Source: Chthonomonadaceae bacterium
GTDB lineage: Bacteria; Armatimonadota; Fimbriimonadia; Fimbriimonadales; Fimbriimonadaceae
Reading direction: 5' to 3'
Assembly: GCA_015709495.1 (NCBI GenBank)
Contig: CP054189.1
Span: forward strand, 124,001-188,000
Length of the DNA stretch: 64,000 bases
The position numbers and the translations under genes are program-made. Shown one piece after another: positions 1-64,000 of this stretch; within the stretch, counting starts at the first letter, position 1, and each line of letters starts with the position of its first letter. Under the pieces are notes generated by a model. It made no database searches. It saw only the letters and a list, made by a program, of their open reading frames with translations, and was not told the origin of the DNA.

Positions 1-2665
<2,665 letters not shown>

Positions 2666-2779
2666 AAAGCCACTCTCCAATGTGCTCGATGCATGCTTCC
2701 GCTATCGCTATGCAACTGTCAAAGTGCTCTTCATCGGCCACCGATACGGGCGGGCCCGTACAGTCGGCGGCAATTGGAA

Positions 2780-2808
2780 ATGATACCTCCGTCAAGGCGG
2801 GCTGTCAA
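2780..2808 (-). promoter_or_regulatory. Sigma70-type promoter of 23S rRNA
   Basis: On the minus strand the -35 box is TTGACA (2808-2803), then a 17-nt spacer, then a -10 box TATCAT (2785-2780). Transcription would start near 2773, giving a leader of about 108 nt. The 13 nt covering the -35 box (2802-2814) are identical to those of the 16S promoter at 50965-50977. A second TTGAC lies inside the spacer in both promoters. A boxA-like stretch (GAGCACTTTGACA) occurs in the leader near 2725-2737; that reading is tentative. Confidence 0.85.
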
Positions 2809-2890
2809 GGGTCCCGCGAGATTTCCTCAAGGAGTTTCCGATTTCCCTCGGAAGACCTCTCGCCCGAAGACACATCACCCCTAACATAGC

Positions 2891-2924
2891 ATCGGGCCAG
2901 AGGCGTCTCCGCCCCCAGCCCGAT
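2891..2924. terminator. Nested dyad between PEP-CTERM gene and 23S promoter
   Basis: An outer 7-bp stem (ATCGGGC with GCCCGAT) encloses an inner GGCG/CGCC stem. It lies 36 nt past the stop of the upstream minus-strand PEP-CTERM gene and about 85 nt before the 23S -35 box. It has no strong T-tract, so a terminator role is inferred from position and stem strength only. Confidence 0.4.
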
Positions 2925-2959
2925 TGCTCCCTTGACCCCCGAAAAGGTCGAAGGATGAC

Positions 2960-3658
2960 TTACTTGCGGCGTCGGCGAGCGAGCGCCACCAGCGCGAGAC
3001 CGAGACCGGCCATCGTCGTGGGCTCAGGCACAACCGAACCTTCGATGCGATAGGCAGGCATGTTGGCGTACGCGAAGGTCGATCCCTGACCGAAACCGAG
3101 GCCGGGATTCGCCTGATATGCGTCGGTGCCGCCGGGGAACGCGCCAGCATAGTTCGAAGTGCGAATGCCGACTTGGCCACCGCCCGAGAAGTTCAACCGA
3201 CCCATGACACCCAAGTAGTAAGTGCCCGGGTTGTTGATCACGATGCTGACGGGAAGCGTTACAAGCGCGGAATTCGCCTCGCCGGTGTAGGCCGTGTTCA
3301 CGGTTGCGGAACCCGAAGAGACCGACTGGCTTCCAACATCGCCCGTAAGGCTGGAGCCTGCAGCTGCGACGCTGCTGAAGATCTCGACTCGATAGAACTC
3401 GATAGCCGTAAACGACGTGAAGCCGTTCCAGCCACCCATGAATGCATCCACGCTCGTGATCGTGGTCGGTCCGGTTACATCAAAGTTATCGATGACCGCG
3501 ATGTCGTAGGTCGCGAAGTCAGGCTCGAACTGCTGCGAAGCACCCGTGCCCGTCCCAGAAACGTCCGCCGGGTTCGCACCGATTTGGTCCATGATCACGA
3601 CCGCCGAAGCGAACGAACTGACGGTAGCTGCAAGACAAAGAACTGCAATTCTCTTCAT
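2960..3658 (-). CDS. PEP-CTERM sorting domain-containing secreted protein
   Basis: A secreted protein of 232 aa. The ATG at 3658 was chosen over an upstream in-frame start because it follows a clear GGAGGAGA ribosome-binding site and opens a signal peptide (MKRIAVLCLAATVSSFASA). The C-terminus is a textbook PEP-CTERM anchor: VPEPTTMAG, a short hydrophobic stretch (LGLALVALA) and RRRRK. In this family exosortase (EpsH/XrtA type) cleaves the anchor and attaches the protein at the cell surface or in an exopolysaccharide matrix. The body (about residues 20-205) is Gly/Ser/Thr-rich and beta-predicted, with no enzyme motif that I recognise. No exosortase is in the window. Its exact role is unknown. 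Confidence 0.9.
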   Translation of the reverse strand: MKRIAVLCLAATVSSFASAVVIMDQIGANPADVSGTGTGASQQFEPDFATYDIAVIDNFDVTGPTTITSVDAFMGGWNGFTSFTAIEFYRVEIFSSVAAAGSSLTGDVGSQSVSSGSATVNTAYTGEANSALVTLPVSIVINNPGTYYLGVMGRLNFSGGGQVGIRTSNYAGAFPGGTDAYQANPGLGFGQGSTFAYANMPAYRIEGSVVPEPTTMAGLGLALVALARRRRK

Positions 3659-3938
3659 TTTGGATTGTCTCCTCCCGAATTCAATTTCGAGCGTGGATCT
3701 TATCGGTTTGACAGAGGTCCTCCAGCAAGACGACGAGGTTCCACGCCCAAGACATTGTGCAACCAATCTCCTGAATTTCGGTCCGTTAATATTCTTTCTG
3801 TGACAAAACCTAGCATTTGAACTAGGTGATCTTCGGAGGGACCCGTTCGATGCCGCGATCGGGCCTTCAGGCATCGACAGAAACTGGGAAAGACCCGATC
3901 GTGCAGGGACGCGCCGCCGCATTCCAGAATCTGGAGAT

Positions 3939-4784
3939 ATGGAACGGGAACCGCAAGACTCCGCACTCAGCCGGCGATCGCTGCTCGCTTCGATGGTGAG
4001 CCTGCCCGTCGCAGGCCTCTTCCGGCCAGAAAGGTTCGGTCAGATCCCAACGAGCCCCTATGCGCCCTTTCGGATGGGGATTCATTCGTACTCGTTGCGC
4101 GGGTTCGACCTGAACCGGGCGATCGAGACGACTCGTCGGCTGGGACTTAGGCACTGGGAGGCGTTTTCCGCGCATGTTCCGCTCTCCAACGATCCGATCT
4201 TCCGAAGCGCGGTCCGCACGGACTTACGCATCGCTGGTATCCACCTGGCCGTGTGTGGAGTCCAAGCCTTCGATGGCGATGCGGCCAAATCGCGTCGTAT
4301 ATTCGAGTCCGCAAAGCTCCTCGGGCTGGAGGCTCTATCGGCCGATCCCACACCGGAGGCCCTACCCGCTCTCAACGATCTGACGCAAGAATTTGGCATC
4401 AACATCGCCATTCACAACCACGGACCCGGCGCAAGATATGACAAGGCCGCCGACATCGAGCGCGCCGTTTCACGCCACAACGTCCGCATGGGAGTTTGCA
4501 TCGACACCGGCCACGCGCTCAGGTCGGCCGAAGACCCAGTGCGCTGGGTTGAGATCTTTGGCGAGAGGGTCCACGACATCCACCTCAAGGACGTCAAGGA
4601 CCGTACCAAGTGGACGATCTTGGGTCAGGGCGACCTCAGGCTCGGCGACTTCTTTCGAGCGCTCGCCGCACAAAAGTATGCGGGAATTGTGGCGCTCGAA
4701 TATGAGGAGAAACCGGACGACCCAACGGCCGACATCGAGGCCTGCCTCCAAGCAGTCCGGATGACGCTCTCCCGCGTCCGGTAG
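3939..4784 (+). CDS. Sugar phosphate isomerase/epimerase, exported TIM barrel
   Basis: A 281-aa protein of the xylose-isomerase-like TIM-barrel superfamily (AP endonuclease 2 family). Residues 1-30 hold a twin-arginine-like export signal (SRRSLLASMVSLPVAGLF). Expected metal and substrate residues appear in the usual order: HNHGPG, DTGH, HDIHLKD and a terminal EYE motif. Such proteins isomerise or epimerise sugars, often beside Gfo/Idh/MocA oxidoreductases in Planctomycetes and Armatimonadota; two Tat-type Gfo proteins lie near 60 kb in this window. The substrate cannot be read from sequence. No strong Shine-Dalgarno is present (GGAG sits 2 nt before the ATG), so the start is likely but not certain. 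Confidence 0.85.
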   Translation: MEREPQDSALSRRSLLASMVSLPVAGLFRPERFGQIPTSPYAPFRMGIHSYSLRGFDLNRAIETTRRLGLRHWEAFSAHVPLSNDPIFRSAVRTDLRIAGIHLAVCGVQAFDGDAAKSRRIFESAKLLGLEALSADPTPEALPALNDLTQEFGINIAIHNHGPGARYDKAADIERAVSRHNVRMGVCIDTGHALRSAEDPVRWVEIFGERVHDIHLKDVKDRTKWTILGQGDLRLGDFFRALAAQKYAGIVALEYEEKPDDPTADIEACLQAVRMTLSRVR

Positions 4785-4808
4785 GCGCGCGATAAGAAAA
4801 CCTCCGAA

Positions 4809-4831
4809 AAGTACTCACTCTTTCGTATACT
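4809..4831 (+). promoter_or_regulatory. Promoter/operator motif shared by both pseudopilin genes
   Basis: AAGTACT-N9-GTATACT, ending 47 nt before the ATG of the pseudopilin gene. The second pseudopilin gene has AAGTACT-N9-GTGTACT at 26353-26375 in the same position. TATACT may be the -10 box, but there is no matching sigma70 -35 box, so a dedicated sigma factor or activator is possible. Confidence 0.6.
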
Positions 4832-4878
4832 ATTCGTAGCGAAGCCCGCCCGAGGGCTCGTCATTGGGGAGGGAGTTC

Positions 4879-5709
4879 ATGAATCGAAACAGGGCTTTCA
4901 CGCTCATTGAGTTGCTTGTGGTGATCGCCATCATCGCGATCCTCGCTGCAATTCTGTTTCCCGTGTTTGCTGCGGCGAAGGAGTCGGCGAAGCAGACCAC
5001 TTGCCTCTCCAACATGAAGCAGATCGGCCTGGCGATGTCGATGTACGCGATCGATTCGGACGACGTGTACCCTGCGTGGGCAGCCATCGCTCCGCCGATC
5101 AACGGGGGCAACAGTTCGTACGTTCCGCCCGACATGCAACTGATGCCGTATGCCCGCAACGACGGGATATGGAAGTGCCCGAGCGACCACGCGACCCGAG
5201 TTTCGACGAGTGCCGTGCCTTGGTGGGACGGGAACTACCGACTCAAGGCGATTCCGCGTTCGTATTCTTACACTGGCCCCATCCACACCGTGCAAGCGAA
5301 CGGCTGGGACAACAACACGGGCGCTTTCAAGTGGGTCGGCCCTGGGTTCTGGACGATGGCAGGCCGCTCCGGAACCGAGTTCGATGAGGTTGCCGATACG
5401 ATCGCATGGGTGGAACAATGGTCGGTTTCCGTGGCCGACCAATATGTGGGCGGCATTTGGGGCTCCGGCTTCATCGACTGCGATACCGCCAAGCTCGCGG
5501 GTCGGAAGGTCCCGCCCAGCGGACCCGGAGATGGCGGCCCCCCAGGGTGCGCCTCGGCCTATACCGGCAGGCCCACCCCAGGCCACAGGAATCAAGGCAA
5601 CTACATCTTTGTCGATGGGCACGCGGGAATCCGGTCCTGGAGCGCCGTCCGCAAGAACGACTTTCGTTCGTTCAAGGTCCAGAAGCCCTCGCAGACCTAC
5701 ATCCCCTAG
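4879..5709 (+). CDS. Type IV pseudopilin-like protein with H-X9-DG domain
   Basis: A 276-aa secreted protein. It begins with a type III prepilin signal ([30 protein letters not shown]): a short basic leader, F-T-L-I-E with Glu at +5, and about 20 hydrophobic residues. The C-terminus has [16 protein letters not shown], the H-X9-DG motif of the DUF1559-like pseudopilins abundant in Planctomycetes and Armatimonadota. The leader would be cut by prepilin peptidase and the protein inserted in a type II/IV secretion-like pseudopilus, or left as a surface protein. The ATG at 4879 follows GGGAGGGAG; an upstream TTG in frame is rejected because it would place charges ahead of the leader and lies on the ribosome-binding site. 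Confidence 0.9.
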
Positions 5710-5717
5710 ACGGGCGG

Positions 5718-6365
5718 TTAGGGGAAACGAAACGTCTGCATCACGGAGTCCGCGAGTCGCTCCATCGCCCCGAGACGACTCATGGGGCACGAGAATGTGA
5801 CCGTGAAGCTACGATTGCCGTTGCTCAGCATGTAGGCGAGCGACGCGATCGATTTGCCCTGCCCTATGGAGATTTGCGTGAACATCTTGGCCGCCTTGCC
5901 TGCCGGCAAATCAGTGAGTTCACCCTGAGGCGAAGTACCGGGCAGCGCGAGAGGGGTCATCTCCTGCAAGTACGCCTGCTGGAGTTCGGAAGCGGCCAGT
6001 TCCTTGGGTTGATCCAAGACGACGACGTTCAGATTCTCGGCGAAGCCCTCGAACGTTTCCCCAAAAGCGACCAGCTTGATCGAGCCTGACAGGGCCATCT
6101 CGCGAATGGCGGGCTCGCTCGCTTTCAGGCCTGGGTTTGCCTTGACGGCCTCATCGATGAAAGAATCGACGTCCTCGGCGGTCAGATCGACGGCAGTCCA
6201 TCCTTCGGGAGCGTCCAGCGTGAAGCTGGCGCCATCCGGCGAACTTGAACTGGTTGAGAGCGGACGACCGCTGTTGTCTTTTCCCGAACATGCCGCAAGC
6301 ATCAGCGCGGCAAGCACCGCCCCTGTGCCCACGAGAATCCACTGGCGAAGTACACGAAAACTCAT
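5718..6365 (-). CDS. Putative lipoprotein, function unknown
   Basis: A 215-aa protein with a lipobox (LMLAAC, Cys26) after a basic and hydrophobic signal, then a Ser-rich linker. The mature domain (about residues 45-215) resembles small PsbP/DUF1795-like beta-sheet lipoproteins (FTLDAPEGWTAVDLTAEDV near its start and a final strand FTVTFSCPMSRLGAMERLADSVMQTFRF). That family assignment is tentative. The ATG at 6365 follows AGGAGGTGGC. It is convergent with the pseudopilin gene; a 6-bp stem spans the two stop codons (5703-5724). Confidence 0.8.
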   Translation of the reverse strand: MSFRVLRQWILVGTGAVLAALMLAACSGKDNSGRPLSTSSSSPDGASFTLDAPEGWTAVDLTAEDVDSFIDEAVKANPGLKASEPAIREMALSGSIKLVAFGETFEGFAENLNVVVLDQPKELAASELQQAYLQEMTPLALPGTSPQGELTDLPAGKAAKMFTQISIGQGKSIASLAYMLSNGNRSFTVTFSCPMSRLGAMERLADSVMQTFRFP

Positions 6366-6581
6366 TGCGCCACCTCCTGAAGCAAAGCGCTCTTTGCCCC
6401 TTTGGTTTTCAGCGTGCTTGGGCAAGAATCCTGCATTCGTTTCGGATCGTCCCGGCGATCCTTGACGTCAATGTGAACGATCGTTTTCGGGATTGTGGCT
6501 ATATAATGCCAATGGATGCCTAATCGGCATCGCAAGTCCGCATCGGGGCGGGTTTCTTTCCGCCAAGGAGGATTCAAGGGG

Positions 6582-7043
6582 ATGTTTCGGAGGATTTGGG
6601 TTTTGCCCGCCGTCGCGCTGGTCACTCTGGGCGCTATCGACGGGGGTGATTTCAGGGTTTCCGCGCGCGCGGGCATCGATGTCCGCACGAACCACGGCCA
6701 CTTCGAGGTCGCTACGATTATCGTCGACGTTCGAACGACAGGGGGCGGGCAAGGCGAGGCGACGTTCGCCGCGGATGGCCACCACCATGGACTCTATCCA
6801 GACCTGGTTGTGATCCTGCCGCAAGCCAGCAAGGTGTTCGTTCGGGGGAACATCGCCGAGATTCTCGGGCAGGGGTCGTACCAAGGCGAGCCTGCCTCCA
6901 TCCGCATGAAGCTCCTCGATGGAGGCCCTGAGGGCCAGGGCGACTTCATGACGGTCGAATGCTATGCGCCCAACGGCAAGCGAGTGTTCTATGGCGAGGG
7001 GTCTACCACGTCGGGAGACATCTCCATTCGGACCGCCCAATAG
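6582..7043 (+). CDS. Small secreted protein, function unknown
   Basis: A 153-aa protein with a hydrophobic N-terminal export signal (FRRIWVLPAVALVTLGAI). The mature part has repeated beta-strand-like segments (GIDVRTNHGHFEV, ATIIVDVRTTGGGQGEATFAADG) and no catalytic motif that I recognise. The start at 6582 is preferred over one 22 codons upstream because AAGGAGGA lies 11 nt before it and it begins directly at the signal peptide. It ends 11 nt before the next gene, so the two are probably cotranscribed. Confidence 0.7.
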   Translation: MFRRIWVLPAVALVTLGAIDGGDFRVSARAGIDVRTNHGHFEVATIIVDVRTTGGGQGEATFAADGHHHGLYPDLVVILPQASKVFVRGNIAEILGQGSYQGEPASIRMKLLDGGPEGQGDFMTVECYAPNGKRVFYGEGSTTSGDISIRTAQ

Positions 7044-7054
7044 GAGCCTGAGCG

Positions 7055-8668
7055 ATGCGATATTCAACCACGACTTTTTCCTTTCTTCGAGTGGCGCTTG
7101 GGCTGACGGCACTTACCTTAGGGATCGCCGCCACCTCCGAGGCTCAGTTCGCCCGAAAGGGCGTGCGTCTGCTTTCCAACCTGCCTCTGAGCGAGTTTCC
7201 CGGTGACCCATCGTCCGGCTCCGGCGGATGGGGTTACGTTTCGGCGAGCGAGCGCGAGTATGCGGTTTTCGGAGTCAGAAACGGCACCGCCGTCGTCGAC
7301 ATTACGAACCCAACTCAGCCCGTAATCATCGGCCACGTGCAGGGGCCCAACTCCACTTGGCACGAACCCACGGTGCTCGGCGACTTCGCCTACTCGGTGT
7401 GTGACGGCGTCGATCAAGGGATGCATATCATCGACCTGCGGCAGGCTGATCTGGGTGTAATCACCCACGCCGGGACCTACACTGGAAACAACCTCAAACG
7501 GGTTCACACGATTCAACCCAACCCCGCCAAGAAGCTCCTGTACCTCAACGGGTCGAACATCGCCAACGGCGGATTGGTCGTTCTCGATGTCTCCAACCCG
7601 GTCGCTCCTGTGCAGGTAGGGGCATGGACGGAGAAATACGTTCACGATTGCCAAGTGGTCGACTTCACGTCGGGGCCCAACGCCGGCAAGGAGATCGCGT
7701 TCCTCTGCTGCGGGGGCGCTGGGCTATATATTGTCGACATCACCGACAAAGGCAACATGGTCACGCTCGGGTTCATCGACTATATGTCGGGCTCCAATTA
7801 TTGCCACTCGGGGCAACTATCCCCGGACGGCAGGTACTTCCTGATCAACGACGAGTTCGACGAGGGCAACGCGTTGGTCGACGAGTGTACGACTCACATC
7901 ATCGACGTCTCCGACCTGACGAACCCGACTTATGCGGGGAGGTTCCAAAACGGGGGTCAGTACATCGATCACAACTCCCACGTTCGCGGGAATCTTCTAT
8001 ATCTTGCAGCCTATCGGGGCGGTTTGAGGATTTTCGACGTCGCCGATGCGCAGAACATCCGCGAGTTGGGTTATTTCGATACGCATCCGAACAACGGATT
8101 CTCCTATTCAGGGGCTTGGGGCGTCTGCGCGATCTTCCCGAGCGGAACCGTCACGATCTTCGACATCAACAGGGGGTTGTTCGTACTCGATCCCGGCGAG
8201 GCGATCGGCTTCGGCGCCCCCATTCTCTCTGCGAACGTCGTGGCCGGAGACTTGATCTCAGGCGGGCCCAAGGAACTCCGCAAATCGGACGATCGGCGGT
8301 TTGTGATGAAGGCGTCCGACCAAGGTACATCCGACGTGGCTGAACTCACCGTCGAGATCAATGCAAAGACCGACATCTCACCCGCGAACGTTCTGGGACT
8401 GCAATTCGAGACCTCTTGTCAGTTCATCTCCACTGCAAAGGGCAAGGTCATGCTCTGGAACTGGGCGCAAAGCCGTTGGGACGCCGTGGGCGATTTCGAC
8501 CTGACGACCGTCGAAGGCCTCGATTCGATCTCGGGCCTTCCAGGCGGAACCTACGTGAACTCGAGCGGTGAAATCCGCATGAGGCTCGGCTTCCAGCCTG
8601 GGCCTGAGTCGGAACCGTCGGAGTACGTAATCAAGATCGACATGGTCCGCTTCGGCGTCGAGTCGTAG
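7055..8668 (+). CDS. Choice-of-anchor B family (LVIVD-repeat) secreted protein
   Basis: A 537-aa secreted beta-propeller-like protein. After a signal peptide (to about residue 30, ATSEAQ) there are LVIVD-type repeats such as GTAVVDITNPTQPVIIGHV, GLVVLDVSNPVAPVQVGAW, GLYIVDITDKGNMVTLGFI and LRIFDVADAQNIRELGYF. This repeat order and the HDCQVVDF/YCHSGQLSPDGRYFLINDE segment fit the choice-of-anchor B family, surface proteins with variable C-terminal anchors. A C-terminal beta domain (about 390-537) replaces the usual anchor; no PEP-CTERM or transmembrane tail is seen. It is probably cotranscribed with the small secreted gene upstream. Molecular function is unknown. Confidence 0.85.
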   Translation: MRYSTTTFSFLRVALGLTALTLGIAATSEAQFARKGVRLLSNLPLSEFPGDPSSGSGGWGYVSASEREYAVFGVRNGTAVVDITNPTQPVIIGHVQGPNSTWHEPTVLGDFAYSVCDGVDQGMHIIDLRQADLGVITHAGTYTGNNLKRVHTIQPNPAKKLLYLNGSNIANGGLVVLDVSNPVAPVQVGAWTEKYVHDCQVVDFTSGPNAGKEIAFLCCGGAGLYIVDITDKGNMVTLGFIDYMSGSNYCHSGQLSPDGRYFLINDEFDEGNALVDECTTHIIDVSDLTNPTYAGRFQNGGQYIDHNSHVRGNLLYLAAYRGGLRIFDVADAQNIRELGYFDTHPNNGFSYSGAWGVCAIFPSGTVTIFDINRGLFVLDPGEAIGFGAPILSANVVAGDLISGGPKELRKSDDRRFVMKASDQGTSDVAELTVEINAKTDISPANVLGLQFETSCQFISTAKGKVMLWNWAQSRWDAVGDFDLTTVEGLDSISGLPGGTYVNSSGEIRMRLGFQPGPESEPSEYVIKIDMVRFGVES

Positions 8669-8811
8669 CGAAGGTCCGGCAAAGCGAATCCGGGCAGGTC
8701 CTTCGCAGAGGGGCCTCCCCCGGGTTGCCTCTTGCGCCCCAAGCGAGCGGGCGCGCTCCCTGCACTTCTACCAGTTTTGACCTCGCGCCCCTGCAAGTTC
8801 TCCTCAGGCTC

Positions 8812-8840
8812 TTGGGGTTCGCCAGGGTCTACGTTATACT
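8812..8840 (+). promoter_or_regulatory. Candidate promoter of PEP-CTERM gene
   Basis: TTGGGG (8812-8817), 17-nt spacer, TATACT (8835-8840), followed by an 80-nt leader with a strong ribosome-binding site before the ATG at 8920. The rest of the 8669-8919 gap shows only a GC-rich hairpin (GCGCCC/GGGCGC). Confidence 0.55.
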
Positions 8841-8919
8841 GTCTCTAGTTGTATTGCGCGTTGGATTGAAGGGTTGCCCTCGAGGTCATCGCGTAGCATG
8901 GATTCTTGGAGGAGGACAC

Positions 8920-9759
8920 ATGAAAAGACTCTTTGTTTGGGCGCTCGTCGCCGCTGCCAGCGCCTCGCAGGCGCAACTTATCGTGGGGAACGACCAATCG
9001 GGGACGGCCACGATTTGGATGATCGACGTCTCGAACGGGAACGCGACCGCGCTGTATAGCAGTTCAACCTCGAGCGCAAAGCCGTGGGGCATGGCCGCCG
9101 ACAACGTCAACAACATTCTCTACTGGAACAACGGCTCGACGCTGTACTGGTCAACGTACGCATCGCTCCTGAGCGGCAATCCGACGGTCAACTCGGTCGG
9201 CATGACGTTCGGTACAAGCACCGTGAATTTCGTGGGCCTTGGTTTCAACCCGACTACCGGCAAGCTCCTGGGCACGCGGAACATTACGACCGAGGCCGTG
9301 TATGAAATCGACCCTGCGTCAGGCGTCAGTAGCTTGCTCTACGCCTACAGCACCTCGTTTGACTTCGGCGGGCTCGATTACGACAATGGCACGCTCTACG
9401 GTCTTTCGGACACTGCGCCCACAGGGCAAGTTCGGGGCCTGTACTCAATCGACTACGTCGGCGGAAGCACCAGCTTCATCACGGGATATCCGGGCGGCGA
9501 AACGGACATCGACGGCTTGGCGGTGGGAGGAGGCAAGGCCTACTTCGTAACCGATGGCAACAGCGTGTCGCAACCCTGGTTTTACGTGTACAACCTCTCG
9601 ACCAACACGTTCGAGTCTCCAATTGCGAGCACGTTCAACGGTAGCGGTACCTTCTCCGCAGGCGCTTGGGCGCCAGGGCTCGTTCCTGAGCCTGCTACGA
9701 TGGCAATGCTTGGCCTCGGGTTTGCGGCCATCGCTTCGCGAAGGCGCAAGCGATCGTAA
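8920..9759 (+). CDS. PEP-CTERM sorting domain-containing secreted protein
   Basis: A 279-aa exported protein. The ATG at 8920 sits 5 nt after GGAGGAGGA and opens a signal peptide (MKRLFVWALVAAASASQA). The body looks like a small beta-propeller with YWTD/NHL-like repeats (IWMIDVSNGNATALYSS, VYEIDPASGVSSLLYAY, LYSIDYVGGSTSFITGY). The C-terminus is VPEPATMAMLGLGFAAIASRRRKR, a PEP-CTERM anchor. In the family, exosortase removes this anchor and the protein goes to the surface or matrix. A strong hairpin follows the stop codon. Confidence 0.92.
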   Translation: MKRLFVWALVAAASASQAQLIVGNDQSGTATIWMIDVSNGNATALYSSSTSSAKPWGMAADNVNNILYWNNGSTLYWSTYASLLSGNPTVNSVGMTFGTSTVNFVGLGFNPTTGKLLGTRNITTEAVYEIDPASGVSSLLYAYSTSFDFGGLDYDNGTLYGLSDTAPTGQVRGLYSIDYVGGSTSFITGYPGGETDIDGLAVGGGKAYFVTDGNSVSQPWFYVYNLSTNTFESPIASTFNGSGTFSAGAWAPGLVPEPATMAMLGLGFAAIASRRRKRS

Positions 9760-9789
9760 CTCAAAAGCACTCTGAGGACGAGAAATCGA

Positions 9790-9817
9790 AGGCGGGTAGG
9801 GACCTCCCTACCCGCCT
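9790..9817. terminator. Intrinsic terminator between convergent genes
   Basis: A perfect 12-bp stem (AGGCGGGTAGGG with its complement) and a 4-nt loop, between the stops of the PEP-CTERM gene (plus) and hpd (minus). The T-tract is weak (CGTCTTTCG), so it could act in both directions. Confidence 0.75.
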
Positions 9818-9840
9818 CGTCTTTCGTGGAATCAGAGCGC

Positions 9841-10932
9841 TTAGAGCGTGCCGCGAAGCGCCTGTTCTCGCTCGATGGCTTCAAAGAGCGCCTTGAAATT
9901 GCCCTTTCCGAAGCTCTTGGCCCCTTTGCGCTGGATAATCTCATAAAACAGCGTGGGGCGGTCCGTGATCGGCTTAGTGAAGAGTTGAAGCAAGTAGCCG
10001 TCCTCATCACGGTCCACCAACACGCCCAATTCGGCCAGCTCCCGAATGTCTTCGTCGATGGCGCCCACTCTCTTGGGCAGTTCCTCATAGTACGTCTTGG
10101 GAACGTTCAGGAACTGGAGCCCACGGGCTCGCAGGCGGCTTACGGTGTGGATGATGTCGTCAGTGAGCAGAGCCACGTGCTGGACCCCTGCTCCTCCGAA
10201 GAACTCGAGGTACTCGTCGATTTGGCTCTTCTTCTTGCCCTCCGCAGGCTCATTGATCGGGAACTTCACCCGCTGGTTGCCGTTGGCCATCACCTTCGAC
10301 ATCAGCGCCGTGTACTCGGTCGAAATGTCCTTGTCGTCGAACGAAACCAACTGCTTGAACCCAAGAACGTCGGCGTAGAACCTAACCCACTCGTTCATCT
10401 TCCCCAATTCGACGTTGCCCACGATGTGGTCCACGTCGATCAGGCCGAGCGGATCGCCGGGCTCGTGCATCCGCCGAAATCCAGGGAGAAAGTGGCCCTT
10501 GAAGTTGTCGCGGTTGAGAAGCGTGTGAATGACGTCGCCGTAGGTGTGGATGGAAGCGAGCCTGACCTCTCCCTCCTCATTCGAGAGCGTGAACGGCGCC
10601 CTCGCTGACCTTGCACCACGCTCGACGGCGGCGCTGTAGGCGGTATCGACATCGTCCACTTCAAAACAGATGTCTTGAACGAAATCGCCGTGCTGGGCGA
10701 TGCTGGGCGCTTTCGGGTGCCCAGGGCGAATCGGGGCGGAAAATAGGAACTTGAGGTCCTGCTGCTGCACGAGGTAATCGACTTCGTTGGTGCTCCCGGT
10801 CTCGAGCCCTTGGAACCCGGTGATGTCGAATCCAAACGCGTGCTGGTAGAAGTACGCCGATTGGCGGGCGTTGTTGACATAGAATCGAACGTGGTCGATC
10901 CTTCGAATCGGAAAAATGTCTTGGCTCATCAT
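9841..10932 (-). CDS. hpd: 4-hydroxyphenylpyruvate dioxygenase
   Basis: A 363-aa cytoplasmic non-haem Fe(II) enzyme converting 4-hydroxyphenylpyruvate to homogentisate in tyrosine breakdown. It has two vicinal-oxygen-chelate domains. The catalytic iron triad is visible: His169 (VDHIVGNVE), His252 (VQHVALLTDD) and Glu331 (LFYEIIQRKG). Conserved family segments GAGVQHVALLTDDI and GYLLQLFTKPITDRPTLFYEIIQR are intact and the length is normal. Two adjacent ATGs (10932, 10929) follow GAGGCG; either may be used. No homogentisate dioxygenase is nearby, so the rest of the pathway must be elsewhere. Confidence 0.96.
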   Translation of the reverse strand: MMSQDIFPIRRIDHVRFYVNNARQSAYFYQHAFGFDITGFQGLETGSTNEVDYLVQQQDLKFLFSAPIRPGHPKAPSIAQHGDFVQDICFEVDDVDTAYSAAVERGARSARAPFTLSNEEGEVRLASIHTYGDVIHTLLNRDNFKGHFLPGFRRMHEPGDPLGLIDVDHIVGNVELGKMNEWVRFYADVLGFKQLVSFDDKDISTEYTALMSKVMANGNQRVKFPINEPAEGKKKSQIDEYLEFFGGAGVQHVALLTDDIIHTVSRLRARGLQFLNVPKTYYEELPKRVGAIDEDIRELAELGVLVDRDEDGYLLQLFTKPITDRPTLFYEIIQRKGAKSFGKGNFKALFEAIEREQALRGTL

Positions 10933-10982
10933 CGTCGCCTCGTGATTGGATTCCTCTGCGACCCTCGCGGTCTACGAGGAAT

Positions 10983-10988
10983 ATTATA
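10983..10988 (-). promoter_or_regulatory. -10 box for hpd
   Basis: TATAAT on the minus strand, 50 nt before the hpd start, giving a leader of about 44 nt with a GAGGCG ribosome-binding site. No good -35 match at 16-18 nt. Confidence 0.5.
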
Positions 10989-11027
10989 CTGATTCGTGCA
11001 GCATGGGAAGAGAGCGGCACGGACCGC

Positions 11028-12197
11028 TTACCGTGCTCTTTCGGCGGGTGGTTCGGAGGGTTTCTTCTCGGAGGCGCTGTGAACCGTGATCTGCTTCTTA
11101 GGTCCGAGAAGGCGCGAAAAGTCCAGCCCCACAAACCCTAACACCATCACGAGGACCAGCACCAAGCCGATCGAGTGGACCCACGTTTGTACCGCGAACT
11201 TCAGCCTGCGCCCGCCCCTGAGAATCTCGACGAAGGCGATGCTCATTTGCCCGCCGTCGAGCGGAGGGATCGGCAAGAGGTTGAAGATTCCGAGGGACAT
11301 GCTGAGGAGTCCGGCGAAGGTGAGCGCCTCGGTCAAGCCCTGTTGCACCGTCGCCGAGATCAGCATAAAGATCGAGATTGGCCCGCCACCCTCCGTTTTG
11401 ATGCGGTTGGGGTTCTTGGCCATGCCGAAAAGACCCTCGACCATTTTCACCGGGTAGAGCGTCGCTTCCACTACGGATTCGATCGGGCCAAGGCGCACCT
11501 TCTTGTGGCCCCATTGCGCTCCGATCTTGCCCTGCACCTTGCTTTCCATCGTGGGAAAGAGGTCGGGCCCCAAAACGGCGGTCGGCTCCGTATCCCGTTC
11601 GGGGGTCACACGAAACACCTGGCGCTCGCCTCCGCGATCCACGACAAACTCGAGTTCCTCGCCCGGCCGATCTCGCACGGCGGCGACGAGCTCATAGAAG
11701 GTGTTCACAGGTTGGGAGTCCACGCTGAGCACTCGGTCGTTCAGCCGGACTCCAGCCTTGAAAGCCGCCCCCTGCTCGACGATCATGCCGATCACAGGTT
11801 CGTTGAGCGGGCGGTTCACCCCTGTGGCGGCAAACACTCCGGCAAGAATGAGGATTCCCGCGGCCAAGCTAAACAGCGGCCCCGCCAGGAGAACCCAGAA
11901 CCGGGACCACGGACCTCGGCTATAGAACCCATTGGGGATGTTGACTTCGCTCCCGTCCTCTTGGGGCTCCATCCCTTTGATGCGAACGAACCCCCCGACG
12001 GGCCAAGCTCGAATCGTGAACTCGCCCGCCGACTTCGAAGGGCGCCGGAGCAAGATCGGCCGACCCAGCCCAATCGCAAACTCCTCCACCTCCATGCGGA
12101 AGAGCCTTGCGAACAAGTAGTGGCCATACTCGTGCGCTGCGACGAGCAACGTGATCACGGTGATGAAGGCGATAATCGAAATGGCGGCGGCCCACAT
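11028..12197 (-). CDS. rseP: Site-2 intramembrane zinc metalloprotease (RseP-like, M50)
   Basis: A 389-aa inner-membrane protease. The zinc motif HEYGH (residues 22-26) lies in the first transmembrane helix, and the third zinc ligand is in NLLPIPPLDGG near residue 325. One PDZ domain lies between (about 115-210: PVIGMIVEQGAAFKAGVRLNDRVLSVDSQPV). RseP-type proteases cleave transmembrane anti-sigma factors or signal-peptide remnants in regulated intramembrane proteolysis. The ATG at 12197 is 2 nt past the dxr stop, so the two are translationally coupled; dxr-rseP is a widespread gene pair. Single PDZ and length fit the shorter RseP/MmpA forms. Confidence 0.93.
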   Translation of the reverse strand: MWAAAISIIAFITVITLLVAAHEYGHYLFARLFRMEVEEFAIGLGRPILLRRPSKSAGEFTIRAWPVGGFVRIKGMEPQEDGSEVNIPNGFYSRGPWSRFWVLLAGPLFSLAAGILILAGVFAATGVNRPLNEPVIGMIVEQGAAFKAGVRLNDRVLSVDSQPVNTFYELVAAVRDRPGEELEFVVDRGGERQVFRVTPERDTEPTAVLGPDLFPTMESKVQGKIGAQWGHKKVRLGPIESVVEATLYPVKMVEGLFGMAKNPNRIKTEGGGPISIFMLISATVQQGLTEALTFAGLLSMSLGIFNLLPIPPLDGGQMSIAFVEILRGGRRLKFAVQTWVHSIGLVLVLVMVLGFVGLDFSRLLGPKKQITVHSASEKKPSEPPAERAR

Positions 12198-12199
12198 AG

Positions 12200-13330
12200 T
12201 TACACTTTCTCGCCAGCGCGGACGCATTCGGCGTCGACGAATTCACGCGCCCATCGGTCCGACTCCAGAAGCGACTCCAAGCTCGAACGGACAGGTTCGT
12301 GCGCGTTCATCGCGCGCTCGACACATTCTGCAATACGCAAGAAACCGATCTGGCGGTTCAAGAACGCCCGAACGGCCTGCTCATTGGCCGCGTTCATCAC
12401 GCACGGCATCGTCCCCCCGATTCGAAGGCTCTCCCTGGCGAGGACGGGGCAGCGGAACGTTTCGTAATCGGGCGGCTCGAAGGTCAGATTCGGCGTCTCG
12501 ACGGGGCTCCAAGGCCGCATCGAGTTCGGAACTCGCTCGGGGTGCAGAAGAGCATATTGTATCGGAAGCCGCATATCGGGCCAGCCCATTTGCGCGACGA
12601 CGCTCCCATCCATGAACTCCACCATCGAATGCACGATGCTTTGGGGATGCACGACCACCTCGACGCGCTCGATCGGGACCCCGAACAGCCAACAGGCCTC
12701 GATCATCTCCAAGCCCTTGTTCATCAAAGTCGCCGAGTCGACGGTGATCTTCCCACCCATGTTCCAGGTCGGATGGTTCAGCGCCGCCTCCAATGAAACG
12801 TCGCGCAGTTCGGAGCGGGTCCTCCCTCGGAAGGGCCCCCCGCTTGCCGTGAGGATCAGCTTGGCGACTTGGTCCGGCGATGATCCCTGAAGGCACTGAA
12901 AGATGGCCGAATGCTCGCTATCGATCGGAGTCAGCTTGACGCCCTTTCGCTCGACCAGGGGCATCACGATCTCGCCGGCCGCGACGAGCACCTCCTTACT
13001 GGCCAACGCGATCTGCTTACCTGCTTCGATGGCCCTCAGCGTCGGCACGAGGCCGATCACGCCCGCCACGCTGACGACTACGATGTCCACATCCGGATCG
13101 CAGGCGAGATCGCACACCGCATCGAGCCCCGCCGGGATCGAGTCGTCGAGGCCCTCTTCATAAAGCGCCAATCGGGTAACACCCAAACGCGCTGCCTTTT
13201 CCTTGAGCTTGTCCGCGCTTCGGCTTGCCGCCAAACCAACGACCCGCAAACGGTCGGGATGCTGCGATATGACGTCGAGCGTCTGGACGCCGATGCTGCC
13301 CGTGCTTCCCAGGACCGCAACCCTCTTCAC
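12200..13330 (-). CDS. dxr: 1-deoxy-D-xylulose-5-phosphate reductoisomerase
   Basis: A 376-aa enzyme making 2-C-methyl-D-erythritol 4-phosphate, the first committed step of non-mevalonate isoprenoid synthesis, using NADPH and a divalent metal. It shows the Rossmann motif GSTGSIG (residues 8-14), the active-site segment LTPIDSEHSAIFQCL and the C-terminal domain PNLTFEPPDYETFRCPVLARES. The GTG at 13330 gives the canonical start (VKRVAVLGSTGSIG). A -10-like box ends 7 nt upstream and there is no Shine-Dalgarno, so the mRNA is probably leaderless. An ATG at 13417 in frame would overlap lysA and is less likely. Confidence 0.95.
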   Translation of the reverse strand: MKRVAVLGSTGSIGVQTLDVISQHPDRLRVVGLAASRSADKLKEKAARLGVTRLALYEEGLDDSIPAGLDAVCDLACDPDVDIVVVSVAGVIGLVPTLRAIEAGKQIALASKEVLVAAGEIVMPLVERKGVKLTPIDSEHSAIFQCLQGSSPDQVAKLILTASGGPFRGRTRSELRDVSLEAALNHPTWNMGGKITVDSATLMNKGLEMIEACWLFGVPIERVEVVVHPQSIVHSMVEFMDGSVVAQMGWPDMRLPIQYALLHPERVPNSMRPWSPVETPNLTFEPPDYETFRCPVLARESLRIGGTMPCVMNAANEQAVRAFLNRQIGFLRIAECVERAMNAHEPVRSSLESLLESDRWAREFVDAECVRAGEKV

Positions 13331-13337
13331 GGGCCGC

Positions 13338-13343
13338 AGTTTA
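13338..13343 (-). promoter_or_regulatory. -10 box of leaderless type for dxr
   Basis: TAAACT on the minus strand within CGGATAAACT, 7 nt before the GTG of dxr. The same 10-mer sits 7 nt before the MmgE/PrpD start near 54.7 kb. Confidence 0.55.
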
Positions 13344-13401
13344 TCCGTTCGAGCCGCGAGCGGGCCGCGATCCGGTCCTTTCGGCAAGCCGGACGCCGTG
13401 C

Positions 13402-13407
13402 AATAAT
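13402..13407 (+). promoter_or_regulatory. Possible -10 box for lysA
   Basis: AATAAT, 8 nt before the lysA ATG, with no ribosome-binding site. It matches the leaderless pattern of neighbouring genes but is weaker than the others. Confidence 0.35.
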
Positions 13408-13415
13408 CAGGGTTC

Positions 13416-14738
13416 ATGCCAACTGCAGATGCCACGGACCTTAGGTTCCGTTTGACCGAGGAGCAGGCGCGACGACTGGCAACGGAGTTCGGAACGCCCC
13501 TTTACGTCCTCGACGAAACCTCCCTCCGTGAGAGGATTCGCGAGTTCGTCGTCACCGCTCGGCGAGCCTATGCGAACTCCCAGGTCTCTTATGCATCGAA
13601 GGCCAACAGCACCCTGGCCGTGCTCGCCATTGCCCACCAAGAAGGGTGCTCGCTCGACGTCGCCAGCGAAGGGGAGTTCCGCGCTGCGCTTGCGGCAGGG
13701 GTACCCCCTCAGGCGTGCCACCTGCACGGGAACAACAAGTCAAGGCAGGAGTTGAGCTTTGCCATCGAGCAGGGCATCGGGGCGATTGTGATCGACCATT
13801 TCGGCGAAATCGAGATGCTGAAGGCGCTCGCATCGAACGCTCCCCCCCAATGCCCCCAACTCTTGCTCCGGCTCGCGCCCGGAGTCGACCCCAAGACTCA
13901 CGAGAAGATCGCAACGGGTCAGGCCGATACCAAGTTCGGATTCAACATCGCCGACGGCGCGGCGCTCCGAGCAGCCGAGCGGACTCTGAAGGCCAACTTG
14001 CCGCTCGCGGGGTTTCACTGCCACGTCGGCTCTCAACTGATGGACTCGGAAGCCCAGACTTCGGGCGCAGAACTGATCGCCAGGTTCGCCATGGAGGCCA
14101 AAGCCACGCTCGGGTTCGTGGCCACGGTATTGAACGTCGGGGGAGGCCTTGGCGTCCGCTACACGGACTCAGATCGTCCTGAGCCTGTGGATTCGTTCTG
14201 TCAGAACATCGCCGCAGCCGTCCGCGCAACCCTCAGAGGCTCGGGTATCGACCCGATCCTTATCTTTGAGCCCGGCCGGTCTCTCGTGGCGGAGTCCGGC
14301 GTCACGCTCTACACCGTTGGAGTCGTAAAGACCGTGCCCGTAAGCGTGGGCAAGACCCGTACCTACGTCGCGGTCGACGGCGGTCTGAGCGACAACCCTC
14401 GGCCCGCCCTATATGGAGCGAAGTACAGCATCGAGCGAGTGGCCCCGCCTCCCGCAGGTCCGACGCGGGTCGTCACCGTCAGCGGGCGGCACTGCGAAAC
14501 CGACCGCCTGATCGCCGAAGCATCTCTACCCGAAGACATTGCGCCAGGAAACCTGGTCCAAGTCCTCACGACCGGCGCCTATGCCAGTTCGATGTCGAGC
14601 AACTACAATCGCTATCCGAGGCCGGCCACTGTCCTCGTTCGCCCGGACGGCGAATTCCGAACGGTCCAAGTACGAGAGACGTTTGACTCGATGCTCGCAA
14701 GAGAGGTGGTCCCCGACGACCTAGGGAGGGAGCGCTGA
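13416..14738 (+). CDS. lysA: Diaminopimelate decarboxylase
   Basis: A 440-aa PLP enzyme converting meso-diaminopimelate to lysine, the last step of lysine synthesis. It has the fold-type III alanine-racemase-like barrel. The PLP lysine is Lys62 (YASKAN), and HLHGNNKS, GFHCHVGSQL, NVGGGLGVRY and FEPGRSLVAESG are all present in order. The usual C-terminal CESDD motif reads CETDR here; it is substituted but recognisable. Length is normal. It heads an operon with an M50 protease (1-nt overlap, TGATG) and trpS. It is divergent from dxr. Confidence 0.95.
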   Translation: MPTADATDLRFRLTEEQARRLATEFGTPLYVLDETSLRERIREFVVTARRAYANSQVSYASKANSTLAVLAIAHQEGCSLDVASEGEFRAALAAGVPPQACHLHGNNKSRQELSFAIEQGIGAIVIDHFGEIEMLKALASNAPPQCPQLLLRLAPGVDPKTHEKIATGQADTKFGFNIADGAALRAAERTLKANLPLAGFHCHVGSQLMDSEAQTSGAELIARFAMEAKATLGFVATVLNVGGGLGVRYTDSDRPEPVDSFCQNIAAAVRATLRGSGIDPILIFEPGRSLVAESGVTLYTVGVVKTVPVSVGKTRTYVAVDGGLSDNPRPALYGAKYSIERVAPPPAGPTRVVTVSGRHCETDRLIAEASLPEDIAPGNLVQVLTTGAYASSMSSNYNRYPRPATVLVRPDGEFRTVQVRETFDSMLAREVVPDDLGRER

Positions 14739-15409
14739 TGGGCGACGTCTCCATGCTGTTCATTGTCTGCGTCATCCCCGTCATCCTGATCTCGGTCGCG
14801 CTCCACGAGTTCGCCCACGCGAAAATGGCCGACCTCGCGGGAGACCCCACACCCCGCTTCTATGGACGCGTCACCCTCAACCCTCTCGCTCATCTCGATC
14901 CCTTGGGGACAGTCATGATCGTGATTACGGTGCTTTCGGGCTTTGGAATCGGCTGGGGCAAGCCCGTTCCCGTGAACCCAAGCCGGATGAAGAATCCCCG
15001 GTGGGATCACTTCGCCTCGGTCGCCGCCGGCCCTCTCTCCAACGTGCTTCAGGCGACGGTCTATGCCGTCATCGCTCGGCTGATGATGGCGACGGGGGTC
15101 TTGGCGCCTCAGCAACTCTTCGATCTTTCAAATCCCCTCTCGATCATTCTGGTAATGGGGGTTATGATCAACATTGGGCTCGCACTCTTCAACATGATCC
15201 CGCTGGGACCGCTCGACGGCCACTGGATCGTAGGCGCGTTCTTGCCCGAACGGCAGCGGATACAGTGGTATGCGTGGAACCGAAACTACGGCGGATTCCT
15301 CTTCCTCTCACTCATCATCTTGGGCCAGATATTTCCAAACTTCGACGTGATCGGCATGGTGTTTACTCCGCTGTACCCGCGCATATTCCAATTCTTCTTC
15401 GGGTTCTAG
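14738..15409 (+). CDS. Site-2 protease family protein (M50, compact)
   Basis: A 223-aa membrane metalloprotease. HEFAH lies in the first transmembrane helix (about residues 23-27) and the third metal ligand is in NMIPLGPLDGHW (about 150-160). There is no PDZ domain and about five or six hydrophobic helices, as in the small YwhC/SpoIVFB-like group. Its ATG overlaps the lysA stop by one base and trpS starts 5 nt after its stop, so all three are translated from one message. This lysA or trpS association with a small M50 protein is common in bacteria. The substrate is unknown. Confidence 0.9.
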   Translation: MGDVSMLFIVCVIPVILISVALHEFAHAKMADLAGDPTPRFYGRVTLNPLAHLDPLGTVMIVITVLSGFGIGWGKPVPVNPSRMKNPRWDHFASVAAGPLSNVLQATVYAVIARLMMATGVLAPQQLFDLSNPLSIILVMGVMINIGLALFNMIPLGPLDGHWIVGAFLPERQRIQWYAWNRNYGGFLFLSLIILGQIFPNFDVIGMVFTPLYPRIFQFFFGF

Positions 15410-15413
15410 ATCT

Positions 15414-16412
15414 ATGCAGCAACGAATCCTCAGCGGAATGCAACCGACCAACCCCAGGCTTCACCTCGGGAACTACGAAGGCGCGCTCAGGAACTGGGTG
15501 GACCTTCAAGAACGGTACAAGATGTACTGCTGCGTGGTCGATTGGCACGCGCTGACGACGCTGTTCGAGAATCCGCAGGAAATCGCCCACAACTCCCGCG
15601 AGGTCGCCAAAGACTACGTCGCGGCGGGCATCGACCCGAGCCGCTCATCGGTGTTCATTCAATCGCACGTGAAGGAACACGCCGAACTGCACTTGCTCTT
15701 GAGCATGGTCACGCCTCTCGGCTGGCTCGAACGGGTCCCGACCTATAAGGAAAAGAAGCTGCAACTCAAGTCGGACAGCGAGCCCTACGGACTCCTCGGA
15801 TACCCGGTGCTGCAAGCTGCGGACATCCTGCTGTACCGCCCGGCTGGGGTTCCGGTGGGCAGGGACCAAGCGCCGCACTTGGAAATCACGCGCGAGATCG
15901 CCCGGCGCTTCAATTTCCTTTATGGAGAGACCTTTCCGGAGTTCGAAAGCATGATTCCCTCCGACGAACTTAGGGCCAAACTCCCGGGACTCGACGCGGA
16001 CGAATCGGGGCAGATTCGCAAAATGTCTAAGTCGTACGGCAACTGCATTTACCTTAACGAAAGCGAGGACGAGACTGCCGAGAAGATTCGCGGCGCCTTC
16101 ACAACCCCGACGAAAATGCGGAAGGCCGACCCTGGAGTACCCGAGGGCTGCGCGGTCTGCCAGTACCTGCGGGTGTACTCGCCCGACTGGGAAGTGCAGT
16201 GGCAAGAGGATCGCCAGGGCCTACGCGGGTGTATGCAGAACAAGCGCGAACTGACCGAGATTCTCAATGAGTACCTCCGGCCGATCCGCGAACGAAGAAA
16301 GCAGATCTCCGACGCTGACATCGAAGGCATCTTAGAGCACGGGGCGGAGGAAGCGCGCGAGTTCGCAGTCGAAACGATGGACCTCGTCCGAGGAGCCATG
16401 GGCCTCCGCTGA
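15414..16412 (+). CDS. trpS: Tryptophanyl-tRNA synthetase
   Basis: A 332-aa class Ic aminoacyl-tRNA synthetase charging tRNA-Trp. The HIGH-type signature is HLGN (residues 17-20) and the KMSKS loop is exactly KMSKS (203-207). GRDQAPHLEITREIARRFN and the C-terminal anticodon-binding helices are present. Length is typical. It is the third gene of the lysA operon. Confidence 0.97.
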   Translation: MQQRILSGMQPTNPRLHLGNYEGALRNWVDLQERYKMYCCVVDWHALTTLFENPQEIAHNSREVAKDYVAAGIDPSRSSVFIQSHVKEHAELHLLLSMVTPLGWLERVPTYKEKKLQLKSDSEPYGLLGYPVLQAADILLYRPAGVPVGRDQAPHLEITREIARRFNFLYGETFPEFESMIPSDELRAKLPGLDADESGQIRKMSKSYGNCIYLNESEDETAEKIRGAFTTPTKMRKADPGVPEGCAVCQYLRVYSPDWEVQWQEDRQGLRGCMQNKRELTEILNEYLRPIRERRKQISDADIEGILEHGAEEAREFAVETMDLVRGAMGLR

Positions 16413-16489
16413 CGGGAACCGCCAAAAAAGCGTAGTTCCGTAGACAGGGAGCGGAGAACAGGACCGACGAAAACGACATCTTAGAAGCA

Positions 16490-17305
16490 ATGGAAATGGA
16501 AATATCGACGAGAGCACCGGAACCGACAAGCACCCCGCTCCACGACATCCGCGCGATCTTCTTCGACCTGGACGATACGCTCTGCGCCTATTGGGAAGCC
16601 GCACGGAAGGGCCTCGAAATCGCCTTCGCCGAGTTCGCGCCGGGGCAGTGGTCGGTGGACGACATGATCGCGAAGTGGGCTGAGGCGTTTCGGCCGTTCT
16701 CGAAGTCGATCAAGGAGTCCGACTGGTACCCGGACTACCTCAAGTCCGGCGAGCCTACGCGAACCGAACAGATGCGAAGGACCCTCGAACTTTGTGGGGT
16801 TACCGATTCAAGCTTGGCGGCGCGGCTTTCGGAGCGATATGCAGAGGCTCGCGACCAAAATCTAAGACTCTTCCCCGATGCCGTCGCGGTTCTTGAGGGT
16901 CTTCGCGGGAACTACCTGCTGGGATTGATTACGAATGGCCCCGCCGACGTGCAGCGTCAGGAGATTGAAACGCTAGGAATCGAGGAATTCTTTAACTTTA
17001 TCCTTATCGAAGGGGAAATGGGCCAGGGCAAGCCTCACCCCAGGGTCCTTCAGAGAGCTGAGAAACTTTCTGGATGCAAACCTCATCAAATCCTGTTCGT
17101 TGGCAATAGCTACCGCCATGATGTCCGGCCCGCCATCGAGGCAGGTTGGCGCAGCGTCTGGATTCGCCGCGATTCGGACATTCCACCAAGCGCCAGGGGG
17201 CAAAGCGAGTCTCCCGAAGAAAAGCCCATCGGCGGTCCGGAGCCCGATTTCGTCGTCGGGAGCCTCACCGAACTCACCGCACTTCTGCCCGCCCCAAGGC
17301 CCTAA
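16490..17305 (+). CDS. HAD-superfamily hydrolase
   Basis: A 271-aa phosphatase-like protein. The catalytic motif I is FFDLDDTLC (Asp26 nucleophile, Asp28 acid/base). Motif II is LITNGP near residue 145, motif III has Lys in QGKPHPRVLQRA, and motif IV is FVGNSYRHDVRPAIEAGW. The helical cap between motifs I and II makes it subfamily I, close to the YjjG/HAD-IA type (phosphoglycolate, pyrimidine nucleotide and similar phosphatases). The substrate cannot be assigned. The start has no Shine-Dalgarno; CATCTT ends 7 nt upstream, so it may be leaderless. Confidence 0.88.
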   Translation: MEMEISTRAPEPTSTPLHDIRAIFFDLDDTLCAYWEAARKGLEIAFAEFAPGQWSVDDMIAKWAEAFRPFSKSIKESDWYPDYLKSGEPTRTEQMRRTLELCGVTDSSLAARLSERYAEARDQNLRLFPDAVAVLEGLRGNYLLGLITNGPADVQRQEIETLGIEEFFNFILIEGEMGQGKPHPRVLQRAEKLSGCKPHQILFVGNSYRHDVRPAIEAGWRSVWIRRDSDIPPSARGQSESPEEKPIGGPEPDFVVGSLTELTALLPAPRP

Positions 17306-17312
17306 CCTAAGG

Positions 17313-17318
17313 TACAAC
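17313..17318 (+). promoter_or_regulatory. -10 box of leaderless type
   Basis: TACAAC within GGTACAAC, 6 nt before the ATG of the metzincin-like gene, with no ribosome-binding site between. Confidence 0.5.
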
Positions 17319-17324
17319 GGGCAC

Positions 17325-18296
17325 ATGCTGCTCGTCGCCACGCTTGGTCTGACGCTCGCGGTCAAGGCCGACTTCGTCGTCCGTCCGTTCTACGTCTATC
17401 CTTCGGACCAGCCGATGCATCCCGAGTATGTACGGTCGATCGAGTCGCTGGTATTGGAGATTCAGGAGTGGTATCGCGAGCGGGTAGGGACATCGTTCCA
17501 ACTCGAGCCCTTGAAGGTCGTCAAGGGCCGGAATTACCTCGAAATGCGCGCGGGCAAGAACCCGACTCAAGAACAGATCGACGACCTCCAACTTCTGCCG
17601 AACTGGTGGGAGAGCCTCCAGTCCATTACGAACGGCCCTCAACCTAAGACCGTGTATTGGGTCTTCGCCCAAGGAGGCGGGGGGTTTGCCGGGGCGAATC
17701 TGTGGGGCGACTACCAAGGGTTTGCGACGTTTGGCGATTGGGTGCTCGAACCCATAAGCGGGGTGCGGGAGCCCAAAGCGATCCACTCAGGCTTCGCAAC
17801 GTGGCAAGTTCAGGGCGGCACCCCGAAGGGCACGACCGTCCATGAACTTGGGCACGCCTTCGGGCTTCATCATCCCGACAAGTACAAAGGCATGTCGATC
17901 ATGCGTTGGCATGGTGACTACCCAGACACGGGGCTGCTGCCGCACGAGGTGATGATCCTCAGAAACAGCCCGTTCTTCGTGAGCAACGCCTACGAAGCGG
18001 ATGCGCCGTGGCTCGACTTCGAAAACCCTGACGTCGTTCGCACAGGACAGACGCTAGTTCTTCGAGGCAAGAGACTCCGCGCGGGAGATGAGATCGAGTT
18101 TCGATGGACCACCTCCCCACTCGACTCGAAAACGGCCCTCACAGAGAGGTTCGAGAAGGTTCGGTGCGAGGTCCTTAGCGACACCGAAGCGAAAGTGACG
18201 GTTCCGTTGTCGGCGGGCCCCGGATTCGTTCGGGCGTGGCGCGGAACCAAGAAGGGCAACGTAGTCCCGGTCAATGTCTACCCCCTTGAAGAGTAG
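17325..18296 (+). CDS. Secreted metzincin-like zinc metalloprotease
   Basis: A 323-aa protein with a short signal peptide (MLLVATLGLTLAVKA). The zinc motif HELGHAFGLHH (residues 173-183) fits HExxHxxGxxH with ligands His173, His177 and His183 and catalytic Glu174, as in metzincins. GMSIMRWHGDYPDTGLLPHEVMIL may hold the Met-turn (SIM). The C-terminal 90 residues look like a beta-sandwich IPT/TIG-like domain (VRTGQTLVLRGKRLRAGDEIEFRW). The precise peptidase family is not recognisable. The start was chosen at the signal peptide rather than far upstream inside the HAD gene. Confidence 0.8.
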   Translation: MLLVATLGLTLAVKADFVVRPFYVYPSDQPMHPEYVRSIESLVLEIQEWYRERVGTSFQLEPLKVVKGRNYLEMRAGKNPTQEQIDDLQLLPNWWESLQSITNGPQPKTVYWVFAQGGGGFAGANLWGDYQGFATFGDWVLEPISGVREPKAIHSGFATWQVQGGTPKGTTVHELGHAFGLHHPDKYKGMSIMRWHGDYPDTGLLPHEVMILRNSPFFVSNAYEADAPWLDFENPDVVRTGQTLVLRGKRLRAGDEIEFRWTTSPLDSKTALTERFEKVRCEVLSDTEAKVTVPLSAGPGFVRAWRGTKKGNVVPVNVYPLEE

Positions 18297-18304
18297 CCCG
18301 ACGG

Positions 18305-18310
18305 TACAAT
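18305..18310 (+). promoter_or_regulatory. -10 box of leaderless type for mqnC
   Basis: TACAAT within GGTACAAT, 8 nt before the mqnC ATG. Confidence 0.55.
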
Positions 18311-18318
18311 CGAACTGA

Positions 18319-19449
18319 ATGGCCGCTACAGGGACACTCGACACAAACACCATCGCCGCCAAGGTTCAAGAAGGCGATAGGATTTCGGCAGAAGACGCGC
18401 TGTTCCTTTTCCAGCACGCTTCGCCGCTCGAACTCTCGGCTCTCGCCACCTTACGCCGCGAGCAATCCGCACCTGGCAGGACGATCAGCTATATCGTCGG
18501 GAGGATTCTCAATTACACCAACGTTTGCTGGGTGAGGTGCAAGTTCTGTGCTTTCTACCGCGTGCCCAACCACCCCGAAGGTTACGTGCTGTCGGCTGAC
18601 GACATCTTAGAGAAGGTCGGGCATACGGTCGCGACCGCTTATGAACTCGACTGGCATCTTGGCGTCCCCGAAGGAACCGACCGAGCAGAATCGGTCGAGA
18701 TCCTGTTCCAGGGTGGGCTCAACCCCAAGCTCAAGCTCGACTACTACGAAGGCATGTTCCGCAAGATCAAGGAGCGGTTCCCGGAGGTCATCCTTCACGC
18801 GCTCTCGCCTGCCGAAATCATTTACATCGCGCACATTTCGAAGGTCACGCTCGAAAATTGCCTCGTGCGGCTCAAGGACGCAGGGTTGCATTCGATTCCG
18901 GGCGCGGGAGGCGAGATTCTGGTCGATCGCGTTCGGAGCCTGATCGCCCCTTACAAGGACACGACCGAGGAGTGGCTCGCGTGCATGAGAACGGCGTCGA
19001 AACTTGGCATCCGCAGCACGGCGAGCATGATGTTCGGCCACGTCGAGACCTTGGAAGACCGAGTCGAACACCTGCAGCGCATCCGCGACCTTCAAGACGA
19101 GTGCGCGCCGTTCCGCGCGTTCATTACATGGAGCTTTCAACCGGAAGACACCCAACTCCCGATCCCGCACAAAGCGTCGGGCTGGGATTACCTCCGCACG
19201 CTCGCCGTATCGCGCATCTTCCTCGACAACATCCCCAATGTGCAGCTCTCGATCCTCACGCAAGGGCCGAAAATCGCTCAGCTTGGGCTCGCTTATGGGG
19301 CGAACGACTTCGGTTCGATCATGATCGAAGAGAACGTCGTTTCCGCCGCAGGCAACAAGTTCATCTTGAGCGCGAGCGAATTCGAACGGCTAATTCGCGA
19401 CGCAGGATACGCGCCCCGAAGGCGAAACACGCGCTACGAACTGATCTGA
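18319..19449 (+). CDS. mqnC: Cyclic dehypoxanthinyl futalosine synthase
   Basis: A 376-aa radical SAM enzyme of the futalosine menaquinone pathway; it cyclises dehypoxanthine futalosine. The radical SAM cluster cysteines are Cys70, Cys74 and Cys77 (NVCWVRCKFCAFYR). MqnC-typical segments follow: SIPGAGGEIL, TASMMFGHVET and the C-terminal GLAYGANDFGSIMIEENVVSAAG. These favour MqnC over its paralogue MqnE. It implies that menaquinone is made by the futalosine route; mqnA, mqnB, mqnD and mqnE are not in the window. The stop is 3 nt from that of the convergent YHS-like gene. Confidence 0.93.
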   Translation: MAATGTLDTNTIAAKVQEGDRISAEDALFLFQHASPLELSALATLRREQSAPGRTISYIVGRILNYTNVCWVRCKFCAFYRVPNHPEGYVLSADDILEKVGHTVATAYELDWHLGVPEGTDRAESVEILFQGGLNPKLKLDYYEGMFRKIKERFPEVILHALSPAEIIYIAHISKVTLENCLVRLKDAGLHSIPGAGGEILVDRVRSLIAPYKDTTEEWLACMRTASKLGIRSTASMMFGHVETLEDRVEHLQRIRDLQDECAPFRAFITWSFQPEDTQLPIPHKASGWDYLRTLAVSRIFLDNIPNVQLSILTQGPKIAQLGLAYGANDFGSIMIEENVVSAAGNKFILSASEFERLIRDAGYAPRRRNTRYELI

Positions 19450-19452
19450 GGT

Positions 19453-20046
19453 CTACCCGCCAGGACCTGTGAGTTTTAGGAGCGCGGGCGCAACTTCGAA
19501 AACCTTGGGCTCGCCGACGTACTCCTTGGCTTTTGGCGCAAGCGCCACGGCATCCGAGCGGAGCTTGGGATAGCAGTTCTCGCAACACGCATAGATCCTC
19601 ACCCCGTCGACGTCCGCAAACCCCGAAGTACCCCAATAGTGCGCGAGCGTCAAACCCATCACCGGGCAATAAAGAGCCTGCTTCAAGGGAATCGGCGCGT
19701 AAAGCGCCGGCGAGCTTTGGAACGTCGCCTTGTTCTGAGCGTTCGAGAAGCCATAGCGAACACCCGAATACTCGATGACTCCGCCCCGCGTGGTCTCGGG
19801 CGTGAGCTTCTTGCCGATGACAGGATCAAAAAGAAGAGTCCCCACGATCTTGCCGGACTTGAGGGCCGCTTGCCACGACTTTACAGGCTGCTTCTTGAAT
19901 TCCGAGAGGCACGGTTGACCGCAAAACTTCAGCCGGACGCCGCCGAAGTCCGCGGCGACGAGGCTCCCGCCTGGAGGCGCGAAATCGATCGGACACACTT
20001 GTCCCGACTGGACGATCCCAACGAGCAGCAACGAAAGCAGGTTCAT
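19453..20046 (-). CDS. Secreted protein with two YHS-like cysteine modules
   Basis: A 197-aa protein with a signal peptide (MNLLSLLLVGIVQSG). It has two Cys-rich modules: CPID...FCGQPCLSEFKKQP (about residues 18-60) and CPVMG...ADVDGVRIYACCENCYPKL (about 120-165). Both resemble YHS/TRASH domains, which bind metals such as Cu or heavy metals; metal choice is unknown. A middle segment (VIEYSGVRYGFSNAQNKATFQSSP) also matches the YHS pattern but lacks the paired cysteines. The start follows GAGGGAACGC. A metal-binding periplasmic role is inferred from the domain type only. Confidence 0.75.
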   Translation of the reverse strand: MNLLSLLLVGIVQSGQVCPIDFAPPGGSLVAADFGGVRLKFCGQPCLSEFKKQPVKSWQAALKSGKIVGTLLFDPVIGKKLTPETTRGGVIEYSGVRYGFSNAQNKATFQSSPALYAPIPLKQALYCPVMGLTLAHYWGTSGFADVDGVRIYACCENCYPKLRSDAVALAPKAKEYVGEPKVFEVAPALLKLTGPGG

Positions 20047-20112
20047 GCGTTCCCTCGACTCAAGGCACGGACGAAGCTCGCGAGCGAAAGTTCGACGGAC
20101 CCGGCCCGAACC

Positions 20113-21408
20113 TTACGGACCCAGCAGTCCGCGCAATCGGGGCCGCATCGGACCTCCCAGCGTCAGGCCGCCTGGACCTGCGGGTCCCATGGTGGGCCTG
20201 TTGCCCTGCGTGGAACTCCAGTACAACGAAAGTTGAATCGAAGACGTGAGTTGCAGGGCGATTCGGTTGCTCCCTGTGCGGTCGATCCGGTACACCCCAT
20301 AAAAATCGACGTTCGGGCCCAGAGCCGCGAAAGCAATCTGCGCCGCGCTTGAGTTGAACGAGGGACCGAACTCGTTGTCTGCCGAAGTCGTAACCCGCGT
20401 GAGGTTCGCGCCGCTTGCGCTCATGATCCAAATGTCAAAGTCGCCGCTCCGACGCGAGCTAAAGGCGATCTCGCCGCCGTCCTTGCTCCACTGCGGCATC
20501 CAATCTTCTTCCGCGTGGGCGTTCAAAGTGGTCTTGCTCGACCCGTCCAGGTTCATCGTCTGAATGTCCCCTGCCCCTCCGAAAACGACGGTCGCAACGA
20601 TCTTTCCGGTCAACGGGTGAACGTGGGCTTCCTCGCCGTCTCCAATTCGAACTCGGCTGCTCCCGTCGGGATTCATCGTGTAGATTCCGAATTCGCCTTC
20701 GCTCGAAGAGGCCGTGAACACGATCTTCGATCCGTCGCCCGTGAACTGGATCGTTCCCGAATAAATGTAGCTTTGAGTCGTAAGTCGCGTCGCTCCGGCG
20801 AATGTGGGCGAAGAGTTCACATAGACATCGTAAACGGGATCGGCCGCAAGGGGGTCAGGCGTATAGAAGAACGCCCAAAGCGTCCCTGCCGGATTCGATG
20901 TTGCGGTGGGAATGTTCGCCGGAAGCGACAAAAAGAGCGTCTTGTCGGACCCATCTGAGGCCACATGAAACACGTCCGTTCCGGAGCCCGTACCCTCACC
21001 GTAGAAGATTCGGTTGGGAGGAAGGCTCCCGTTCGGGATCGTAGTGACCGTCGCCTCCTTGAACTTGGTCGGGTCGGCAACGCTCGTGGCGCGAATCGTG
21101 CTCGTCGTCGCGAAGCCGGGCGCGGTAAAGGTCGCCGTGTTCGGCCCGGTCGGCGCGATCGTGCCCGAGGTGGCCGTCCACGTCACGTCGGTGGGAGTTC
21201 CCCCCGTAACGGTCGCGGTGAAGAGCACTTGCCCATTGAGCGCCACGGTCGCCGTGGTTGGAGTGAGCGTGACGGTGATCGTGCCCCCTCCTCCACCGCC
21301 GCCGCCCGCGCCACCTCCGCCGCCACAACTCGCAATCGAAAGGAACAGCAAGGTGGACGCCAAGGCAGCAAGCCCCAGCGCGAAACGGCGAATCAGGCGG
21401 CACATCAT
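20113..21408 (-). CDS. TolB-like beta-propeller lipoprotein with Ig-like domain
   Basis: A 431-aa predicted lipoprotein. The lipobox is LSIASC (Cys28), followed by a 13-Gly linker, an Ig-like domain (about 43-115: TITVTLTPTTATVALNGQVLFTATV, with TWTATSGTIAPTGPNTATFTAP) and TolB/WD40-type repeats (FTGDGSKIVFTASSS, WMPQWSKDGGEIAFSSRRSGDFDIWIMSASG). Such proteins bind partners at the cell envelope; no enzyme motif is seen. The ATG at 21408 was chosen among GTG 21417, ATG 21408 and ATG 21405; none has a clear ribosome-binding site. Confidence 0.8.
   Translation of the reverse strand: MMCRLIRRFALGLAALASTLLFLSIASCGGGGGAGGGGGGGGTITVTLTPTTATVALNGQVLFTATVTGGTPTDVTWTATSGTIAPTGPNTATFTAPGFATTSTIRATSVADPTKFKEATVTTIPNGSLPPNRIFYGEGTGSGTDVFHVASDGSDKTLFLSLPANIPTATSNPAGTLWAFFYTPDPLAADPVYDVYVNSSPTFAGATRLTTQSYIYSGTIQFTGDGSKIVFTASSSEGEFGIYTMNPDGSSRVRIGDGEEAHVHPLTGKIVATVVFGGAGDIQTMNLDGSSKTTLNAHAEEDWMPQWSKDGGEIAFSSRRSGDFDIWIMSASGANLTRVTTSADNEFGPSFNSSAAQIAFAALGPNVDFYGVYRIDRTGSNRIALQLTSSIQLSLYWSSTQGNRPTMGPAGPGGLTLGGPMRPRLRGLLGP
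21283..21324 (-). repeat. GGN codon repeat encoding a poly-glycine linker
   Basis: Fourteen codons give five Gly, one Ala and eight Gly directly after the lipobox Cys of the TolB-like lipoprotein. The near-perfect trinucleotide repeat could change length by slippage and so vary the tether between lipid anchor and domains. Confidence 0.8.
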
Positions 21409-21583
21409 GGGCGGCACAATGAGTTCGACCGATCAGGTCGGCGAATGGTTCTTTGTACCCTACTTTTCCCCTGAACACATTCCAGCGCTCGATCGAGGAA
21501 ACCTCAGCCCGGCGTCGGGCGTTTGAGCATTCGGATACACTTATCGAGCGCCCCTGTTTCTGGGGCAAGGAGTCAGGTCAATC

Positions 21584-22282
21584 ATGCGCCATTTCGGAGC
21601 TTTTGTCGCGGTGTTCGCCGCAACCGTCGCCCTTGCGGGCCAAAGCACATTCAAGTTCGAGCGTAAGTACGTCGAAGGCGAGAAGGAGGCGTTCAAGCTC
21701 ACCCTTTCCATGGAGTCCAACTTCGGCAGTATCGACATCCTGATGAATCAGAACGCCGTCGTGAAGAAGGTTTACGAGAACGGTGACGCCGATCTCGAAA
21801 CGATCATTAGCGGGATGAAAGTGGCCATGAACGGGCAGGAGATGCCCACGCCTGCGCAGGATGTCACCATGATTACGAAGGTCTCGAAGTCGGGCGCGAT
21901 CCTCTCGGCAGGCGGAATGTCGGGCGGCTCAGGGATGGGCATGAACCTCGGTTTCATGCGATTTGCCACGGCAGGTATGGACAAGCCCCTTACCGTCGGG
22001 CAAACCTACGATATCGACTACAAGGACCCCGCAAACCCTAAACAATCGGTCAAGGGAACAGTCAAGCTCGAAAGCATCACTGAGGGCAAAGCGAAGCTCC
22101 TCTCCAAGCTCGCCTTGGTAACCACCGAGGGACAACCGCCGATGGACGTCAATATGACCACTTTCGTTGAGGTTTCCTCGTCAAAACTCATCAAATTGGA
22201 AGGCACGGCGTCCAACGTTCCGGGCATGGAGCAACTGGGTACCTCGACCGTGCAGTTCGCGATGGCTGCGGCCAAGTCCTAA
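21584..22282 (+). CDS. Secreted protein, function unknown
   Basis: A 232-aa protein with a signal peptide (MRHFGAFVAVFAATVALA). The mature part is beta-rich with a Gly/Met-rich loop (SAGGMSGGSGMGMNLGFM) around residue 110. Repeated charged strands (FKFERKYVEGEKEAFKLTLSMES; VKGTVKLESITEGKAKLLSKLAL) recall a lipid-carrier-like barrel, but I do not recognise the family. AAGGAGTCAGG precedes the ATG. The stop codon overlaps that of the convergent nitrilase gene by 4 nt (CTAA). Confidence 0.75.
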   Translation: MRHFGAFVAVFAATVALAGQSTFKFERKYVEGEKEAFKLTLSMESNFGSIDILMNQNAVVKKVYENGDADLETIISGMKVAMNGQEMPTPAQDVTMITKVSKSGAILSAGGMSGGSGMGMNLGFMRFATAGMDKPLTVGQTYDIDYKDPANPKQSVKGTVKLESITEGKAKLLSKLALVTTEGQPPMDVNMTTFVEVSSSKLIKLEGTASNVPGMEQLGTSTVQFAMAAAKS

Positions 22283-23103
22283 CCGGGCAGTTCATCGGTA
22301 ATCGGGCCGTAGAGTTCGGGATGGCGGGCCGCTAGGACCTCCGTCTCGAACTTCCCCGGCACGATCACGTTTCGTTTCACGTCGGCCTCAGCCAAATCGA
22401 GGTCGACGATCAGCCTTTCTTCCCCCTCACCTGCGCTGGCGAGGATTCTGCCCACAGGATCGGCGACGAGGCTCCTCCCGATGAAGCGAAAGCCCATTTC
22501 CTCTCCGACGCGATTGACCCCGGCCATGAAGATGCGGTTCTCGGCGCACCGCGCGCGCAACACGAACCCAGGCCCCGCCTCTGCGCCCTCAGGCCAATTC
22601 GTCGGGAGGAGAATTAGCTGTGCACCCTTCAGCGCCAGCACGCGCGAAGGCTCCGGCATCCGAAGATCGAAGCAGATGAGGACTCCGATCCGCCCCCACT
22701 GAGTCTCGAACACCTCGAGCCGATCTCCGGGCTCGGCGAAACGGTCGAGGCCCAAACACGGCATGTGCGTCTTCCGGTAATACCTCGGCGAGCGCCCAGG
22801 TTCGAAAATCGTGGCGGCGTTGAACACCGCTTCCTCCCCGGACTCTGCGAATCCCACAACCGCGCCGACACGTTCGCGGTCCGAGGCCTCCCGCAGGAGT
22901 TCCAGAGCGGGATGGTTGCGCGGAATCGCCATCTCCCGCGCCTCTTCGAGACTCTCGACCGCGTACCCGGTCAAGAACGCCTCAGGAAACACCGCCAGAT
23001 CCACCCCTTCGGAGGCGAGCTGGCCCAACTCGCGGGCGGCCCGCTCCGCGTTCGCGAGAGGTTCTCCGAAACGCACATCCCATTGAAGGCAAGCGAGCTT
23101 CAC
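22279..23103 (-). CDS. Carbon-nitrogen hydrolase (nitrilase superfamily)
   Basis: A 274-aa cytoplasmic amidase-type enzyme. The catalytic triad is Glu41 (VFPEAFLTGY), Lys111 (YYRKTHMPCLG) and Cys144 (VLICFDLRMPE). It probably cleaves a small amide such as an omega-amide, N-carbamoyl compound or similar; the exact substrate is not deducible. The ATG overlaps the hom stop by 4 nt (ATGA), so it is the last gene of accB-hom-nitrilase. Length is normal for the family. Confidence 0.92.
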   Translation of the reverse strand: MKLACLQWDVRFGEPLANAERAARELGQLASEGVDLAVFPEAFLTGYAVESLEEAREMAIPRNHPALELLREASDRERVGAVVGFAESGEEAVFNAATIFEPGRSPRYYRKTHMPCLGLDRFAEPGDRLEVFETQWGRIGVLICFDLRMPEPSRVLALKGAQLILLPTNWPEGAEAGPGFVLRARCAENRIFMAGVNRVGEEMGFRFIGRSLVADPVGRILASAGEGEERLIVDLDLAEADVKRNVIVPGKFETEVLAARHPELYGPITDELPG

Positions 23104-24437
23104 TTCTCCACCACCCGCAGCCAGTTACAGACCTTCTTTACGACCATCAACTGCTCCAGATCGGCAAGCGCCCTTTGGAAGAGCCTTTCTTCCACTTCAT
23201 GCGTAAGGAACACGATTTCGCCGACATGGTTCGCGGAGTCAAACACTCGCATCTCCATCGCGGAGAGCGATACCCCGTGTTCCCCGAGCGCGAGCGCGAT
23301 CTCGCCGAGAACTTTCGGGCGGTCATCGACCAGCAGCCGCAAGTAATACGAAGAACGCGCTAGGCCGATTGGCTCCACTTCGATCGGATCGCCCCAAGGA
23401 ATCACGCTCCCCGGCCCCTTGATCTTGAGGTTTCGGGCGACGTCGATCAGGTCGCCCACGACCGCCGAGGCCGTCGCCTCCGCTCCCGCGCCCCGGCCGC
23501 TGAACATCACGTCCCCCACGAAGTCCCCTTGAAACCAGAGCGCGTTGTACTCATTGCGAACCCCCGCAAGCGGATGCTCCTTCGGCACGAGCAATGGGTG
23601 GACCCTGGCGGACACCGACCGGCCGCCCGCGCCCGGTTCACAAATCGCCACGAGTTTGATCGCGTAGCCCAAAACGTCAGCAAAGTGGACGTCGTCGGGC
23701 TGAACGCCCTGAATCCCCTCCCGGTACACCTGCTCGACCGGGATCGGCCCGCCGAACGCGATCGAACCCAGAATCGCGATCTTGTAAGCCGCATCGTACG
23801 CCTCTACGTCGTTCGTGGGGTCGGCTTCCGCAAAACCGAACGCCTGAGCGTGGGAGAGCGCCTCTTCGAAGGAAACCCCGCGTTCGGCGATTTGGGTGAG
23901 AATGTAGTTCGTGGTTCCGTTTAGAATCCCCATCAGCCGAACCACATCGTTACCGGCCAACTGGTGCTTCAACGGCTGCACCAGAGGGATCCCGCCGCCC
24001 ACCGCCGCCTCGAAGTGCAAGTCGATTCCTCGCTCAAAGGCCATGCGAAGAAGCCGCCCCCCGTGCTTGGCGATCAGTTCCTTGTTGGCGGTCACGACGC
24101 TCTTGCCCGCTTCGAGAGCCCGCTCCACAAGATCGAGCGCCTGGTCGATGCCCCCGATCAACTCGATCACGACATCGATGTCGGGGTCTTGCACAATGGA
24201 CCTTGCGTCGTCGGTCAGATGGGGGAACTCGATGCCCCGGACTCGGCCGAGGTCGCGCACGCCGATGCGAACCAGTTCCACCGGTAAACCCGCTTTGGCT
24301 CGAATCGAAGCCGAATTCTCTTCCAGCATCCGGAACACGCCACGGCCCACCGTCCCAAGCCCCAAGAGCGCGACCCGAATGGACTCGCGTATCGGCGACG
24401 GGGAAGCTGCGGCGGACAAGGAAGCGTCCGCGTTCAT
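23100..24437 (-). CDS. hom: Homoserine dehydrogenase
   Basis: A 445-aa NAD(P)-dependent enzyme reducing aspartate semialdehyde to homoserine for threonine and methionine. Domains: Rossmann fold (GLGTVG, residues 26-31), catalytic domain (EAAVGGGIPLVQPLKHQLAGNDVVRLMGILNGTTNYILT), and a C-terminal ACT domain (about 365-440, SYYLRLLVDDRPKVLGEIALALGEHGVSLSAMEMR) for feedback control. The ATG at 24437 overlaps the accB stop by 4 nt; a longer frame reading into accB is rejected. Confidence 0.96.
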   Translation of the reverse strand: MNADASLSAAASPSPIRESIRVALLGLGTVGRGVFRMLEENSASIRAKAGLPVELVRIGVRDLGRVRGIEFPHLTDDARSIVQDPDIDVVIELIGGIDQALDLVERALEAGKSVVTANKELIAKHGGRLLRMAFERGIDLHFEAAVGGGIPLVQPLKHQLAGNDVVRLMGILNGTTNYILTQIAERGVSFEEALSHAQAFGFAEADPTNDVEAYDAAYKIAILGSIAFGGPIPVEQVYREGIQGVQPDDVHFADVLGYAIKLVAICEPGAGGRSVSARVHPLLVPKEHPLAGVRNEYNALWFQGDFVGDVMFSGRGAGAEATASAVVGDLIDVARNLKIKGPGSVIPWGDPIEVEPIGLARSSYYLRLLVDDRPKVLGEIALALGEHGVSLSAMEMRVFDSANHVGEIVFLTHEVEERLFQRALADLEQLMVVKKVCNWLRVVEK

Positions 24438-24892
24438 TCCGACTTGAGAACCATCAACTCTTGATCGGTTTGCACCAGGTCTTGGTCCTTGGCGAGGACC
24501 TTCGTGATGATCCCCGTGCGAGGAGCGACGATCTCGTTGAACACTTTCATGGCCTCGATGAGACACAGCACGTCCCCTTCCTGAACCTCTTGTCCTTCAC
24601 GAACGAACGCAGGCGCTTTGGGGCTTGGCGAGGAGTAATAGACGCCGGTCATCGGGCTGAGGATCGGCTCCCCGTCTTCTTCCAGTTCGACTTCAGGCTC
24701 CGGCTCTTGCAGCGGCTCCGCCAAGGTGGGCTCCGACCCCGCTTGAGGCACCGCAAGGGGAGGGCTGGGAGCGGCCGCGTTCCCTTTGCGCAGCAGCAGC
24801 TTCCAGTCCGGGCCCGAGAGCTTTGCCTCCACAAGCCCGAACTCGTCCATCAGGTCGGCCAATTCCTCGAACCGGCGCTCCAAGTCCTCCAC
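24434..24892 (-). CDS. accB: Biotin carboxyl carrier protein of acetyl-CoA carboxylase
   Basis: A 152-aa BCCP. The N-terminal helix region (MEDLERRFEELADLMDEFGLVEAKL), a Pro/Glu-rich linker, and a biotinyl domain with the EAMKVFNEI motif are present; Lys116 is biotinylated. It carries CO2 between biotin carboxylase and carboxyltransferase. It may also serve the biotin carboxylase at 27393-28898, which lacks a fused biotinyl domain. The GTG at 24892 was chosen because a CATAAT box ends 6 nt upstream (leaderless type) and BCCP N-termini begin at this helix; an ATG at 24949 would overlap the divergent fumC gene. Confidence 0.9.
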   Translation of the reverse strand: MEDLERRFEELADLMDEFGLVEAKLSGPDWKLLLRKGNAAAPSPPLAVPQAGSEPTLAEPLQEPEPEVELEEDGEPILSPMTGVYYSSPSPKAPAFVREGQEVQEGDVLCLIEAMKVFNEIVAPRTGIITKVLAKDQDLVQTDQELMVLKSE

Positions 24893-24898
24893 GCGGAC

Positions 24899-24904
24899 AT
24901 TATG
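24899..24904 (-). promoter_or_regulatory. -10 box of leaderless type for accB
   Basis: CATAAT on the minus strand, 6 nt before the GTG start of accB, in the 43-nt gap shared with the divergent fumC gene. Confidence 0.5.
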
Positions 24905-24920
24905 GCAGGCCCGCCACCGG

Positions 24921-24926
24921 TAAACT
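24921..24926 (+). promoter_or_regulatory. -10 box of leaderless type for fumC
   Basis: TAAACT within GGTAAACT, 9 nt before the ATG of fumC; no ribosome-binding site. Confidence 0.5.
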
Positions 24927-24935
24927 GAGCCTGAA

Positions 24936-26339
24936 ATGGAGTACCGCATCGAATCGGATTCTTTGGGGCCGGTGGAAGTCCCGCGAGACGCGTATTGGGG
25001 AAGTCAGGCCGAGCGAAGCCGCCGCCTGTTCCCCATCTCGGGCCTCACCGAACACCCCAAGATGATCGACGCCTTCGTGATGCTCAAGCGAATGTGCGCG
25101 GAAACAAACGCTTCGCTCGGACTGATCAACAAGGAAGTCGGGGCGTCGATTGTACAAGCTGCCGACGAAATCCTGTCGGGAAAGATGCGGGATCAGTTCC
25201 CCGTGGACGTGTTTCACATGGGGGCGGGGACCTCCTTTAACATGAACGTCAACGAGGTGCTCGCCAACCGAGCTGAGGAGCTTCTTGGGGGTGAAAAGGG
25301 CCTGTACTCGAAGGTCAACCCGAACGATCACGTCAATTTTGGGCAGTCGACCAATGACACGGTCCCAACCGCAATGCGCGTTATGTCGCGTCTTATGCTT
25401 GTGGACTTATACGCTTCCATCGACAAGATGATCGAAGCGTTTGACGCCAAAGGACAAGAATTCGACGGAATCTTAAAGTCGGGCCGCACCCACCTCCAGG
25501 ACGCTGTGCCGATCCGACTGGGCCAAGAGTTCAAGGGGTACTCCGACAGCTTGCGACGCGCCAGGCGATGGTTCGACCACGCCGCGTACGAACTCGAAGA
25601 GCTCGGCATCGGCGGCAGCGCGGTCGGCACCGGCCTCAACACCCATCCCGAATACCGGTTTCGTGTGGTGCAAGGACTGGCCCAGTACACAGGAATCCCA
25701 TTCCGCCCGGCGGAAAACCTGATCGAGGCGATGCAATGCCAGTTGGCGATGTCCGCGCTCGCCGCGGCGCTGCGGCTCTTTTGCCTCGAGCTCACCCGGA
25801 TAGGCAACGACCTTCGGCTTCTTTGCAGCGGCCCTCTTACGGGCATCGCCGAAATCGTCCTTCCCTCCGTCCAACCGGGCTCGAGCATCATGCCTGGAAA
25901 GGTCAATCCGTCTATGGCGGAAAACCTGAACCTTGTACTCTTTCAGGTCTTGGGACAGTGCCAAGCCTTGGACTATTGCGTGCAAGCGGGTCAACTCGAA
26001 CTGAACGTCATGATGCCCAGCATGGCCTTCAGCGCACAATTCAGTCTGCAAGTTTTGACCAATACCCTGAACACATTTACCGACAACTGCCTAGTGGGGA
26101 TTCGCGCCAACGAAGAAAAGTGCAGGTATTACGCAGAAATCTCACCTTCTTTGGCTACCGCTCTCAACACCTATGTCGGATATAAGACCGCGGCCGACGT
26201 CGTCAAGCGTGCCCTCGCCGAAAACAAAACCATCCCGGAGGTCGTTCGAGAACTGGGGCTCCTCGACGAGGACACCCTTGCCAAGGCGCTCGATCCGTCG
26301 AAACTCACAGAACCGGGCATTCCCGGCGTCACGCACTGA
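24936..26339 (+). CDS. fumC: Class II fumarate hydratase or aspartate ammonia-lyase
   Basis: A 467-aa member of the fumarase/aspartase superfamily. The signature [15 protein letters not shown] lies near residues 315-329, with [18 protein letters not shown] and [18 protein letters not shown] upstream. MPGKVNP and VPTAMR favour fumarase; GAGTSFNMN and QSTND resemble aspartase. I lean to fumarase (fumarate to malate, citric acid cycle), but the choice needs phylogeny. Length is right for either. It is divergent from accB and probably leaderless. Confidence 0.85.
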
Positions 26340-26352
26340 TTCCCCCTCAAGA

Positions 26353-26375
26353 AAGTACTGGACTTTCCGTGTACT
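26353..26375 (+). promoter_or_regulatory. Promoter/operator motif shared by both pseudopilin genes
   Basis: AAGTACT-N9-GTGTACT, ending 43 nt before the ATG of the second pseudopilin gene; it pairs with the motif at 4809-4831. A further dyad (GTGTAC...GTACAC) overlaps its right end at 26369-26386. Confidence 0.6.
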
Positions 26376-26418
26376 TTTTTGTACACTCATACCAAGACAT
26401 CTTGGGAGGGAGTCCAAC

Positions 26419-27369
26419 ATGAACTCAGCGCATCGCGCCTTTACGCTGATCGAACTGCTCGTCGTCGTCGCCATCGTCTCGATTCTCGCAGCGATTCTGT
26501 TTCCCGTCTTTGCGCAGGCGAAGGAGTCGGCGAAGAAGACGTCCTGCTTGAGCAACCAAAAGCAGTTGATCCTCTCGACGCTAATGTATATGACCGATGC
26601 CGACGGCGTCGCGCCGACAGGGATCAGCTACAACTCGCCGACGCGCACGATTGCGTTCGTCCATGATCTGACCGCGCCCTATCGAAAGAACCAAGACCTC
26701 ATCAACTGCGCTTCGTATCCTAAGTCGCCCCTCGGGCAGGACTACACAGGGGATTGGCCAACCGGGGGCTTCGGCCAGAGCCTTTTTGCGTTCATCCGAA
26801 CTCGTTGCTCGCAATGCGTGCCTGCGGGTCAGTTCCGTTACAACTCCTACACTTGGAATCTCGGAGTGTTCGGGATGGCGCTCAACCCCTCGCCCTTCGG
26901 GTTCGCGCGCTGGCATCCGCCCGTTTACGAATCGATCCTTCCCTTCGCATCGGAGACCATTGCGTACACGGACGGCTACTTTCCTCGGCGATTCAACAGC
27001 ACGGAGACCATCGGTGGCTGGATCGACTACTGGTTCAAATGGGAAGTTTGGCCGCGCCACCGAAACACGATGATCTTCTCGTTCATGGATGGCCACGCGA
27101 AGTCCTACCAGTATAACGCGCTGCCTCGGGGCGGCCAGGTGGTCGCGGGTTGCGCCAATTACTCTTCGCAATACTCCAGCCGGCCCTATTACTACGACTG
27201 GAAGGTGCGCGTCCCGCTCGCGAAGTTGCGAGAGTGCGGGATCGTGGACTATCCGAAGCGAGAACAGGACTTCGAATGCGTGGGTCACCCGGGTTCGTCG
27301 CCGAACTTTGGGGACATGCACGGGGTCCCCGGGACTTGCATCGCCGACATCAACAACGTCGTCCTGTGA
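26419..27369 (+). CDS. Type IV pseudopilin-like protein
   Basis: A 316-aa secreted protein with a type III prepilin signal ([31 protein letters not shown]) and the following [20 protein letters not shown] segment, nearly identical to that of the gene at 4879. The C-terminal [18 protein letters not shown] fits H-X9-DG. The mature domain differs from the first copy and has more Cys and Tyr. The ATG at 26419 follows GGGAGGGAG with 5-6 nt spacing, the same ribosome-binding site as the paralogue. Prepilin peptidase processing and surface or pseudopilus placement are inferred from the family. Confidence 0.9.
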
Positions 27370-27392
27370 AGGGAATCTGACGGAATACGGGC

Positions 27393-28898
27393 TTAGGCTC
27401 GGGCGTTGCGGAAGCCGTCCGAGCTGTCCCAACTTCTCGAGGGACGCGAGGTGGGCGCGCCCTGGACCGAGGGGGAGGTGGCGGCCGCCACCAGCGCGCC
27501 GAGTTCGGGAGGGGTCTCGCCCGATCGCTGCCACTCGGCGAATTCCACTCCCAAGAAACCCGTATCGAACCGCCCGGACACAAAACCGGAGTGACGAAGT
27601 ACGTCCAGTGTGTACTCGATATTCGTCCGAACTCCCAGAATGTGGAAGTCCTCGAGGGCGTGGATGAGTCGCAAGCGAGCTTCTTCCCGGTTCGCTCCGT
27701 GCGCGATCACCTTGGCGATCAGCGAATCGTAGAATCGGGTGACCTCACATCCAGCCTGGAGTCCAGAGTCCACGCGAACGAAAGCCCCCGCGGGCGGGAG
27801 CCACCCGACAATCCGCCCAGTCGAAGGGAGAAAGCCCTTTTCGGGCGCCTCCGCGACGACCCGCGCTTCGATCGCGTGGCCGACCAGGGCGGACCTGTCG
27901 CCGGCCATCAGTAGGGAGCTGAGCGCTAGCTCCTCGCCCGCAGCAATCCGAAGCTGCCATTGAACCAGATCGACCCCCGTGACCGCTTCCGTCACCGGAT
28001 GCTCGACCTGAATCCGTGCGTTCACTTCAAGAAAGAAGTGCTGGCCGGACGCCTCGTCGATCATGAACTCGACCGTCCCCGCGTTCGTGTATCCCACAGC
28101 ACGAACGAGCTTGATGGCGTCGTCGCGGAGCCGTTCCCAAAGGCCTTCTTCCGCCTCAACGGCGGGCGAGGGCGATTCTTCGATCAGCTTCTGGTGACGC
28201 CGTTGAATCGAACATTCCCGCTCGAAGAGCGCCGCAACTCGGCCTCTCCGGTCAGCGAGAACTTGCACCTCGACGTGTCGTGGCTTTTCGATCAGCTTTT
28301 CGACGATCATCGTGTCGTCGCCGAAAGCGTTCCTTGCCTCTTCGCGCGCGAGCCGCAACGAGGAATCAAAGTCCTCGGGGGTCTCGACGACCCGCATCCC
28401 CCTGCCGCCTCCCCCTTCGGCGGCCTTGAGGAGCACCGGGTATCCAATCGATCCTGCCGCCGCCTTGAGGTCCTCGTCGGAAGCTCCGAGATCGAAAAAG
28501 CTCGGGGCGATGGGAACGCCGTTCGCTACAGCGAGTCGCTTGGCGTCGAGCTTCGACCCCAGTTGGCGCATCGCCTCGGACGTCGGCCCGACAAACACCA
28601 AGCCAGCCTGTTCGCAAGCCCTCGCGAACTCGGGCCGCTCGGAAAGAAAGCCGTAGCCGGGGTGAATCGCATCCGCGCCTACTTCATTCGCTACAGCCAC
28701 AATCTTATCGATATCGAGGTAGCTGGAACGCGGCTCTGGAGGGCCAAGATACCGAGACTCGTCCGCAAGAAGCGCGAAAGGCGCGCCCGCGTCCGCATCG
28801 CTGAAGACGGCGACGGTGCGAATCCCCAATTCCCTCGCGGCACGAATCACCCGGACGGCGATCTCTCCACGGTTGGCGATGAGCAGTTTTCGAATCAT
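27393..28898 (-). CDS. Acyl-CoA carboxylase, biotin carboxylase subunit
   Basis: A 501-aa ATP-grasp biotin carboxylase that carboxylates a biotinyl carrier using ATP and bicarbonate. Seen: N-terminal KLLIANRGEIAVRVIRAARELGI, the Gly-rich loop KAAEGGGGRGMR, HVEVQVLADRRG, ERECSIQRRHQKLIEESP, FLEVNARIQVEHPVTE. The tail LGVRTNIEYTLDVLRHSGFVSGRFDTGFL is like methylcrotonyl/propionyl-CoA carboxylase alpha subunits rather than AccC. It stops before the fused biotinyl domain of those subunits, so it must use a separate carrier such as the BCCP at 24.4 kb. It lies 20 nt after an enoyl-CoA hydratase gene. No carboxyltransferase gene is in the window. Confidence 0.92.
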   Translation of the reverse strand: MIRKLLIANRGEIAVRVIRAARELGIRTVAVFSDADAGAPFALLADESRYLGPPEPRSSYLDIDKIVAVANEVGADAIHPGYGFLSERPEFARACEQAGLVFVGPTSEAMRQLGSKLDAKRLAVANGVPIAPSFFDLGASDEDLKAAAGSIGYPVLLKAAEGGGGRGMRVVETPEDFDSSLRLAREEARNAFGDDTMIVEKLIEKPRHVEVQVLADRRGRVAALFERECSIQRRHQKLIEESPSPAVEAEEGLWERLRDDAIKLVRAVGYTNAGTVEFMIDEASGQHFFLEVNARIQVEHPVTEAVTGVDLVQWQLRIAAGEELALSSLLMAGDRSALVGHAIEARVVAEAPEKGFLPSTGRIVGWLPPAGAFVRVDSGLQAGCEVTRFYDSLIAKVIAHGANREEARLRLIHALEDFHILGVRTNIEYTLDVLRHSGFVSGRFDTGFLGVEFAEWQRSGETPPELGALVAAATSPSVQGAPTSRPSRSWDSSDGFRNARA

Positions 28899-28918
28899 CG
28901 GTTTCGCTTGCGGCGCCC

Positions 28919-29695
28919 CTAGGACTTCGCTTCGTCAGGGTTCCTTTCGACGACAAAGGTTGCGGGGCGCTTTTCGAGAAAGGCGGCGACGCCCTCACGG
29001 CCCTCTTCTGAGGCCCGCGCTTTCGCCAGCCTCCTCGCCGAGTCCTCGATGGGGACCGGGGACTCCAAAACTAACCGCTTCGCGCCCCAAACAGCCAAGG
29101 GGCCCGCTGACAACACCGCGTCGATCTTGCGGTCGACCGCTGCATCGAGTTCGTCGGCTGCCACGACCTCATGCACCAGCCCCATGCGGAGGGCGCGTTC
29201 CGAGTCGAACGTCTCGCCTGTCGCAAACAGGGCTCGCGCATGTCCCGCTCCGATCTTTGGGATGACGTAGGTCGAAATCGTCCCAGGAAGCAATCCGAGC
29301 TTGACCTCGCTGAAGGCAAACTTGGTTGCCGGTTCGCAGATGGCGATGTCGGACGAGGCCACAAGGCCAGCCCCTCCTCCAAACGCCGCTCCATGAACCC
29401 GAGCGATCACCACCGCAGGGCACCTGGCGATGCTCTCGAAGAGTCGAGCCAGCGAAAGGGCGTCTTCGAAATTCTGGTCTTCGGTGTAGTTCGCCGCGCG
29501 GCGCATCCATTCGAGATCGCCTCCCGCCGAAAACACCTTGCCCTCGCCCTGCAATACCACGACGCGAGAGCCTCGGGCCATAAGAGTGAACGCCTCAGTC
29601 AGAAGGGCGATCAACTCGTCGTTGAAGGCGTTGCGAACCTCCGGCCGGGCGAGCGTTAAACGCAAGACGGGGCCGTCAGACTCGACTTTCAGCAT
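28919..29695 (-). CDS. Enoyl-CoA hydratase/isomerase family protein
   Basis: A 258-aa crotonase-fold enzyme. It has the oxyanion-hole segments GEGKVFSAGGDLEWM and AAFGGGAGLVASSDIAI, the catalytic region SEVKLGLLPGTISTYVIPKIG and the C-terminal helix region. Paired with a methylcrotonyl-CoA-carboxylase-like subunit, it may act as methylglutaconyl-CoA hydratase in leucine breakdown; that assignment is inference from context. Glu at the SEVKLGL position is kept, whereas other crotonases also use a second Glu that I could not place. A CATACT box ends 6 nt before the ATG, so it is likely leaderless. Confidence 0.9.
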   Translation of the reverse strand: MLKVESDGPVLRLTLARPEVRNAFNDELIALLTEAFTLMARGSRVVVLQGEGKVFSAGGDLEWMRRAANYTEDQNFEDALSLARLFESIARCPAVVIARVHGAAFGGGAGLVASSDIAICEPATKFAFSEVKLGLLPGTISTYVIPKIGAGHARALFATGETFDSERALRMGLVHEVVAADELDAAVDRKIDAVLSAGPLAVWGAKRLVLESPVPIEDSARRLAKARASEEGREGVAAFLEKRPATFVVERNPDEAKS

Positions 29696-29701
29696 GGGCT
29701 C

Positions 29702-29707
29702 AGTATG
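29702..29707 (-). promoter_or_regulatory. -10 box of leaderless type for enoyl-CoA hydratase
   Basis: CATACT on the minus strand, 6 nt before the ATG; no ribosome-binding site. It would drive the hydratase-carboxylase pair. Confidence 0.5.
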
Positions 29708-29716
29708 GCAGAGTGC

Positions 29717-31597
29717 CTAACGGCATATCCGGCAAGTTCGTTGCGATCCCCAGCCGTGGGCGCCTACAAAGACATGGCCGCGACGGGAGTCGAAGAAGCT
29801 CCCGCCTGGGCAGGTCGTTGGCTTCGCTCCACCGAGTTCGAACGGCAAGCCTCCGCAGAACGAACAACCCGGCAGGCTCTTTCGGGGGTGCGGCGAAAGT
29901 GACGAGCGGGCGCCGCGGATGCTGACCCATCCGCCGGAGCATGTCGACTCACTTTCGATCTCCGAATGCGGCACCGGTTTCACGCTCACCGAAAACAGGC
30001 CCGGCATCGACCCTCGAACGACCTCGAATTCGACGACGCCAGACTCAGGAAACGGAATCGTCGCCGGCCCCTGAACCCCTCCCGAGTCTACGTAGTCCAG
30101 CGCCAGCCTCCAATCGCCATGACCCACGAGCGCCCGCTCCGCTGCGATGGCCTTGCGATAAGCCGTCACGTCGAGCCGAATCGTCGCCTTCGAGCCCGGT
30201 TCGCCGGATTCCGGGGAAAGCGCCATTCGCACTCCCGCAAAGTACGTCGGCACGGGCTTGGCGGCGAGGGCTTGGCCAGAGGAGTCCACGACCACGATTT
30301 GGGCTTCAGCCACCTCGTTCGAAACGTCAACCCCCTGAAACTGCACCAGGCTCTCGCGAACGCGGCCCGCAGCGTCCACCACGGCAAGGAGAACGGCAGC
30401 CCCCGCAACGCTCTCGACGCCGCGCCCGCCAACGTACCTCAGCCCGAATTCCTGGCCCGGTCCAGCGGAGCCTTCGACCCAAACGAGGGCGCTGGTTCCC
30501 GACCCGAACACGGGGAGTGCGTCCGACCCAAGCTCACCCACTCGAAAGGCGCTGACGCTCGGTCCCGCGAACTCCTTCCGATTCGACGTATGAAGCACAA
30601 CGACGATCAGAGTGCCCAAAGGCTCGGTGGTAATCATCAGTCGATATGCGTCCTTGGGGATATCGGCCACCTCACCCGGCTCGACCTTGCCGACATCTTG
30701 TGTATCGAGGACTTGGAACGAAAGGGCGGTGTCGAACGGGTTTCTCAGTTGAAGTCTTTCGCCGGGGCCGACCAGCACCCAAGCAAAGGCAGCATCGCGC
30801 GCTCCCCTCCGGATCGCAGGTTCGGCGAATAGGCTCTGACTTGGAGCCATGCCCCAGCGATGCGTCTTCCAAGATTGCCACCGCTGGCCCATGCCGTCTT
30901 TGTCGAAATAGGCTCTTAGTTCCTCGATCAGCGCATCCGAGGCTGCGTAAGCGGCCGACTTGGAGAGCTCGTACCCTGAAATTGTGTTCGTTACGGCCTC
31001 GGCGTCGGGGCTCGACGTGGGAGTGGACTTATCGTGAAAAGCCAACGGGTATTCGCCCTGACCTGAGGAAGCGATCCGGAGACTCTCCGGTGGCGTCCCC
31101 GAAAGGTCCTTGAGCGCTTTGTGCAGCGACCGGCGCTCTTCGAGAGACAGGGCTGTGAAATTCGAGTGGGCGAAGAACGCGACGAGGGTTCTCAACTGCA
31201 GCCCGACGGATCGAAAAGCCTCGTCGTACTTTTCGGCCCGGACCGCGCGGACCGTTACGTCCCGCTGGCTCTTGAGAACCGAAAGCACGCCCGCGAAGGT
31301 ATCGCGCGCGCTTCGACGTCCCATCGTTAGGCACGAGCGAACTGCGGCCTCCGCGCTCACCGGCTCGAAGCCCCGCGCCGGGCTCCACCTGTGGTCGGCA
31401 AACCAAGACTCCTGAGCCGACGCGACGACCGCATCGATCGCGGGGCTTGAGAACCCCGCTCTAAGGAGCGCGCCGCGCATGACCTCTGGCCCGAAGTGCC
31501 CGGGTTGCGCCTTCAACTGCCAAGGGGCAGCGGTAGCGGCGGGCGTTTCTCCATGCCCCCCAAACAGCGCCAGTGCCGCGATCGCCAACGAGTTCAT
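29717..31597 (-). CDS. Large secreted protein with Cys-rich tail, function unknown
   Basis: A 626-aa protein with a short hydrophobic N-terminus (MNSLAIAALALFGGHGETPAATA). The first 330 residues look helical (FRSVGLQLRTLVAFFAHSNFTALSLEERRSLHKALKDL), the next 220 are beta-rich. The last 70 are unusual: GCSFCGGLPFELGG, TTCPGGSFF, then TCRICR at the end, a possible zinc-ribbon-like tail. I do not recognise any family. AAGGGGG lies 10 nt before the ATG. The tail could also be a read-on after a lost stop near residue 555; comparison with relatives would tell. Confidence 0.7.
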   Translation of the reverse strand: MNSLAIAALALFGGHGETPAATAAPWQLKAQPGHFGPEVMRGALLRAGFSSPAIDAVVASAQESWFADHRWSPARGFEPVSAEAAVRSCLTMGRRSARDTFAGVLSVLKSQRDVTVRAVRAEKYDEAFRSVGLQLRTLVAFFAHSNFTALSLEERRSLHKALKDLSGTPPESLRIASSGQGEYPLAFHDKSTPTSSPDAEAVTNTISGYELSKSAAYAASDALIEELRAYFDKDGMGQRWQSWKTHRWGMAPSQSLFAEPAIRRGARDAAFAWVLVGPGERLQLRNPFDTALSFQVLDTQDVGKVEPGEVADIPKDAYRLMITTEPLGTLIVVVLHTSNRKEFAGPSVSAFRVGELGSDALPVFGSGTSALVWVEGSAGPGQEFGLRYVGGRGVESVAGAAVLLAVVDAAGRVRESLVQFQGVDVSNEVAEAQIVVVDSSGQALAAKPVPTYFAGVRMALSPESGEPGSKATIRLDVTAYRKAIAAERALVGHGDWRLALDYVDSGGVQGPATIPFPESGVVEFEVVRGSMPGLFSVSVKPVPHSEIESESTCSGGWVSIRGARSSLSPHPRKSLPGCSFCGGLPFELGGAKPTTCPGGSFFDSRRGHVFVGAHGWGSQRTCRICR

Positions 31598-31729
31598 CGC
31601 TTTCCCCCTTGGGACGTTTGGCGTTCCAGTTTCGCGCTAGGTTCCCCAAAAAGCGAGCCAGGAGCGCGGCCCGATCCCTTAGAATAGATCGTATCCGAAA
31701 ACCTCAGGAGTTCGGGCGATGAGCGATGG

Positions 31730-31735
31730 TATTCT
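31730..31735 (+). promoter_or_regulatory. Possible -10 box of leaderless type for ridA
   Basis: TATTCT within GGTATTCT, 7 nt before the ATG at 31743. It favours that start over the in-frame ATG at 31719, although AGGAG lies 8 nt before the latter. Confidence 0.4.
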
Positions 31736-31742
31736 GCCTGCC

Positions 31743-32123
31743 ATGAACCGAAAGGTGATCTCCACTGATAGCGCCCCGGCGGCGATTGGCCCCTACAGTC
31801 AAGCCGTTCGAGCTCAGGGCGAGTTCGTGTTCCTGAGCGGCCAAATCCCGCTACTACCCTCCGGCGAGCTTGTCGGGGGTTCGATCGAAGACCAAACGCG
31901 CCAGGTCCTCGAGAATCTCTCCGCAGTTCTCGCCAAGGAAGGCCTTTCGCTCAGGAACGTGGTCAAAACGACGATCTTTCTGAGTTCGATGGACCACTTC
32001 GCGAAGGTCAACGAGGTGTACGCAGGATACTTCCCCGAAGAGCCCCCGGCTCGCGCGACGGTCGCCGTCGCGGGCCTGCCGAAAGCCGTGGACGTCGAGA
32101 TCGAGGCCGTCGCCGTTGTTTGA
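31743..32123 (+). CDS. ridA: RidA family reactive intermediate deaminase
   Basis: A 126-aa YjgF/YER057c/UK114-type protein that hydrolyses reactive enamine/imine intermediates from PLP enzymes. Family landmarks are MNRKVISTDSAPAAIGPYSQAV, FVFLSGQIPLLPSGELVGGSIEDQTRQVLENLSAVL and PARATVAVAGLPKAVDVEIEAVAV, including the Arg that binds the substrate carboxylate. The start at 31743 gives the canonical N-terminus; an ATG at 31719 with an AGGAG site would add 8 residues. It is followed after 12 nt by the next gene, so it heads a three-gene operon. Confidence 0.93.
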   Translation: MNRKVISTDSAPAAIGPYSQAVRAQGEFVFLSGQIPLLPSGELVGGSIEDQTRQVLENLSAVLAKEGLSLRNVVKTTIFLSSMDHFAKVNEVYAGYFPEEPPARATVAVAGLPKAVDVEIEAVAVV

Positions 32124-32135
32124 GCGTATCGCGAG

Positions 32136-33065
32136 TTGAAAAGAGTCGTCTCCGTCAGCTTGGGCTCGAGCAAGGGCAACAAGACCCACGAGGTGGAAAT
32201 CCTCGGCCAGGAGTTTCGCATCGAACGAATCGGCACCGATGGCGACATGGCACGGTTCGCTCAGATGTTCCTCGACCTCGAAGGTAAGGTGGATGCCCTC
32301 GGGGTGGGCGGCGCGGACATTTACGTCGTCGTCGACAAGAGACGCTATGCCTTTCGCCAAATCCTCAACATCGTTAAGAAGGTCCAAGCGACTCCGGTCG
32401 TCGACGGGAGCGGCCTCAAGCACACCCTCGAACGAGAGGCGATTCTCGAGCTGCAGAATTCCGGTGTAGTGGACTTCGCTCGGCAAAGGGCCTTGCTCGT
32501 CTCGGCAGTCGACCGGTTTGGGATGGCCCAAGCGCTTGCGGAGGTCTGTCCCAACGTCGTATACGGGGACCTGATGTTTGGGGTCGGGCTGCCGATCCGG
32601 ATTCGATCGTATCGAACGGTTCGCTGGATTGGCTCGCTCCTCTTGCCGATCCTCACAAAACTCCCGTTCCAGTGGTTCTATCCGACGGGCGAAAAGCAGG
32701 AAAAGCGAACGCCGAAGTTCGGATGGGCGTTTCAAGAAGCCACCTTCATCGCAGGCGACACGCACTTCATCAAACGGTACGCCCCTGACCGGCTCGACGG
32801 AAAGACGATCCTCACGCAAACCCTCCGCAAAGACACCATCGCCTGGTTCAAAGCGGCGGGAGTCGAACGCCTGATCGCGACGACTCCGGTCATGGGCGGC
32901 GAGACGTTTGCGACCAACGTGATGGAGGGGGTGATCGTGGCTTTGCTGGGCAAGCGCCCTGAGGACATCGCCGAGAGTGAAATCCTCGACGTGTTGAAGC
33001 GCCTCGATTGGAAGCCGACCGTACTCGACCTATCGGGAGACTCGGAGCAGCCCCCCGAACCGTAG
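32136..33065 (+). CDS. Conserved protein linked to acyl-ACP-reductase-like gene
   Basis: A 309-aa protein starting at TTG (MKRVVSVSLGSSKGNKTHEVEILGQEFRIERIGTDGD). I recall similar sequences in Firmicutes and other thermophiles labelled quinate 5-dehydrogenase, a name I doubt because no Rossmann motif is visible. Features: DALGVGGADIYVVVDKRRYAFRQI (about 50-75), one hydrophobic segment RWIGSLLLPILTKLPFQWFY (about 168-190) and a C-terminal PVMGGETFATNVMEGVIVALLGK. It lies 12 nt after ridA and 31 nt before the acyl-ACP-reductase-like gene, so it probably works with the latter. Function is unknown. Confidence 0.8.
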   Translation: MKRVVSVSLGSSKGNKTHEVEILGQEFRIERIGTDGDMARFAQMFLDLEGKVDALGVGGADIYVVVDKRRYAFRQILNIVKKVQATPVVDGSGLKHTLEREAILELQNSGVVDFARQRALLVSAVDRFGMAQALAEVCPNVVYGDLMFGVGLPIRIRSYRTVRWIGSLLLPILTKLPFQWFYPTGEKQEKRTPKFGWAFQEATFIAGDTHFIKRYAPDRLDGKTILTQTLRKDTIAWFKAAGVERLIATTPVMGGETFATNVMEGVIVALLGKRPEDIAESEILDVLKRLDWKPTVLDLSGDSEQPPEP

Positions 33066-33096
33066 AAGTAGAATAGGCACTGGGAGTCTCAACGGT

Positions 33097-34200
33097 TTGC
33101 GAACCTTTGCATTCATCATCCACCCGCTTTCCGTGAACGATGTCGCGCGGAAGTACCCGGTCGCGCGGTTTCTCCCCCTTTCGCTTGTCGAGGCGTTCCT
33201 GAAGGCGAAAAGCCCCATGGTTTTGAGTGAGATCAAGGGGGTTCGGTCGCTGACGGGCGAGGGGCTCAAGGGTTGGTTCATCGGCTGCCCGTTGACCCCC
33301 CGCCAACTCTCGGGCGGAGTTCCCCTCGAACTCGTGTACCAGCGCCTCCAAGAGAGCTGCGAAATCGCCCATCGCCAAGGCGCGGAAATCATCGGGCTGG
33401 GAGCTTTCACTGCGGTCGCCGGCGACGGAGGCATTACTGTGGCGAAGCGGTCTCCCATTCCGGTGACGACGGGCAACAGTTACACCGTGGCGACGGCGAT
33501 CGAAGGCACGCTGGACGCCTGCAAACAGGTCGGCATCGAGGCCAGGTCCTCGACGCTGGCCGTCGTCGGCGCCACTGGCTCTATCGGGAAGACTTGCGCC
33601 CGCATCCTTTCGGCGACCTTCGAGCGGGTGATCCTGATCGGACGCGATCCCAGCCGCACGCGCGACCTCGCGGAAGAGATCCCGCACTCGGAACCGACCA
33701 CGGACTTGGAGAGGCTGGTCCAGGCCGACGCGGTCATCACGGTGACTTCGAGCGATGCCGCGATTATTCAGCCCCACCACCTCAAAACCGGCAGCGTCGT
33801 ATGCGATGTGGCCCGCCCCCGCGATGTCAGCGCCAAAGTTGTGGGCCAGAGGCCGGACGTGCTCCTGATCGAAGGCGGGGTCGTTTCCGTGCCCGGCGAC
33901 GTGGACTTCGGCATGGACTTTGGGTTTCCCCCGAAAACCGCTTACGCCTGCATGTGCGAAACCATGATGCTGGCGCTCGAAGGACGGTTGGAGAATTACA
34001 CCCTCGGCAAGGATGTGAGCGTTGAGCAAGTCAAGGAAACACAAGGGTGGGCCAACAAGCATGGGTTCAAACTGGCCGGTTACCGGTCGTTTCAGCGGGC
34101 GGTTAGCCAAGAAGACATCGCCCGGGTCCGAGCAGCGCGAGCGGCGGCGATCCCTTCGCCCGTTAGCCCACGGGAGAAATCCTCTCCTCTCCGTCCGTAA
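33097..34200 (+). CDS. Acyl-ACP reductase-like (AAR family) oxidoreductase
   Basis: A 367-aa protein starting at TTG after GGGAG. It resembles cyanobacterial long-chain acyl-ACP reductase over most of its length. GLGAFTAVAGDGG and VTTGNSYTVATAIEG match the substrate domain. The NADPH-binding GATGSIG motif is residues 158-164, followed by LIGRDPSRTRDLAEE. IEGGVVSVPGDVDFGMDFGFPP leads to YACMCETMMLALEG, where Cys285 aligns with the cysteine that forms the acyl-enzyme in cyanobacterial AAR, and SVEQVKETQGWANKHGFKLA matches the C-terminus. A fatty aldehyde-forming role is plausible but inferred; no aldehyde deformylating oxygenase is in the window. Confidence 0.8.
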   Translation: MRTFAFIIHPLSVNDVARKYPVARFLPLSLVEAFLKAKSPMVLSEIKGVRSLTGEGLKGWFIGCPLTPRQLSGGVPLELVYQRLQESCEIAHRQGAEIIGLGAFTAVAGDGGITVAKRSPIPVTTGNSYTVATAIEGTLDACKQVGIEARSSTLAVVGATGSIGKTCARILSATFERVILIGRDPSRTRDLAEEIPHSEPTTDLERLVQADAVITVTSSDAAIIQPHHLKTGSVVCDVARPRDVSAKVVGQRPDVLLIEGGVVSVPGDVDFGMDFGFPPKTAYACMCETMMLALEGRLENYTLGKDVSVEQVKETQGWANKHGFKLAGYRSFQRAVSQEDIARVRAARAAAIPSPVSPREKSSPLRP

Positions 34201-34566
34201 TCGAGGAGACCGACGTGTGGCCCGGACGGGTGGCCCTGACAGGCGGAGGGATTGTGCCGTTTGTCAGGGAAGGGCTGATGTCAAGACATCGACTGTTTGA
34301 ATAGGGTAAACGGCGGGTGGCCATCCCATGGAACAAATCTACTTCCCACGGGTGCCACCCCAAACTCGTTTTGGGGTGCTCTGGGGCCGGGTGCAAAGCG
34401 CGAAGCAAGCTTCCCTCACTCAATAGCGGGATGCGTCGGGGATGACACCCGTTGGGGATTGGCACCTTGGCAATCGGCCCCAATTACTTTGCGACTCCAC
34501 CTCGGAAGTACCCCTGGCGATCCCGCAAGCCCGACGGGCCGAGAGGTTAGAACGAAGGGCTCCGAA
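34201..34566. other. 366-nt noncoding gap with two dyads
   Basis: Gap between the AAR-like gene and thuA (convergent). It holds an 8-bp stem CCCTGACA/TGTCAGGG (34234-34269) with a long loop, and a stronger 9-bp hairpin CACCCCAAA/TTTGGGGTG (34356-34378). Neither has a T-tract. I see no ORF with coding character and no tRNA. GGGTGGC/GCCACCC segments recur within it, suggesting a dispersed repeat or a decayed element. Confidence 0.5.
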
Positions 34567-35292
34567 CTACCTCTTAGCGACCCAACGAAGGGCCCTTCGA
34601 ATCATCTCTACGAACTCGCTTTCAGAATACGATTCCTTCGTGTGTCCGAGCGCGGTGTACCACGCCCTTCCGCCCTCGAACTCATGGCACCAGGTCACCG
34701 GATGATCGGCGCCCATTCGCCCGCCGTTGTAAGTCGCCTCGTCGATGCGCATCAGGACGTTGACGGAGGATCGGGGATTGGATCGGAAGTCATACCACTC
34801 GTCCGTCCGTACCCAGGTCTTCGGAAGGCGGCTCACCGTCGGGTGATCGGGCTGCTCGATGTGGAGCGTCGCCTTCTGGATCGCCGGGTGGCTGAGGAAG
34901 TACGCTCCCACGAGCTTTCCATACCACGGCCAGTCGTATTCGGTGTCGCTGGCGGCGTGGATGCCCAGATAGCCTCCTCCTCGCCGCACGAACCGCTCCA
35001 TCGCGCCCTGCTGCGCGTCGTTCAAAACGTCGCCCGTCGTCAGGAGGAACACCAGCACGTCGACTTGAGCAAGCGCTTCGTCGGTGAACCTCGCGGATAA
35101 CTCGGTGAAGGACACATTGAAGCCTTCGGCCGAAGCCATCCTTCGAAACATCTCTTGCCCCTCAGGGATCGAGTCGTGACGAAAGGCAGCCGTCTTCGAA
35201 AACACCAGGACGTTGAGTTTTCCGTTGCCGGCCTCGGTAGTAGGGTTCGCGAGAACTAGGCAAGTGGCAAGAAGGGAGGTTAGGACCGACAT
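34567..35292 (-). CDS. ThuA domain-containing secreted protein
   Basis: A 241-aa protein with an N-terminal signal (MSVLTSLLATCLVLANPTTEA) and a glutamine-amidotransferase-like ThuA fold: VLVFSKTAAFRHDSIPEGQEMF, DVLVFLLTTGDVLNDAQQGAMERFVRRGGGYLGIHAASDTEYDWPWYG, PVTWCHEFEGGRAWYTALGHTKESYSE. ThuA proteins take part in disaccharide (trehalose-like) metabolism and accompany exported Gfo/Idh/MocA enzymes in Planctomycetes. The catalytic Cys of amidotransferases is not expected in this family. A TACAAT box ends 6 nt before the ATG. Confidence 0.9.
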   Translation of the reverse strand: MSVLTSLLATCLVLANPTTEAGNGKLNVLVFSKTAAFRHDSIPEGQEMFRRMASAEGFNVSFTELSARFTDEALAQVDVLVFLLTTGDVLNDAQQGAMERFVRRGGGYLGIHAASDTEYDWPWYGKLVGAYFLSHPAIQKATLHIEQPDHPTVSRLPKTWVRTDEWYDFRSNPRSSVNVLMRIDEATYNGGRMGADHPVTWCHEFEGGRAWYTALGHTKESYSESEFVEMIRRALRWVAKR

Positions 35293-35298
35293 GGGTCT

Positions 35299-35327
35299 AT
35301 TGTACGCTTGCGGCCCGCAAACGGCAA
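35299..35327 (-). promoter_or_regulatory. Promoter of leaderless type for thuA
   Basis: On the minus strand TTGCCG (35327-35322), 17-nt spacer, TACAAT (35304-35299), then 6 nt to the ATG. It is the clearest case in the window of a full promoter placing the start codon at about +1. Confidence 0.6.
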
Positions 35328-35328
35328 C

Positions 35329-36291
35329 CTAAGGGCTCGATCTCGCCGTCCTGAACCTCGTTTCGACCCGGTACTTCTTGCGGAGAGCCTCGCTTTGCTC
35401 CACTCCCAACACGCAAAGAGCCGTGGCGACTGGGTCGGTGGTGAGGCCATTCGGGCCGAGAACGGTCACTTGAATCCGGTTGGTAAGCCCCCACCCGGTC
35501 CGTGGATCGACGATGTGCGAATACCTCTTGCCGTCGATCACGACAGACTGTTCGGTGTCGCCCGAGACCGACAGCGCACGGTTAGCGAGAAAATAGGCTT
35601 CGTTGTCGGCGTCAGCGACTTCGATTCGCCAGCCTCTTTCGCCTGGAGGGGCGCCCGATGCCACCATGTCGCCCCCGGCAACCACCAGCGCGCGCAGCAC
35701 ACCCTTGCGTTTGAGCGCCGCGATCGCCTGATCGCACGCGTAGCCCTTCCCGATCCCCCCGAAGTCGATTCGCAGGCCTTTCAGACCGATTCGCACGGTC
35801 CGATCTCGCTCGTTCAACCCGACCTTTTGCCATCCGACGAGTTTCCTTGCATCTTCGAGGGATTGCGCGGTGGGAGGGACGCCGGTCTTTCGCGTATCCC
35901 GCCAAAGCCGAATCAACGGCCCGCAGGTGAAGTCGAACGCGCCTTCACTCGCCTCGGCGACCTCCTTAGCGCGCTGGAGGACCGTGAAGAGCTCACGACT
36001 CACCGGGATCGGGCCTTCTCCCGCCCGGCCGCAGAGCTTCATGACCTCGCTGTCGGGGCGGTAGTCGCTCAGTATCTGCTCGAGTTCGGCGAACCTCGCG
36101 AACGCCGCCTTCGCCGCGGACGCAGCCTGCTTGGAGTTTTCCGCAAAGAACTTGAGGTCCACCCGAACCCCCATGTGGATCTCGCTGTATTCGTAGCGCT
36201 TGAGGGGCGGTTCGCAACCCTCCTGCCACCCCCATTGCTGGCAGGTTCCGAGCGAAGGGATTCCGAGCAGTAGCAGCCACGCGATCTTCAT
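35329..36291 (-). CDS. apbE: FAD:protein FMN transferase
   Basis: A 320-aa ApbE-family flavin transferase that attaches FMN from FAD to Thr/Ser residues of target proteins such as Na+-pumping NQR or Rnf subunits. It has a Sec signal (MKIAWLLLLGIPSLGTCQ). Motifs: LSDYRPDSEVMKL, FDFTCGPLIRLW, IDFGGIGKGYACDQ (flavin/Mg binding), VVAGGDMVASGAPPG and YSHIVDPRTGWG, with the Thr/Asp-rich C-terminal loop LTTDPVATALCVLG. The ATG at 36291 follows AAGGAAGG; an ATG 10 codons upstream is rejected. The target flavoprotein is not nearby. Confidence 0.92.
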   Translation of the reverse strand: MKIAWLLLLGIPSLGTCQQWGWQEGCEPPLKRYEYSEIHMGVRVDLKFFAENSKQAASAAKAAFARFAELEQILSDYRPDSEVMKLCGRAGEGPIPVSRELFTVLQRAKEVAEASEGAFDFTCGPLIRLWRDTRKTGVPPTAQSLEDARKLVGWQKVGLNERDRTVRIGLKGLRIDFGGIGKGYACDQAIAALKRKGVLRALVVAGGDMVASGAPPGERGWRIEVADADNEAYFLANRALSVSGDTEQSVVIDGKRYSHIVDPRTGWGLTNRIQVTVLGPNGLTTDPVATALCVLGVEQSEALRKKYRVETRFRTARSSP

Positions 36292-36383
36292 TGCCTTCCT
36301 TGCGCCCCTAAAGAACTTCAAGGGGACGGCGAAACCCGGTTCGATGCAGGCATCGTTGGGACCAGAGATCGGGCTACTGCGAG

Positions 36384-36935
36384 CTAGGAGGACTTTCGCG
36401 TGCGCTTCTTGCCCGCAGCACCCATTTCGACGCCCACCGCGCCGTCGCCAAACACCGCTCGCACCTTCACCTTACGAGTCGGCTCTTGGCCCCGAATCGT
36501 TGTCCAGTTTGCCCGATCGAGCGCCCATTGCCACCCCACATCTGTCGGGGAGTAAACGAACTCCACGCCCTCTTCGATGATGGAGGAGAGCGTCTTGCGA
36601 AGATCGTCGCGTTTGCCCAGCCGCGAACTGCCGGCGTCGAAGTTCGGGGAGAGTTGGACCGTGACCGTCACGGTCTCCTCCTCTGCGGCCTTCGTCTTCT
36701 TGACGGGTTCGCCGGACTCTTCGATCTGTCCGAGTTCCACGCCGATGGCGGAGGTCAAATCGCCATAATCGTCGGGCCATCGGAACGACTTGCCGTCGTA
36801 TTGCGCGAGCGCATGCCGTCCGGAAAGCACCAACGCCGATGCGAGAAGCCCAACGTCCGTCGGACTCATCTTGGGATAGGCTTTGCGAAGCTGGTCAACG
36901 GCGGTTTCGAGCTTGGTGAGGTGACAGGTAATCAT
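36384..36935 (-). CDS. Hypothetical protein
   Basis: A 183-aa protein, likely cytoplasmic: no signal peptide or membrane segment. An N-terminal helical part (MITCHLTKLETAVDQLRKAYPKMSPTDVGLLASALVLSGRHALAQYD) precedes an acidic linker (KKTKAAEEETVTVTVQ), a mixed alpha/beta segment and a strongly basic end (GKKRTRKSS). I do not recognise the family. It is divergent from the BMP lipoprotein gene; a palindrome lies between them and could control both. Confidence 0.6.
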   Translation of the reverse strand: MITCHLTKLETAVDQLRKAYPKMSPTDVGLLASALVLSGRHALAQYDGKSFRWPDDYGDLTSAIGVELGQIEESGEPVKKTKAAEEETVTVTVQLSPNFDAGSSRLGKRDDLRKTLSSIIEEGVEFVYSPTDVGWQWALDRANWTTIRGQEPTRKVKVRAVFGDGAVGVEMGAAGKKRTRKSS

Positions 36936-36971
36936 GGAACGTCAGTCGAGAAAGCGTCGCTTGGCGCTGAA

Positions 36972-37001
36972 CAATGCCCACTGCGCCATAATGGGGCATT
37001 G
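36972..37001. promoter_or_regulatory. Palindromic operator candidate upstream of BMP gene
   Basis: Perfect 8-bp inverted repeat CAATGCCC...GGGCATTG with a 14-nt centre that includes a -10-like CATAAT (36987-36992). It sits 28 nt before the BMP-type lipoprotein start and 37 nt before the divergent hypothetical gene. A repressor bound here would cover the promoter. Confidence 0.5.
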
Positions 37002-37028
37002 TACCCTGAGTTCCAGTGAGGTGATTCG

Positions 37029-38075
37029 ATGAGGCCGATTTCCATTCTTCAGTTTGCGTTGGCGTCGCTTGCGGCCGTGATGGTAGGTTGCGGCCCTGCC
37101 GGCGAGCCTTCGGACTCCGCCACCAACGGCAAGGACACCCCGAAGCTGTCGGTTGGACTCGTCTTTGACTCGGGCGGGCGGGGCGACAAGTCGTTCAATG
37201 ATAGCGCGTGGGCGGGGCTCGAACGCGCGATCAATGAACTAGGGATCGAGCATCGCGTCGTCGAAAGCAAGAGCGAAAAGGATTACGATCAGAACCTCGC
37301 TGCGATGGCCGATCAGGGTTGTGACCTCGTGTTCGCAGTCGGACTGGGAATGGAGTCCGCGCTCAAGAAAGTGGCGGCGACCTATCCCAAGACCAAGTTC
37401 GCGATCGTCGACGGGCTGGTCGAAGCCGACAACGTTCGTTCTCTGCGGTTCAAGGAAGAAGAAGGCAGCTTCTTGGCGGGTTACCTCGCGGCCCTCATGA
37501 GCGAATCCGGGCGTTTGGGGTTCGTCGGAGGTAAGGAAATTCCGCTGATCAAGAAGTTCCATGCAGGCTTCGTCGCGGGGGCGAAGACCGCCCGCCCCGA
37601 TGTCGTCGTGCTGCCCGAGAAATACACCGGCAGTTGGGACAACACCGACACCGGCAAGCTCGCGGCCAAGGCCCTCTTCGCCGATGGCGCAGATGTCGTC
37701 TACCACGCCGCGGGGAAAGCCGGGCTCGGTGTGTTCGCTGCCGCCGAAGAGGCCATGAAATACGCGATTGGGGTCGATAGCGACCAGGACTACCTCGCGC
37801 CGGGAGTCGTGCTGACGAGCATGGTCAAGCGCGTCGACGAGTCGGTGTTTCAAACGGTCAAGGACGTTCTCGACGGCAAGTTCGAATCGGGTGTAAAGGT
37901 GTATGACCTTGCCAGTGGGGGCGTCGGCCTGAGCGAGATGAAGCACACGAAGGACCAGGTCGGCGCAGAGCGGCTCGCGAAAGTCGAAGAGGTCTCCGCC
38001 AAGATCAAATCGGGAGAAATCAGCGTGCCGTCGACACCGGAGAAGCTGGCCGAGTTCCTGCAGAAGTCAAGCTAA
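37029..38075 (+). CDS. BMP family ABC transporter substrate-binding lipoprotein
   Basis: A 348-aa lipoprotein with lipobox MVGC (Cys21) and a PnrA/Med/TmpC-like periplasmic-binding fold: VGLVFDSGGRGDKSFNDSAWAGLERA, DQGCDLVFAVGLGMESALKKVA, FLAGYLAALMSESGRLGFVGGKEIPLIKKFHAGFVAGAK, and VVYHAAGKAGLGVFAAA. This family binds purine or other nucleosides for ABC import. No permease or ATPase gene is next to it, so its transporter must be elsewhere, or it may be a receptor. GAGGTGATTCG precedes the ATG. The stop overlaps that of the convergent FmdB gene by 4 nt (CTAA). Confidence 0.93.
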   Translation: MRPISILQFALASLAAVMVGCGPAGEPSDSATNGKDTPKLSVGLVFDSGGRGDKSFNDSAWAGLERAINELGIEHRVVESKSEKDYDQNLAAMADQGCDLVFAVGLGMESALKKVAATYPKTKFAIVDGLVEADNVRSLRFKEEEGSFLAGYLAALMSESGRLGFVGGKEIPLIKKFHAGFVAGAKTARPDVVVLPEKYTGSWDNTDTGKLAAKALFADGADVVYHAAGKAGLGVFAAAEEAMKYAIGVDSDQDYLAPGVVLTSMVKRVDESVFQTVKDVLDGKFESGVKVYDLASGGVGLSEMKHTKDQVGAERLAKVEEVSAKIKSGEISVPSTPEKLAEFLQKSS

Positions 38076-38335
38076 TCGCTCTCAGGAGAACAGGCCGGAC
38101 AACTCGCAGGTTCTCCGCTGCATGCGGGTGCTTCGGGCTGCGCCGGCTGAGCTGAGGACGAATAGTCGTTGATGTGGAACCCGGACCCCTTGAACACGAC
38201 TCCCGCAGGCTGGATGAGACGCTTGACCGTCCCTTCCGATCCGCAATCGCAGACGCTCAGCGGAGAGTCGGTGATGCGTTGCTCCGCCTCAAACACCTGC
38301 TGACAACTCGAACACTCGTATACGTACGTTGGCAT
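38072..38335 (-). CDS. FmdB family zinc-ribbon protein
   Basis: An 87-aa protein starting MPTYVYECSSCQQVFE. The CxxC pair (YECSSC) and VCDCG form the small zinc ribbon of the FmdB/CxxC_CxxC_SSSS family, and VKRLIQPAGVVFKGSGFHINDY is the usual continuation. The Cys/Pro-rich tail (PEAPACSGEPASCPACSPESD) is lineage-specific. FmdB is implicated as a regulator of amidase genes, but the general role is unknown. GAGGA precedes the ATG. Confidence 0.92.
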   Translation of the reverse strand: MPTYVYECSSCQQVFEAEQRITDSPLSVCDCGSEGTVKRLIQPAGVVFKGSGFHINDYSSSAQPAQPEAPACSGEPASCPACSPESD

Positions 38336-38434
38336 CGTCGAATCCTCAAGACCCCTTTCCTCGGCCGCCCGGCAATGTGTCAGAATGTCGGCGAGCCGTT
38401 AGGTTCATTCTCGGCATAAGAAGATACCCCGTTC

Positions 38435-39256
38435 ATGCTCGGCTCCCAAACCGTCGAATTCTCTGACCTCGGCAAAGTCGCGGTGCTTCTAGTGCTCGAA
38501 GCGCTTCTTTCGGCCGATAACGCGCTGATCCTCGCCATTATCGTCCGGCACTTGCCCAAGGAACAGCAGCGCAAGGCCCTCTTCTATGGATTGGGGGGCG
38601 CCTTCGTCCTCCGCATCGCCGCGATCGCGCTGGCGTTCATGATCCTCGACTTCTGGTGGCTCCAACTCATCGGAGCGCTTTATCTGATCTACCTCCCCGT
38701 CAAGCACTTTCGGACTCATGCCAGCGCGAAAAAGATCACCGGAAAGGCGGGGGCAGGCTTCTGGATGACGGTCATTTACGCGGACCTGGCCGACCTCGCG
38801 TTCGCGATCGACTCGGTGCTCGTCGCCGTCGCGGTCGTAAATGCCAAGGAGAAGGTATGGATCGTCTACGCGGGCGCGATCTTGGGGATTATCCTCCTTC
38901 GGTTTGCGGCGACTTGGTGCTTGCGCCTGCTCGACAAATATCCGATCCTCGATCACGTGGCGTATGCCTTGGTGGGTTGGGCGGGGATCAAGTTGCTGTT
39001 GGTCGGGGGGCACACGATGGAGCGCTGGTACGTCGCGCGCCATCCGGGAGAGAGTTTCCCCGTCCACATCCCCGAAATGCACCCCGCGATCTTCTGGGGC
39101 GGGCTGATTGTGATTGTGGTTGTCGGAGGCTTTCTCGCCTTTAGCCGGGCCGCCCAAGAAGAGGCCGACTCCAGCCTCGAAGTAGGGAACTCCGATTCGG
39201 AATCGGTTCCTGAAGAAGATAGCTCGAACAAGGAAAGCACTCCCACTTCCCCCTGA
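38435..39256 (+). CDS. TerC family integral membrane protein
   Basis: A 273-aa protein with about seven transmembrane helices. TerC landmarks: LEALLSADNALILAIIVRHLP (Asp in helix 1) and YADLADLAFAIDSVLVAVAV. Proteins of this family are linked to tellurite resistance and, more recently, to metal (Mn) export or loading of secreted enzymes. The C-terminus is a long acidic, Ser-rich cytoplasmic tail (EEADSSLEVGNSDSESVPEEDSS). I looked for a yybP-ykoY manganese riboswitch in the 99-nt upstream gap and saw none. Confidence 0.9.
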   Translation: MLGSQTVEFSDLGKVAVLLVLEALLSADNALILAIIVRHLPKEQQRKALFYGLGGAFVLRIAAIALAFMILDFWWLQLIGALYLIYLPVKHFRTHASAKKITGKAGAGFWMTVIYADLADLAFAIDSVLVAVAVVNAKEKVWIVYAGAILGIILLRFAATWCLRLLDKYPILDHVAYALVGWAGIKLLLVGGHTMERWYVARHPGESFPVHIPEMHPAIFWGGLIVIVVVGGFLAFSRAAQEEADSSLEVGNSDSESVPEEDSSNKESTPTSP

Positions 39257-39377
39257 CGCTCGACGTTCTTCCCCCCAGCAGGGCCTTCCTTCGTCGCCGC
39301 GCCCATTTCAACCTGTTTCTGTGCAGATTGCCTCGTGCCGGAAGGAGAGCAGGCCCGCTCTGCCGAAGGAAAAGCGT

Positions 39378-40541
39378 ATGATCTGTGCGATTCTGCTGGC
39401 ATCCATGACGGCAGTTCAGGCAAATGATATGAAGGAACTCCTGGGAGCAGTATCGTCGGCGCGATTGCGGGCCGGGGTCGAAAAGCTCGCCTCCTTCCCC
39501 ACGCGCAATACCCTCTCACCCACACTGAGCGAGGCGGCGGAGTGGCTTGCGGGGGAATACCGCAAGATTCCCGGAATGCAGGTCGAAGTCATGAAGTACG
39601 TCGCCCCCAAGAGCAGACGAGTTCCGGACGACACCGAAGTCGTGCAGGTCGTCGCCACTTTGCCGGGTACGACGGACCGGCGCGTCCTTATAGGCGGCCA
39701 CCTTGATTCCCTGAACTTGCGCGTCGATCCGAAGTCGGGGATTGCGCCCGGAGCCAATGACGACGCGAGCGGGACGATCCTCGCGCTCGAAGCGGCAAGG
39801 GTCCTTTCAACTCGCAAGTGGCGACACACGATGGTCTTCGTAGGCTTCACGGGCGAGGAACAAGGGCTTCTCGGCGCGACCGCGCTTGCGGCCCGTGCGA
39901 AGGCCGAAAACTGGCAGATCGACGCCGTGCTCAACAACGACACCGTAGGATCGAGCAGCAACCTGAACGGCCAGAGCGATCCCCACCGAGTCCGGGTCTT
40001 TAGCGAAGAAGCCGAGACCCACGCGAGCCGAGAGCTCGCCCGCTTCATCGAATGGGTCGTTCGGCAGAACATGAGCGACTTCTCCGTCAAATTGGTTCTG
40101 CGCCGGGACAGGTACGGAAGGGGCGGCGACCACACGCCGTTCGCAAACGCAGGGTTCCCCGCCATCCGATTCATCGAGGTCCACGAGGAGTACACGCGCC
40201 AGCACACACCGGACGATCTCCCGGAGCACATGGATTGGGAGTACCTCGCGCGGGTCACTCGAGCTAACGTCGCCGCACTCGCAACGCTCGCCAATGCGGG
40301 TCCGCAACCCAAGAGAGTTCGCTTGGCCAACGACCAATCGCATCACGCGACCCTCCTTTGGGACGCGGAGCCTGGAGTGTCCTACAGAGTCTTCTGGCGC
40401 GATACCGCCTCCGCCACATGGAATGGGTCGAAGGAGGCAGGGGAAGCAAGCAGGTTCACGCTTGAAAACATCAACAAAGACGACCACTTCTTCGCGGTAG
40501 GCTCGGAGGGCGGCGTGCCTGTTCCGCCCGGGAGTCCGTAG
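39378..40541 (+). CDS. M28 family zinc aminopeptidase, secreted
   Basis: A 387-aa exopeptidase with signal peptide (MICAILLASMTAVQA). The two-zinc site is visible: His108 (GGHLDS), Asp128 (GANDDASG), general base Glu160 with Glu161 (GFTGEEQG), Asp188 (LNNDTVG) and the C-terminal His in TRQHTPDD. It would release N-terminal amino acids in the periplasm or outside the cell. The last 80 residues form a fibronectin type III-like domain (KRVRLANDQSHHATLLWDAEPGVSYRVFWRD). GAAGGA lies before the ATG at 39378; an upstream in-frame ATG is rejected. Confidence 0.92.
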   Translation: MICAILLASMTAVQANDMKELLGAVSSARLRAGVEKLASFPTRNTLSPTLSEAAEWLAGEYRKIPGMQVEVMKYVAPKSRRVPDDTEVVQVVATLPGTTDRRVLIGGHLDSLNLRVDPKSGIAPGANDDASGTILALEAARVLSTRKWRHTMVFVGFTGEEQGLLGATALAARAKAENWQIDAVLNNDTVGSSSNLNGQSDPHRVRVFSEEAETHASRELARFIEWVVRQNMSDFSVKLVLRRDRYGRGGDHTPFANAGFPAIRFIEVHEEYTRQHTPDDLPEHMDWEYLARVTRANVAALATLANAGPQPKRVRLANDQSHHATLLWDAEPGVSYRVFWRDTASATWNGSKEAGEASRFTLENINKDDHFFAVGSEGGVPVPPGSP

Positions 40542-40588
40542 GCCCTTCGTCCCTCGTTTGCAGCTTCAGATTTCCATTGGTCCCATTC

Positions 40589-40782
40589 GGGTGAACTCCG
40601 GACACCCCTTCACGTACTATCGGTTGAACCCCTTTCGAGGGGACGGCACAGGGCCCGAACGGGCTCAGGCCCCAAGAACCAACAAAGCGTAGATGCGGGG
40701 CGGAAGTCGGCGACGAAAAGACTTCCGCCCAACTTTCGGCCCGTCGGCGAACTGAGTACATCGCCCAGGCGGGCCTTTTTTT
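40589..40782 (+). ncRNA. Structured RNA of unknown class ending in intrinsic terminator
   Basis: A chain of stems with no ORF: GGGTG/CACCC (40589-40607), CCCC/GGGG (40629-40642), GCCCG/CGGGC (40653-40664), an 11-bp perfect stem GGGCGGAAGTC (40698-40730), then the terminator. TACTAT at 40615-40620 could be a -10 box, in which case the RNA starts near 40627. It does not match the riboswitch, SRP, 6S, tmRNA or RNase P signatures I know. It could be a small RNA or a leader that once controlled the proteasome gene downstream. The whole gap 40542-40782 is otherwise empty. Confidence 0.55.
40738..40782 (+). terminator. Intrinsic terminator, U-tract is IS target site
   Basis: GGCCCG/CGGGCC outer stem with inner GGCGA/TCGCC, followed by seven T (40776-40782). 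The T-tract is the left copy of the IS target duplication. Confidence 0.75.
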
Positions 40783-42085
40783 GTTAGTGTCCCGGCTCGT
40801 GGTGTAGAAAGAGGCGCCATTCCGTCCGGTTGCTTTGTGAGAAGTCAACGGAGGACGAGAATGGCAAACAATAGCATAGCGCTCTTGGAGGGCGCGGAAG
40901 TTAGGGACATGCTTCGAGAGTTGGTCAAAGACGCACTTTCGGAGCTGATGGAACTCGAGGTGGAGGCTCAAAGGGAGGCTTCAGACCGGAAGACCTGGAG
41001 AAACGGGTACCGCGACCGCAGTTGGAAGACGCGCGTGGGAGACGTAGAACTCCGGATTCCCAAGCTCCGCACGGGCAGCTACTTCCCGAGCTTTCTTGAG
41101 CCTCGCCGGGGCGTGGAGAAGGCTCTCGTGAGCGTAATTCAGGAAGCGTACCTGCAAGGGGTTTCCACCCGGGCGGTGGACGATCTGGTGCAGGCTCTGG
41201 GAGGCTCCGGGATCTCCAAGAGCGAGGTCTCTCGCCTTTGCCTGGAGGTCGAGGGGCGGGTTCGGGAGTTCCTGGAGCGTCCGCTCGAGGGGAGCTTCCC
41301 TTACCTCTGGCTGGACGCTACCTACGTGAAGGTTCGCGACGGCTCTCGGATCGTGTCGAAGGCGGCGGTGGTGGCGATCGGACTGAACGAAGAGGGGCGC
41401 CGCGAGGTTTTGGGGATGCGCGTCGGGCACGCCGAGACGGAGGAGTTCTGGACGGAGTTCCTGCGCTCGGTCCTCGACCGGGGCCTTCGGGGGACGAGGC
41501 TGGTGGTCTCAGACTCCCACTCGGGGCTCAAGAAAGCGATCGAGCGCTGCATGGGCTGCCAGTGGCAGCGCTGCCGGGTGCACTTCATGCGCAATGTGCT
41601 GGCGCGGGTTCCCAAAGGGCGCAAGGAGATGGTGGCCTGCCTGATCCGCACGGCTCTGGCTCAGGCCGATATAGAGACCACCAAGGCCAAGTGGCTGGAG
41701 GTCGCCGCGCATCTGGAGGAGACCTTTCCGGAGGCGGTTCGGCTCATGCGGGAGGCGATGGAGGACGTGCTGGCGCACCGGGCGCATCCGCCGGGTTTGT
41801 GGCCGCAACTGGCCTCGACCAACGGGCTGGAGCGGCTCAACCGGGAGGTGAAGCGCCGCGCGGACGTGGTGCAGATATTCCCGAACGAATCCGGGGTGGT
41901 GCGGCTGGTGGGAGCGATCCTCATGGAGCAGCACGACGAATGGCAAGTCTCCCGGCGGCAGGCTCCCAAGGAGAGCCTCGGGCTGCCGAGCACGAAAAAC
42001 GACGCGCTGCTCGCAAGAGCAAGCGGATGGTGATATCATGGAACAGGCGGATGGCGCCCACTACACCACGTCCTGGGACACGACC
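40783..42085 (+). mobile_element. IS256-family insertion sequence with intact ends
   Basis: A 1303-bp element. Left end GTTAGTGTCCC-N4-CGTGGTGTAG and right end (inverted) GGTCGTGTCCC-N4-CGTGGTGTAG, both continuing to GGCGCCAT, form imperfect terminal inverted repeats of about 37 bp. It is flanked by exact 8-bp direct repeats CTTTTTTT (40775-40782 and 42086-42093), the target duplication length typical of IS256. One intact transposase gene fills it. Intact ends and perfect duplications suggest recent insertion. Confidence 0.92.
40861..42033 (+). CDS. IS256 family transposase
   Basis: A 390-aa mutator-type DDE transposase. The catalytic residues are Asp152 (WLDATYVKV), Asp218 (VVSDSHSGL) and Glu324 ([13 protein letters not shown]), with the C/H-rich region [19 protein letters not shown] between the second Asp and the Glu, as expected. 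The N-terminal DNA-binding part ([25 protein letters not shown]) is intact. The ATG at 40861 gives [10 protein letters not shown]; an ATG 8 codons upstream is also possible. No frameshift or internal stop, so the element may be active. Confidence 0.96.
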
Positions 42086-42127
42086 CTTTTTTTTGGTTCG
42101 CGCCCCCAATCTCTGCGCCAAACCGGT

Positions 42128-42133
42128 TATAAC
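42128..42133 (+). promoter_or_regulatory. -10 box of leaderless type for proteasome alpha gene
   Basis: TATAAC, 6 nt before the ATG. The expected -35 region (about 42105-42110) lies 20 nt outside the IS right end, so the insertion has not removed the promoter core. Confidence 0.5.
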
Positions 42134-42139
42134 GAGAGA

Positions 42140-42826
42140 ATGTTCACGCCCTATCAGTGGCAAGAAGCGATGAGCAACCGCGCCGAGTACGTCGAGTCGC
42201 GCTTGACTCTGGGCGCGCCGGTGGTTGCGGCGTCATTCGAACCCGGAATCGTCATGCTTACCTACCGACGCCAGGCTCGAAAGCTGTTTGAACTCTACGA
42301 CCGGTTGGCTTTTGGCGGCGTGGGGCAGCAGTCCGACATCGAGTCGATCCGGCTGGCAGCGCTGGACTTTGCGCATCGCGAGGGGTTCGCCCGGAGTGAG
42401 AACGACGTCACGTTGCACAGGGTCATCCATGCTATCAGCGCTCCGATGAAGGCCGCGTTCGCCGACTTCTCGTCCCCGCCCGTCATCGCGATGGCGCTCT
42501 TTGCCGAGTTGGGCAGTACCATGGAAGAGGACAAGTACGGAATCGTCGAGTATGACGGCGACTTCGTAACGACCGGGCATTGCGCTTGCGCCACCCCTCA
42601 CCGGGGCGAGAAAGAAGGCGTCGCCGCAAAGCTGCATGCCATCAAGCCCAAGGGCCTTGACATTGACAAGGCCGTCGAAACCCTGAAAGAGATTTGGGTC
42701 AGCTCGTTTCAGGTGTTCGAAAAGTCCGACGGCGACAAGGAGGCTCCGCTTCGTCTGGAAGCTGCGATCCTCGAAAGAGACTTCCGAAAGGAGGCCCGGT
42801 TCCGAGTGCTCGACGTCGAGCCCTGA
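42140..42826 (+). CDS. prcA: 20S proteasome alpha subunit homologue
   Basis: A 228-aa protein resembling actinobacterial PrcA. From my memory of the family, the N-terminal region lines up with M. tuberculosis PrcA: YQWQEAMSNRAEYVESRL with the SPEQAMRERSELARKGI segment, KLFELYDRLAFGGVGQQSDIESIRLAAL with [28 protein letters not shown], then the DVT in the following helix. The end (LRLEAAILERDFRKEARFRVL) matches the PrcA tail SLEVAVLDANRPRRAFRRI. Alpha subunits form the outer gating ring and have no catalytic Thr1. No prcB, mpa/arc, dop or pafA gene is in the window. The ATG at 42140 was chosen by homology; the frame runs back into the IS. Confidence 0.8.
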   Translation: MFTPYQWQEAMSNRAEYVESRLTLGAPVVAASFEPGIVMLTYRRQARKLFELYDRLAFGGVGQQSDIESIRLAALDFAHREGFARSENDVTLHRVIHAISAPMKAAFADFSSPPVIAMALFAELGSTMEEDKYGIVEYDGDFVTTGHCACATPHRGEKEGVAAKLHAIKPKGLDIDKAVETLKEIWVSSFQVFEKSDGDKEAPLRLEAAILERDFRKEARFRVLDVEP

Positions 42827-42833
42827 GCCGTCC

Positions 42834-43340
42834 CTACCCCTCGGACGACAGTTCCAGCAAGCCTTCCGCAACGTAGATCGGCGCCTCGCACCGAACCGCC
42901 AGCGCGATCGCATCGGAAGGACGCGAGTCGATTTCCGCCTCAACTTTCCCCCGACGCACATAGATCTTCGCGTAGTAGATCGCGTTCCAGAGGTCGTCGA
43001 TCACGATCCGGTCGACTTCGAGCCCCATGCGATCCAAGATCGCCTTGATGAGGTCATGGGATAGCGGCCGGTCGGGTCGGCTTCCTTCCAGGGCAAGGCT
43101 GATCGACTGAGCCTCGAACGGCCCGATCATGATGTGGAGTTCCCTGCGGCCGTCCGAAAGCAGCACGAAGTGCGAGGTGTCGCTGCCGTTGTGAAACGAA
43201 TACACTCCCCGGATGGCGACATCCACCAATTCGCCGTAAGAAACTGGTTCCCGTCCCTCTCCACTCAGTTCCTTGGGAAAGAACGGCGGGGGAACTTCCA
43301 GGTTCTCCGGCTCGCCGAAGCCTTCGACGTCGTCGGGCAT
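42834..43340 (-). CDS. Bifunctional nuclease family protein (DUF151)
   Basis: A 168-aa protein of the DUF151/BFN family. Landmarks: HFVLLSDGRRELHIMIGPFEAQSISLALEGSRPDRPLSHDLIKAILDRMG and the C-terminal IDSRPSDAIALAVRCEAPIYVAEGLL. Relatives are reported to have DNase and RNase activity. An acidic, Pro-rich N-terminal 30 residues are lineage-specific. TATCTT ends 7 nt before the ATG, so the message is probably leaderless. Its stop is 7 nt from that of the convergent proteasome gene. Confidence 0.93.
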   Translation of the reverse strand: MPDDVEGFGEPENLEVPPPFFPKELSGEGREPVSYGELVDVAIRGVYSFHNGSDTSHFVLLSDGRRELHIMIGPFEAQSISLALEGSRPDRPLSHDLIKAILDRMGLEVDRIVIDDLWNAIYYAKIYVRRGKVEAEIDSRPSDAIALAVRCEAPIYVAEGLLELSSEG

Positions 43341-43347
43341 GCTACGA

Positions 43348-43353
43348 AAGATA
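43348..43353 (-). promoter_or_regulatory. -10 box of leaderless type for DUF151 gene
   Basis: TATCTT on the minus strand within GGTATCTT, 7 nt before the ATG. Confidence 0.5.
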
Positions 43354-43406
43354 CCTCGCCATAGGTAGACGCCGACGGACCGGAGTTCGTTCCGCCTGAG
43401 CGCAAT

Positions 43407-46076
43407 CTACCGCAGCCTTTCGATCCTCACGGCTGTGCGCTTGTATTCCGGAGTGCCCGTGACCCGGTCTCGAACGGTGCTAGTGGTCTTGTTCAAAAAG
43501 ACCTTGGGCGAGTGGAACGTGGCGAAGACCTCGCCAGGACGAAGTCCCCGGTCGAAGCGGACCGGAAGAACGGCCTCGCCGAAGCGGCTGACAATCCGAA
43601 CGCTCTCGCCCTCCTCGAGTCCCAGCCTTCGCGCGTCGGACGGCAGAATGTCGAGGGTGTCGGTGGGCCGCAGTCGCGAGTTCTCGGTTCGACCGGTCAT
43701 CGTGGCAGCGTTCAAATGATAGAGGTCGCGGCCCGAGTTGAGCAGGAACGGGAAGGAGTCGGAGACCACCTCAGGGCTCGGGATGTAAGTGATCTGCTTG
43801 AGGGCGGTCCGTTCGCCTGTCGGAAAGCGGTCCTTGTGCAATACGGTCGTGCCCGGATGATCCTCGGTCGGGCAGGGCCACTGAAGCCCGCCCTTTTCGA
43901 GCCGCGCATAGCTGAGTCCCGCGCCAACCGGCCACAGGCTCCGGACTTCATCCCAAATCGCGCATTCGTCCGCAAACGAAAAGCCCTCGGTTTCCCCCAT
44001 CGCCTGGGCGACCCGCTGCATGATCTCCCAATCGGGCAGCGCATTTCCGGGCGGATCGATCGCCTTTCTGAGGAGTTGGACCCGCCTCTCTGCGTTCATA
44101 AACGTCCCCGGCCTTTCGAACGAAGCGGCAGCCGGCAAGAACACGTGAGCGAACAATCTCGCGGATTCGTTTAGGAAGAGGTCCTGAACGATCACCAATT
44201 CCATTGATTCGAGTGCGCGGGCAGTCTTCTCCGCCGACGGGTTCGTCAGATAGACGTCGTAGCCAATCACCCACATCGCCTTGAGCTGGCCCACCTCGGC
44301 GGCGTCGAGCATCTGCATGAGGTTGAGCCCCTGGACCTCAGGAAGCGGCCGCCCCCACCGTTCGAGGAACGCGGCAGGCGCAGAAGAAACGGCGACGTGG
44401 CCGGTGAGGTTCGAGGGTTCGCAGCCCATGTGCGCCGAACCTTGAACGTTGTTTTGACCCCTAAGTGGATTCACGCCCCCACCTTCGACCCCAATGTTGC
44501 CGGTGAGGAGCGCCAGATTCACAAGGCACTGAACGCCCTCGGTGCCCTGAAGATGCTCCGTCATGCCCAAACCGTGGACGCTCATCGAAGGCCGCGCGGT
44601 TGCATAGAGCCGGGCCGCCTCCCTGATGGTCGAAGGGCAGACGCCACAGATCGGCCCCACCTTTTCTGGCGCGTAGTCGCGAACGAACTCGCGGAGCTCC
44701 TCGACACCGTCGATGCGTCGGTTCAGGTATTCAGAATCTTCCAGGCCCTCTTCCAAGATCACGTGCATCATCGAGTTCAGCAGCGGCACGTTGGTTCCGG
44801 GTCGAAGTTGAACGTGGACGTCGGCGTACTTGGCGAGTTCGATGGCCTTGGGGTCGATGACGATAAGGTTGGCCCCTCGCAACTTCGCTTGCTTGATTCT
44901 CTCGCCGACCACAGGGTGATTGACCGAGGGGTTGGAACCGATGACGAGGATCGTCGCCGCGCGTTCGATGTCGTCGTAGGAGTTCGTGGCCGCGCCTGTC
45001 CCCAAGATTGACTTCATCGCAGCGGCCGTTGGGGCGTGGCACACCCTCGCGCAGCAATCCACGTTGTTCGTTCCTAAGACCACTCGCGCGAACTTCTGGG
45101 CGATGTAGTTATCCTCGTTGGGAGCGCGCGAGGAACCCAAAACCCCGATCGAGTCCGGTCCATGTCGGTCCCGGAGTTCAGTGAGCCGGTAGGCGACGAA
45201 GGTGATCGCCTCCTCCCAGCTTACGACCGCCCACTCCCCGCCCTTGCGCAGCATCGGATCAGACATTCGATCAGAAGCATGTACATATTGATGTGCGTAG
45301 CGACCTTTGACGCAAACGTGCCCCTTGTTCACGGGTGCATCTCTTGCGGGTAGTACTTGAACAATCCGATTCGACTTAACGCCGACTTCGAGTTCACAGC
45401 CCACGCCGCAGTACGGGCAAACCGTCCGAGTCCAGGAATCGGCGAGCCCTTCGCGCCAGCGTGTATGGTCCACCAGGGCGCTCGTCGGGCAAGAGTCCAC
45501 GCAGGCGCCACAGCTCTTGCAGGTGCTCTGTGCCATTTCAGAAAGAGAATCCGGCACAATTCGAGTCTCAGGTCCTCGATTGACAATCTGCCACACGAAC
45601 GAACCTTGAACTTCGGAGCAAATGCGAACGCACCGGTAGCACTCGATGCAAGCCGACCGATCGAACATGAAGTAGGGGTTCGATGCGTCTAATTTATCCC
45701 GATCAGACCTACCTTGAGCTTCGTGTTCCAGTCCGTATAGTTTGAGCCAGCGGTGAAAGCCCTTCTCGGGGAACGCGTCGATCCGCTCCCCCGGATACTC
45801 GCGAGCCATAAACGTGAGAACAGCCTTTCGGGACTCGATAAGCTCGGGGTCATCGGTCGTTACGTTCATGCCTTCAACCACAGGACATGCACAAGCCGCG
45901 ACCAAACGCGATTGCCCTTCCACGCGCACCAAACACACCCGACATGCGCCGGAAGGGGCCAACCTTTCGTCGTGGCAAACGGTCGGAATCTCCTTGCCTG
46001 CGCTCTTGACGGCGTCGAGGAGCGTGGCTCCGGGCTCGACTTCGACTGGTTTCCGATCGACTGTGAGTTGAATCAT
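43407..46076 (-). CDS. fdhA: Formate dehydrogenase alpha subunit, Cys-containing
   Basis: An 889-aa molybdenum or tungsten bis-MGD oxidoreductase. Domains in order: [2Fe-2S] ferredoxin (CHDERLAPSGACRVC), His-Cys-type and two [4Fe-4S] clusters (CIECYRCVRIC; CKSCGACVDSCPTSALV), then the catalytic part with its [4Fe-4S] site (CPYCGVGCELEV) and pterin domains. The metal ligand is Cys346 (NVDCCARVCHAPT), where E. coli FdhF has selenocysteine. This layout matches soluble NAD-linked FDH alpha subunits (FdsA/NuoG type), although the NAD-binding beta and gamma subunits are absent here. It lies 25 nt after fhs; together they handle formate. Confidence 0.93.
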   Translation of the reverse strand: MIQLTVDRKPVEVEPGATLLDAVKSAGKEIPTVCHDERLAPSGACRVCLVRVEGQSRLVAACACPVVEGMNVTTDDPELIESRKAVLTFMAREYPGERIDAFPEKGFHRWLKLYGLEHEAQGRSDRDKLDASNPYFMFDRSACIECYRCVRICSEVQGSFVWQIVNRGPETRIVPDSLSEMAQSTCKSCGACVDSCPTSALVDHTRWREGLADSWTRTVCPYCGVGCELEVGVKSNRIVQVLPARDAPVNKGHVCVKGRYAHQYVHASDRMSDPMLRKGGEWAVVSWEEAITFVAYRLTELRDRHGPDSIGVLGSSRAPNEDNYIAQKFARVVLGTNNVDCCARVCHAPTAAAMKSILGTGAATNSYDDIERAATILVIGSNPSVNHPVVGERIKQAKLRGANLIVIDPKAIELAKYADVHVQLRPGTNVPLLNSMMHVILEEGLEDSEYLNRRIDGVEELREFVRDYAPEKVGPICGVCPSTIREAARLYATARPSMSVHGLGMTEHLQGTEGVQCLVNLALLTGNIGVEGGGVNPLRGQNNVQGSAHMGCEPSNLTGHVAVSSAPAAFLERWGRPLPEVQGLNLMQMLDAAEVGQLKAMWVIGYDVYLTNPSAEKTARALESMELVIVQDLFLNESARLFAHVFLPAAASFERPGTFMNAERRVQLLRKAIDPPGNALPDWEIMQRVAQAMGETEGFSFADECAIWDEVRSLWPVGAGLSYARLEKGGLQWPCPTEDHPGTTVLHKDRFPTGERTALKQITYIPSPEVVSDSFPFLLNSGRDLYHLNAATMTGRTENSRLRPTDTLDILPSDARRLGLEEGESVRIVSRFGEAVLPVRFDRGLRPGEVFATFHSPKVFLNKTTSTVRDRVTGTPEYKRTAVRIERLR

Positions 46077-46101
46077 CGTCGCCTCGTCTCAGCGGACTCT
46101 C

Positions 46102-47763
46102 TCAGTATAGGCCGTGAATGACCCCATCGCTATCGACATCGATCTTCAATGCCGCCGGGGTCCTGCCCATCCCCGGCATCAGCATGATGTCCCCCGAAAT
46201 CGCAACTAGGAACCCCGGGCCTGCGGAAACCTTGACCTCGCGAACGTTCAGCTTGAAATCTTTCGGCGCGCCCAAGAGTTTGGGATCGTCGCTCAGGCTG
46301 TACTGCGTCTTCGCAATGCAAATCGGCAAGTCGCCAAGGCCCGCTGCGCGAGCCCAGTCGAGCGTCTTTTGCGCGGACTTCGAGAATTCGACGCCGACTC
46401 CACCGTACGCCTTGCGAACAATGCTCTCGACCTTGACCTCCGCAGAGTCAGAGGCGTCGTACAGCCCTCGGAACGAGGATGGCTTCGCCGCCTCGGTGAC
46501 CACCGTCTTGGCGAGGTCTTCGCAACCTGCGCCCCCGCCGGTAAATGGGTTTGCGACGACGGCGGAGACCCCGAGGTTCTCTGCGTAAGAAGCTACGCGA
46601 TCCCAGTCCTCCTGAGCATCGTCGCCAAACCGGTTGATCGCCACGACCAGGGGCGGGCCGTACTGTTGCAGGTGGCGGATGTGTTGGCCGAGGTTCTCCA
46701 GACCCGACTCCAGGCAGCCGCTCCCGTGGTGCCGCAGAGCCCGAATCGTCGCCACGAGGACGATCGCCGAGGGCGCAATTCCGATGCGGGGAACGACGAT
46801 GTTGAGGAACTTCTCCGCCCCCAGTTCGGAACCAAAGCCGCCTTCGGTGACTACAAAATCCGTGAGCCGGAGCGCCGCCTTGGTGCCAACCACCGTCGAA
46901 CTCCCGTGGGCAATGTTGCCAAATGGCCCTCCGTGGACGAAAGCGGGACCACCCTCGACCGTTTGCACCAAATTGGGTCTGCGGGCATCGCGAAGCAATG
47001 CGGTCATCGCGCCGACGGCGCCAATATCGTTCGCCGTTACCGGAGTCTTGTCGGATCTCAGGCCGATCACGATCCTCGCGAGCCGCTTTTGAAGGTCGAG
47101 GATCGAATCGCTCAGGCACATCGCTGCCATCACCTCGCTCGCAGGGGTGATGACGAAACCGTCCGTTCGGGGGTAACCGTTGCCCTTGCCCAAACCGACC
47201 ACGATCTCCCGGAGGCCCCGGTCGATCATGTCTACGGTCCTCGGCCACCAGATGCTGCGAAGGTCGATCCTTTCTGCGTTCCCGTTGTGAAGGTGGGCGT
47301 CGATCATCGCGGAGAGGAGGTTGTGCGCGGCCGTGATGGCAGGAAAGTCGCCGTTGAAGAATAAGTTGATGTCTTCCATCGGAAGCACCTGGCTATATCC
47401 TCCCCCGGTCGCGCCGCCTTTGATCCCAAAAACCGGACCGAGCGCAGGCTCGCGCAGGGCGGGCATTGCCGATTCCCCGATTCGGTTCAACCCCTGGGCC
47501 AGTCCGACCGAGGTCGTGGTCTTTCCCTCTCCCGCGGGCGTCGGGTTGATCGCGGTGACGAGGATCAGCTTTCCCTTCGCCGGGGCCGCCAGGAGCCTGT
47601 TGAGGGCTTCGGAGGTCAGCTTGCCCTTGAACTTGCCGTAGGAGTCGAAGTCGTCCTCACCCAACCCCACTCCCTCAGCGATTTCGCCAATGGGGCGCAA
47701 CCTGGCGTTCTGCGCCACGGAGAGATTCGTCGGGGGCTGGTCGGTGCGGGAGGCCGTCTGCAT
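46102..47763 (-). CDS. fhs: Formate-tetrahydrofolate ligase
   Basis: A 553-aa ATP-dependent enzyme joining formate to tetrahydrofolate to give 10-formyl-THF. The P-loop is PTPAGEGKTTTS (about residues 72-83), and FGIKGGATGGGYSQVLPMEDINLFFNGDFPAI, HGGPFGNIAHGSST and GLGDLPICIAKTQYSLSDDP are all characteristic. Length and order are normal. AGGA lies 10 nt before the ATG. It is first in a two-gene operon with fdhA. No folate riboswitch was recognised in the 257-nt gap upstream. Confidence 0.97.
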   Translation of the reverse strand: MQTASRTDQPPTNLSVAQNARLRPIGEIAEGVGLGEDDFDSYGKFKGKLTSEALNRLLAAPAKGKLILVTAINPTPAGEGKTTTSVGLAQGLNRIGESAMPALREPALGPVFGIKGGATGGGYSQVLPMEDINLFFNGDFPAITAAHNLLSAMIDAHLHNGNAERIDLRSIWWPRTVDMIDRGLREIVVGLGKGNGYPRTDGFVITPASEVMAAMCLSDSILDLQKRLARIVIGLRSDKTPVTANDIGAVGAMTALLRDARRPNLVQTVEGGPAFVHGGPFGNIAHGSSTVVGTKAALRLTDFVVTEGGFGSELGAEKFLNIVVPRIGIAPSAIVLVATIRALRHHGSGCLESGLENLGQHIRHLQQYGPPLVVAINRFGDDAQEDWDRVASYAENLGVSAVVANPFTGGGAGCEDLAKTVVTEAAKPSSFRGLYDASDSAEVKVESIVRKAYGGVGVEFSKSAQKTLDWARAAGLGDLPICIAKTQYSLSDDPKLLGAPKDFKLNVREVKVSAGPGFLVAISGDIMLMPGMGRTPAALKIDVDSDGVIHGLY

Positions 47764-48020
47764 GTTGTTCGTCCTGGGTGCGATTCGGGTGCCAGCTCAG
47801 CGGACGTCTTGCATGCCCACTCCACGCAGGCTCGTTGTCCGGCGAGGGCAGACCCTCAATACACCTTGTACGTCAACTTTCGACGTCTGTCTGTGACGCC
47901 TGTCATGTTTTGCCTCTTCTCGGCGGAATCCTCAAGCGCTCCCAGGCACATTTCGTCGAAATGCGTCACGTTTCCGTGCGGTTCGAACATATGCTAAGTA
48001 AATGTCAGTTAGGAGGGCAT

Positions 48021-48977
48021 ATGAATTCGCGTTTCTACACTTTTCTCACACTCGCTGGTCTCGCTGCGTCTTCGATGGGCCAAATCTCGGACATTCGTAG
48101 CACTTCGGAGGCTTATTACCAGTCAGATTCGGGCGGTATCCAGAGTCAGCACAGGGATCTTTGGAATTCGGTGCCCCCCGGTTATGTCGAAACCCGAAGC
48201 TACGTTCCTTTCGATGGCGATACTGGGATCGGCCGAGCGGACCGTACAACCTGTTGGGACGACGCTGACGCCTGGAGTTCGATCCTTCATCCGGGCCAGG
48301 AGCGGCAGTATGCTCGCGCCGGCGGCTGGTCGGGCAACGGCGGCCCGCCCGAGGAAGTGTATGCAAGATCCACGGCCATCATCAATTCTACGTGGATCGC
48401 GTACTCCGCCTCTGCGTCGCCAATTCCGGTCGACCTCTTCTACTTTCTCGACGGTTGGCTCTTCGTCGCTTCCCAGTCTTCAGATGCGTTTTCCAGCGTC
48501 GACGTCAGCATTAGCACGTACTTAGGCTCGCCTCTCTTTGAGGCTTCCGGCAAGCTTGAAGGAGGTGGCGTAGGCCTCTCCACTTCTTTCAGTACAGCCA
48601 ACGGTTGGCCCTCAGGTGCATGGGACGCCGCCTGGACGGACACGACTTCCACGTTAACGAGCACTGCAACGAATCAGTCGGATCGAATGTACGATCTGAA
48701 CTACTTCGAAACCGTGGATGATATCTTGTACGTCTCACCCAATACACCGTTCTTCATCGAGTATCGGATTTCCGTCATTGCCACTACTCCAGGCCCCTAC
48801 GAAATCTTCGCGACATCTGATTTTTCGGATACGGCTGAGTTTGGGTTTACTTCCAATACGGCTGGCGTAACCGTAGTCGAGTTGTTTGGCACCGTGCCGG
48901 AGCCAGCGTCCCTTCTCGGGCTGGGCGTCGGCGCTCTGATCGCGATGCGAACCAGACGGCGTTCACGGGCTGGTTAG
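48021..48977 (+). CDS. PEP-CTERM sorting domain-containing secreted protein
   Basis: A 318-aa exported protein. AGGAGG lies 5 nt before the ATG; the signal peptide is MNSRFYTFLTLAGLAASSMGQ. The middle is Ser/Thr/Tyr/Trp-rich and beta-predicted with no enzyme motif. The C-terminus is VPEPASLLGLGVGALIAMRTRRRSRAG, a standard PEP-CTERM anchor. TATGCT upstream (about 47991-47996) may be the -10 box. It is the third such protein here, and all three share signal and ribosome-binding-site style but not the body. Confidence 0.9.
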   Translation: MNSRFYTFLTLAGLAASSMGQISDIRSTSEAYYQSDSGGIQSQHRDLWNSVPPGYVETRSYVPFDGDTGIGRADRTTCWDDADAWSSILHPGQERQYARAGGWSGNGGPPEEVYARSTAIINSTWIAYSASASPIPVDLFYFLDGWLFVASQSSDAFSSVDVSISTYLGSPLFEASGKLEGGGVGLSTSFSTANGWPSGAWDAAWTDTTSTLTSTATNQSDRMYDLNYFETVDDILYVSPNTPFFIEYRISVIATTPGPYEIFATSDFSDTAEFGFTSNTAGVTVVELFGTVPEPASLLGLGVGALIAMRTRRRSRAG

Positions 48978-49100
48978 GCGCCGCCCAAGGCTCCGTTCGC
49001 CGCAAGCCGGTCGAGAGGCGGACTAGACCTTGAGGATCGTGCTGCTCGCAAGAACCGAGCATCTCTTCGACTTGGGGTGACAACAAAACGGCTTGAGAGG

Positions 49101-49136
49101 AAAAACAGAGCGGCTCGGCAAACGCCGAACCGCTCT
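49101..49136 (-). terminator. Intrinsic terminator of 16S rRNA
   Basis: On the minus strand a 13-bp stem with one mismatch (AGAGCGGTTCGGC with GCCGAGCCGCTCT) and loop GTTT, followed by GTTTTTCC. It lies about 80 nt past the 16S 3' end. Transcription therefore ends here rather than continuing to a 23S gene. Confidence 0.85.
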
Positions 49137-49142
49137 TGAATC

Positions 49143-49160
49143 CTTGAAGCTTAGTGACGC
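49143..49160 (-). other. 3' half of 16S precursor processing stem
   Basis: GCGTCACTA-AGCTT-CAAG on the minus strand pairs with CTTG-AAGCT-TAGTGACGC in the 5' leader (50888-50909), allowing small bulges. The stem would close the 16S precursor like an RNase III stalk. Confidence 0.65.
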
Positions 49161-49215
49161 TGGTAAGACCGACCTAGGTATGTCCTTCCTGCCGTGCAAG
49201 AAGGAGTTCTAACCT

Positions 49216-50728
<1,513 letters not shown>

Positions 50729-50887
50729 AAGTGTTCGACTCGCCCGAAGGCTCGCCGTTTCTCATGGGTTTTGGAGTTTTACTCATTCGAGTTCCCCGTC
50801 TCCCGAAGAAAACGAGGACTCCGGGACCCTTGTGTTCGGGCCCCTTGACGAGAATCGCGTTTGCGATCTCTTGAATTCTTACCGAAC

Positions 50888-50909
50888 GCGTCACTATGAA
50901 GCTTGCAAG
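50888..50909 (-). other. 5' half of 16S precursor processing stem
   Basis: CTTG-c-AAGCT-tca-TAGTGACGC on the minus strand, complementary to 49143-49160 (9 + 5 + 4 bp with bulges). It lies in the leader between promoter and mature 16S. Confidence 0.65.
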
Positions 50910-50941
50910 GACCTGCCGCCCAACTTGGGACAGCAACGGAT

Positions 50942-50971
50942 ATTATAGGCAGGTCAACCGCCCTCTGTCAA
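50942..50971 (-). promoter_or_regulatory. Sigma70-type promoter of 16S rRNA
   Basis: On the minus strand TTGACA (50971-50966), 18-nt spacer, TATAAT (50947-50942). The leader is about 207 nt. CTGTCAAGGGTCC (plus strand 50965-50977) is identical to the 23S promoter at 2802-2814, and a second TTGAC occurs in the spacer of both. It begins only 24 nt past the rhomboid stop codon. Confidence 0.9.
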
Positions 50972-50994
50972 GGGTCCTGGGAAAAAAAGCGCGC

Positions 50995-52182
50995 CTACGC
51001 CCGCCCGATCCGCTTCAACGACGCGATTCGATGCCGCGCCTGCTCCGCCAACGGGCTCATCGAATCCACGCGGACCACCTGCTCATAGTGCGCGACCGCG
51101 ATCTCGTACAGCCCAAGCTTCGTCTCCGAAACGATACCTCGCCGGAGCAGCGCCGTCGCCGCAGACTCCTTATCGAGGTCCTGACGCTTCAAAAGCAGAT
51201 CATAGAGCGTCGCCGCAAGATTCGGAGCCGCGCTGCCCTCGAGCTTCAGCGCGATTTGCAGGCCGTCCCGGATGGGCATCTGATACCCTGCGGCCTCGTA
51301 CGAGACCAGCGCCTGCCCGACCGATTCGACCGGGAGCGTTTCGATCATCTTTCTCAAGTTTCGTCGGAAACCGTCGAGACACTGCGCGCTGAATCCAAAA
51401 CCCGCGCGTTCCTCCGCTCGAAACCAGTGGAGGGCCACCAAGGGATCGTCCGGGGCAGTGTCGGCAAGGGACCTCAGTTCATATTTATTCAGAATGCCGA
51501 GATCGTGACTGTCGGCCAGCACCGATCGCGCCTGACTTTGGGTTTCCGTGTCCCTTTTCACCCTCGCAATCAGGGCAAAAAGCAGCCCACCTCCGACCCC
51601 TCCCAGGTGCGCCAGGTTCGCTACTCCCGAATACGGCCCGCAGCAGATCACCCCGACCACGTCAAAGGCGACGTACATGATTCCCACCCACAGCAGGGCC
51701 CAGGCCGTGGTGCCCCAGTAAAGTCCGTACCCATAAAACACCAGGACTTCGGCGTGCGGAAACATGTAGATCGCGGCCCCCATGACCCCCATGATCGCTC
51801 CTGATGCGCCGATGGTGGGGATGTCGGGAAACGAGGCGCCGAAAATGCCCATGTGCAGGATGTCCCCCGTAAGGCCCGCAAAGAAGTAAAGAACCAGGAA
51901 CTTCGGCGTCTTGAGCCGGCCTTCGACACTGGCCCCGAAAATATGCAAGAACCAGCAGTTGCCGAGCAGGTGCATCGGATCGCCATGCAAGAACAGGCTG
52001 GCGGCCCAGTTCCTCGCGCTCATGTTCTGGTAGCTGAGGCCGTACGTATCAACGACCGATTCCTTGACCTGAAGGAAACCGTCCGAAGTCACCGCATAGA
52101 CGGCGATGTTGATCGCAATGAGCAAGTAGGTCGCCAGCGGAAACGTCTCCGGCGGGTTCTTGCAGCGATAAGGCAGTAGCAT
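50995..52182 (-). CDS. Rhomboid family intramembrane serine protease
   Basis: A 395-aa membrane protease. The catalytic dyad is Ser128 (TIGASGAIMG) and His192 (ANLAHLGGVGGG), in the fourth and sixth helices of a six-helix core (residues about 15-210). LHGDPMHLLGNCWFLHIFGASVE is the conserved L1/helix-2 region. The cytoplasmic C-terminal half (about 215-395) is helical and repeat-like, with TPR-like units (ALHWFRAEERAGFG; GLYEIAVAHYEQVVRVDSMSPLAEQARHRI). Substrates are unknown. AGGA lies 10 nt before the ATG. Its transcription runs toward the 16S promoter. Confidence 0.92.
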   Translation of the reverse strand: MLLPYRCKNPPETFPLATYLLIAINIAVYAVTSDGFLQVKESVVDTYGLSYQNMSARNWAASLFLHGDPMHLLGNCWFLHIFGASVEGRLKTPKFLVLYFFAGLTGDILHMGIFGASFPDIPTIGASGAIMGVMGAAIYMFPHAEVLVFYGYGLYWGTTAWALLWVGIMYVAFDVVGVICCGPYSGVANLAHLGGVGGGLLFALIARVKRDTETQSQARSVLADSHDLGILNKYELRSLADTAPDDPLVALHWFRAEERAGFGFSAQCLDGFRRNLRKMIETLPVESVGQALVSYEAAGYQMPIRDGLQIALKLEGSAAPNLAATLYDLLLKRQDLDKESAATALLRRGIVSETKLGLYEIAVAHYEQVVRVDSMSPLAEQARHRIASLKRIGRA

Positions 52183-52363
52183 CAGACCGACTTCCTACGT
52201 TGATCGCGTTTTGGGGTCTTATTTCATGGTCCAAGCGGAGATTCCTTCAAGATAGATCGAATTCCCTCTCCGAATCTTACGCGACTGCCTAAGAAGGCCC
52301 GATCCGTACTTGCCCCCTCCAACCGAAGTACCCCGAACCGGAATATCTGCCTGCTCGCGGCAG

Positions 52364-52369
52364 TAAACT
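52364..52369 (+). promoter_or_regulatory. -10-like box upstream of xthA
   Basis: TAAACT within AGTAAACTG, 10 nt before the ATG; no ribosome-binding site. It resembles the fumC box. Confidence 0.4.
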
Positions 52370-52379
52370 GGACACGATT

Positions 52380-53153
52380 ATGAAGATAGCGACATTCAAT
52401 GCGAACTCCATTCGTGCGAGGCTCGATACCGTTATCGACTGGCTCGCCACGAACGAGCCTGACGTTTTAGCCGTGCAGGAAACCAAGGTCGAAGACGATA
52501 AGTTCCCGGTCGAGGAGTTCGAGGGAGCGGGATGGCAAGTCGCATTTCACGGCCAAAAAAGCTACAACGGCGTCGCCCTCCTTTCCCGCCACCCGATTCT
52601 CAACGTTACAAAGGGGTTCGGCGACTTGACTTGGCCCGAGGATTGTCGGCTGATCGTAGGGGAAGTTCGGGGATTCCCGATCCTCAACACCTACGTGCCG
52701 AACGGATCGTCCGTCGGTTCGGAGAAGTTCGACTACAAACTGCGGTGGCTCGAACGGTTCGGCGAGTTCGTCGCTAAGCGATTCTCCGGTGGATTTCCGG
52801 CGGTGTGGCTGGGCGACATCAACATCGCGCCAACTCCCGACGACGTTTTCGAGCCCAAAAAGCACGAGGGGAAAGTTGGGTTTCATCCCCTTGAAAAGGG
52901 AGCGCTCGGCCGCCTCACTACTTGGGGATGGGTCGATCTGTTCCGGGAGTTCCACGAGGGGCCGGGGCACTACACCTTCTGGGAGTTCGTCATCCCCAAG
53001 GCGTTCGAGCGGAACCTCGGATGGCGCATCGACCACATTTACGCGACTTCCCGGCTTGCCGAAACGTGCGTTTCTTGCGCGATCGACCGCGAGCCCAGGG
53101 GATGGGAACGCCCGTCTGACCACACCTTCGTCGTCGCCGAGTTCGACGTTTAG
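52380..53153 (+). CDS. xthA: Exodeoxyribonuclease III
   Basis: A 257-aa AP endonuclease and 3'-5' exonuclease of base excision repair. Catalytic residues: Asn7 (ATFNANSIR), Glu34 (AVQETK), the LGDINIAP Asp/Asn, WRIDHIYAT and the C-terminal SDHTFVVAEF Asp-His. Length is typical for Xth. The stop overlaps that of the convergent MmgE/PrpD gene (TTAG). Confidence 0.96.
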   Translation: MKIATFNANSIRARLDTVIDWLATNEPDVLAVQETKVEDDKFPVEEFEGAGWQVAFHGQKSYNGVALLSRHPILNVTKGFGDLTWPEDCRLIVGEVRGFPILNTYVPNGSSVGSEKFDYKLRWLERFGEFVAKRFSGGFPAVWLGDINIAPTPDDVFEPKKHEGKVGFHPLEKGALGRLTTWGWVDLFREFHEGPGHYTFWEFVIPKAFERNLGWRIDHIYATSRLAETCVSCAIDREPRGWERPSDHTFVVAEFDV

Positions 53154-54730
53154 GCCGAGCCGAGGTACGGTAGTTGGGTGAGCCCGTCGAGTTCTTCGGC
53201 TGAGTTCGCGGCTACGGACTCGAATCGCTCGATGGCTTCTTCCGCCGCCGCATCCGATCCGAAAGCGATCGCTCCCAAACGGGTCCACTTCTGGCGCAAG
53301 ATGTCGGCAAGGGGAGCGGCCGTGTTACGGGCATGGCCGGCAGGAAACATCACGAGGCCGGAGTCGTGGGCCTCCCCCGACTTCAGACGAATCACCAGCG
53401 AGGTAGGGATGCCCTCTGGGTACTTGGCGTCGTATTCGGGGCCGCCGTGGAGAAACTCGATTTTCGCCATCAGGGCGCGCGTCAGAGGATGGAAGATCGC
53501 GGAGTCCTCCTCCGCGTAGTCGTCGGGCAAGAGCATGAGGTCCTTCCACGCCTCCGCGTTCGACCCGCCTCCGGCCAGAGCGACGCCCCTTTCCAGAGCT
53601 TTCCGAAGAACGGTCGCCACGATGTACGCCATCGAATGGTCCGCGCTTTGACGAGTGCGGGGGTCCATCTTGGCAGGGTTGCCGATAATCCCAAAGGCCG
53701 GCTCATAAGCTAGAATCGTCATCCGCTCGATCCCCTCCGGGCCGCCTTCGAGGATGCTCGGATGAGCCACAAGCAGGTCGAGCAGCCCCTGAATGGCGCC
53801 GGCCGATTGATGTTCGTACAGCCCTAACTTAAAGTGCATCCCCCTTACGGCGAAGTCGTCTCCCGAATGGGTGAGCACGAGATCGAACGGGGAGTCGCCC
53901 GCCTCTCTCCACCTCTCCGGACCCTGAGTCGTGGGCTCGAAAAACCGGAAGATCGCTTCCGGGTTGCGAAACACGTCGCGGGGACCGACGAACCCCCTCA
54001 TCGCTCGCTTGGCGCAGAGCACGGCGGCCTCGGCCGAGATCGCGGCTGATGCCCCTTTCGAATCGGAAAGCTGCTTGCCGGCCCGGATCGCGCGCCAGGG
54101 AATGTAGTGGGCGACGAACATCCCGATCGCGCTCTCGATCTGGTCCGCCGTTGCGCCCCTCAAGGCTCCGTAAGTTGCGGCCGAGGCGATCGCGCCGTGG
54201 ACGACATGGTCCAGCTTGTACGATTTCAGGCTGAACACCTCAGCCAATCGCCCCCTGATCTCATCGAGCAGCAGCATCGCTCGAAGGGCCGTTGCCCCAT
54301 CAAGCCCGCCCTCTTGGCAGGCGGCGACCACCACGGGATAGTAGTCGTTATGGCCGAACTCACCCGCCGCATGGCCCAGTTCGGGGCGGTAGCCGAAGTT
54401 CGTGCCGTTGGAATCCCACTCGCGCACTGCGGCGGAGTTGGCCGCAATCGCCTTCTCGGCCTGCACACGCGCTCCGGACCCGAAAACCGTCGCGCCGCGG
54501 CCCTTTGCCGGGTATTCGAAGGCTTCGGTCCGCAGAAGGGTCGGGGCGTTCGTGCCCATGGCGAGGGCGCTGAAGCCACACAGCAACGCGTCGGTATGGA
54601 ACATCCGCACCCTTTCGAGCGCAAGTTCACTCGGGCCCGGTCCCAGCGTCCCCTTGAGGAAGTCGAGGGCGAATTGCCCGATTCCCAGAGCTTGGTTCGA
54701 GTCGCGTGGCAGGGTGATCGAGTTCGGCAT
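53150..54730 (-). CDS. MmgE/PrpD family protein
   Basis: A 526-aa protein of the MmgE/PrpD superfamily, which includes 2-methylcitrate dehydratase and cis-aconitate decarboxylase. Segments: CGFSALAMGTNAPTLLR, VREWDSNGTNFGYRPELGHAAGEFGHNDYYPVVVAACQEGG, LKSYKLDHVVHGAIASAATYGALRGATADQIESAIGMFVAHYIPWRAIRAG, and PLTRALMAKIEFLHGGPEYDAKYPEGIPTSLVI. It may be 2-methylcitrate dehydratase, but no prpB or prpC is nearby, so the substrate is open. The ATG at 54730 has a TAAACT box ending 7 nt upstream; a longer frame overlapping the divergent gene is rejected. Confidence 0.88.
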   Translation of the reverse strand: MPNSITLPRDSNQALGIGQFALDFLKGTLGPGPSELALERVRMFHTDALLCGFSALAMGTNAPTLLRTEAFEYPAKGRGATVFGSGARVQAEKAIAANSAAVREWDSNGTNFGYRPELGHAAGEFGHNDYYPVVVAACQEGGLDGATALRAMLLLDEIRGRLAEVFSLKSYKLDHVVHGAIASAATYGALRGATADQIESAIGMFVAHYIPWRAIRAGKQLSDSKGASAAISAEAAVLCAKRAMRGFVGPRDVFRNPEAIFRFFEPTTQGPERWREAGDSPFDLVLTHSGDDFAVRGMHFKLGLYEHQSAGAIQGLLDLLVAHPSILEGGPEGIERMTILAYEPAFGIIGNPAKMDPRTRQSADHSMAYIVATVLRKALERGVALAGGGSNAEAWKDLMLLPDDYAEEDSAIFHPLTRALMAKIEFLHGGPEYDAKYPEGIPTSLVIRLKSGEAHDSGLVMFPAGHARNTAAPLADILRQKWTRLGAIAFGSDAAAEEAIERFESVAANSAEELDGLTQLPYLGSA

Positions 54731-54737
54731 AAAATGG

Positions 54738-54743
54738 AGTTTA
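54738..54743 (-). promoter_or_regulatory. -10 box of leaderless type for MmgE/PrpD gene
   Basis: TAAACT on the minus strand inside CGGATAAACT, 7 nt before the ATG; the same 10-mer and spacing as at dxr. Confidence 0.55.
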
Positions 54744-54771
54744 TCCGACGCCCTCAAACTGGATGGATTCG

Positions 54772-54777
54772 TATAAT
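54772..54777 (+). promoter_or_regulatory. -10 box upstream of DUF1592 gene
   Basis: TATAAT within TTCGTATAAT, 9 nt before the GTG at 54787. An ATG at 54763 lies upstream of this box and would not be on the transcript. A similar TTCGTATAAG occurs before the DUF1552 gene. Confidence 0.5.
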
Positions 54778-54786
54778 GAAGTCGAA

Positions 54787-57138
54787 GTGTCTTTCCAGCC
54801 AAGGTTGTTACGCGGATGGGCGATGACGGGCGTCGCCGCTGCGCCCTGCATCACCGGTTGGGTGATGGCGAACGGCCTCGCGTCAGTTCAAGGGACCCGG
54901 AGCTTCGATAAGGACGCCCTTCCTTTCCTCACGGCCCATTGCCTGCCCTGCCACCAAGGCGCCGAAGCGCCGCAGGGGGTCCGGTTCGACATCGTCCGCA
55001 CTCGCGACGAAGCCGCAGGCCGACGCTCGCTGTGGGCGAGGGTGCAATCGGTTCTGGAATCGGGCGCGATGCCTCCTTCGGGTTTGGTGCGCCCTCCCGC
55101 CGCAGACCTCCAACGAATGAAGGAGTGGCTTCGCGCGGCGCTGAAGTCGTTGCCCGAAGACACCCCTGACCCAGGCAGGGTCACGCTTCGGCGACTCAAC
55201 CGGGCCGAATACAACAATACGATCCGGGACCTGTTTGGGATCGACCTCCGACCCGCCGACGACTTCCCGTCGGACGACGTCGGATACGGATTCGAGAACA
55301 TCGGCGACGTACTCTCCACGTCACCGTTGCTTCTGGAGCGGTATCTCGGCGCGGCGCAAAAGGTGGCTGAGACCGTGATCGAATTGCGCGAACCGGTGGC
55401 GCTGCGAGTCGAGGCTGGCGACCTGCCCTCGGGGGGCGGCCAGCGCGTCCTTCCCACGGGTGAGGTGCTCCTCACCACCAACGGGGAAGTCGGCTCGTTC
55501 GTGCGGGTTCCCGCTTCAGGCTCTTACCGAATTCGCGCGTCCGCCTGGGGTCAGCAAGCGGGTCCCGAACCATGCCGCATGACCCTCTCAGTCGACGGCA
55601 AGGTAGTGCAGGCGTTTCGTGTGACGGCCACGCGCGGCAACGAGATCGTCTACGAAGCGCCGGTTCAGGTCGAGGCGGGAAGGCGGCAGATCGCAGCGGC
55701 GTTCATCAACGACTATTACAACCCCGGACACGAGGACCCGGCTCAGCGCGACCGCAATCTGGCGATCCGGTACGTGGAACTCTACGGTCCGCTCGCGTCC
55801 ACCCAACCCCCTTCGCAAGCGCACCGGTGGCTCGTGCCCAGGACGCCGTCGAAATCCGAAGCTCCTGCCGAGGCCCGAGCTGCTCTGGGGAGGCTGATGG
55901 AACGTGCCTTCCGGCGACCCGTCTCGGCCCAAGAAGTCGAGCGCATCGCGCGTCTGGTCGATCAGGCCCTCTCAGAAGGCGACTCTTACGAAGCGGCGTT
56001 GCGCCTCGGAGTGCAGGCGGTGCTGGTGTCGCCGCATTTCCTCTTCCGCGTCGAGCCAGATCCACCTGGACTTAGGTCCGGGTCGATTCGGAAGCTCGGG
56101 TCCTACGAAGTCGCCTCGCGCCTTTCCTACTTCCTCTGGAGCTCGATGCCCGACGAGGAACTTTTCGATCTGGCGAAGAAGGACCAACTCGCGGACCCAA
56201 CTGTACTTCGCGCACAGGTCAAACGGATGTTGGAAGACCCCAAGGCGGAGGCGCTTTCAGACGAGTTCGCCGTGCAGTGGCTGACGTTGCGGCGTCTCGA
56301 CATCTCTTCGCCCGACCCGACCCTCGCGCCCGAATGGAACGAAGAACTGCTCGCTTCGATCCGCGAAGAACCCAAACGCCTCTTCCAATACGTCTTGCGC
56401 GAGCGCAGGCCGATTCGGGAATTCCTCTCGGCCAATTACGTCTTTCTGGACGCGAACCTGGCCAAGCTCTACGGGCTCGAGAACGAGTATCGCCGCGCGG
56501 GGGGAACCCTTGACGGCAAGGGAGGATTCGTGCGGACGACGATCGGAAGTTCCCAACGAGGGGGATTGTTGACGACCGCCGCCGTGCTGACCGTCACCTC
56601 CAACCCCAACCGAACCTCGCCCGTCAAGCGCGGGAAGTGGGTCTTGGAGACGATCTTGGCTGAAGCCCCTCCGCCGCCACCGCCAGGGCTAGCTCCGCTC
56701 GAAGGCGATCTCGATACGGTTCCCTCGGAGAACATCAAGGCCCGGCTCGAACGGCATCGACGAGACCCTGCCTGCGCCGTATGCCACGTCAAGATGGACC
56801 CGATCGGCTTTTCGTTCGAGAACTACGACCTGATCGGACGCTGGCGCACCCAAGACGGCCCGTTTCCGGTCGATGCGTCCGGCGATCTGCCTTCGGGCGA
56901 GAAGCTACGAGGGATCTCGGACCTGAAGAACCTGCTCCTGAAGGAGGAAGACAATTTCGTCCACGCGCTGGCGCAGCAGGTCTTGACCTACGCGCTGGGG
57001 AGGGGCGCGACCGACAAGGATCGCCCCTATCTCCAACGGATCGTAAGGGAGACACGAAACGGCGGCGGCACCCTCGAAGCCATGATCGCGGCCCTCGTGA
57101 CGAGCGAGCCCTTCCTGACCAAGCGCGTCGAGAGATAG
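54787..57138 (+). CDS. Secreted DUF1592/DUF1588/DUF1585 multidomain c-type cytochrome protein
   Basis: A 783-aa exported protein of the planctomycete-type PSD/DUF1592 family. A signal region (PRLLRGWAMTGVAAAPCITGWVMANG) precedes a CLPCH haem motif (Cys52-His56), DUF1587 (RVTLRRLNRAEYNNTIRDLFGIDL), a carbohydrate-binding-like beta region (about 220-340), DUF1595/DUF1592 (FRRPVSAQEVERIARLVDQAL; SYEVASRLSYFLWSSMPDEELFDLAKKDQL), DUF1588 (RGGLLTTAAVLTVTSNPNRTSPVKRGKWVLETIL) with a second CxxCH (CAVCH), and DUF1585 at the end. It pairs with DUF1552 proteins, possibly for oxidative attack on polysaccharides; the activity is unproven. Start: GTG by the -10 position; ATG 54763 or 54823 are alternatives. 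Confidence 0.88.
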   Translation: MSFQPRLLRGWAMTGVAAAPCITGWVMANGLASVQGTRSFDKDALPFLTAHCLPCHQGAEAPQGVRFDIVRTRDEAAGRRSLWARVQSVLESGAMPPSGLVRPPAADLQRMKEWLRAALKSLPEDTPDPGRVTLRRLNRAEYNNTIRDLFGIDLRPADDFPSDDVGYGFENIGDVLSTSPLLLERYLGAAQKVAETVIELREPVALRVEAGDLPSGGGQRVLPTGEVLLTTNGEVGSFVRVPASGSYRIRASAWGQQAGPEPCRMTLSVDGKVVQAFRVTATRGNEIVYEAPVQVEAGRRQIAAAFINDYYNPGHEDPAQRDRNLAIRYVELYGPLASTQPPSQAHRWLVPRTPSKSEAPAEARAALGRLMERAFRRPVSAQEVERIARLVDQALSEGDSYEAALRLGVQAVLVSPHFLFRVEPDPPGLRSGSIRKLGSYEVASRLSYFLWSSMPDEELFDLAKKDQLADPTVLRAQVKRMLEDPKAEALSDEFAVQWLTLRRLDISSPDPTLAPEWNEELLASIREEPKRLFQYVLRERRPIREFLSANYVFLDANLAKLYGLENEYRRAGGTLDGKGGFVRTTIGSSQRGGLLTTAAVLTVTSNPNRTSPVKRGKWVLETILAEAPPPPPPGLAPLEGDLDTVPSENIKARLERHRRDPACAVCHVKMDPIGFSFENYDLIGRWRTQDGPFPVDASGDLPSGEKLRGISDLKNLLLKEEDNFVHALAQQVLTYALGRGATDKDRPYLQRIVRETRNGGGTLEAMIAALVTSEPFLTKRVER

Positions 57139-57169
57139 CTTTTCGGCGTCCTGATTGTGGAAGATTTCG

Positions 57170-57175
57170 TATAAG
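57170..57175 (+). promoter_or_regulatory. -10 box of leaderless type for DUF1552 gene
   Basis: TATAAG within TTTCGTATAAG, 8 nt before the ATG. It suggests the DUF1552 gene also has its own transcript besides readthrough from the DUF1592 gene. Confidence 0.45.
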
Positions 57176-57183
57176 ATAAAGTC

Positions 57184-58521
57184 ATGGCAAGGTCGATCAG
57201 TCGCAGGCAGGTGCTCCGAGGGATGGGAACGGCTCTCGCGCTCCCGATGCTCGAAGGGGCGCTTCCCCTCTCGGCGCTCGCGCAATCGCTCAAGCCGGCA
57301 CAGCGGCCGAACCGAATCGCGTTTCTGTTCGTACCCAACGGCGTCAACATGGAGCACTGGACACCCGCAACGGAAGGAGCGCTCGACACGTTGCCGACGG
57401 TGCTCGAGCCTCTCCAGCCGCTGAAATCGGAGTTTCAGGTCCTGACTGGCCTTGCTCAACGTAACGCTTTTGCCTTGGGAGACGGCCCCGGAGACCACGC
57501 CCGATCGTCCGCTGCTTGGCTGACGGGCGTACACCCCAAGAAAACCGCCGGCTCGGACATTCAAAACGGCATCTCGGCCGACCAAGTCGCTTCCCAGCAC
57601 ATCGGCGGGCGCACGCGCTTGCCGTCGCTCGAATTGGGTTGTGAGAGGGGCGCGGTATCGGGCAATTGCGATTCCGGTTATAGCTGCGCTTACTCGTCCA
57701 GCATCTCCTGGCGATCGCCGACGACTCCCATGCCCAAAGAGGTCAACCCTCGAATGGTCTTTGAGAGGCTCTTCGGCGATTCCGAACTGGCCGACGAAAG
57801 CCTCCAAAAGCGCCGCAAGCAACGGATCAGCATTCTGGACCTCGTCGCGGAAGACGCCGCTGAATTGAAGCGGAAGCTCGGATCGCGCGATAAGCTGAAG
57901 ATCGAAGAGTACTTCACCTCCGTGCGAGACATCGAGAACCGACTCGAACGCATGGAAGATAGCGAGGCCAAACTCGTTAAGATGGGTCAGAAGCCGACCG
58001 GAGTCCCCAGCGATTACGGTGAGCACGTCCGCTTGATGGGAGACATGATGATCCTTGCCTTTCAGGCCGACCTCACCCGCATTTCGACCTTCATGTTCGC
58101 CAACGAGGGCTCGAACAGGAACTATCGCAACATCGGCATTTCCGATGGGCACCACGACATCTCACATCACGGGAAGCAGGCCGAAAAGCTCGAAAAGAAG
58201 CGGCAGATCGACCGGTTTCATGTGGAGCAGCTCGCCTACATCCTCAACCGGATGCGATCGATCCGCGAAGTTGAGGGCACGCTCCTCGACAACACGATGC
58301 TCCTCTACGGTGGGGGCATCGGCGACGGCGACCGTCACAACCACGACGACCTGCCGATCCTGCTCGCGGGCCGCGGCGCAGGGAAGCTCAAGCCCGGCCG
58401 CCACGTTCGATTCCGGCAGGGAACGCCCCTCAACAACCTGTTCTTGTCCATGCTCGACAAGGTCGGCGTGGACGTCGAGCAACTGGGCGACAGCACGGGG
58501 AAGCTCCAAGGGCTGTTGTAG
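57184..58521 (+). CDS. Tat-exported DUF1552 domain protein
   Basis: A 445-aa protein. The twin-arginine signal is SISRRQVLRGMGTALALPMLEG with cleavage near LSALAQ. The DUF1552 body has IAFLFVPNGVNMEHWTP, GDHARSSAAWLTGVHPKKT, a Cys pair loop (GCERGAVSGNCDSGYSCAYSSSISW), GISDGHHDISHHG and GGGIGDGDRHNHDDLPILLAG. It is related to the DUF1501/sulfatase-like alkaline-phosphatase fold; the His/Asp-rich motifs suggest metal binding. DUF1552 genes commonly follow DUF1592 genes, as here (45 nt gap). Function is unproven. Confidence 0.9.
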   Translation: MARSISRRQVLRGMGTALALPMLEGALPLSALAQSLKPAQRPNRIAFLFVPNGVNMEHWTPATEGALDTLPTVLEPLQPLKSEFQVLTGLAQRNAFALGDGPGDHARSSAAWLTGVHPKKTAGSDIQNGISADQVASQHIGGRTRLPSLELGCERGAVSGNCDSGYSCAYSSSISWRSPTTPMPKEVNPRMVFERLFGDSELADESLQKRRKQRISILDLVAEDAAELKRKLGSRDKLKIEEYFTSVRDIENRLERMEDSEAKLVKMGQKPTGVPSDYGEHVRLMGDMMILAFQADLTRISTFMFANEGSNRNYRNIGISDGHHDISHHGKQAEKLEKKRQIDRFHVEQLAYILNRMRSIREVEGTLLDNTMLLYGGGIGDGDRHNHDDLPILLAGRGAGKLKPGRHVRFRQGTPLNNLFLSMLDKVGVDVEQLGDSTGKLQGLL

Positions 58522-58578
58522 AAGACCTTCAAGAAGGACTGTTGCGGACGCCGTCGAAGTACGGCTTGGAGGATGGTC

Positions 58579-59922
58579 GTGTCAAACAACAAGAAGCAAA
58601 CTGGAATCTCTCGTCGGAAGGTCATCGGGCAAGCTGCTGGGGTCGCAGCGTTGGCGACGGGTTTGGGATCCCGGTCGCTCGCGGTTCACCTTGGGATCGA
58701 GCCCCGCGCGAAGCAGGCGGGCGCAAACGACAAGCTGGTTCTCGGCCTTATCGGGTGCGCGGGAATGGGCGCGGCGAACATGCGGACGCTCATGGGGTTC
58801 AACGACGTCGAAGTCGCCGCGATCTGCGACGTAGACGACAACCGAATGCCCGGCGACTTCAACGAGGTCAACAAGAAGTACGGCAAACGGCCCTCCGTTT
58901 ACCGCGACTACCGCCAGATGCTCGAGCGCAAGGACATCGACGCCGTAATCATCGGCAGCCCCGACCATTGGCACGCGCTGCACCTGATTCACGCCTGCGA
59001 GGCCGGAAAGGACTCCTATTGTGAGAAGCCGATCTCGCACAACGTCGTCGAGGCAGTAGCGATGGCGCGATGCGTCGAAAAACACAAGCGCGTCGTTCAG
59101 GTCGGGACTTGGCAACGAAGCACGCGAGAGTTCACCGACGCCATCGATACGATCCGGTCAGGAAAGCTCGGGAAGATCGTCCATTGCCGAGCATGGATCA
59201 CGGACGGGTTCCGCGCGGGGAACCAACAGGTCGCTGAGGTTCCGAGCAGCCTCGATTACGATTTCTGGACCGGACCGGCCGAGATGATCCCCTACAAAGC
59301 CAACCACGTTCACTACAACTGGCGTTGGTTTTCGAACACCGGCGGCGGCATGACGACCGACTGGGGCGTTCACATGATCGACATCGCTCTGCTCGGGATG
59401 AGCCAAGACCAGGACCTCGTCATGCCCGAAGAGATCACGACTTGGGGCGGGCAGTGGGCCTATGCGGGCGATGACCGGACCGCGCCGGACACCATCGAGA
59501 CCCTGTACAAGTTCCGCGATCCCGACTTCGTCCTCACTTGGTCGGTGCTGCGCGATCACCCTGGCAAGCCGGGGCACTGCACCGAGTTCATCAGCGCCGA
59601 GGGCAAAACTCTGAGGGTGTGGCGCGGAGGATGGACCCTCCTCGATCCGGACGGCAAGGAACTCCCGAAGGAGTCCACGACTTCTCCGGGAAGCCACTGG
59701 CGAGAGTGGGTCGATTGCGTGAAGTCCAGAGGCAAGCCAAGCGCTGACTTGGGTTCCGTCGCGCAGACTACCATCGTGTGCCACCTCTCGAACGTCGCCC
59801 TTCAAGCCGGCCAACCCGTGCGGTGGAACAAGGCGAAGATGGACCTCGAAGGCAAGGCGGGCCGCGATACCCTTGCGTACAGTCGGCCCTATCGCAAGCC
59901 TTGGGTCTTGCCCAAGTACTGA
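58579..59922 (+). CDS. Tat-exported Gfo/Idh/MocA family oxidoreductase
   Basis: A 447-aa NAD(P)-dependent oxidoreductase-type protein. A twin-arginine signal (GISRRKVIGQAAGVAALATG) is followed by the Rossmann motif LIGCAGMGAANM, then DAVIIGSPDHWHALHLIHACEAGKDSYCEKPISHNVVEA with the EKP catalytic motif, and a C-terminal alpha/beta domain (GGGMTTDWGVHMIDIALLG). Exported members act on sugars or glycosidic bonds by transient oxidation. The GTG at 58579 was chosen because TTGGAGG lies 6 nt before it; the ATG at 58573 touches the ribosome-binding site. Confidence 0.92.
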   Translation: MSNNKKQTGISRRKVIGQAAGVAALATGLGSRSLAVHLGIEPRAKQAGANDKLVLGLIGCAGMGAANMRTLMGFNDVEVAAICDVDDNRMPGDFNEVNKKYGKRPSVYRDYRQMLERKDIDAVIIGSPDHWHALHLIHACEAGKDSYCEKPISHNVVEAVAMARCVEKHKRVVQVGTWQRSTREFTDAIDTIRSGKLGKIVHCRAWITDGFRAGNQQVAEVPSSLDYDFWTGPAEMIPYKANHVHYNWRWFSNTGGGMTTDWGVHMIDIALLGMSQDQDLVMPEEITTWGGQWAYAGDDRTAPDTIETLYKFRDPDFVLTWSVLRDHPGKPGHCTEFISAEGKTLRVWRGGWTLLDPDGKELPKESTTSPGSHWREWVDCVKSRGKPSADLGSVAQTTIVCHLSNVALQAGQPVRWNKAKMDLEGKAGRDTLAYSRPYRKPWVLPKY

Positions 59923-59929
59923 CCTCAAC

Positions 59930-60706
59930 CTACTTGGAGGGGCGGTCGCAAACGAGTCGGAAGCCGACAAACCAGCCGTCGGCGAGCCACCATCGCGACT
60001 TCGGCAGTTGGGGATCGGTCATTTGCCAGTCGGGCGAATAGTAGCGGCGCACAGTGGGCTTCAGGTCGGCGGCTTCGAACATAATGTCGCCCCCGCAAAG
60101 CACAGGCTTTCCCTTCAGGTCGAGCGCCCACTCTCCAACGTTTCCAAGGAGGTCATGAAGGCCCAACGGGTTCGATTTGAGCTTGCCCACCGGATGCGTG
60201 GTGTATTCGCTGTTACCCGCAAACCACTCCCGCTGAGCGGCTTGTTCGGCGGTGAGCGGCGCCTTCCAACCGCTTTCGGCCGCCAACTGCCACTCGGCTT
60301 CCGTCGGGAGACGGTATTTCTTTCCCGTCACGCTCCTCAGCCACCGACAGAACATATCCACGTTCGTATGCGAGACGTTGATGACCGGATAGCCTTGGTG
60401 CCCCCAACCCAAGTCGGGCAAAATGTAGCTCCGGCTGGGGCGCGCGATCACGTCGGGGGCGAAGTCAGTCTGATCGTACGGCCGGGAGGGCTCGCCGCTC
60501 AAAAGGAACTGGTCGAAGAGTTCCCACGCCGTTTCCGTCGCCGCCATATAGAACGGCACCACTTCGACCTCCTCCTCGCCGATCTTCACCTTCCCACCCG
60601 GAACCGCGACCATCTTAAACTCGACGGTCGATTGGGGGAGCTTCTCGACGTAGGTTTCGCTTTGGAAGAGCCCGAGCGCGCAAAGGAGCACAGGAGTCAG
60701 CATCAA
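59930..60706 (-). CDS. Formylglycine-generating enzyme-like (SUMF1) secreted protein
   Basis: A 258-aa protein with signal peptide (MMLTPVLLCALGLFQSE) and an FGE-sulfatase/C-type-lectin-like fold: MVAVPGGKVKIGEEEVEV, YMAATETAWELFDQFLLSG, YPVINVSHTNVDMFCRWLRSVTGKKYRLPTEAEWQLAAESG, GLHDLLGNVGEWALD and the terminal FVGFRLVCD. The two catalytic cysteines of true FGE (before the C-terminus) are not apparent, so it is probably a binding or structural relative. Its ATG overlaps the stop of the upstream Gfo/Idh/MocA gene by 4 nt. The stop is 7 nt from that of the convergent Gfo gene. Confidence 0.88.
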   Translation of the reverse strand: MMLTPVLLCALGLFQSETYVEKLPQSTVEFKMVAVPGGKVKIGEEEVEVVPFYMAATETAWELFDQFLLSGEPSRPYDQTDFAPDVIARPSRSYILPDLGWGHQGYPVINVSHTNVDMFCRWLRSVTGKKYRLPTEAEWQLAAESGWKAPLTAEQAAQREWFAGNSEYTTHPVGKLKSNPLGLHDLLGNVGEWALDLKGKPVLCGGDIMFEAADLKPTVRRYYSPDWQMTDPQLPKSRWWLADGWFVGFRLVCDRPSK

Positions 60707-62082
60707 TACTCTCGGTCCTTAAGGATTCCAGGCTGGGGAATCGGGTAGCGGCCGTCTGCCCCCGGCATCAGGGGCGAGGGCGAGTCGCTGGTGAGCTCGG
60801 CGACCGTCGGGCCGAATTCGTGCTCGCAATTCAGCATCTGCTCGAACGTGATCTCTTGCCCGGTGTGAGCCGCCATCCGCCCCATGTTGGTTACGAGGCA
60901 GGTCTCGACGCCGGTCTTGACCTCGTTATGAGGCTCGTTGTCCCGGATCTTCCCCACCAGGACTTCCCATTCGTTCTGGTACGGGTTGCTACGGTCGGTG
61001 GACTGCCAAACGAGCGATTCGGGCGCGAGGATTTGATTCGAGTGAATCGCTTGCGGACCTCCGAAGTCGCCGGCACGCGCCACCACTCCAAGGCCCTTCG
61101 TTCCATGAACGTAGGACGAGTAGATGCCGTGAGCGCCGTTCATGCACCGTCCCTCAAAGAAGAACTTGCTGCCGTCTCCGAACGTGTATTCAACGGCGTA
61201 TGAGTCGAAGTTCTGATCGACGAAAGGTAGACCCTCCGGGTTGGCCCGATAATGTCTGCCCCCTACGCCTTGCGCCCTGACCGGCAGCGCTCCCTTCATC
61301 CAGCAAAGGTGGTCGATGTGGTGGATGTAGAAATCCGAATAACAGCCCCCGCTCGCCCAGAGGAAACTGTGGAACCTCCGAATCTGATATTCGAGGTGAG
61401 ACATTCCGTCGGGCTTCGGCACCGATTGCGACGACGCGGCGGGGCCGTGCATTCGGTACCCTCGCATCAGCATGATCTCGCCGATGGCGCCCTCGCGAAT
61501 GCGCTGAGCAAGTTCCTGCATCCCGACCGTGTGGCGCGACATCAGCCCGACGCCCACCTTTAGGCCCGCCGAGATCGCCTTCTCGTTGAGCTCGAGCATC
61601 TTCCGGCTGCTCGGGCCATCGACCGACACTGGCTTCTCCATGAACACGTTGAGCTTCTTCTGGATCGCATACTCATAATGCACCCACCGAAAGCCCGGCG
61701 GCGTGGTCAGAATCACCACGTCTCCCGGCCGCAAGGTGTCCATCGCGCGCTTGTAGGCGTCGAAGCCCAAGAACCGCCGCTCCGGTGGAACGTCCATTTT
61801 CGATGCGATCGATCCGGAGAGGTTCTTGTAGCTGTCGTTGAGCCTATCCTCGAATACGTCGGCCATGGCGACCAACTTCACCGGGCCGCGCTGAACGCTC
61901 ACGGCGTTGACTGCCGCGCCGCTGCCTCTTCCGCCACATCCCACAAGCGCGACACGAATCTCGTCGCTCCCTTGCACGTGGACGCCCGCTCGAAGCGGTT
62001 TGGGTAGAAGGGCGGCCGCCGCAACGCCACCCGCCGCCTGCAACAGTTGCCGCCTCGAAGCTGCAAATTCCTTCTTGCTCAT
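60703..62082 (-). CDS. Tat-exported Gfo/Idh/MocA family oxidoreductase
   Basis: A 459-aa protein with a Tat-like signal (AASRRQLLQAAGGVAAAALLPKP), Rossmann motif LVGCGGRGSGAA, DVVILTTPPGFRWVHYEYAIQKKLNVFMEKPVSVDGPSS (EKP motif) and a C-terminal domain with GGCYSDFYIHHIDHLCWMKG. It is only distantly similar to the Gfo gene at 58.6 kb, so the two are not a recent duplication. GGAG lies 12 nt before the ATG. It forms an operon with the SUMF1-like gene. The substrate is unknown; a sugar role is inferred from the family. Confidence 0.92.
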   Translation of the reverse strand: MSKKEFAASRRQLLQAAGGVAAAALLPKPLRAGVHVQGSDEIRVALVGCGGRGSGAAVNAVSVQRGPVKLVAMADVFEDRLNDSYKNLSGSIASKMDVPPERRFLGFDAYKRAMDTLRPGDVVILTTPPGFRWVHYEYAIQKKLNVFMEKPVSVDGPSSRKMLELNEKAISAGLKVGVGLMSRHTVGMQELAQRIREGAIGEIMLMRGYRMHGPAASSQSVPKPDGMSHLEYQIRRFHSFLWASGGCYSDFYIHHIDHLCWMKGALPVRAQGVGGRHYRANPEGLPFVDQNFDSYAVEYTFGDGSKFFFEGRCMNGAHGIYSSYVHGTKGLGVVARAGDFGGPQAIHSNQILAPESLVWQSTDRSNPYQNEWEVLVGKIRDNEPHNEVKTGVETCLVTNMGRMAAHTGQEITFEQMLNCEHEFGPTVAELTSDSPSPLMPGADGRYPIPQPGILKDREY

Positions 62083-62147
62083 ACGTCAAAGACTCCGCGC
62101 TCTATTATGGACGCAGAATTCAGCGCAGCGAATCGCCGAATGCGAGG

Positions 62148-64000
62148 TTACTTCAGCGCAATCCGAGCGACGTCCAGTCTGAGTTCCGCGCCTTCCGATA
62201 GGTCGTCTGAAGTGAGAATCCGGAAATAGATCGTTCGTTCCGGGTCCATGAATCGGATCGGGTCGGTGAGGTTGAACGTGGAAGTGGTGGGCCCTGTGGG
62301 GACGGGTCCGCTGTGGATCGTTACGAAATTGCCATAGGGGTACGAAGCCGAACTCCAGTCGTAAAGCTGAATCGTCTCGGTCCCCTCAGATGTACCCGTG
62401 AAGTGCCTCCGAACCAGCAAGTCCATACGCGCAGCGAACTGCACCTGTCGAAACACTCCATGCAGGACGATCCTTCCGTCGTCTCTTCGCGTAACGCGAA
62501 CGTATTGGCTGTCCTCAAGCAGCGCCTCGGCGAAGCCGCCCCAGCACGCAGCTCCGCCTTCCGGAGTCGATGCGGCCAGCAACGGGTGAGCCATCGTGAA
62601 GGTGTTCGGCATCGTGAGCGAGTACGCTTCCTCGCCGTCCAAAAAGAGCTTGAGCGGCCCCGTGATGGGTGGAAGATACACAGCGGTGATCCAGTCTCGC
62701 TGCCGATTCGCGATGGGCAATTCCACCCCGCCGATCCTCACCGAAGCCGTAGTCGCCCGATCGAGTCCCCGTCCGTGCAAGCGGAAAGTCATAACCGCGT
62801 CCGTATCGTAGTGGAAGTCGGCGATCTGGGAACCCAGCCCCGAAACGACGCGAACCTCCGGAGGTCGTGGAGGCGCCGGGGGCCCCAAAATCGACAGCAT
62901 GGCGGCCTCAGCGTCGATGATGCCGTAGTTGCAGTACACGCCATAAGAACCTTGATTGACCGGAATCGCGGTATCTTCAATCGCCGCCCGCACCTCGCCA
63001 GCAGTCGAACCGGGCTTCGCGCCCAACAACAGCGCCGCCAGGCCGGCTACGTGGGGACACGCACCGCTCGTCCCTCCAAAGCCGGAGGTGTAACCTCCCC
63101 CTGCCGTCGTCGTCCATAGACTCGTTCCCGGAGCGGCCACATCGACCCAATACCCGTGGTTCGAGAAGCCCGCCTTCCTGAGGCTCGTGTTCAGAGCGGC
63201 TACGCTCAAGACGTCGTCGTAGGCAGCGGGATAGTATGGATACACGGAAGACGAATTCCCTGCAGCGGCGACGGGAAGAACTCCGTTTTGCCGGCAGTAG
63301 CGGATCGCATCGCCCTCAGCCCGGCTCACGAGATCGGAGAAGTAGCTCATCGAAAGCACGTTCGCCCCATTGTCGGCGGCGTACAGGTACGCGGCGATGT
63401 TGGCCGAGTCGTAGAAGTAGCCCGCGTCCGTGGCGGCCTTCAGCGCCATGACCTTGGCTCGTGGAGCGACGCCCGTCACGCCGAGCGAATTGTCTTGGAC
63501 GGCGGCCACAAGCCCCGCGCACGCCGTTCCATGCCCATGCACGTCGTCCGGGTCGGGGTCGCCGTAAGCGAAGTCGTATCCAATGATATCGTCGATATAG
63601 CCGTTCAGGTCGTCGTCGATCCCGTTTCCGGGAATCTCGCCGCCGTTCACCCAAGCGTTGGCCGACAGGTCCTCATGCGTGAGATCGACGCCGGTATCGA
63701 TCACCGCTACCGTGACGGCGTCGCTTCCGAACGAATGGTCCCAAGCGAGGTCCGCCTTGATCGCTCGCATGTGCCACATATCCGGCCACATCGGGTCGTT
63801 CGGCTCGTAGGCGGGAAGCGCCACCCGGTCGAAGTCCACCCACTGCGCACGCGTCCGTTCGGCCATCCACTTTCGCGAGGCTTGCAGAGCGCCCTTCGGC
63901 GTCTCAACCACGGCAACCGAAATCTGCGGATACCAAGCAAGCACCTTCCCGCCCTTGGGGATGGAACGCTTGAGGTCGCCCGCCGAAGCGAACTTGGCGA
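62148..64000 (-). CDS. S8 family (subtilisin-like) serine protease, N-terminus outside window
   Basis: At least 617 aa; the frame stays open through 63998, so the start is beyond the window. The catalytic triad is visible: Asp (VAVIDTGVDLTHEDL), His (DVHGHGTACAGLVAAV) and Ser (GFGGTSGACPHVAGLAALLLG). A prodomain-like stretch precedes the Asp. After the protease domain come an IPT/beta-sandwich-like domain (about 62600-62900) and a C-terminal domain (VRVTRRDDGRIVLHGVFRQVQFAARMDLLVRRHF...ELRLDVARIAL) with no sorting signal. Secreted scavenging or processing is the likely role. The usual oxyanion Asn is in AAGNSSSVYPYYPAAYD. Confidence 0.95.
   Translation of the reverse strand, partial: AKFASAGDLKRSIPKGGKVLAWYPQISVAVVETPKGALQASRKWMAERTRAQWVDFDRVALPAYEPNDPMWPDMWHMRAIKADLAWDHSFGSDAVTVAVIDTGVDLTHEDLSANAWVNGGEIPGNGIDDDLNGYIDDIIGYDFAYGDPDPDDVHGHGTACAGLVAAVQDNSLGVTGVAPRAKVMALKAATDAGYFYDSANIAAYLYAADNGANVLSMSYFSDLVSRAEGDAIRYCRQNGVLPVAAAGNSSSVYPYYPAAYDDVLSVAALNTSLRKAGFSNHGYWVDVAAPGTSLWTTTAGGGYTSGFGGTSGACPHVAGLAALLLGAKPGSTAGEVRAAIEDTAIPVNQGSYGVYCNYGIIDAEAAMLSILGPPAPPRPPEVRVVSGLGSQIADFHYDTDAVMTFRLHGRGLDRATTASVRIGGVELPIANRQRDWITAVYLPPITGPLKLFLDGEEAYSLTMPNTFTMAHPLLAASTPEGGAACWGGFAEALLEDSQYVRVTRRDDGRIVLHGVFRQVQFAARMDLLVRRHFTGTSEGTETIQLYDWSSASYPYGNFVTIHSGPVPTGPTTSTFNLTDPIRFMDPERTIYFRILTSDDLSEGAELRLDVARIALK

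Follow-up and report, generated by a model that had tools for sequence, protein, structure and literature searches.

The window analysed here is the whole 64,000-nucleotide stretch at positions 124,001 to 188,000 of contig CP054189.1, from a Chthonomonadaceae bacterium whose genome (G000) is a single contig of 2.90 Mb. Between a gene for an M28-family peptidase and a homologue of the proteasome alpha subunit it holds a row of hairpins at 40589-40782, which the original prediction took for an unclassified structured RNA ending in a strong terminator. The features of the locus are as follows, with coordinates counted from the first letter of the window.

39378-40541, + strand: M28-family peptidase gene (Pfam PF04389, E 9.1e-35; the start codon is our choice)
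40589-40607, + strand: 5' hairpin of the stretch, holding three of the four differences from the second genome of the species (G094), in which it is not predicted
40615-40620, + strand: candidate -10 box TACTAT (family -10 motif), with a predicted small-RNA start near 40626
40629-40642, + strand: small hairpin CCCCU-UUCG-AGGGG (centroid fold)
40645-40671, + strand: hairpin around GGGCCC-GAAC-GGGCUC (centroid fold)
40698-40730, + strand: perfect 11-bp hairpin with a loop of 11 (fold and inverted-repeat scan)
40738-40782, + strand: predicted intrinsic terminator, a 13-pair hairpin with a 2-nt bulge, then U7 (fold, T-run and terminator surveys)
40775-40782, + strand: left copy of the target-site duplication, CTTTTTTT (readable also as 9 bp from 40774)
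40783-42085, + strand: IS256-family (Mutator) insertion sequence of 1303 bp (PF00872, E 1.1e-113; NF033543 transpos_IS256, E 6.2e-98)
42086-42093, + strand: right copy of the target-site duplication, CTTTTTTT (flank comparison and the empty site of G094)
42128-42133, + strand: -10-like box TATAAC, 6 nt before the proteasome alpha ATG (sequence; motif in relatives)
42140-42826, + strand: proteasome alpha-subunit homologue (TIGR03691, E 3e-18, below the curated cut-off; PF00227, E 0.037)

The terminator with U7 was borne out. Six runs of at least six T occur on the two strands of the window, and the hairpin at 40738-40775 is the most stable of those preceding them, at -22.2 kcal/mol against -10.6 kcal/mol for the next. 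It is GC-rich and directly followed by U7, as in other intrinsic terminators, and the element is identical in G094. It differs from them in its 10-nt loop, its 2-nt bulge and the extra hairpins upstream, and also in that its U-tract is here interrupted by an insertion sequence with target duplication. A simple scan that allowed loops of 3-8 nt does not have this element, with its loop of 10 nt, on its list. These features suggest that 40738-40782 would act as a terminator in vivo.

We surveyed 464 kb of the genome for comparable sites, using a simple gene caller of our own (407 genes, 89% coding), and obtained 13 intergenic hairpins below -11 kcal/mol that are followed by at least five T. Eight of them lie 13, 20, 27, 31, 31, 94, 196 and 200 nt past the closest stop on their strand, the value of 196 nt being that of 40738-40782; the remaining five comprise one site after the 16S rRNA gene, one antisense to it and three with no same-strand gene nearby. 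The looser terminator count, taken below -11 kcal/mol, was set aside as mostly noise, with 12 real sites where 40 shuffles gave 9.2 on average and 16 at most. Below -18 kcal/mol before at least five T there are seven intergenic sites, whereas 40 shuffles gave 0.925 on average and 4 at most. Three of these seven strong sites (146158, 258045 and 352540) lie 27-31 nt past a stop, two lie about 200 nt past one, one follows the 16S gene and one is antisense to it, while the weaker sites 206909 and 383406 are 20 and 13 nt past a stop. The pair at about 200 nt consists of 40738-40782 and the terminator of a gene that we take, from its sequence, to be ftsZ-like. This second terminator, a strong one with T6 at about 479480-479760 of G000 and outside the window, is also preceded by further hairpins, and its region is another candidate for a structured 3' UTR or a small RNA.

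The run of stems seen in the original prediction stood in part: the perfect 11-bp hairpin and the terminator are sound, whereas the 5' hairpin at 40589-40607 is disrupted in G094 by the three changes there and probably lies outside the RNA. Taken whole, 40589-40782 is more stable than its shuffled counterparts (z -3.23, with none of 200 shuffles equally stable), and 40626-40782 reaches z -3.63 (-3.02 with 50 shuffles). Adding the upstream flank reduces the score to -1.83, and 40541-40790 folded as minus strand scores -0.87. As a control we folded 580 overlapping intergenic windows of 157 nt, on both strands and with 50 shuffles each, 40626-40782 included; 11 others are at or below -3.02, eight next to the 16S and 23S genes, two over an inverted repeat at 9790-9817 and one at 34701. 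In a sample of 112 coding windows, two have a z that reaches -3.2. The structure of the stretch is real and uncommon, and it is not extreme. Perfect inverted repeats with arms of at least 11 and loops of 3-20 number two in the 64 kb, against a mean of 0.325 and a maximum of 1 in 40 shuffles. The other of the two, at window positions 9790-9817 (12 bp, loop of 4, intergenic), has no T-run of five directly after it and is possibly a terminator without a U-tract. As for coding capacity, the claim that the stretch contains no ORF is right in substance, since only short frames occur and none is convincing: one of 20 aa from an ATG at 40693, and one of 44 aa from a TTG at 40558 that differs between the window genome and G094. 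The 20-aa frame (40693-40755) was considered as a leader peptide; no Shine-Dalgarno-like sequence was seen before it, and no homologues were found.

The Rfam search agrees with the earlier view that no known RNA family fits: no match to the stretch reached a gathering score, and at E<=10 Rfam 15 returned five matches with E values of 1.9-4.8, far below the gathering scores. The models for RNase P RNA, tmRNA and SRP RNA have no match at 40589-40782, and these RNAs have genes of their own elsewhere in the genome. Over the whole 64-kb window Rfam gives two rRNAs only, 23S (1-2665) and 16S (49217-50728), which share a strand but are separated by about 47 kb that includes protein genes. The window yielded no tRNA, and no 5S reached the Rfam gathering score; the 23S match is cut by the window edge, so that a 5S gene may lie beyond it.

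The stretch had been described as preceding the proteasome gene, which holds for the layout without an insertion; in the window genome the next gene is a transposase, because an IS256-family element has inserted between the two; the original prediction makes no mention of this gene. Its boundaries were set from matching copies in the genome, which run from query position 24 to 1326-1328 and so place the ends of the element at window positions 40783 and about 42085. There are 12 matches in all, eight near full length (the window copy among them) and four that are pieces of interrupted copies. Like other IS256 members, the element has a transposase of the family (NF033543), imperfect terminal inverted repeats and a short target duplication, here accompanied by an empty site, and nothing unusual was seen in the window copy. 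Copies at two other loci (L068 and L073) are likewise flanked by 8-bp repeats. G094 lacks the insertion, and its T-tract passes without a break into the sequence upstream of the proteasome gene. It follows that the element inserted into the U-tract of the terminator, which stayed whole because its target was duplicated. A preference of this element for terminators was considered and dropped, as the other copies, some read on both flanks and the rest on one, do not follow a U-tract. Elsewhere in the genome one copy of the same element has inserted into a second, and yet another is divided in two by other DNA of about 1.2 kb (G000:C1:255217-257826 and 1840205-1842735).

On the far side of the insertion, the product of 42140-42826 is matched by PDB proteasome alpha chains with E 1.5e-12. 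Among named genomes this protein matches a record labelled Chthonomonas sp. at 45% identity and a Fimbriimonadaceae bacterium at 44%, with one more match that is weak and partial, so that the host most likely belongs to Armatimonadota, family Fimbriimonadaceae. The alpha gene and the beta homologue (G000:C1:537419-538081) are far apart in this genome and both score below the curated cut-offs; the two matches are adjacent in G037, G038 and G040-G044, genomes that belong to other families of the order. When we compared the upstream regions of 26 relatives (30 loci less that of the window genome and L029, L032 and L033, which come from other families), a motif of the type GCGTAGAATC / ACGTATAAC appeared no more than 14 nt from the proteasome ATG in 23 of the 26, with a total score of 267.7, where none of 24 shuffled sets exceeded 198.1. 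The TATAAC box at 42128-42133, which scores only in the top 1.5% of positions with the relatives' motif, is on this comparison the presumed promoter in use. A start predicted from this box means that proteasome transcripts would lack the structured stretch.

Two covariance models were searched in related genomes. R1, with 202 positions, gave matches at E<=1 in six of 85 family genomes; only G000 (1.3e-75) and G094 (1.3e-66), both of this species, are below 0.01, and the weak rest have E values of 0.0103, 0.101, 0.123 and 0.333. R2, with 157 positions, matched at E<=1 in two of 40 genomes, a set that does not hold G094: G000 itself, and a weak match at 0.267 that is the best of the 39 relatives. 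Each model was built on essentially one sequence and would therefore miss distant homologues. The weak matches were rejected as homologues, being partial or low-scoring, and the one in G015 (L002) lies inside an open frame that presumably encodes a peroxiredoxin. A blastn search of 61 genomes, the own one included, returned the locus itself and three short matches (E 6.8e-4 to 0.008, in three genomes including the own one) that we judged to be chance, lying in or near open frames, and blastn against plasmids and phages gave no match. The M28 peptidase itself has matches at E<=1e-60 in 63 of the 85 genomes of the family, the window genome among them. We followed the synteny of this gene over 30 loci, two of which belong to this species; of the other 28, L096, L099 and L100 were left out for a misread stop and L103 as truncated, and no comparable element was seen downstream of the M28 orthologue at the 24 relatives' loci.

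Within the species, G094 differs at four positions in 40541-40782, all upstream of 40607 and three of them at 40600, 40604 and 40606, and 40607-40782 is identical in the two genomes. This distribution would favour a small RNA in the downstream part, but 123 of 717 intergenic 171-nt windows (17%) are unchanged too, so that the lack of change says little, and the unchanged block extends past the insertion to 42304. We therefore dropped conservation between the two conspecific genomes as evidence. Divergence from G094 is very uneven along the window, at 21% and 10% in the gaps 47764-47899 and 2666-3938 and 0.5-2% in several others, which suggests recombination tracts.

How, then, is the stretch to be read? 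The original prediction offered a cis regulator of the proteasome gene as one possibility, and a riboswitch or attenuator leader might be argued for from the shared strand, from the attenuator-like ending in a terminator, and from G094, where 45 nt separate the end of the T-tract from the gene. The -10-like box after the terminator, placed as in most relatives, makes this reading very unlikely, since it leaves the stretch outside the predicted 5' UTR. In addition, no such element was seen when the 500 nt before the proteasome gene of 29 relatives were read by eye, R1 and R2 do not find it in other species, no Rfam riboswitch matches it, and in the window genome the insertion parts it from the gene by 1.3 kb. 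It is harder still to believe in a divergent 6S RNA that the Rfam model misses in this bacterial family. RF00013 matched none of 13 genomes of the family (f1) and three of eight from other families of the order, two of these above the cut-off, so that an undetected 6S could exist; 6S RNA, however, is defined by a single long hairpin with a central bulge, whereas the centroid fold here is a row of separate hairpins, RF00013 does not match the stretch, and neither covariance model finds a homologue in other f1 genomes. GC-rich sequence that folds by chance, with no function apart from the terminator, would agree with the equally low scores of the 11 other intergenic windows, with the loss of the 5' hairpin in G094 and with the modest score once the flank is added, but the rarity of perfect 11-bp hairpins in the window speaks against it, and we consider it unlikely.

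The main rival is an independent small-RNA gene, and we give it a real though less than even chance. It would be a species-restricted gene of about 157 nt in the gap between the M28 and proteasome alpha genes, transcribed from its own promoter at TACTAT, starting near 40626 and ending at the terminator, with four hairpins and with a terminator that tolerates a transposon in its U-tract; its product would act on other RNAs or on a protein. The fold of 40626-40782 is in its favour, and so is ACGTACTATC, the best -10-like site on the + strand of 40541-40790 (top 0.23% of window positions), which borders the folded part on its 5' side; but this site is weak, because chance alone should give about 0.5 such sites over that length, and it is given without a -35 box. 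The 196 nt between the M28 stop and the terminator likewise favour a separate gene, yet the terminator of the ftsZ-like gene also lies 200 nt downstream, so that a 3' UTR of this length is not exceptional, and the M28 orthologues at L091, L092 and L093 show, by eye, a GC-rich hairpin no more than about 60 nt past the stop. The sole other strong intergenic hairpin-and-T site in the 64-kb window that fits a gene end follows an RNA gene, that of 16S rRNA; against this, the genome's SRP, tmRNA and RNase P genes have no run of at least five T within 300 nt of their 3' ends, and such a terminator is therefore not a mark of its RNA genes. The failure of R1 and R2 to find a homologue outside the species also counts against the small RNA.

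The explanation that we place first, at about an even chance, is that a transcript entering from the side of the M28 peptidase gene ends in the stretch, which would supply its structured 3' end and its terminator and insulate the proteasome promoter. For it speak the strongest T-run hairpin of the window, the same in G094 and one of the seven sites below -18 kcal/mol, the -10-like box that follows the terminator, and the U-tract that served as insertion target. Against it stand the distance from the M28 stop, when three strong sites lie at 27-31 nt, the -10-like site at the edge of the fold, and the extra hairpins, which exceed what a terminator needs. Around the observed hairpins, U-tract, insertion boundaries, empty site and -10-like box, the course of events may be pictured as follows. 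RNA polymerase, having started upstream of 40541, would cross the 241-nt gap past the M28 stop at that position; the 11-bp hairpin at 40698-40730 would fold in the untranslated 3' end, and the GC-rich hairpin at 40738-40775 together with U7 would free the transcript at about 40782. Before the insertion, when the T-tract would have ended 45 nt from the proteasome alpha ATG, the terminator may have kept a near-leaderless proteasome promoter apart from upstream transcription, and the later insertion into the U-tract would have duplicated the tract and left the terminator intact.

A terminator with a structured part upstream is ordinary in kind, is confined to one species as far as visible, and makes no new class; neither this reading nor that of a small RNA alters a general picture. 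Bacterial small RNAs can derive from 3' UTRs, one example being outlined for the glutamine synthetase mRNA (PMC9731577). Like 3'-UTR-derived and intergenic small RNAs, the stretch is structured, ends in a terminator and follows a protein gene; it differs in that it was found in one species only. Among titles and abstracts we found no dedicated small-RNA paper on the phylum, nor one that joins Fimbriimonas and sRNA, and a small RNA at this locus would thus be a candidate in a phylum for which such literature searches return no dedicated study. If the stretch is a terminator, it offers a clear natural case of an insertion sequence that landed in the U-tract of a terminator, where the duplication of the tract leaves the hairpin with a U-run.
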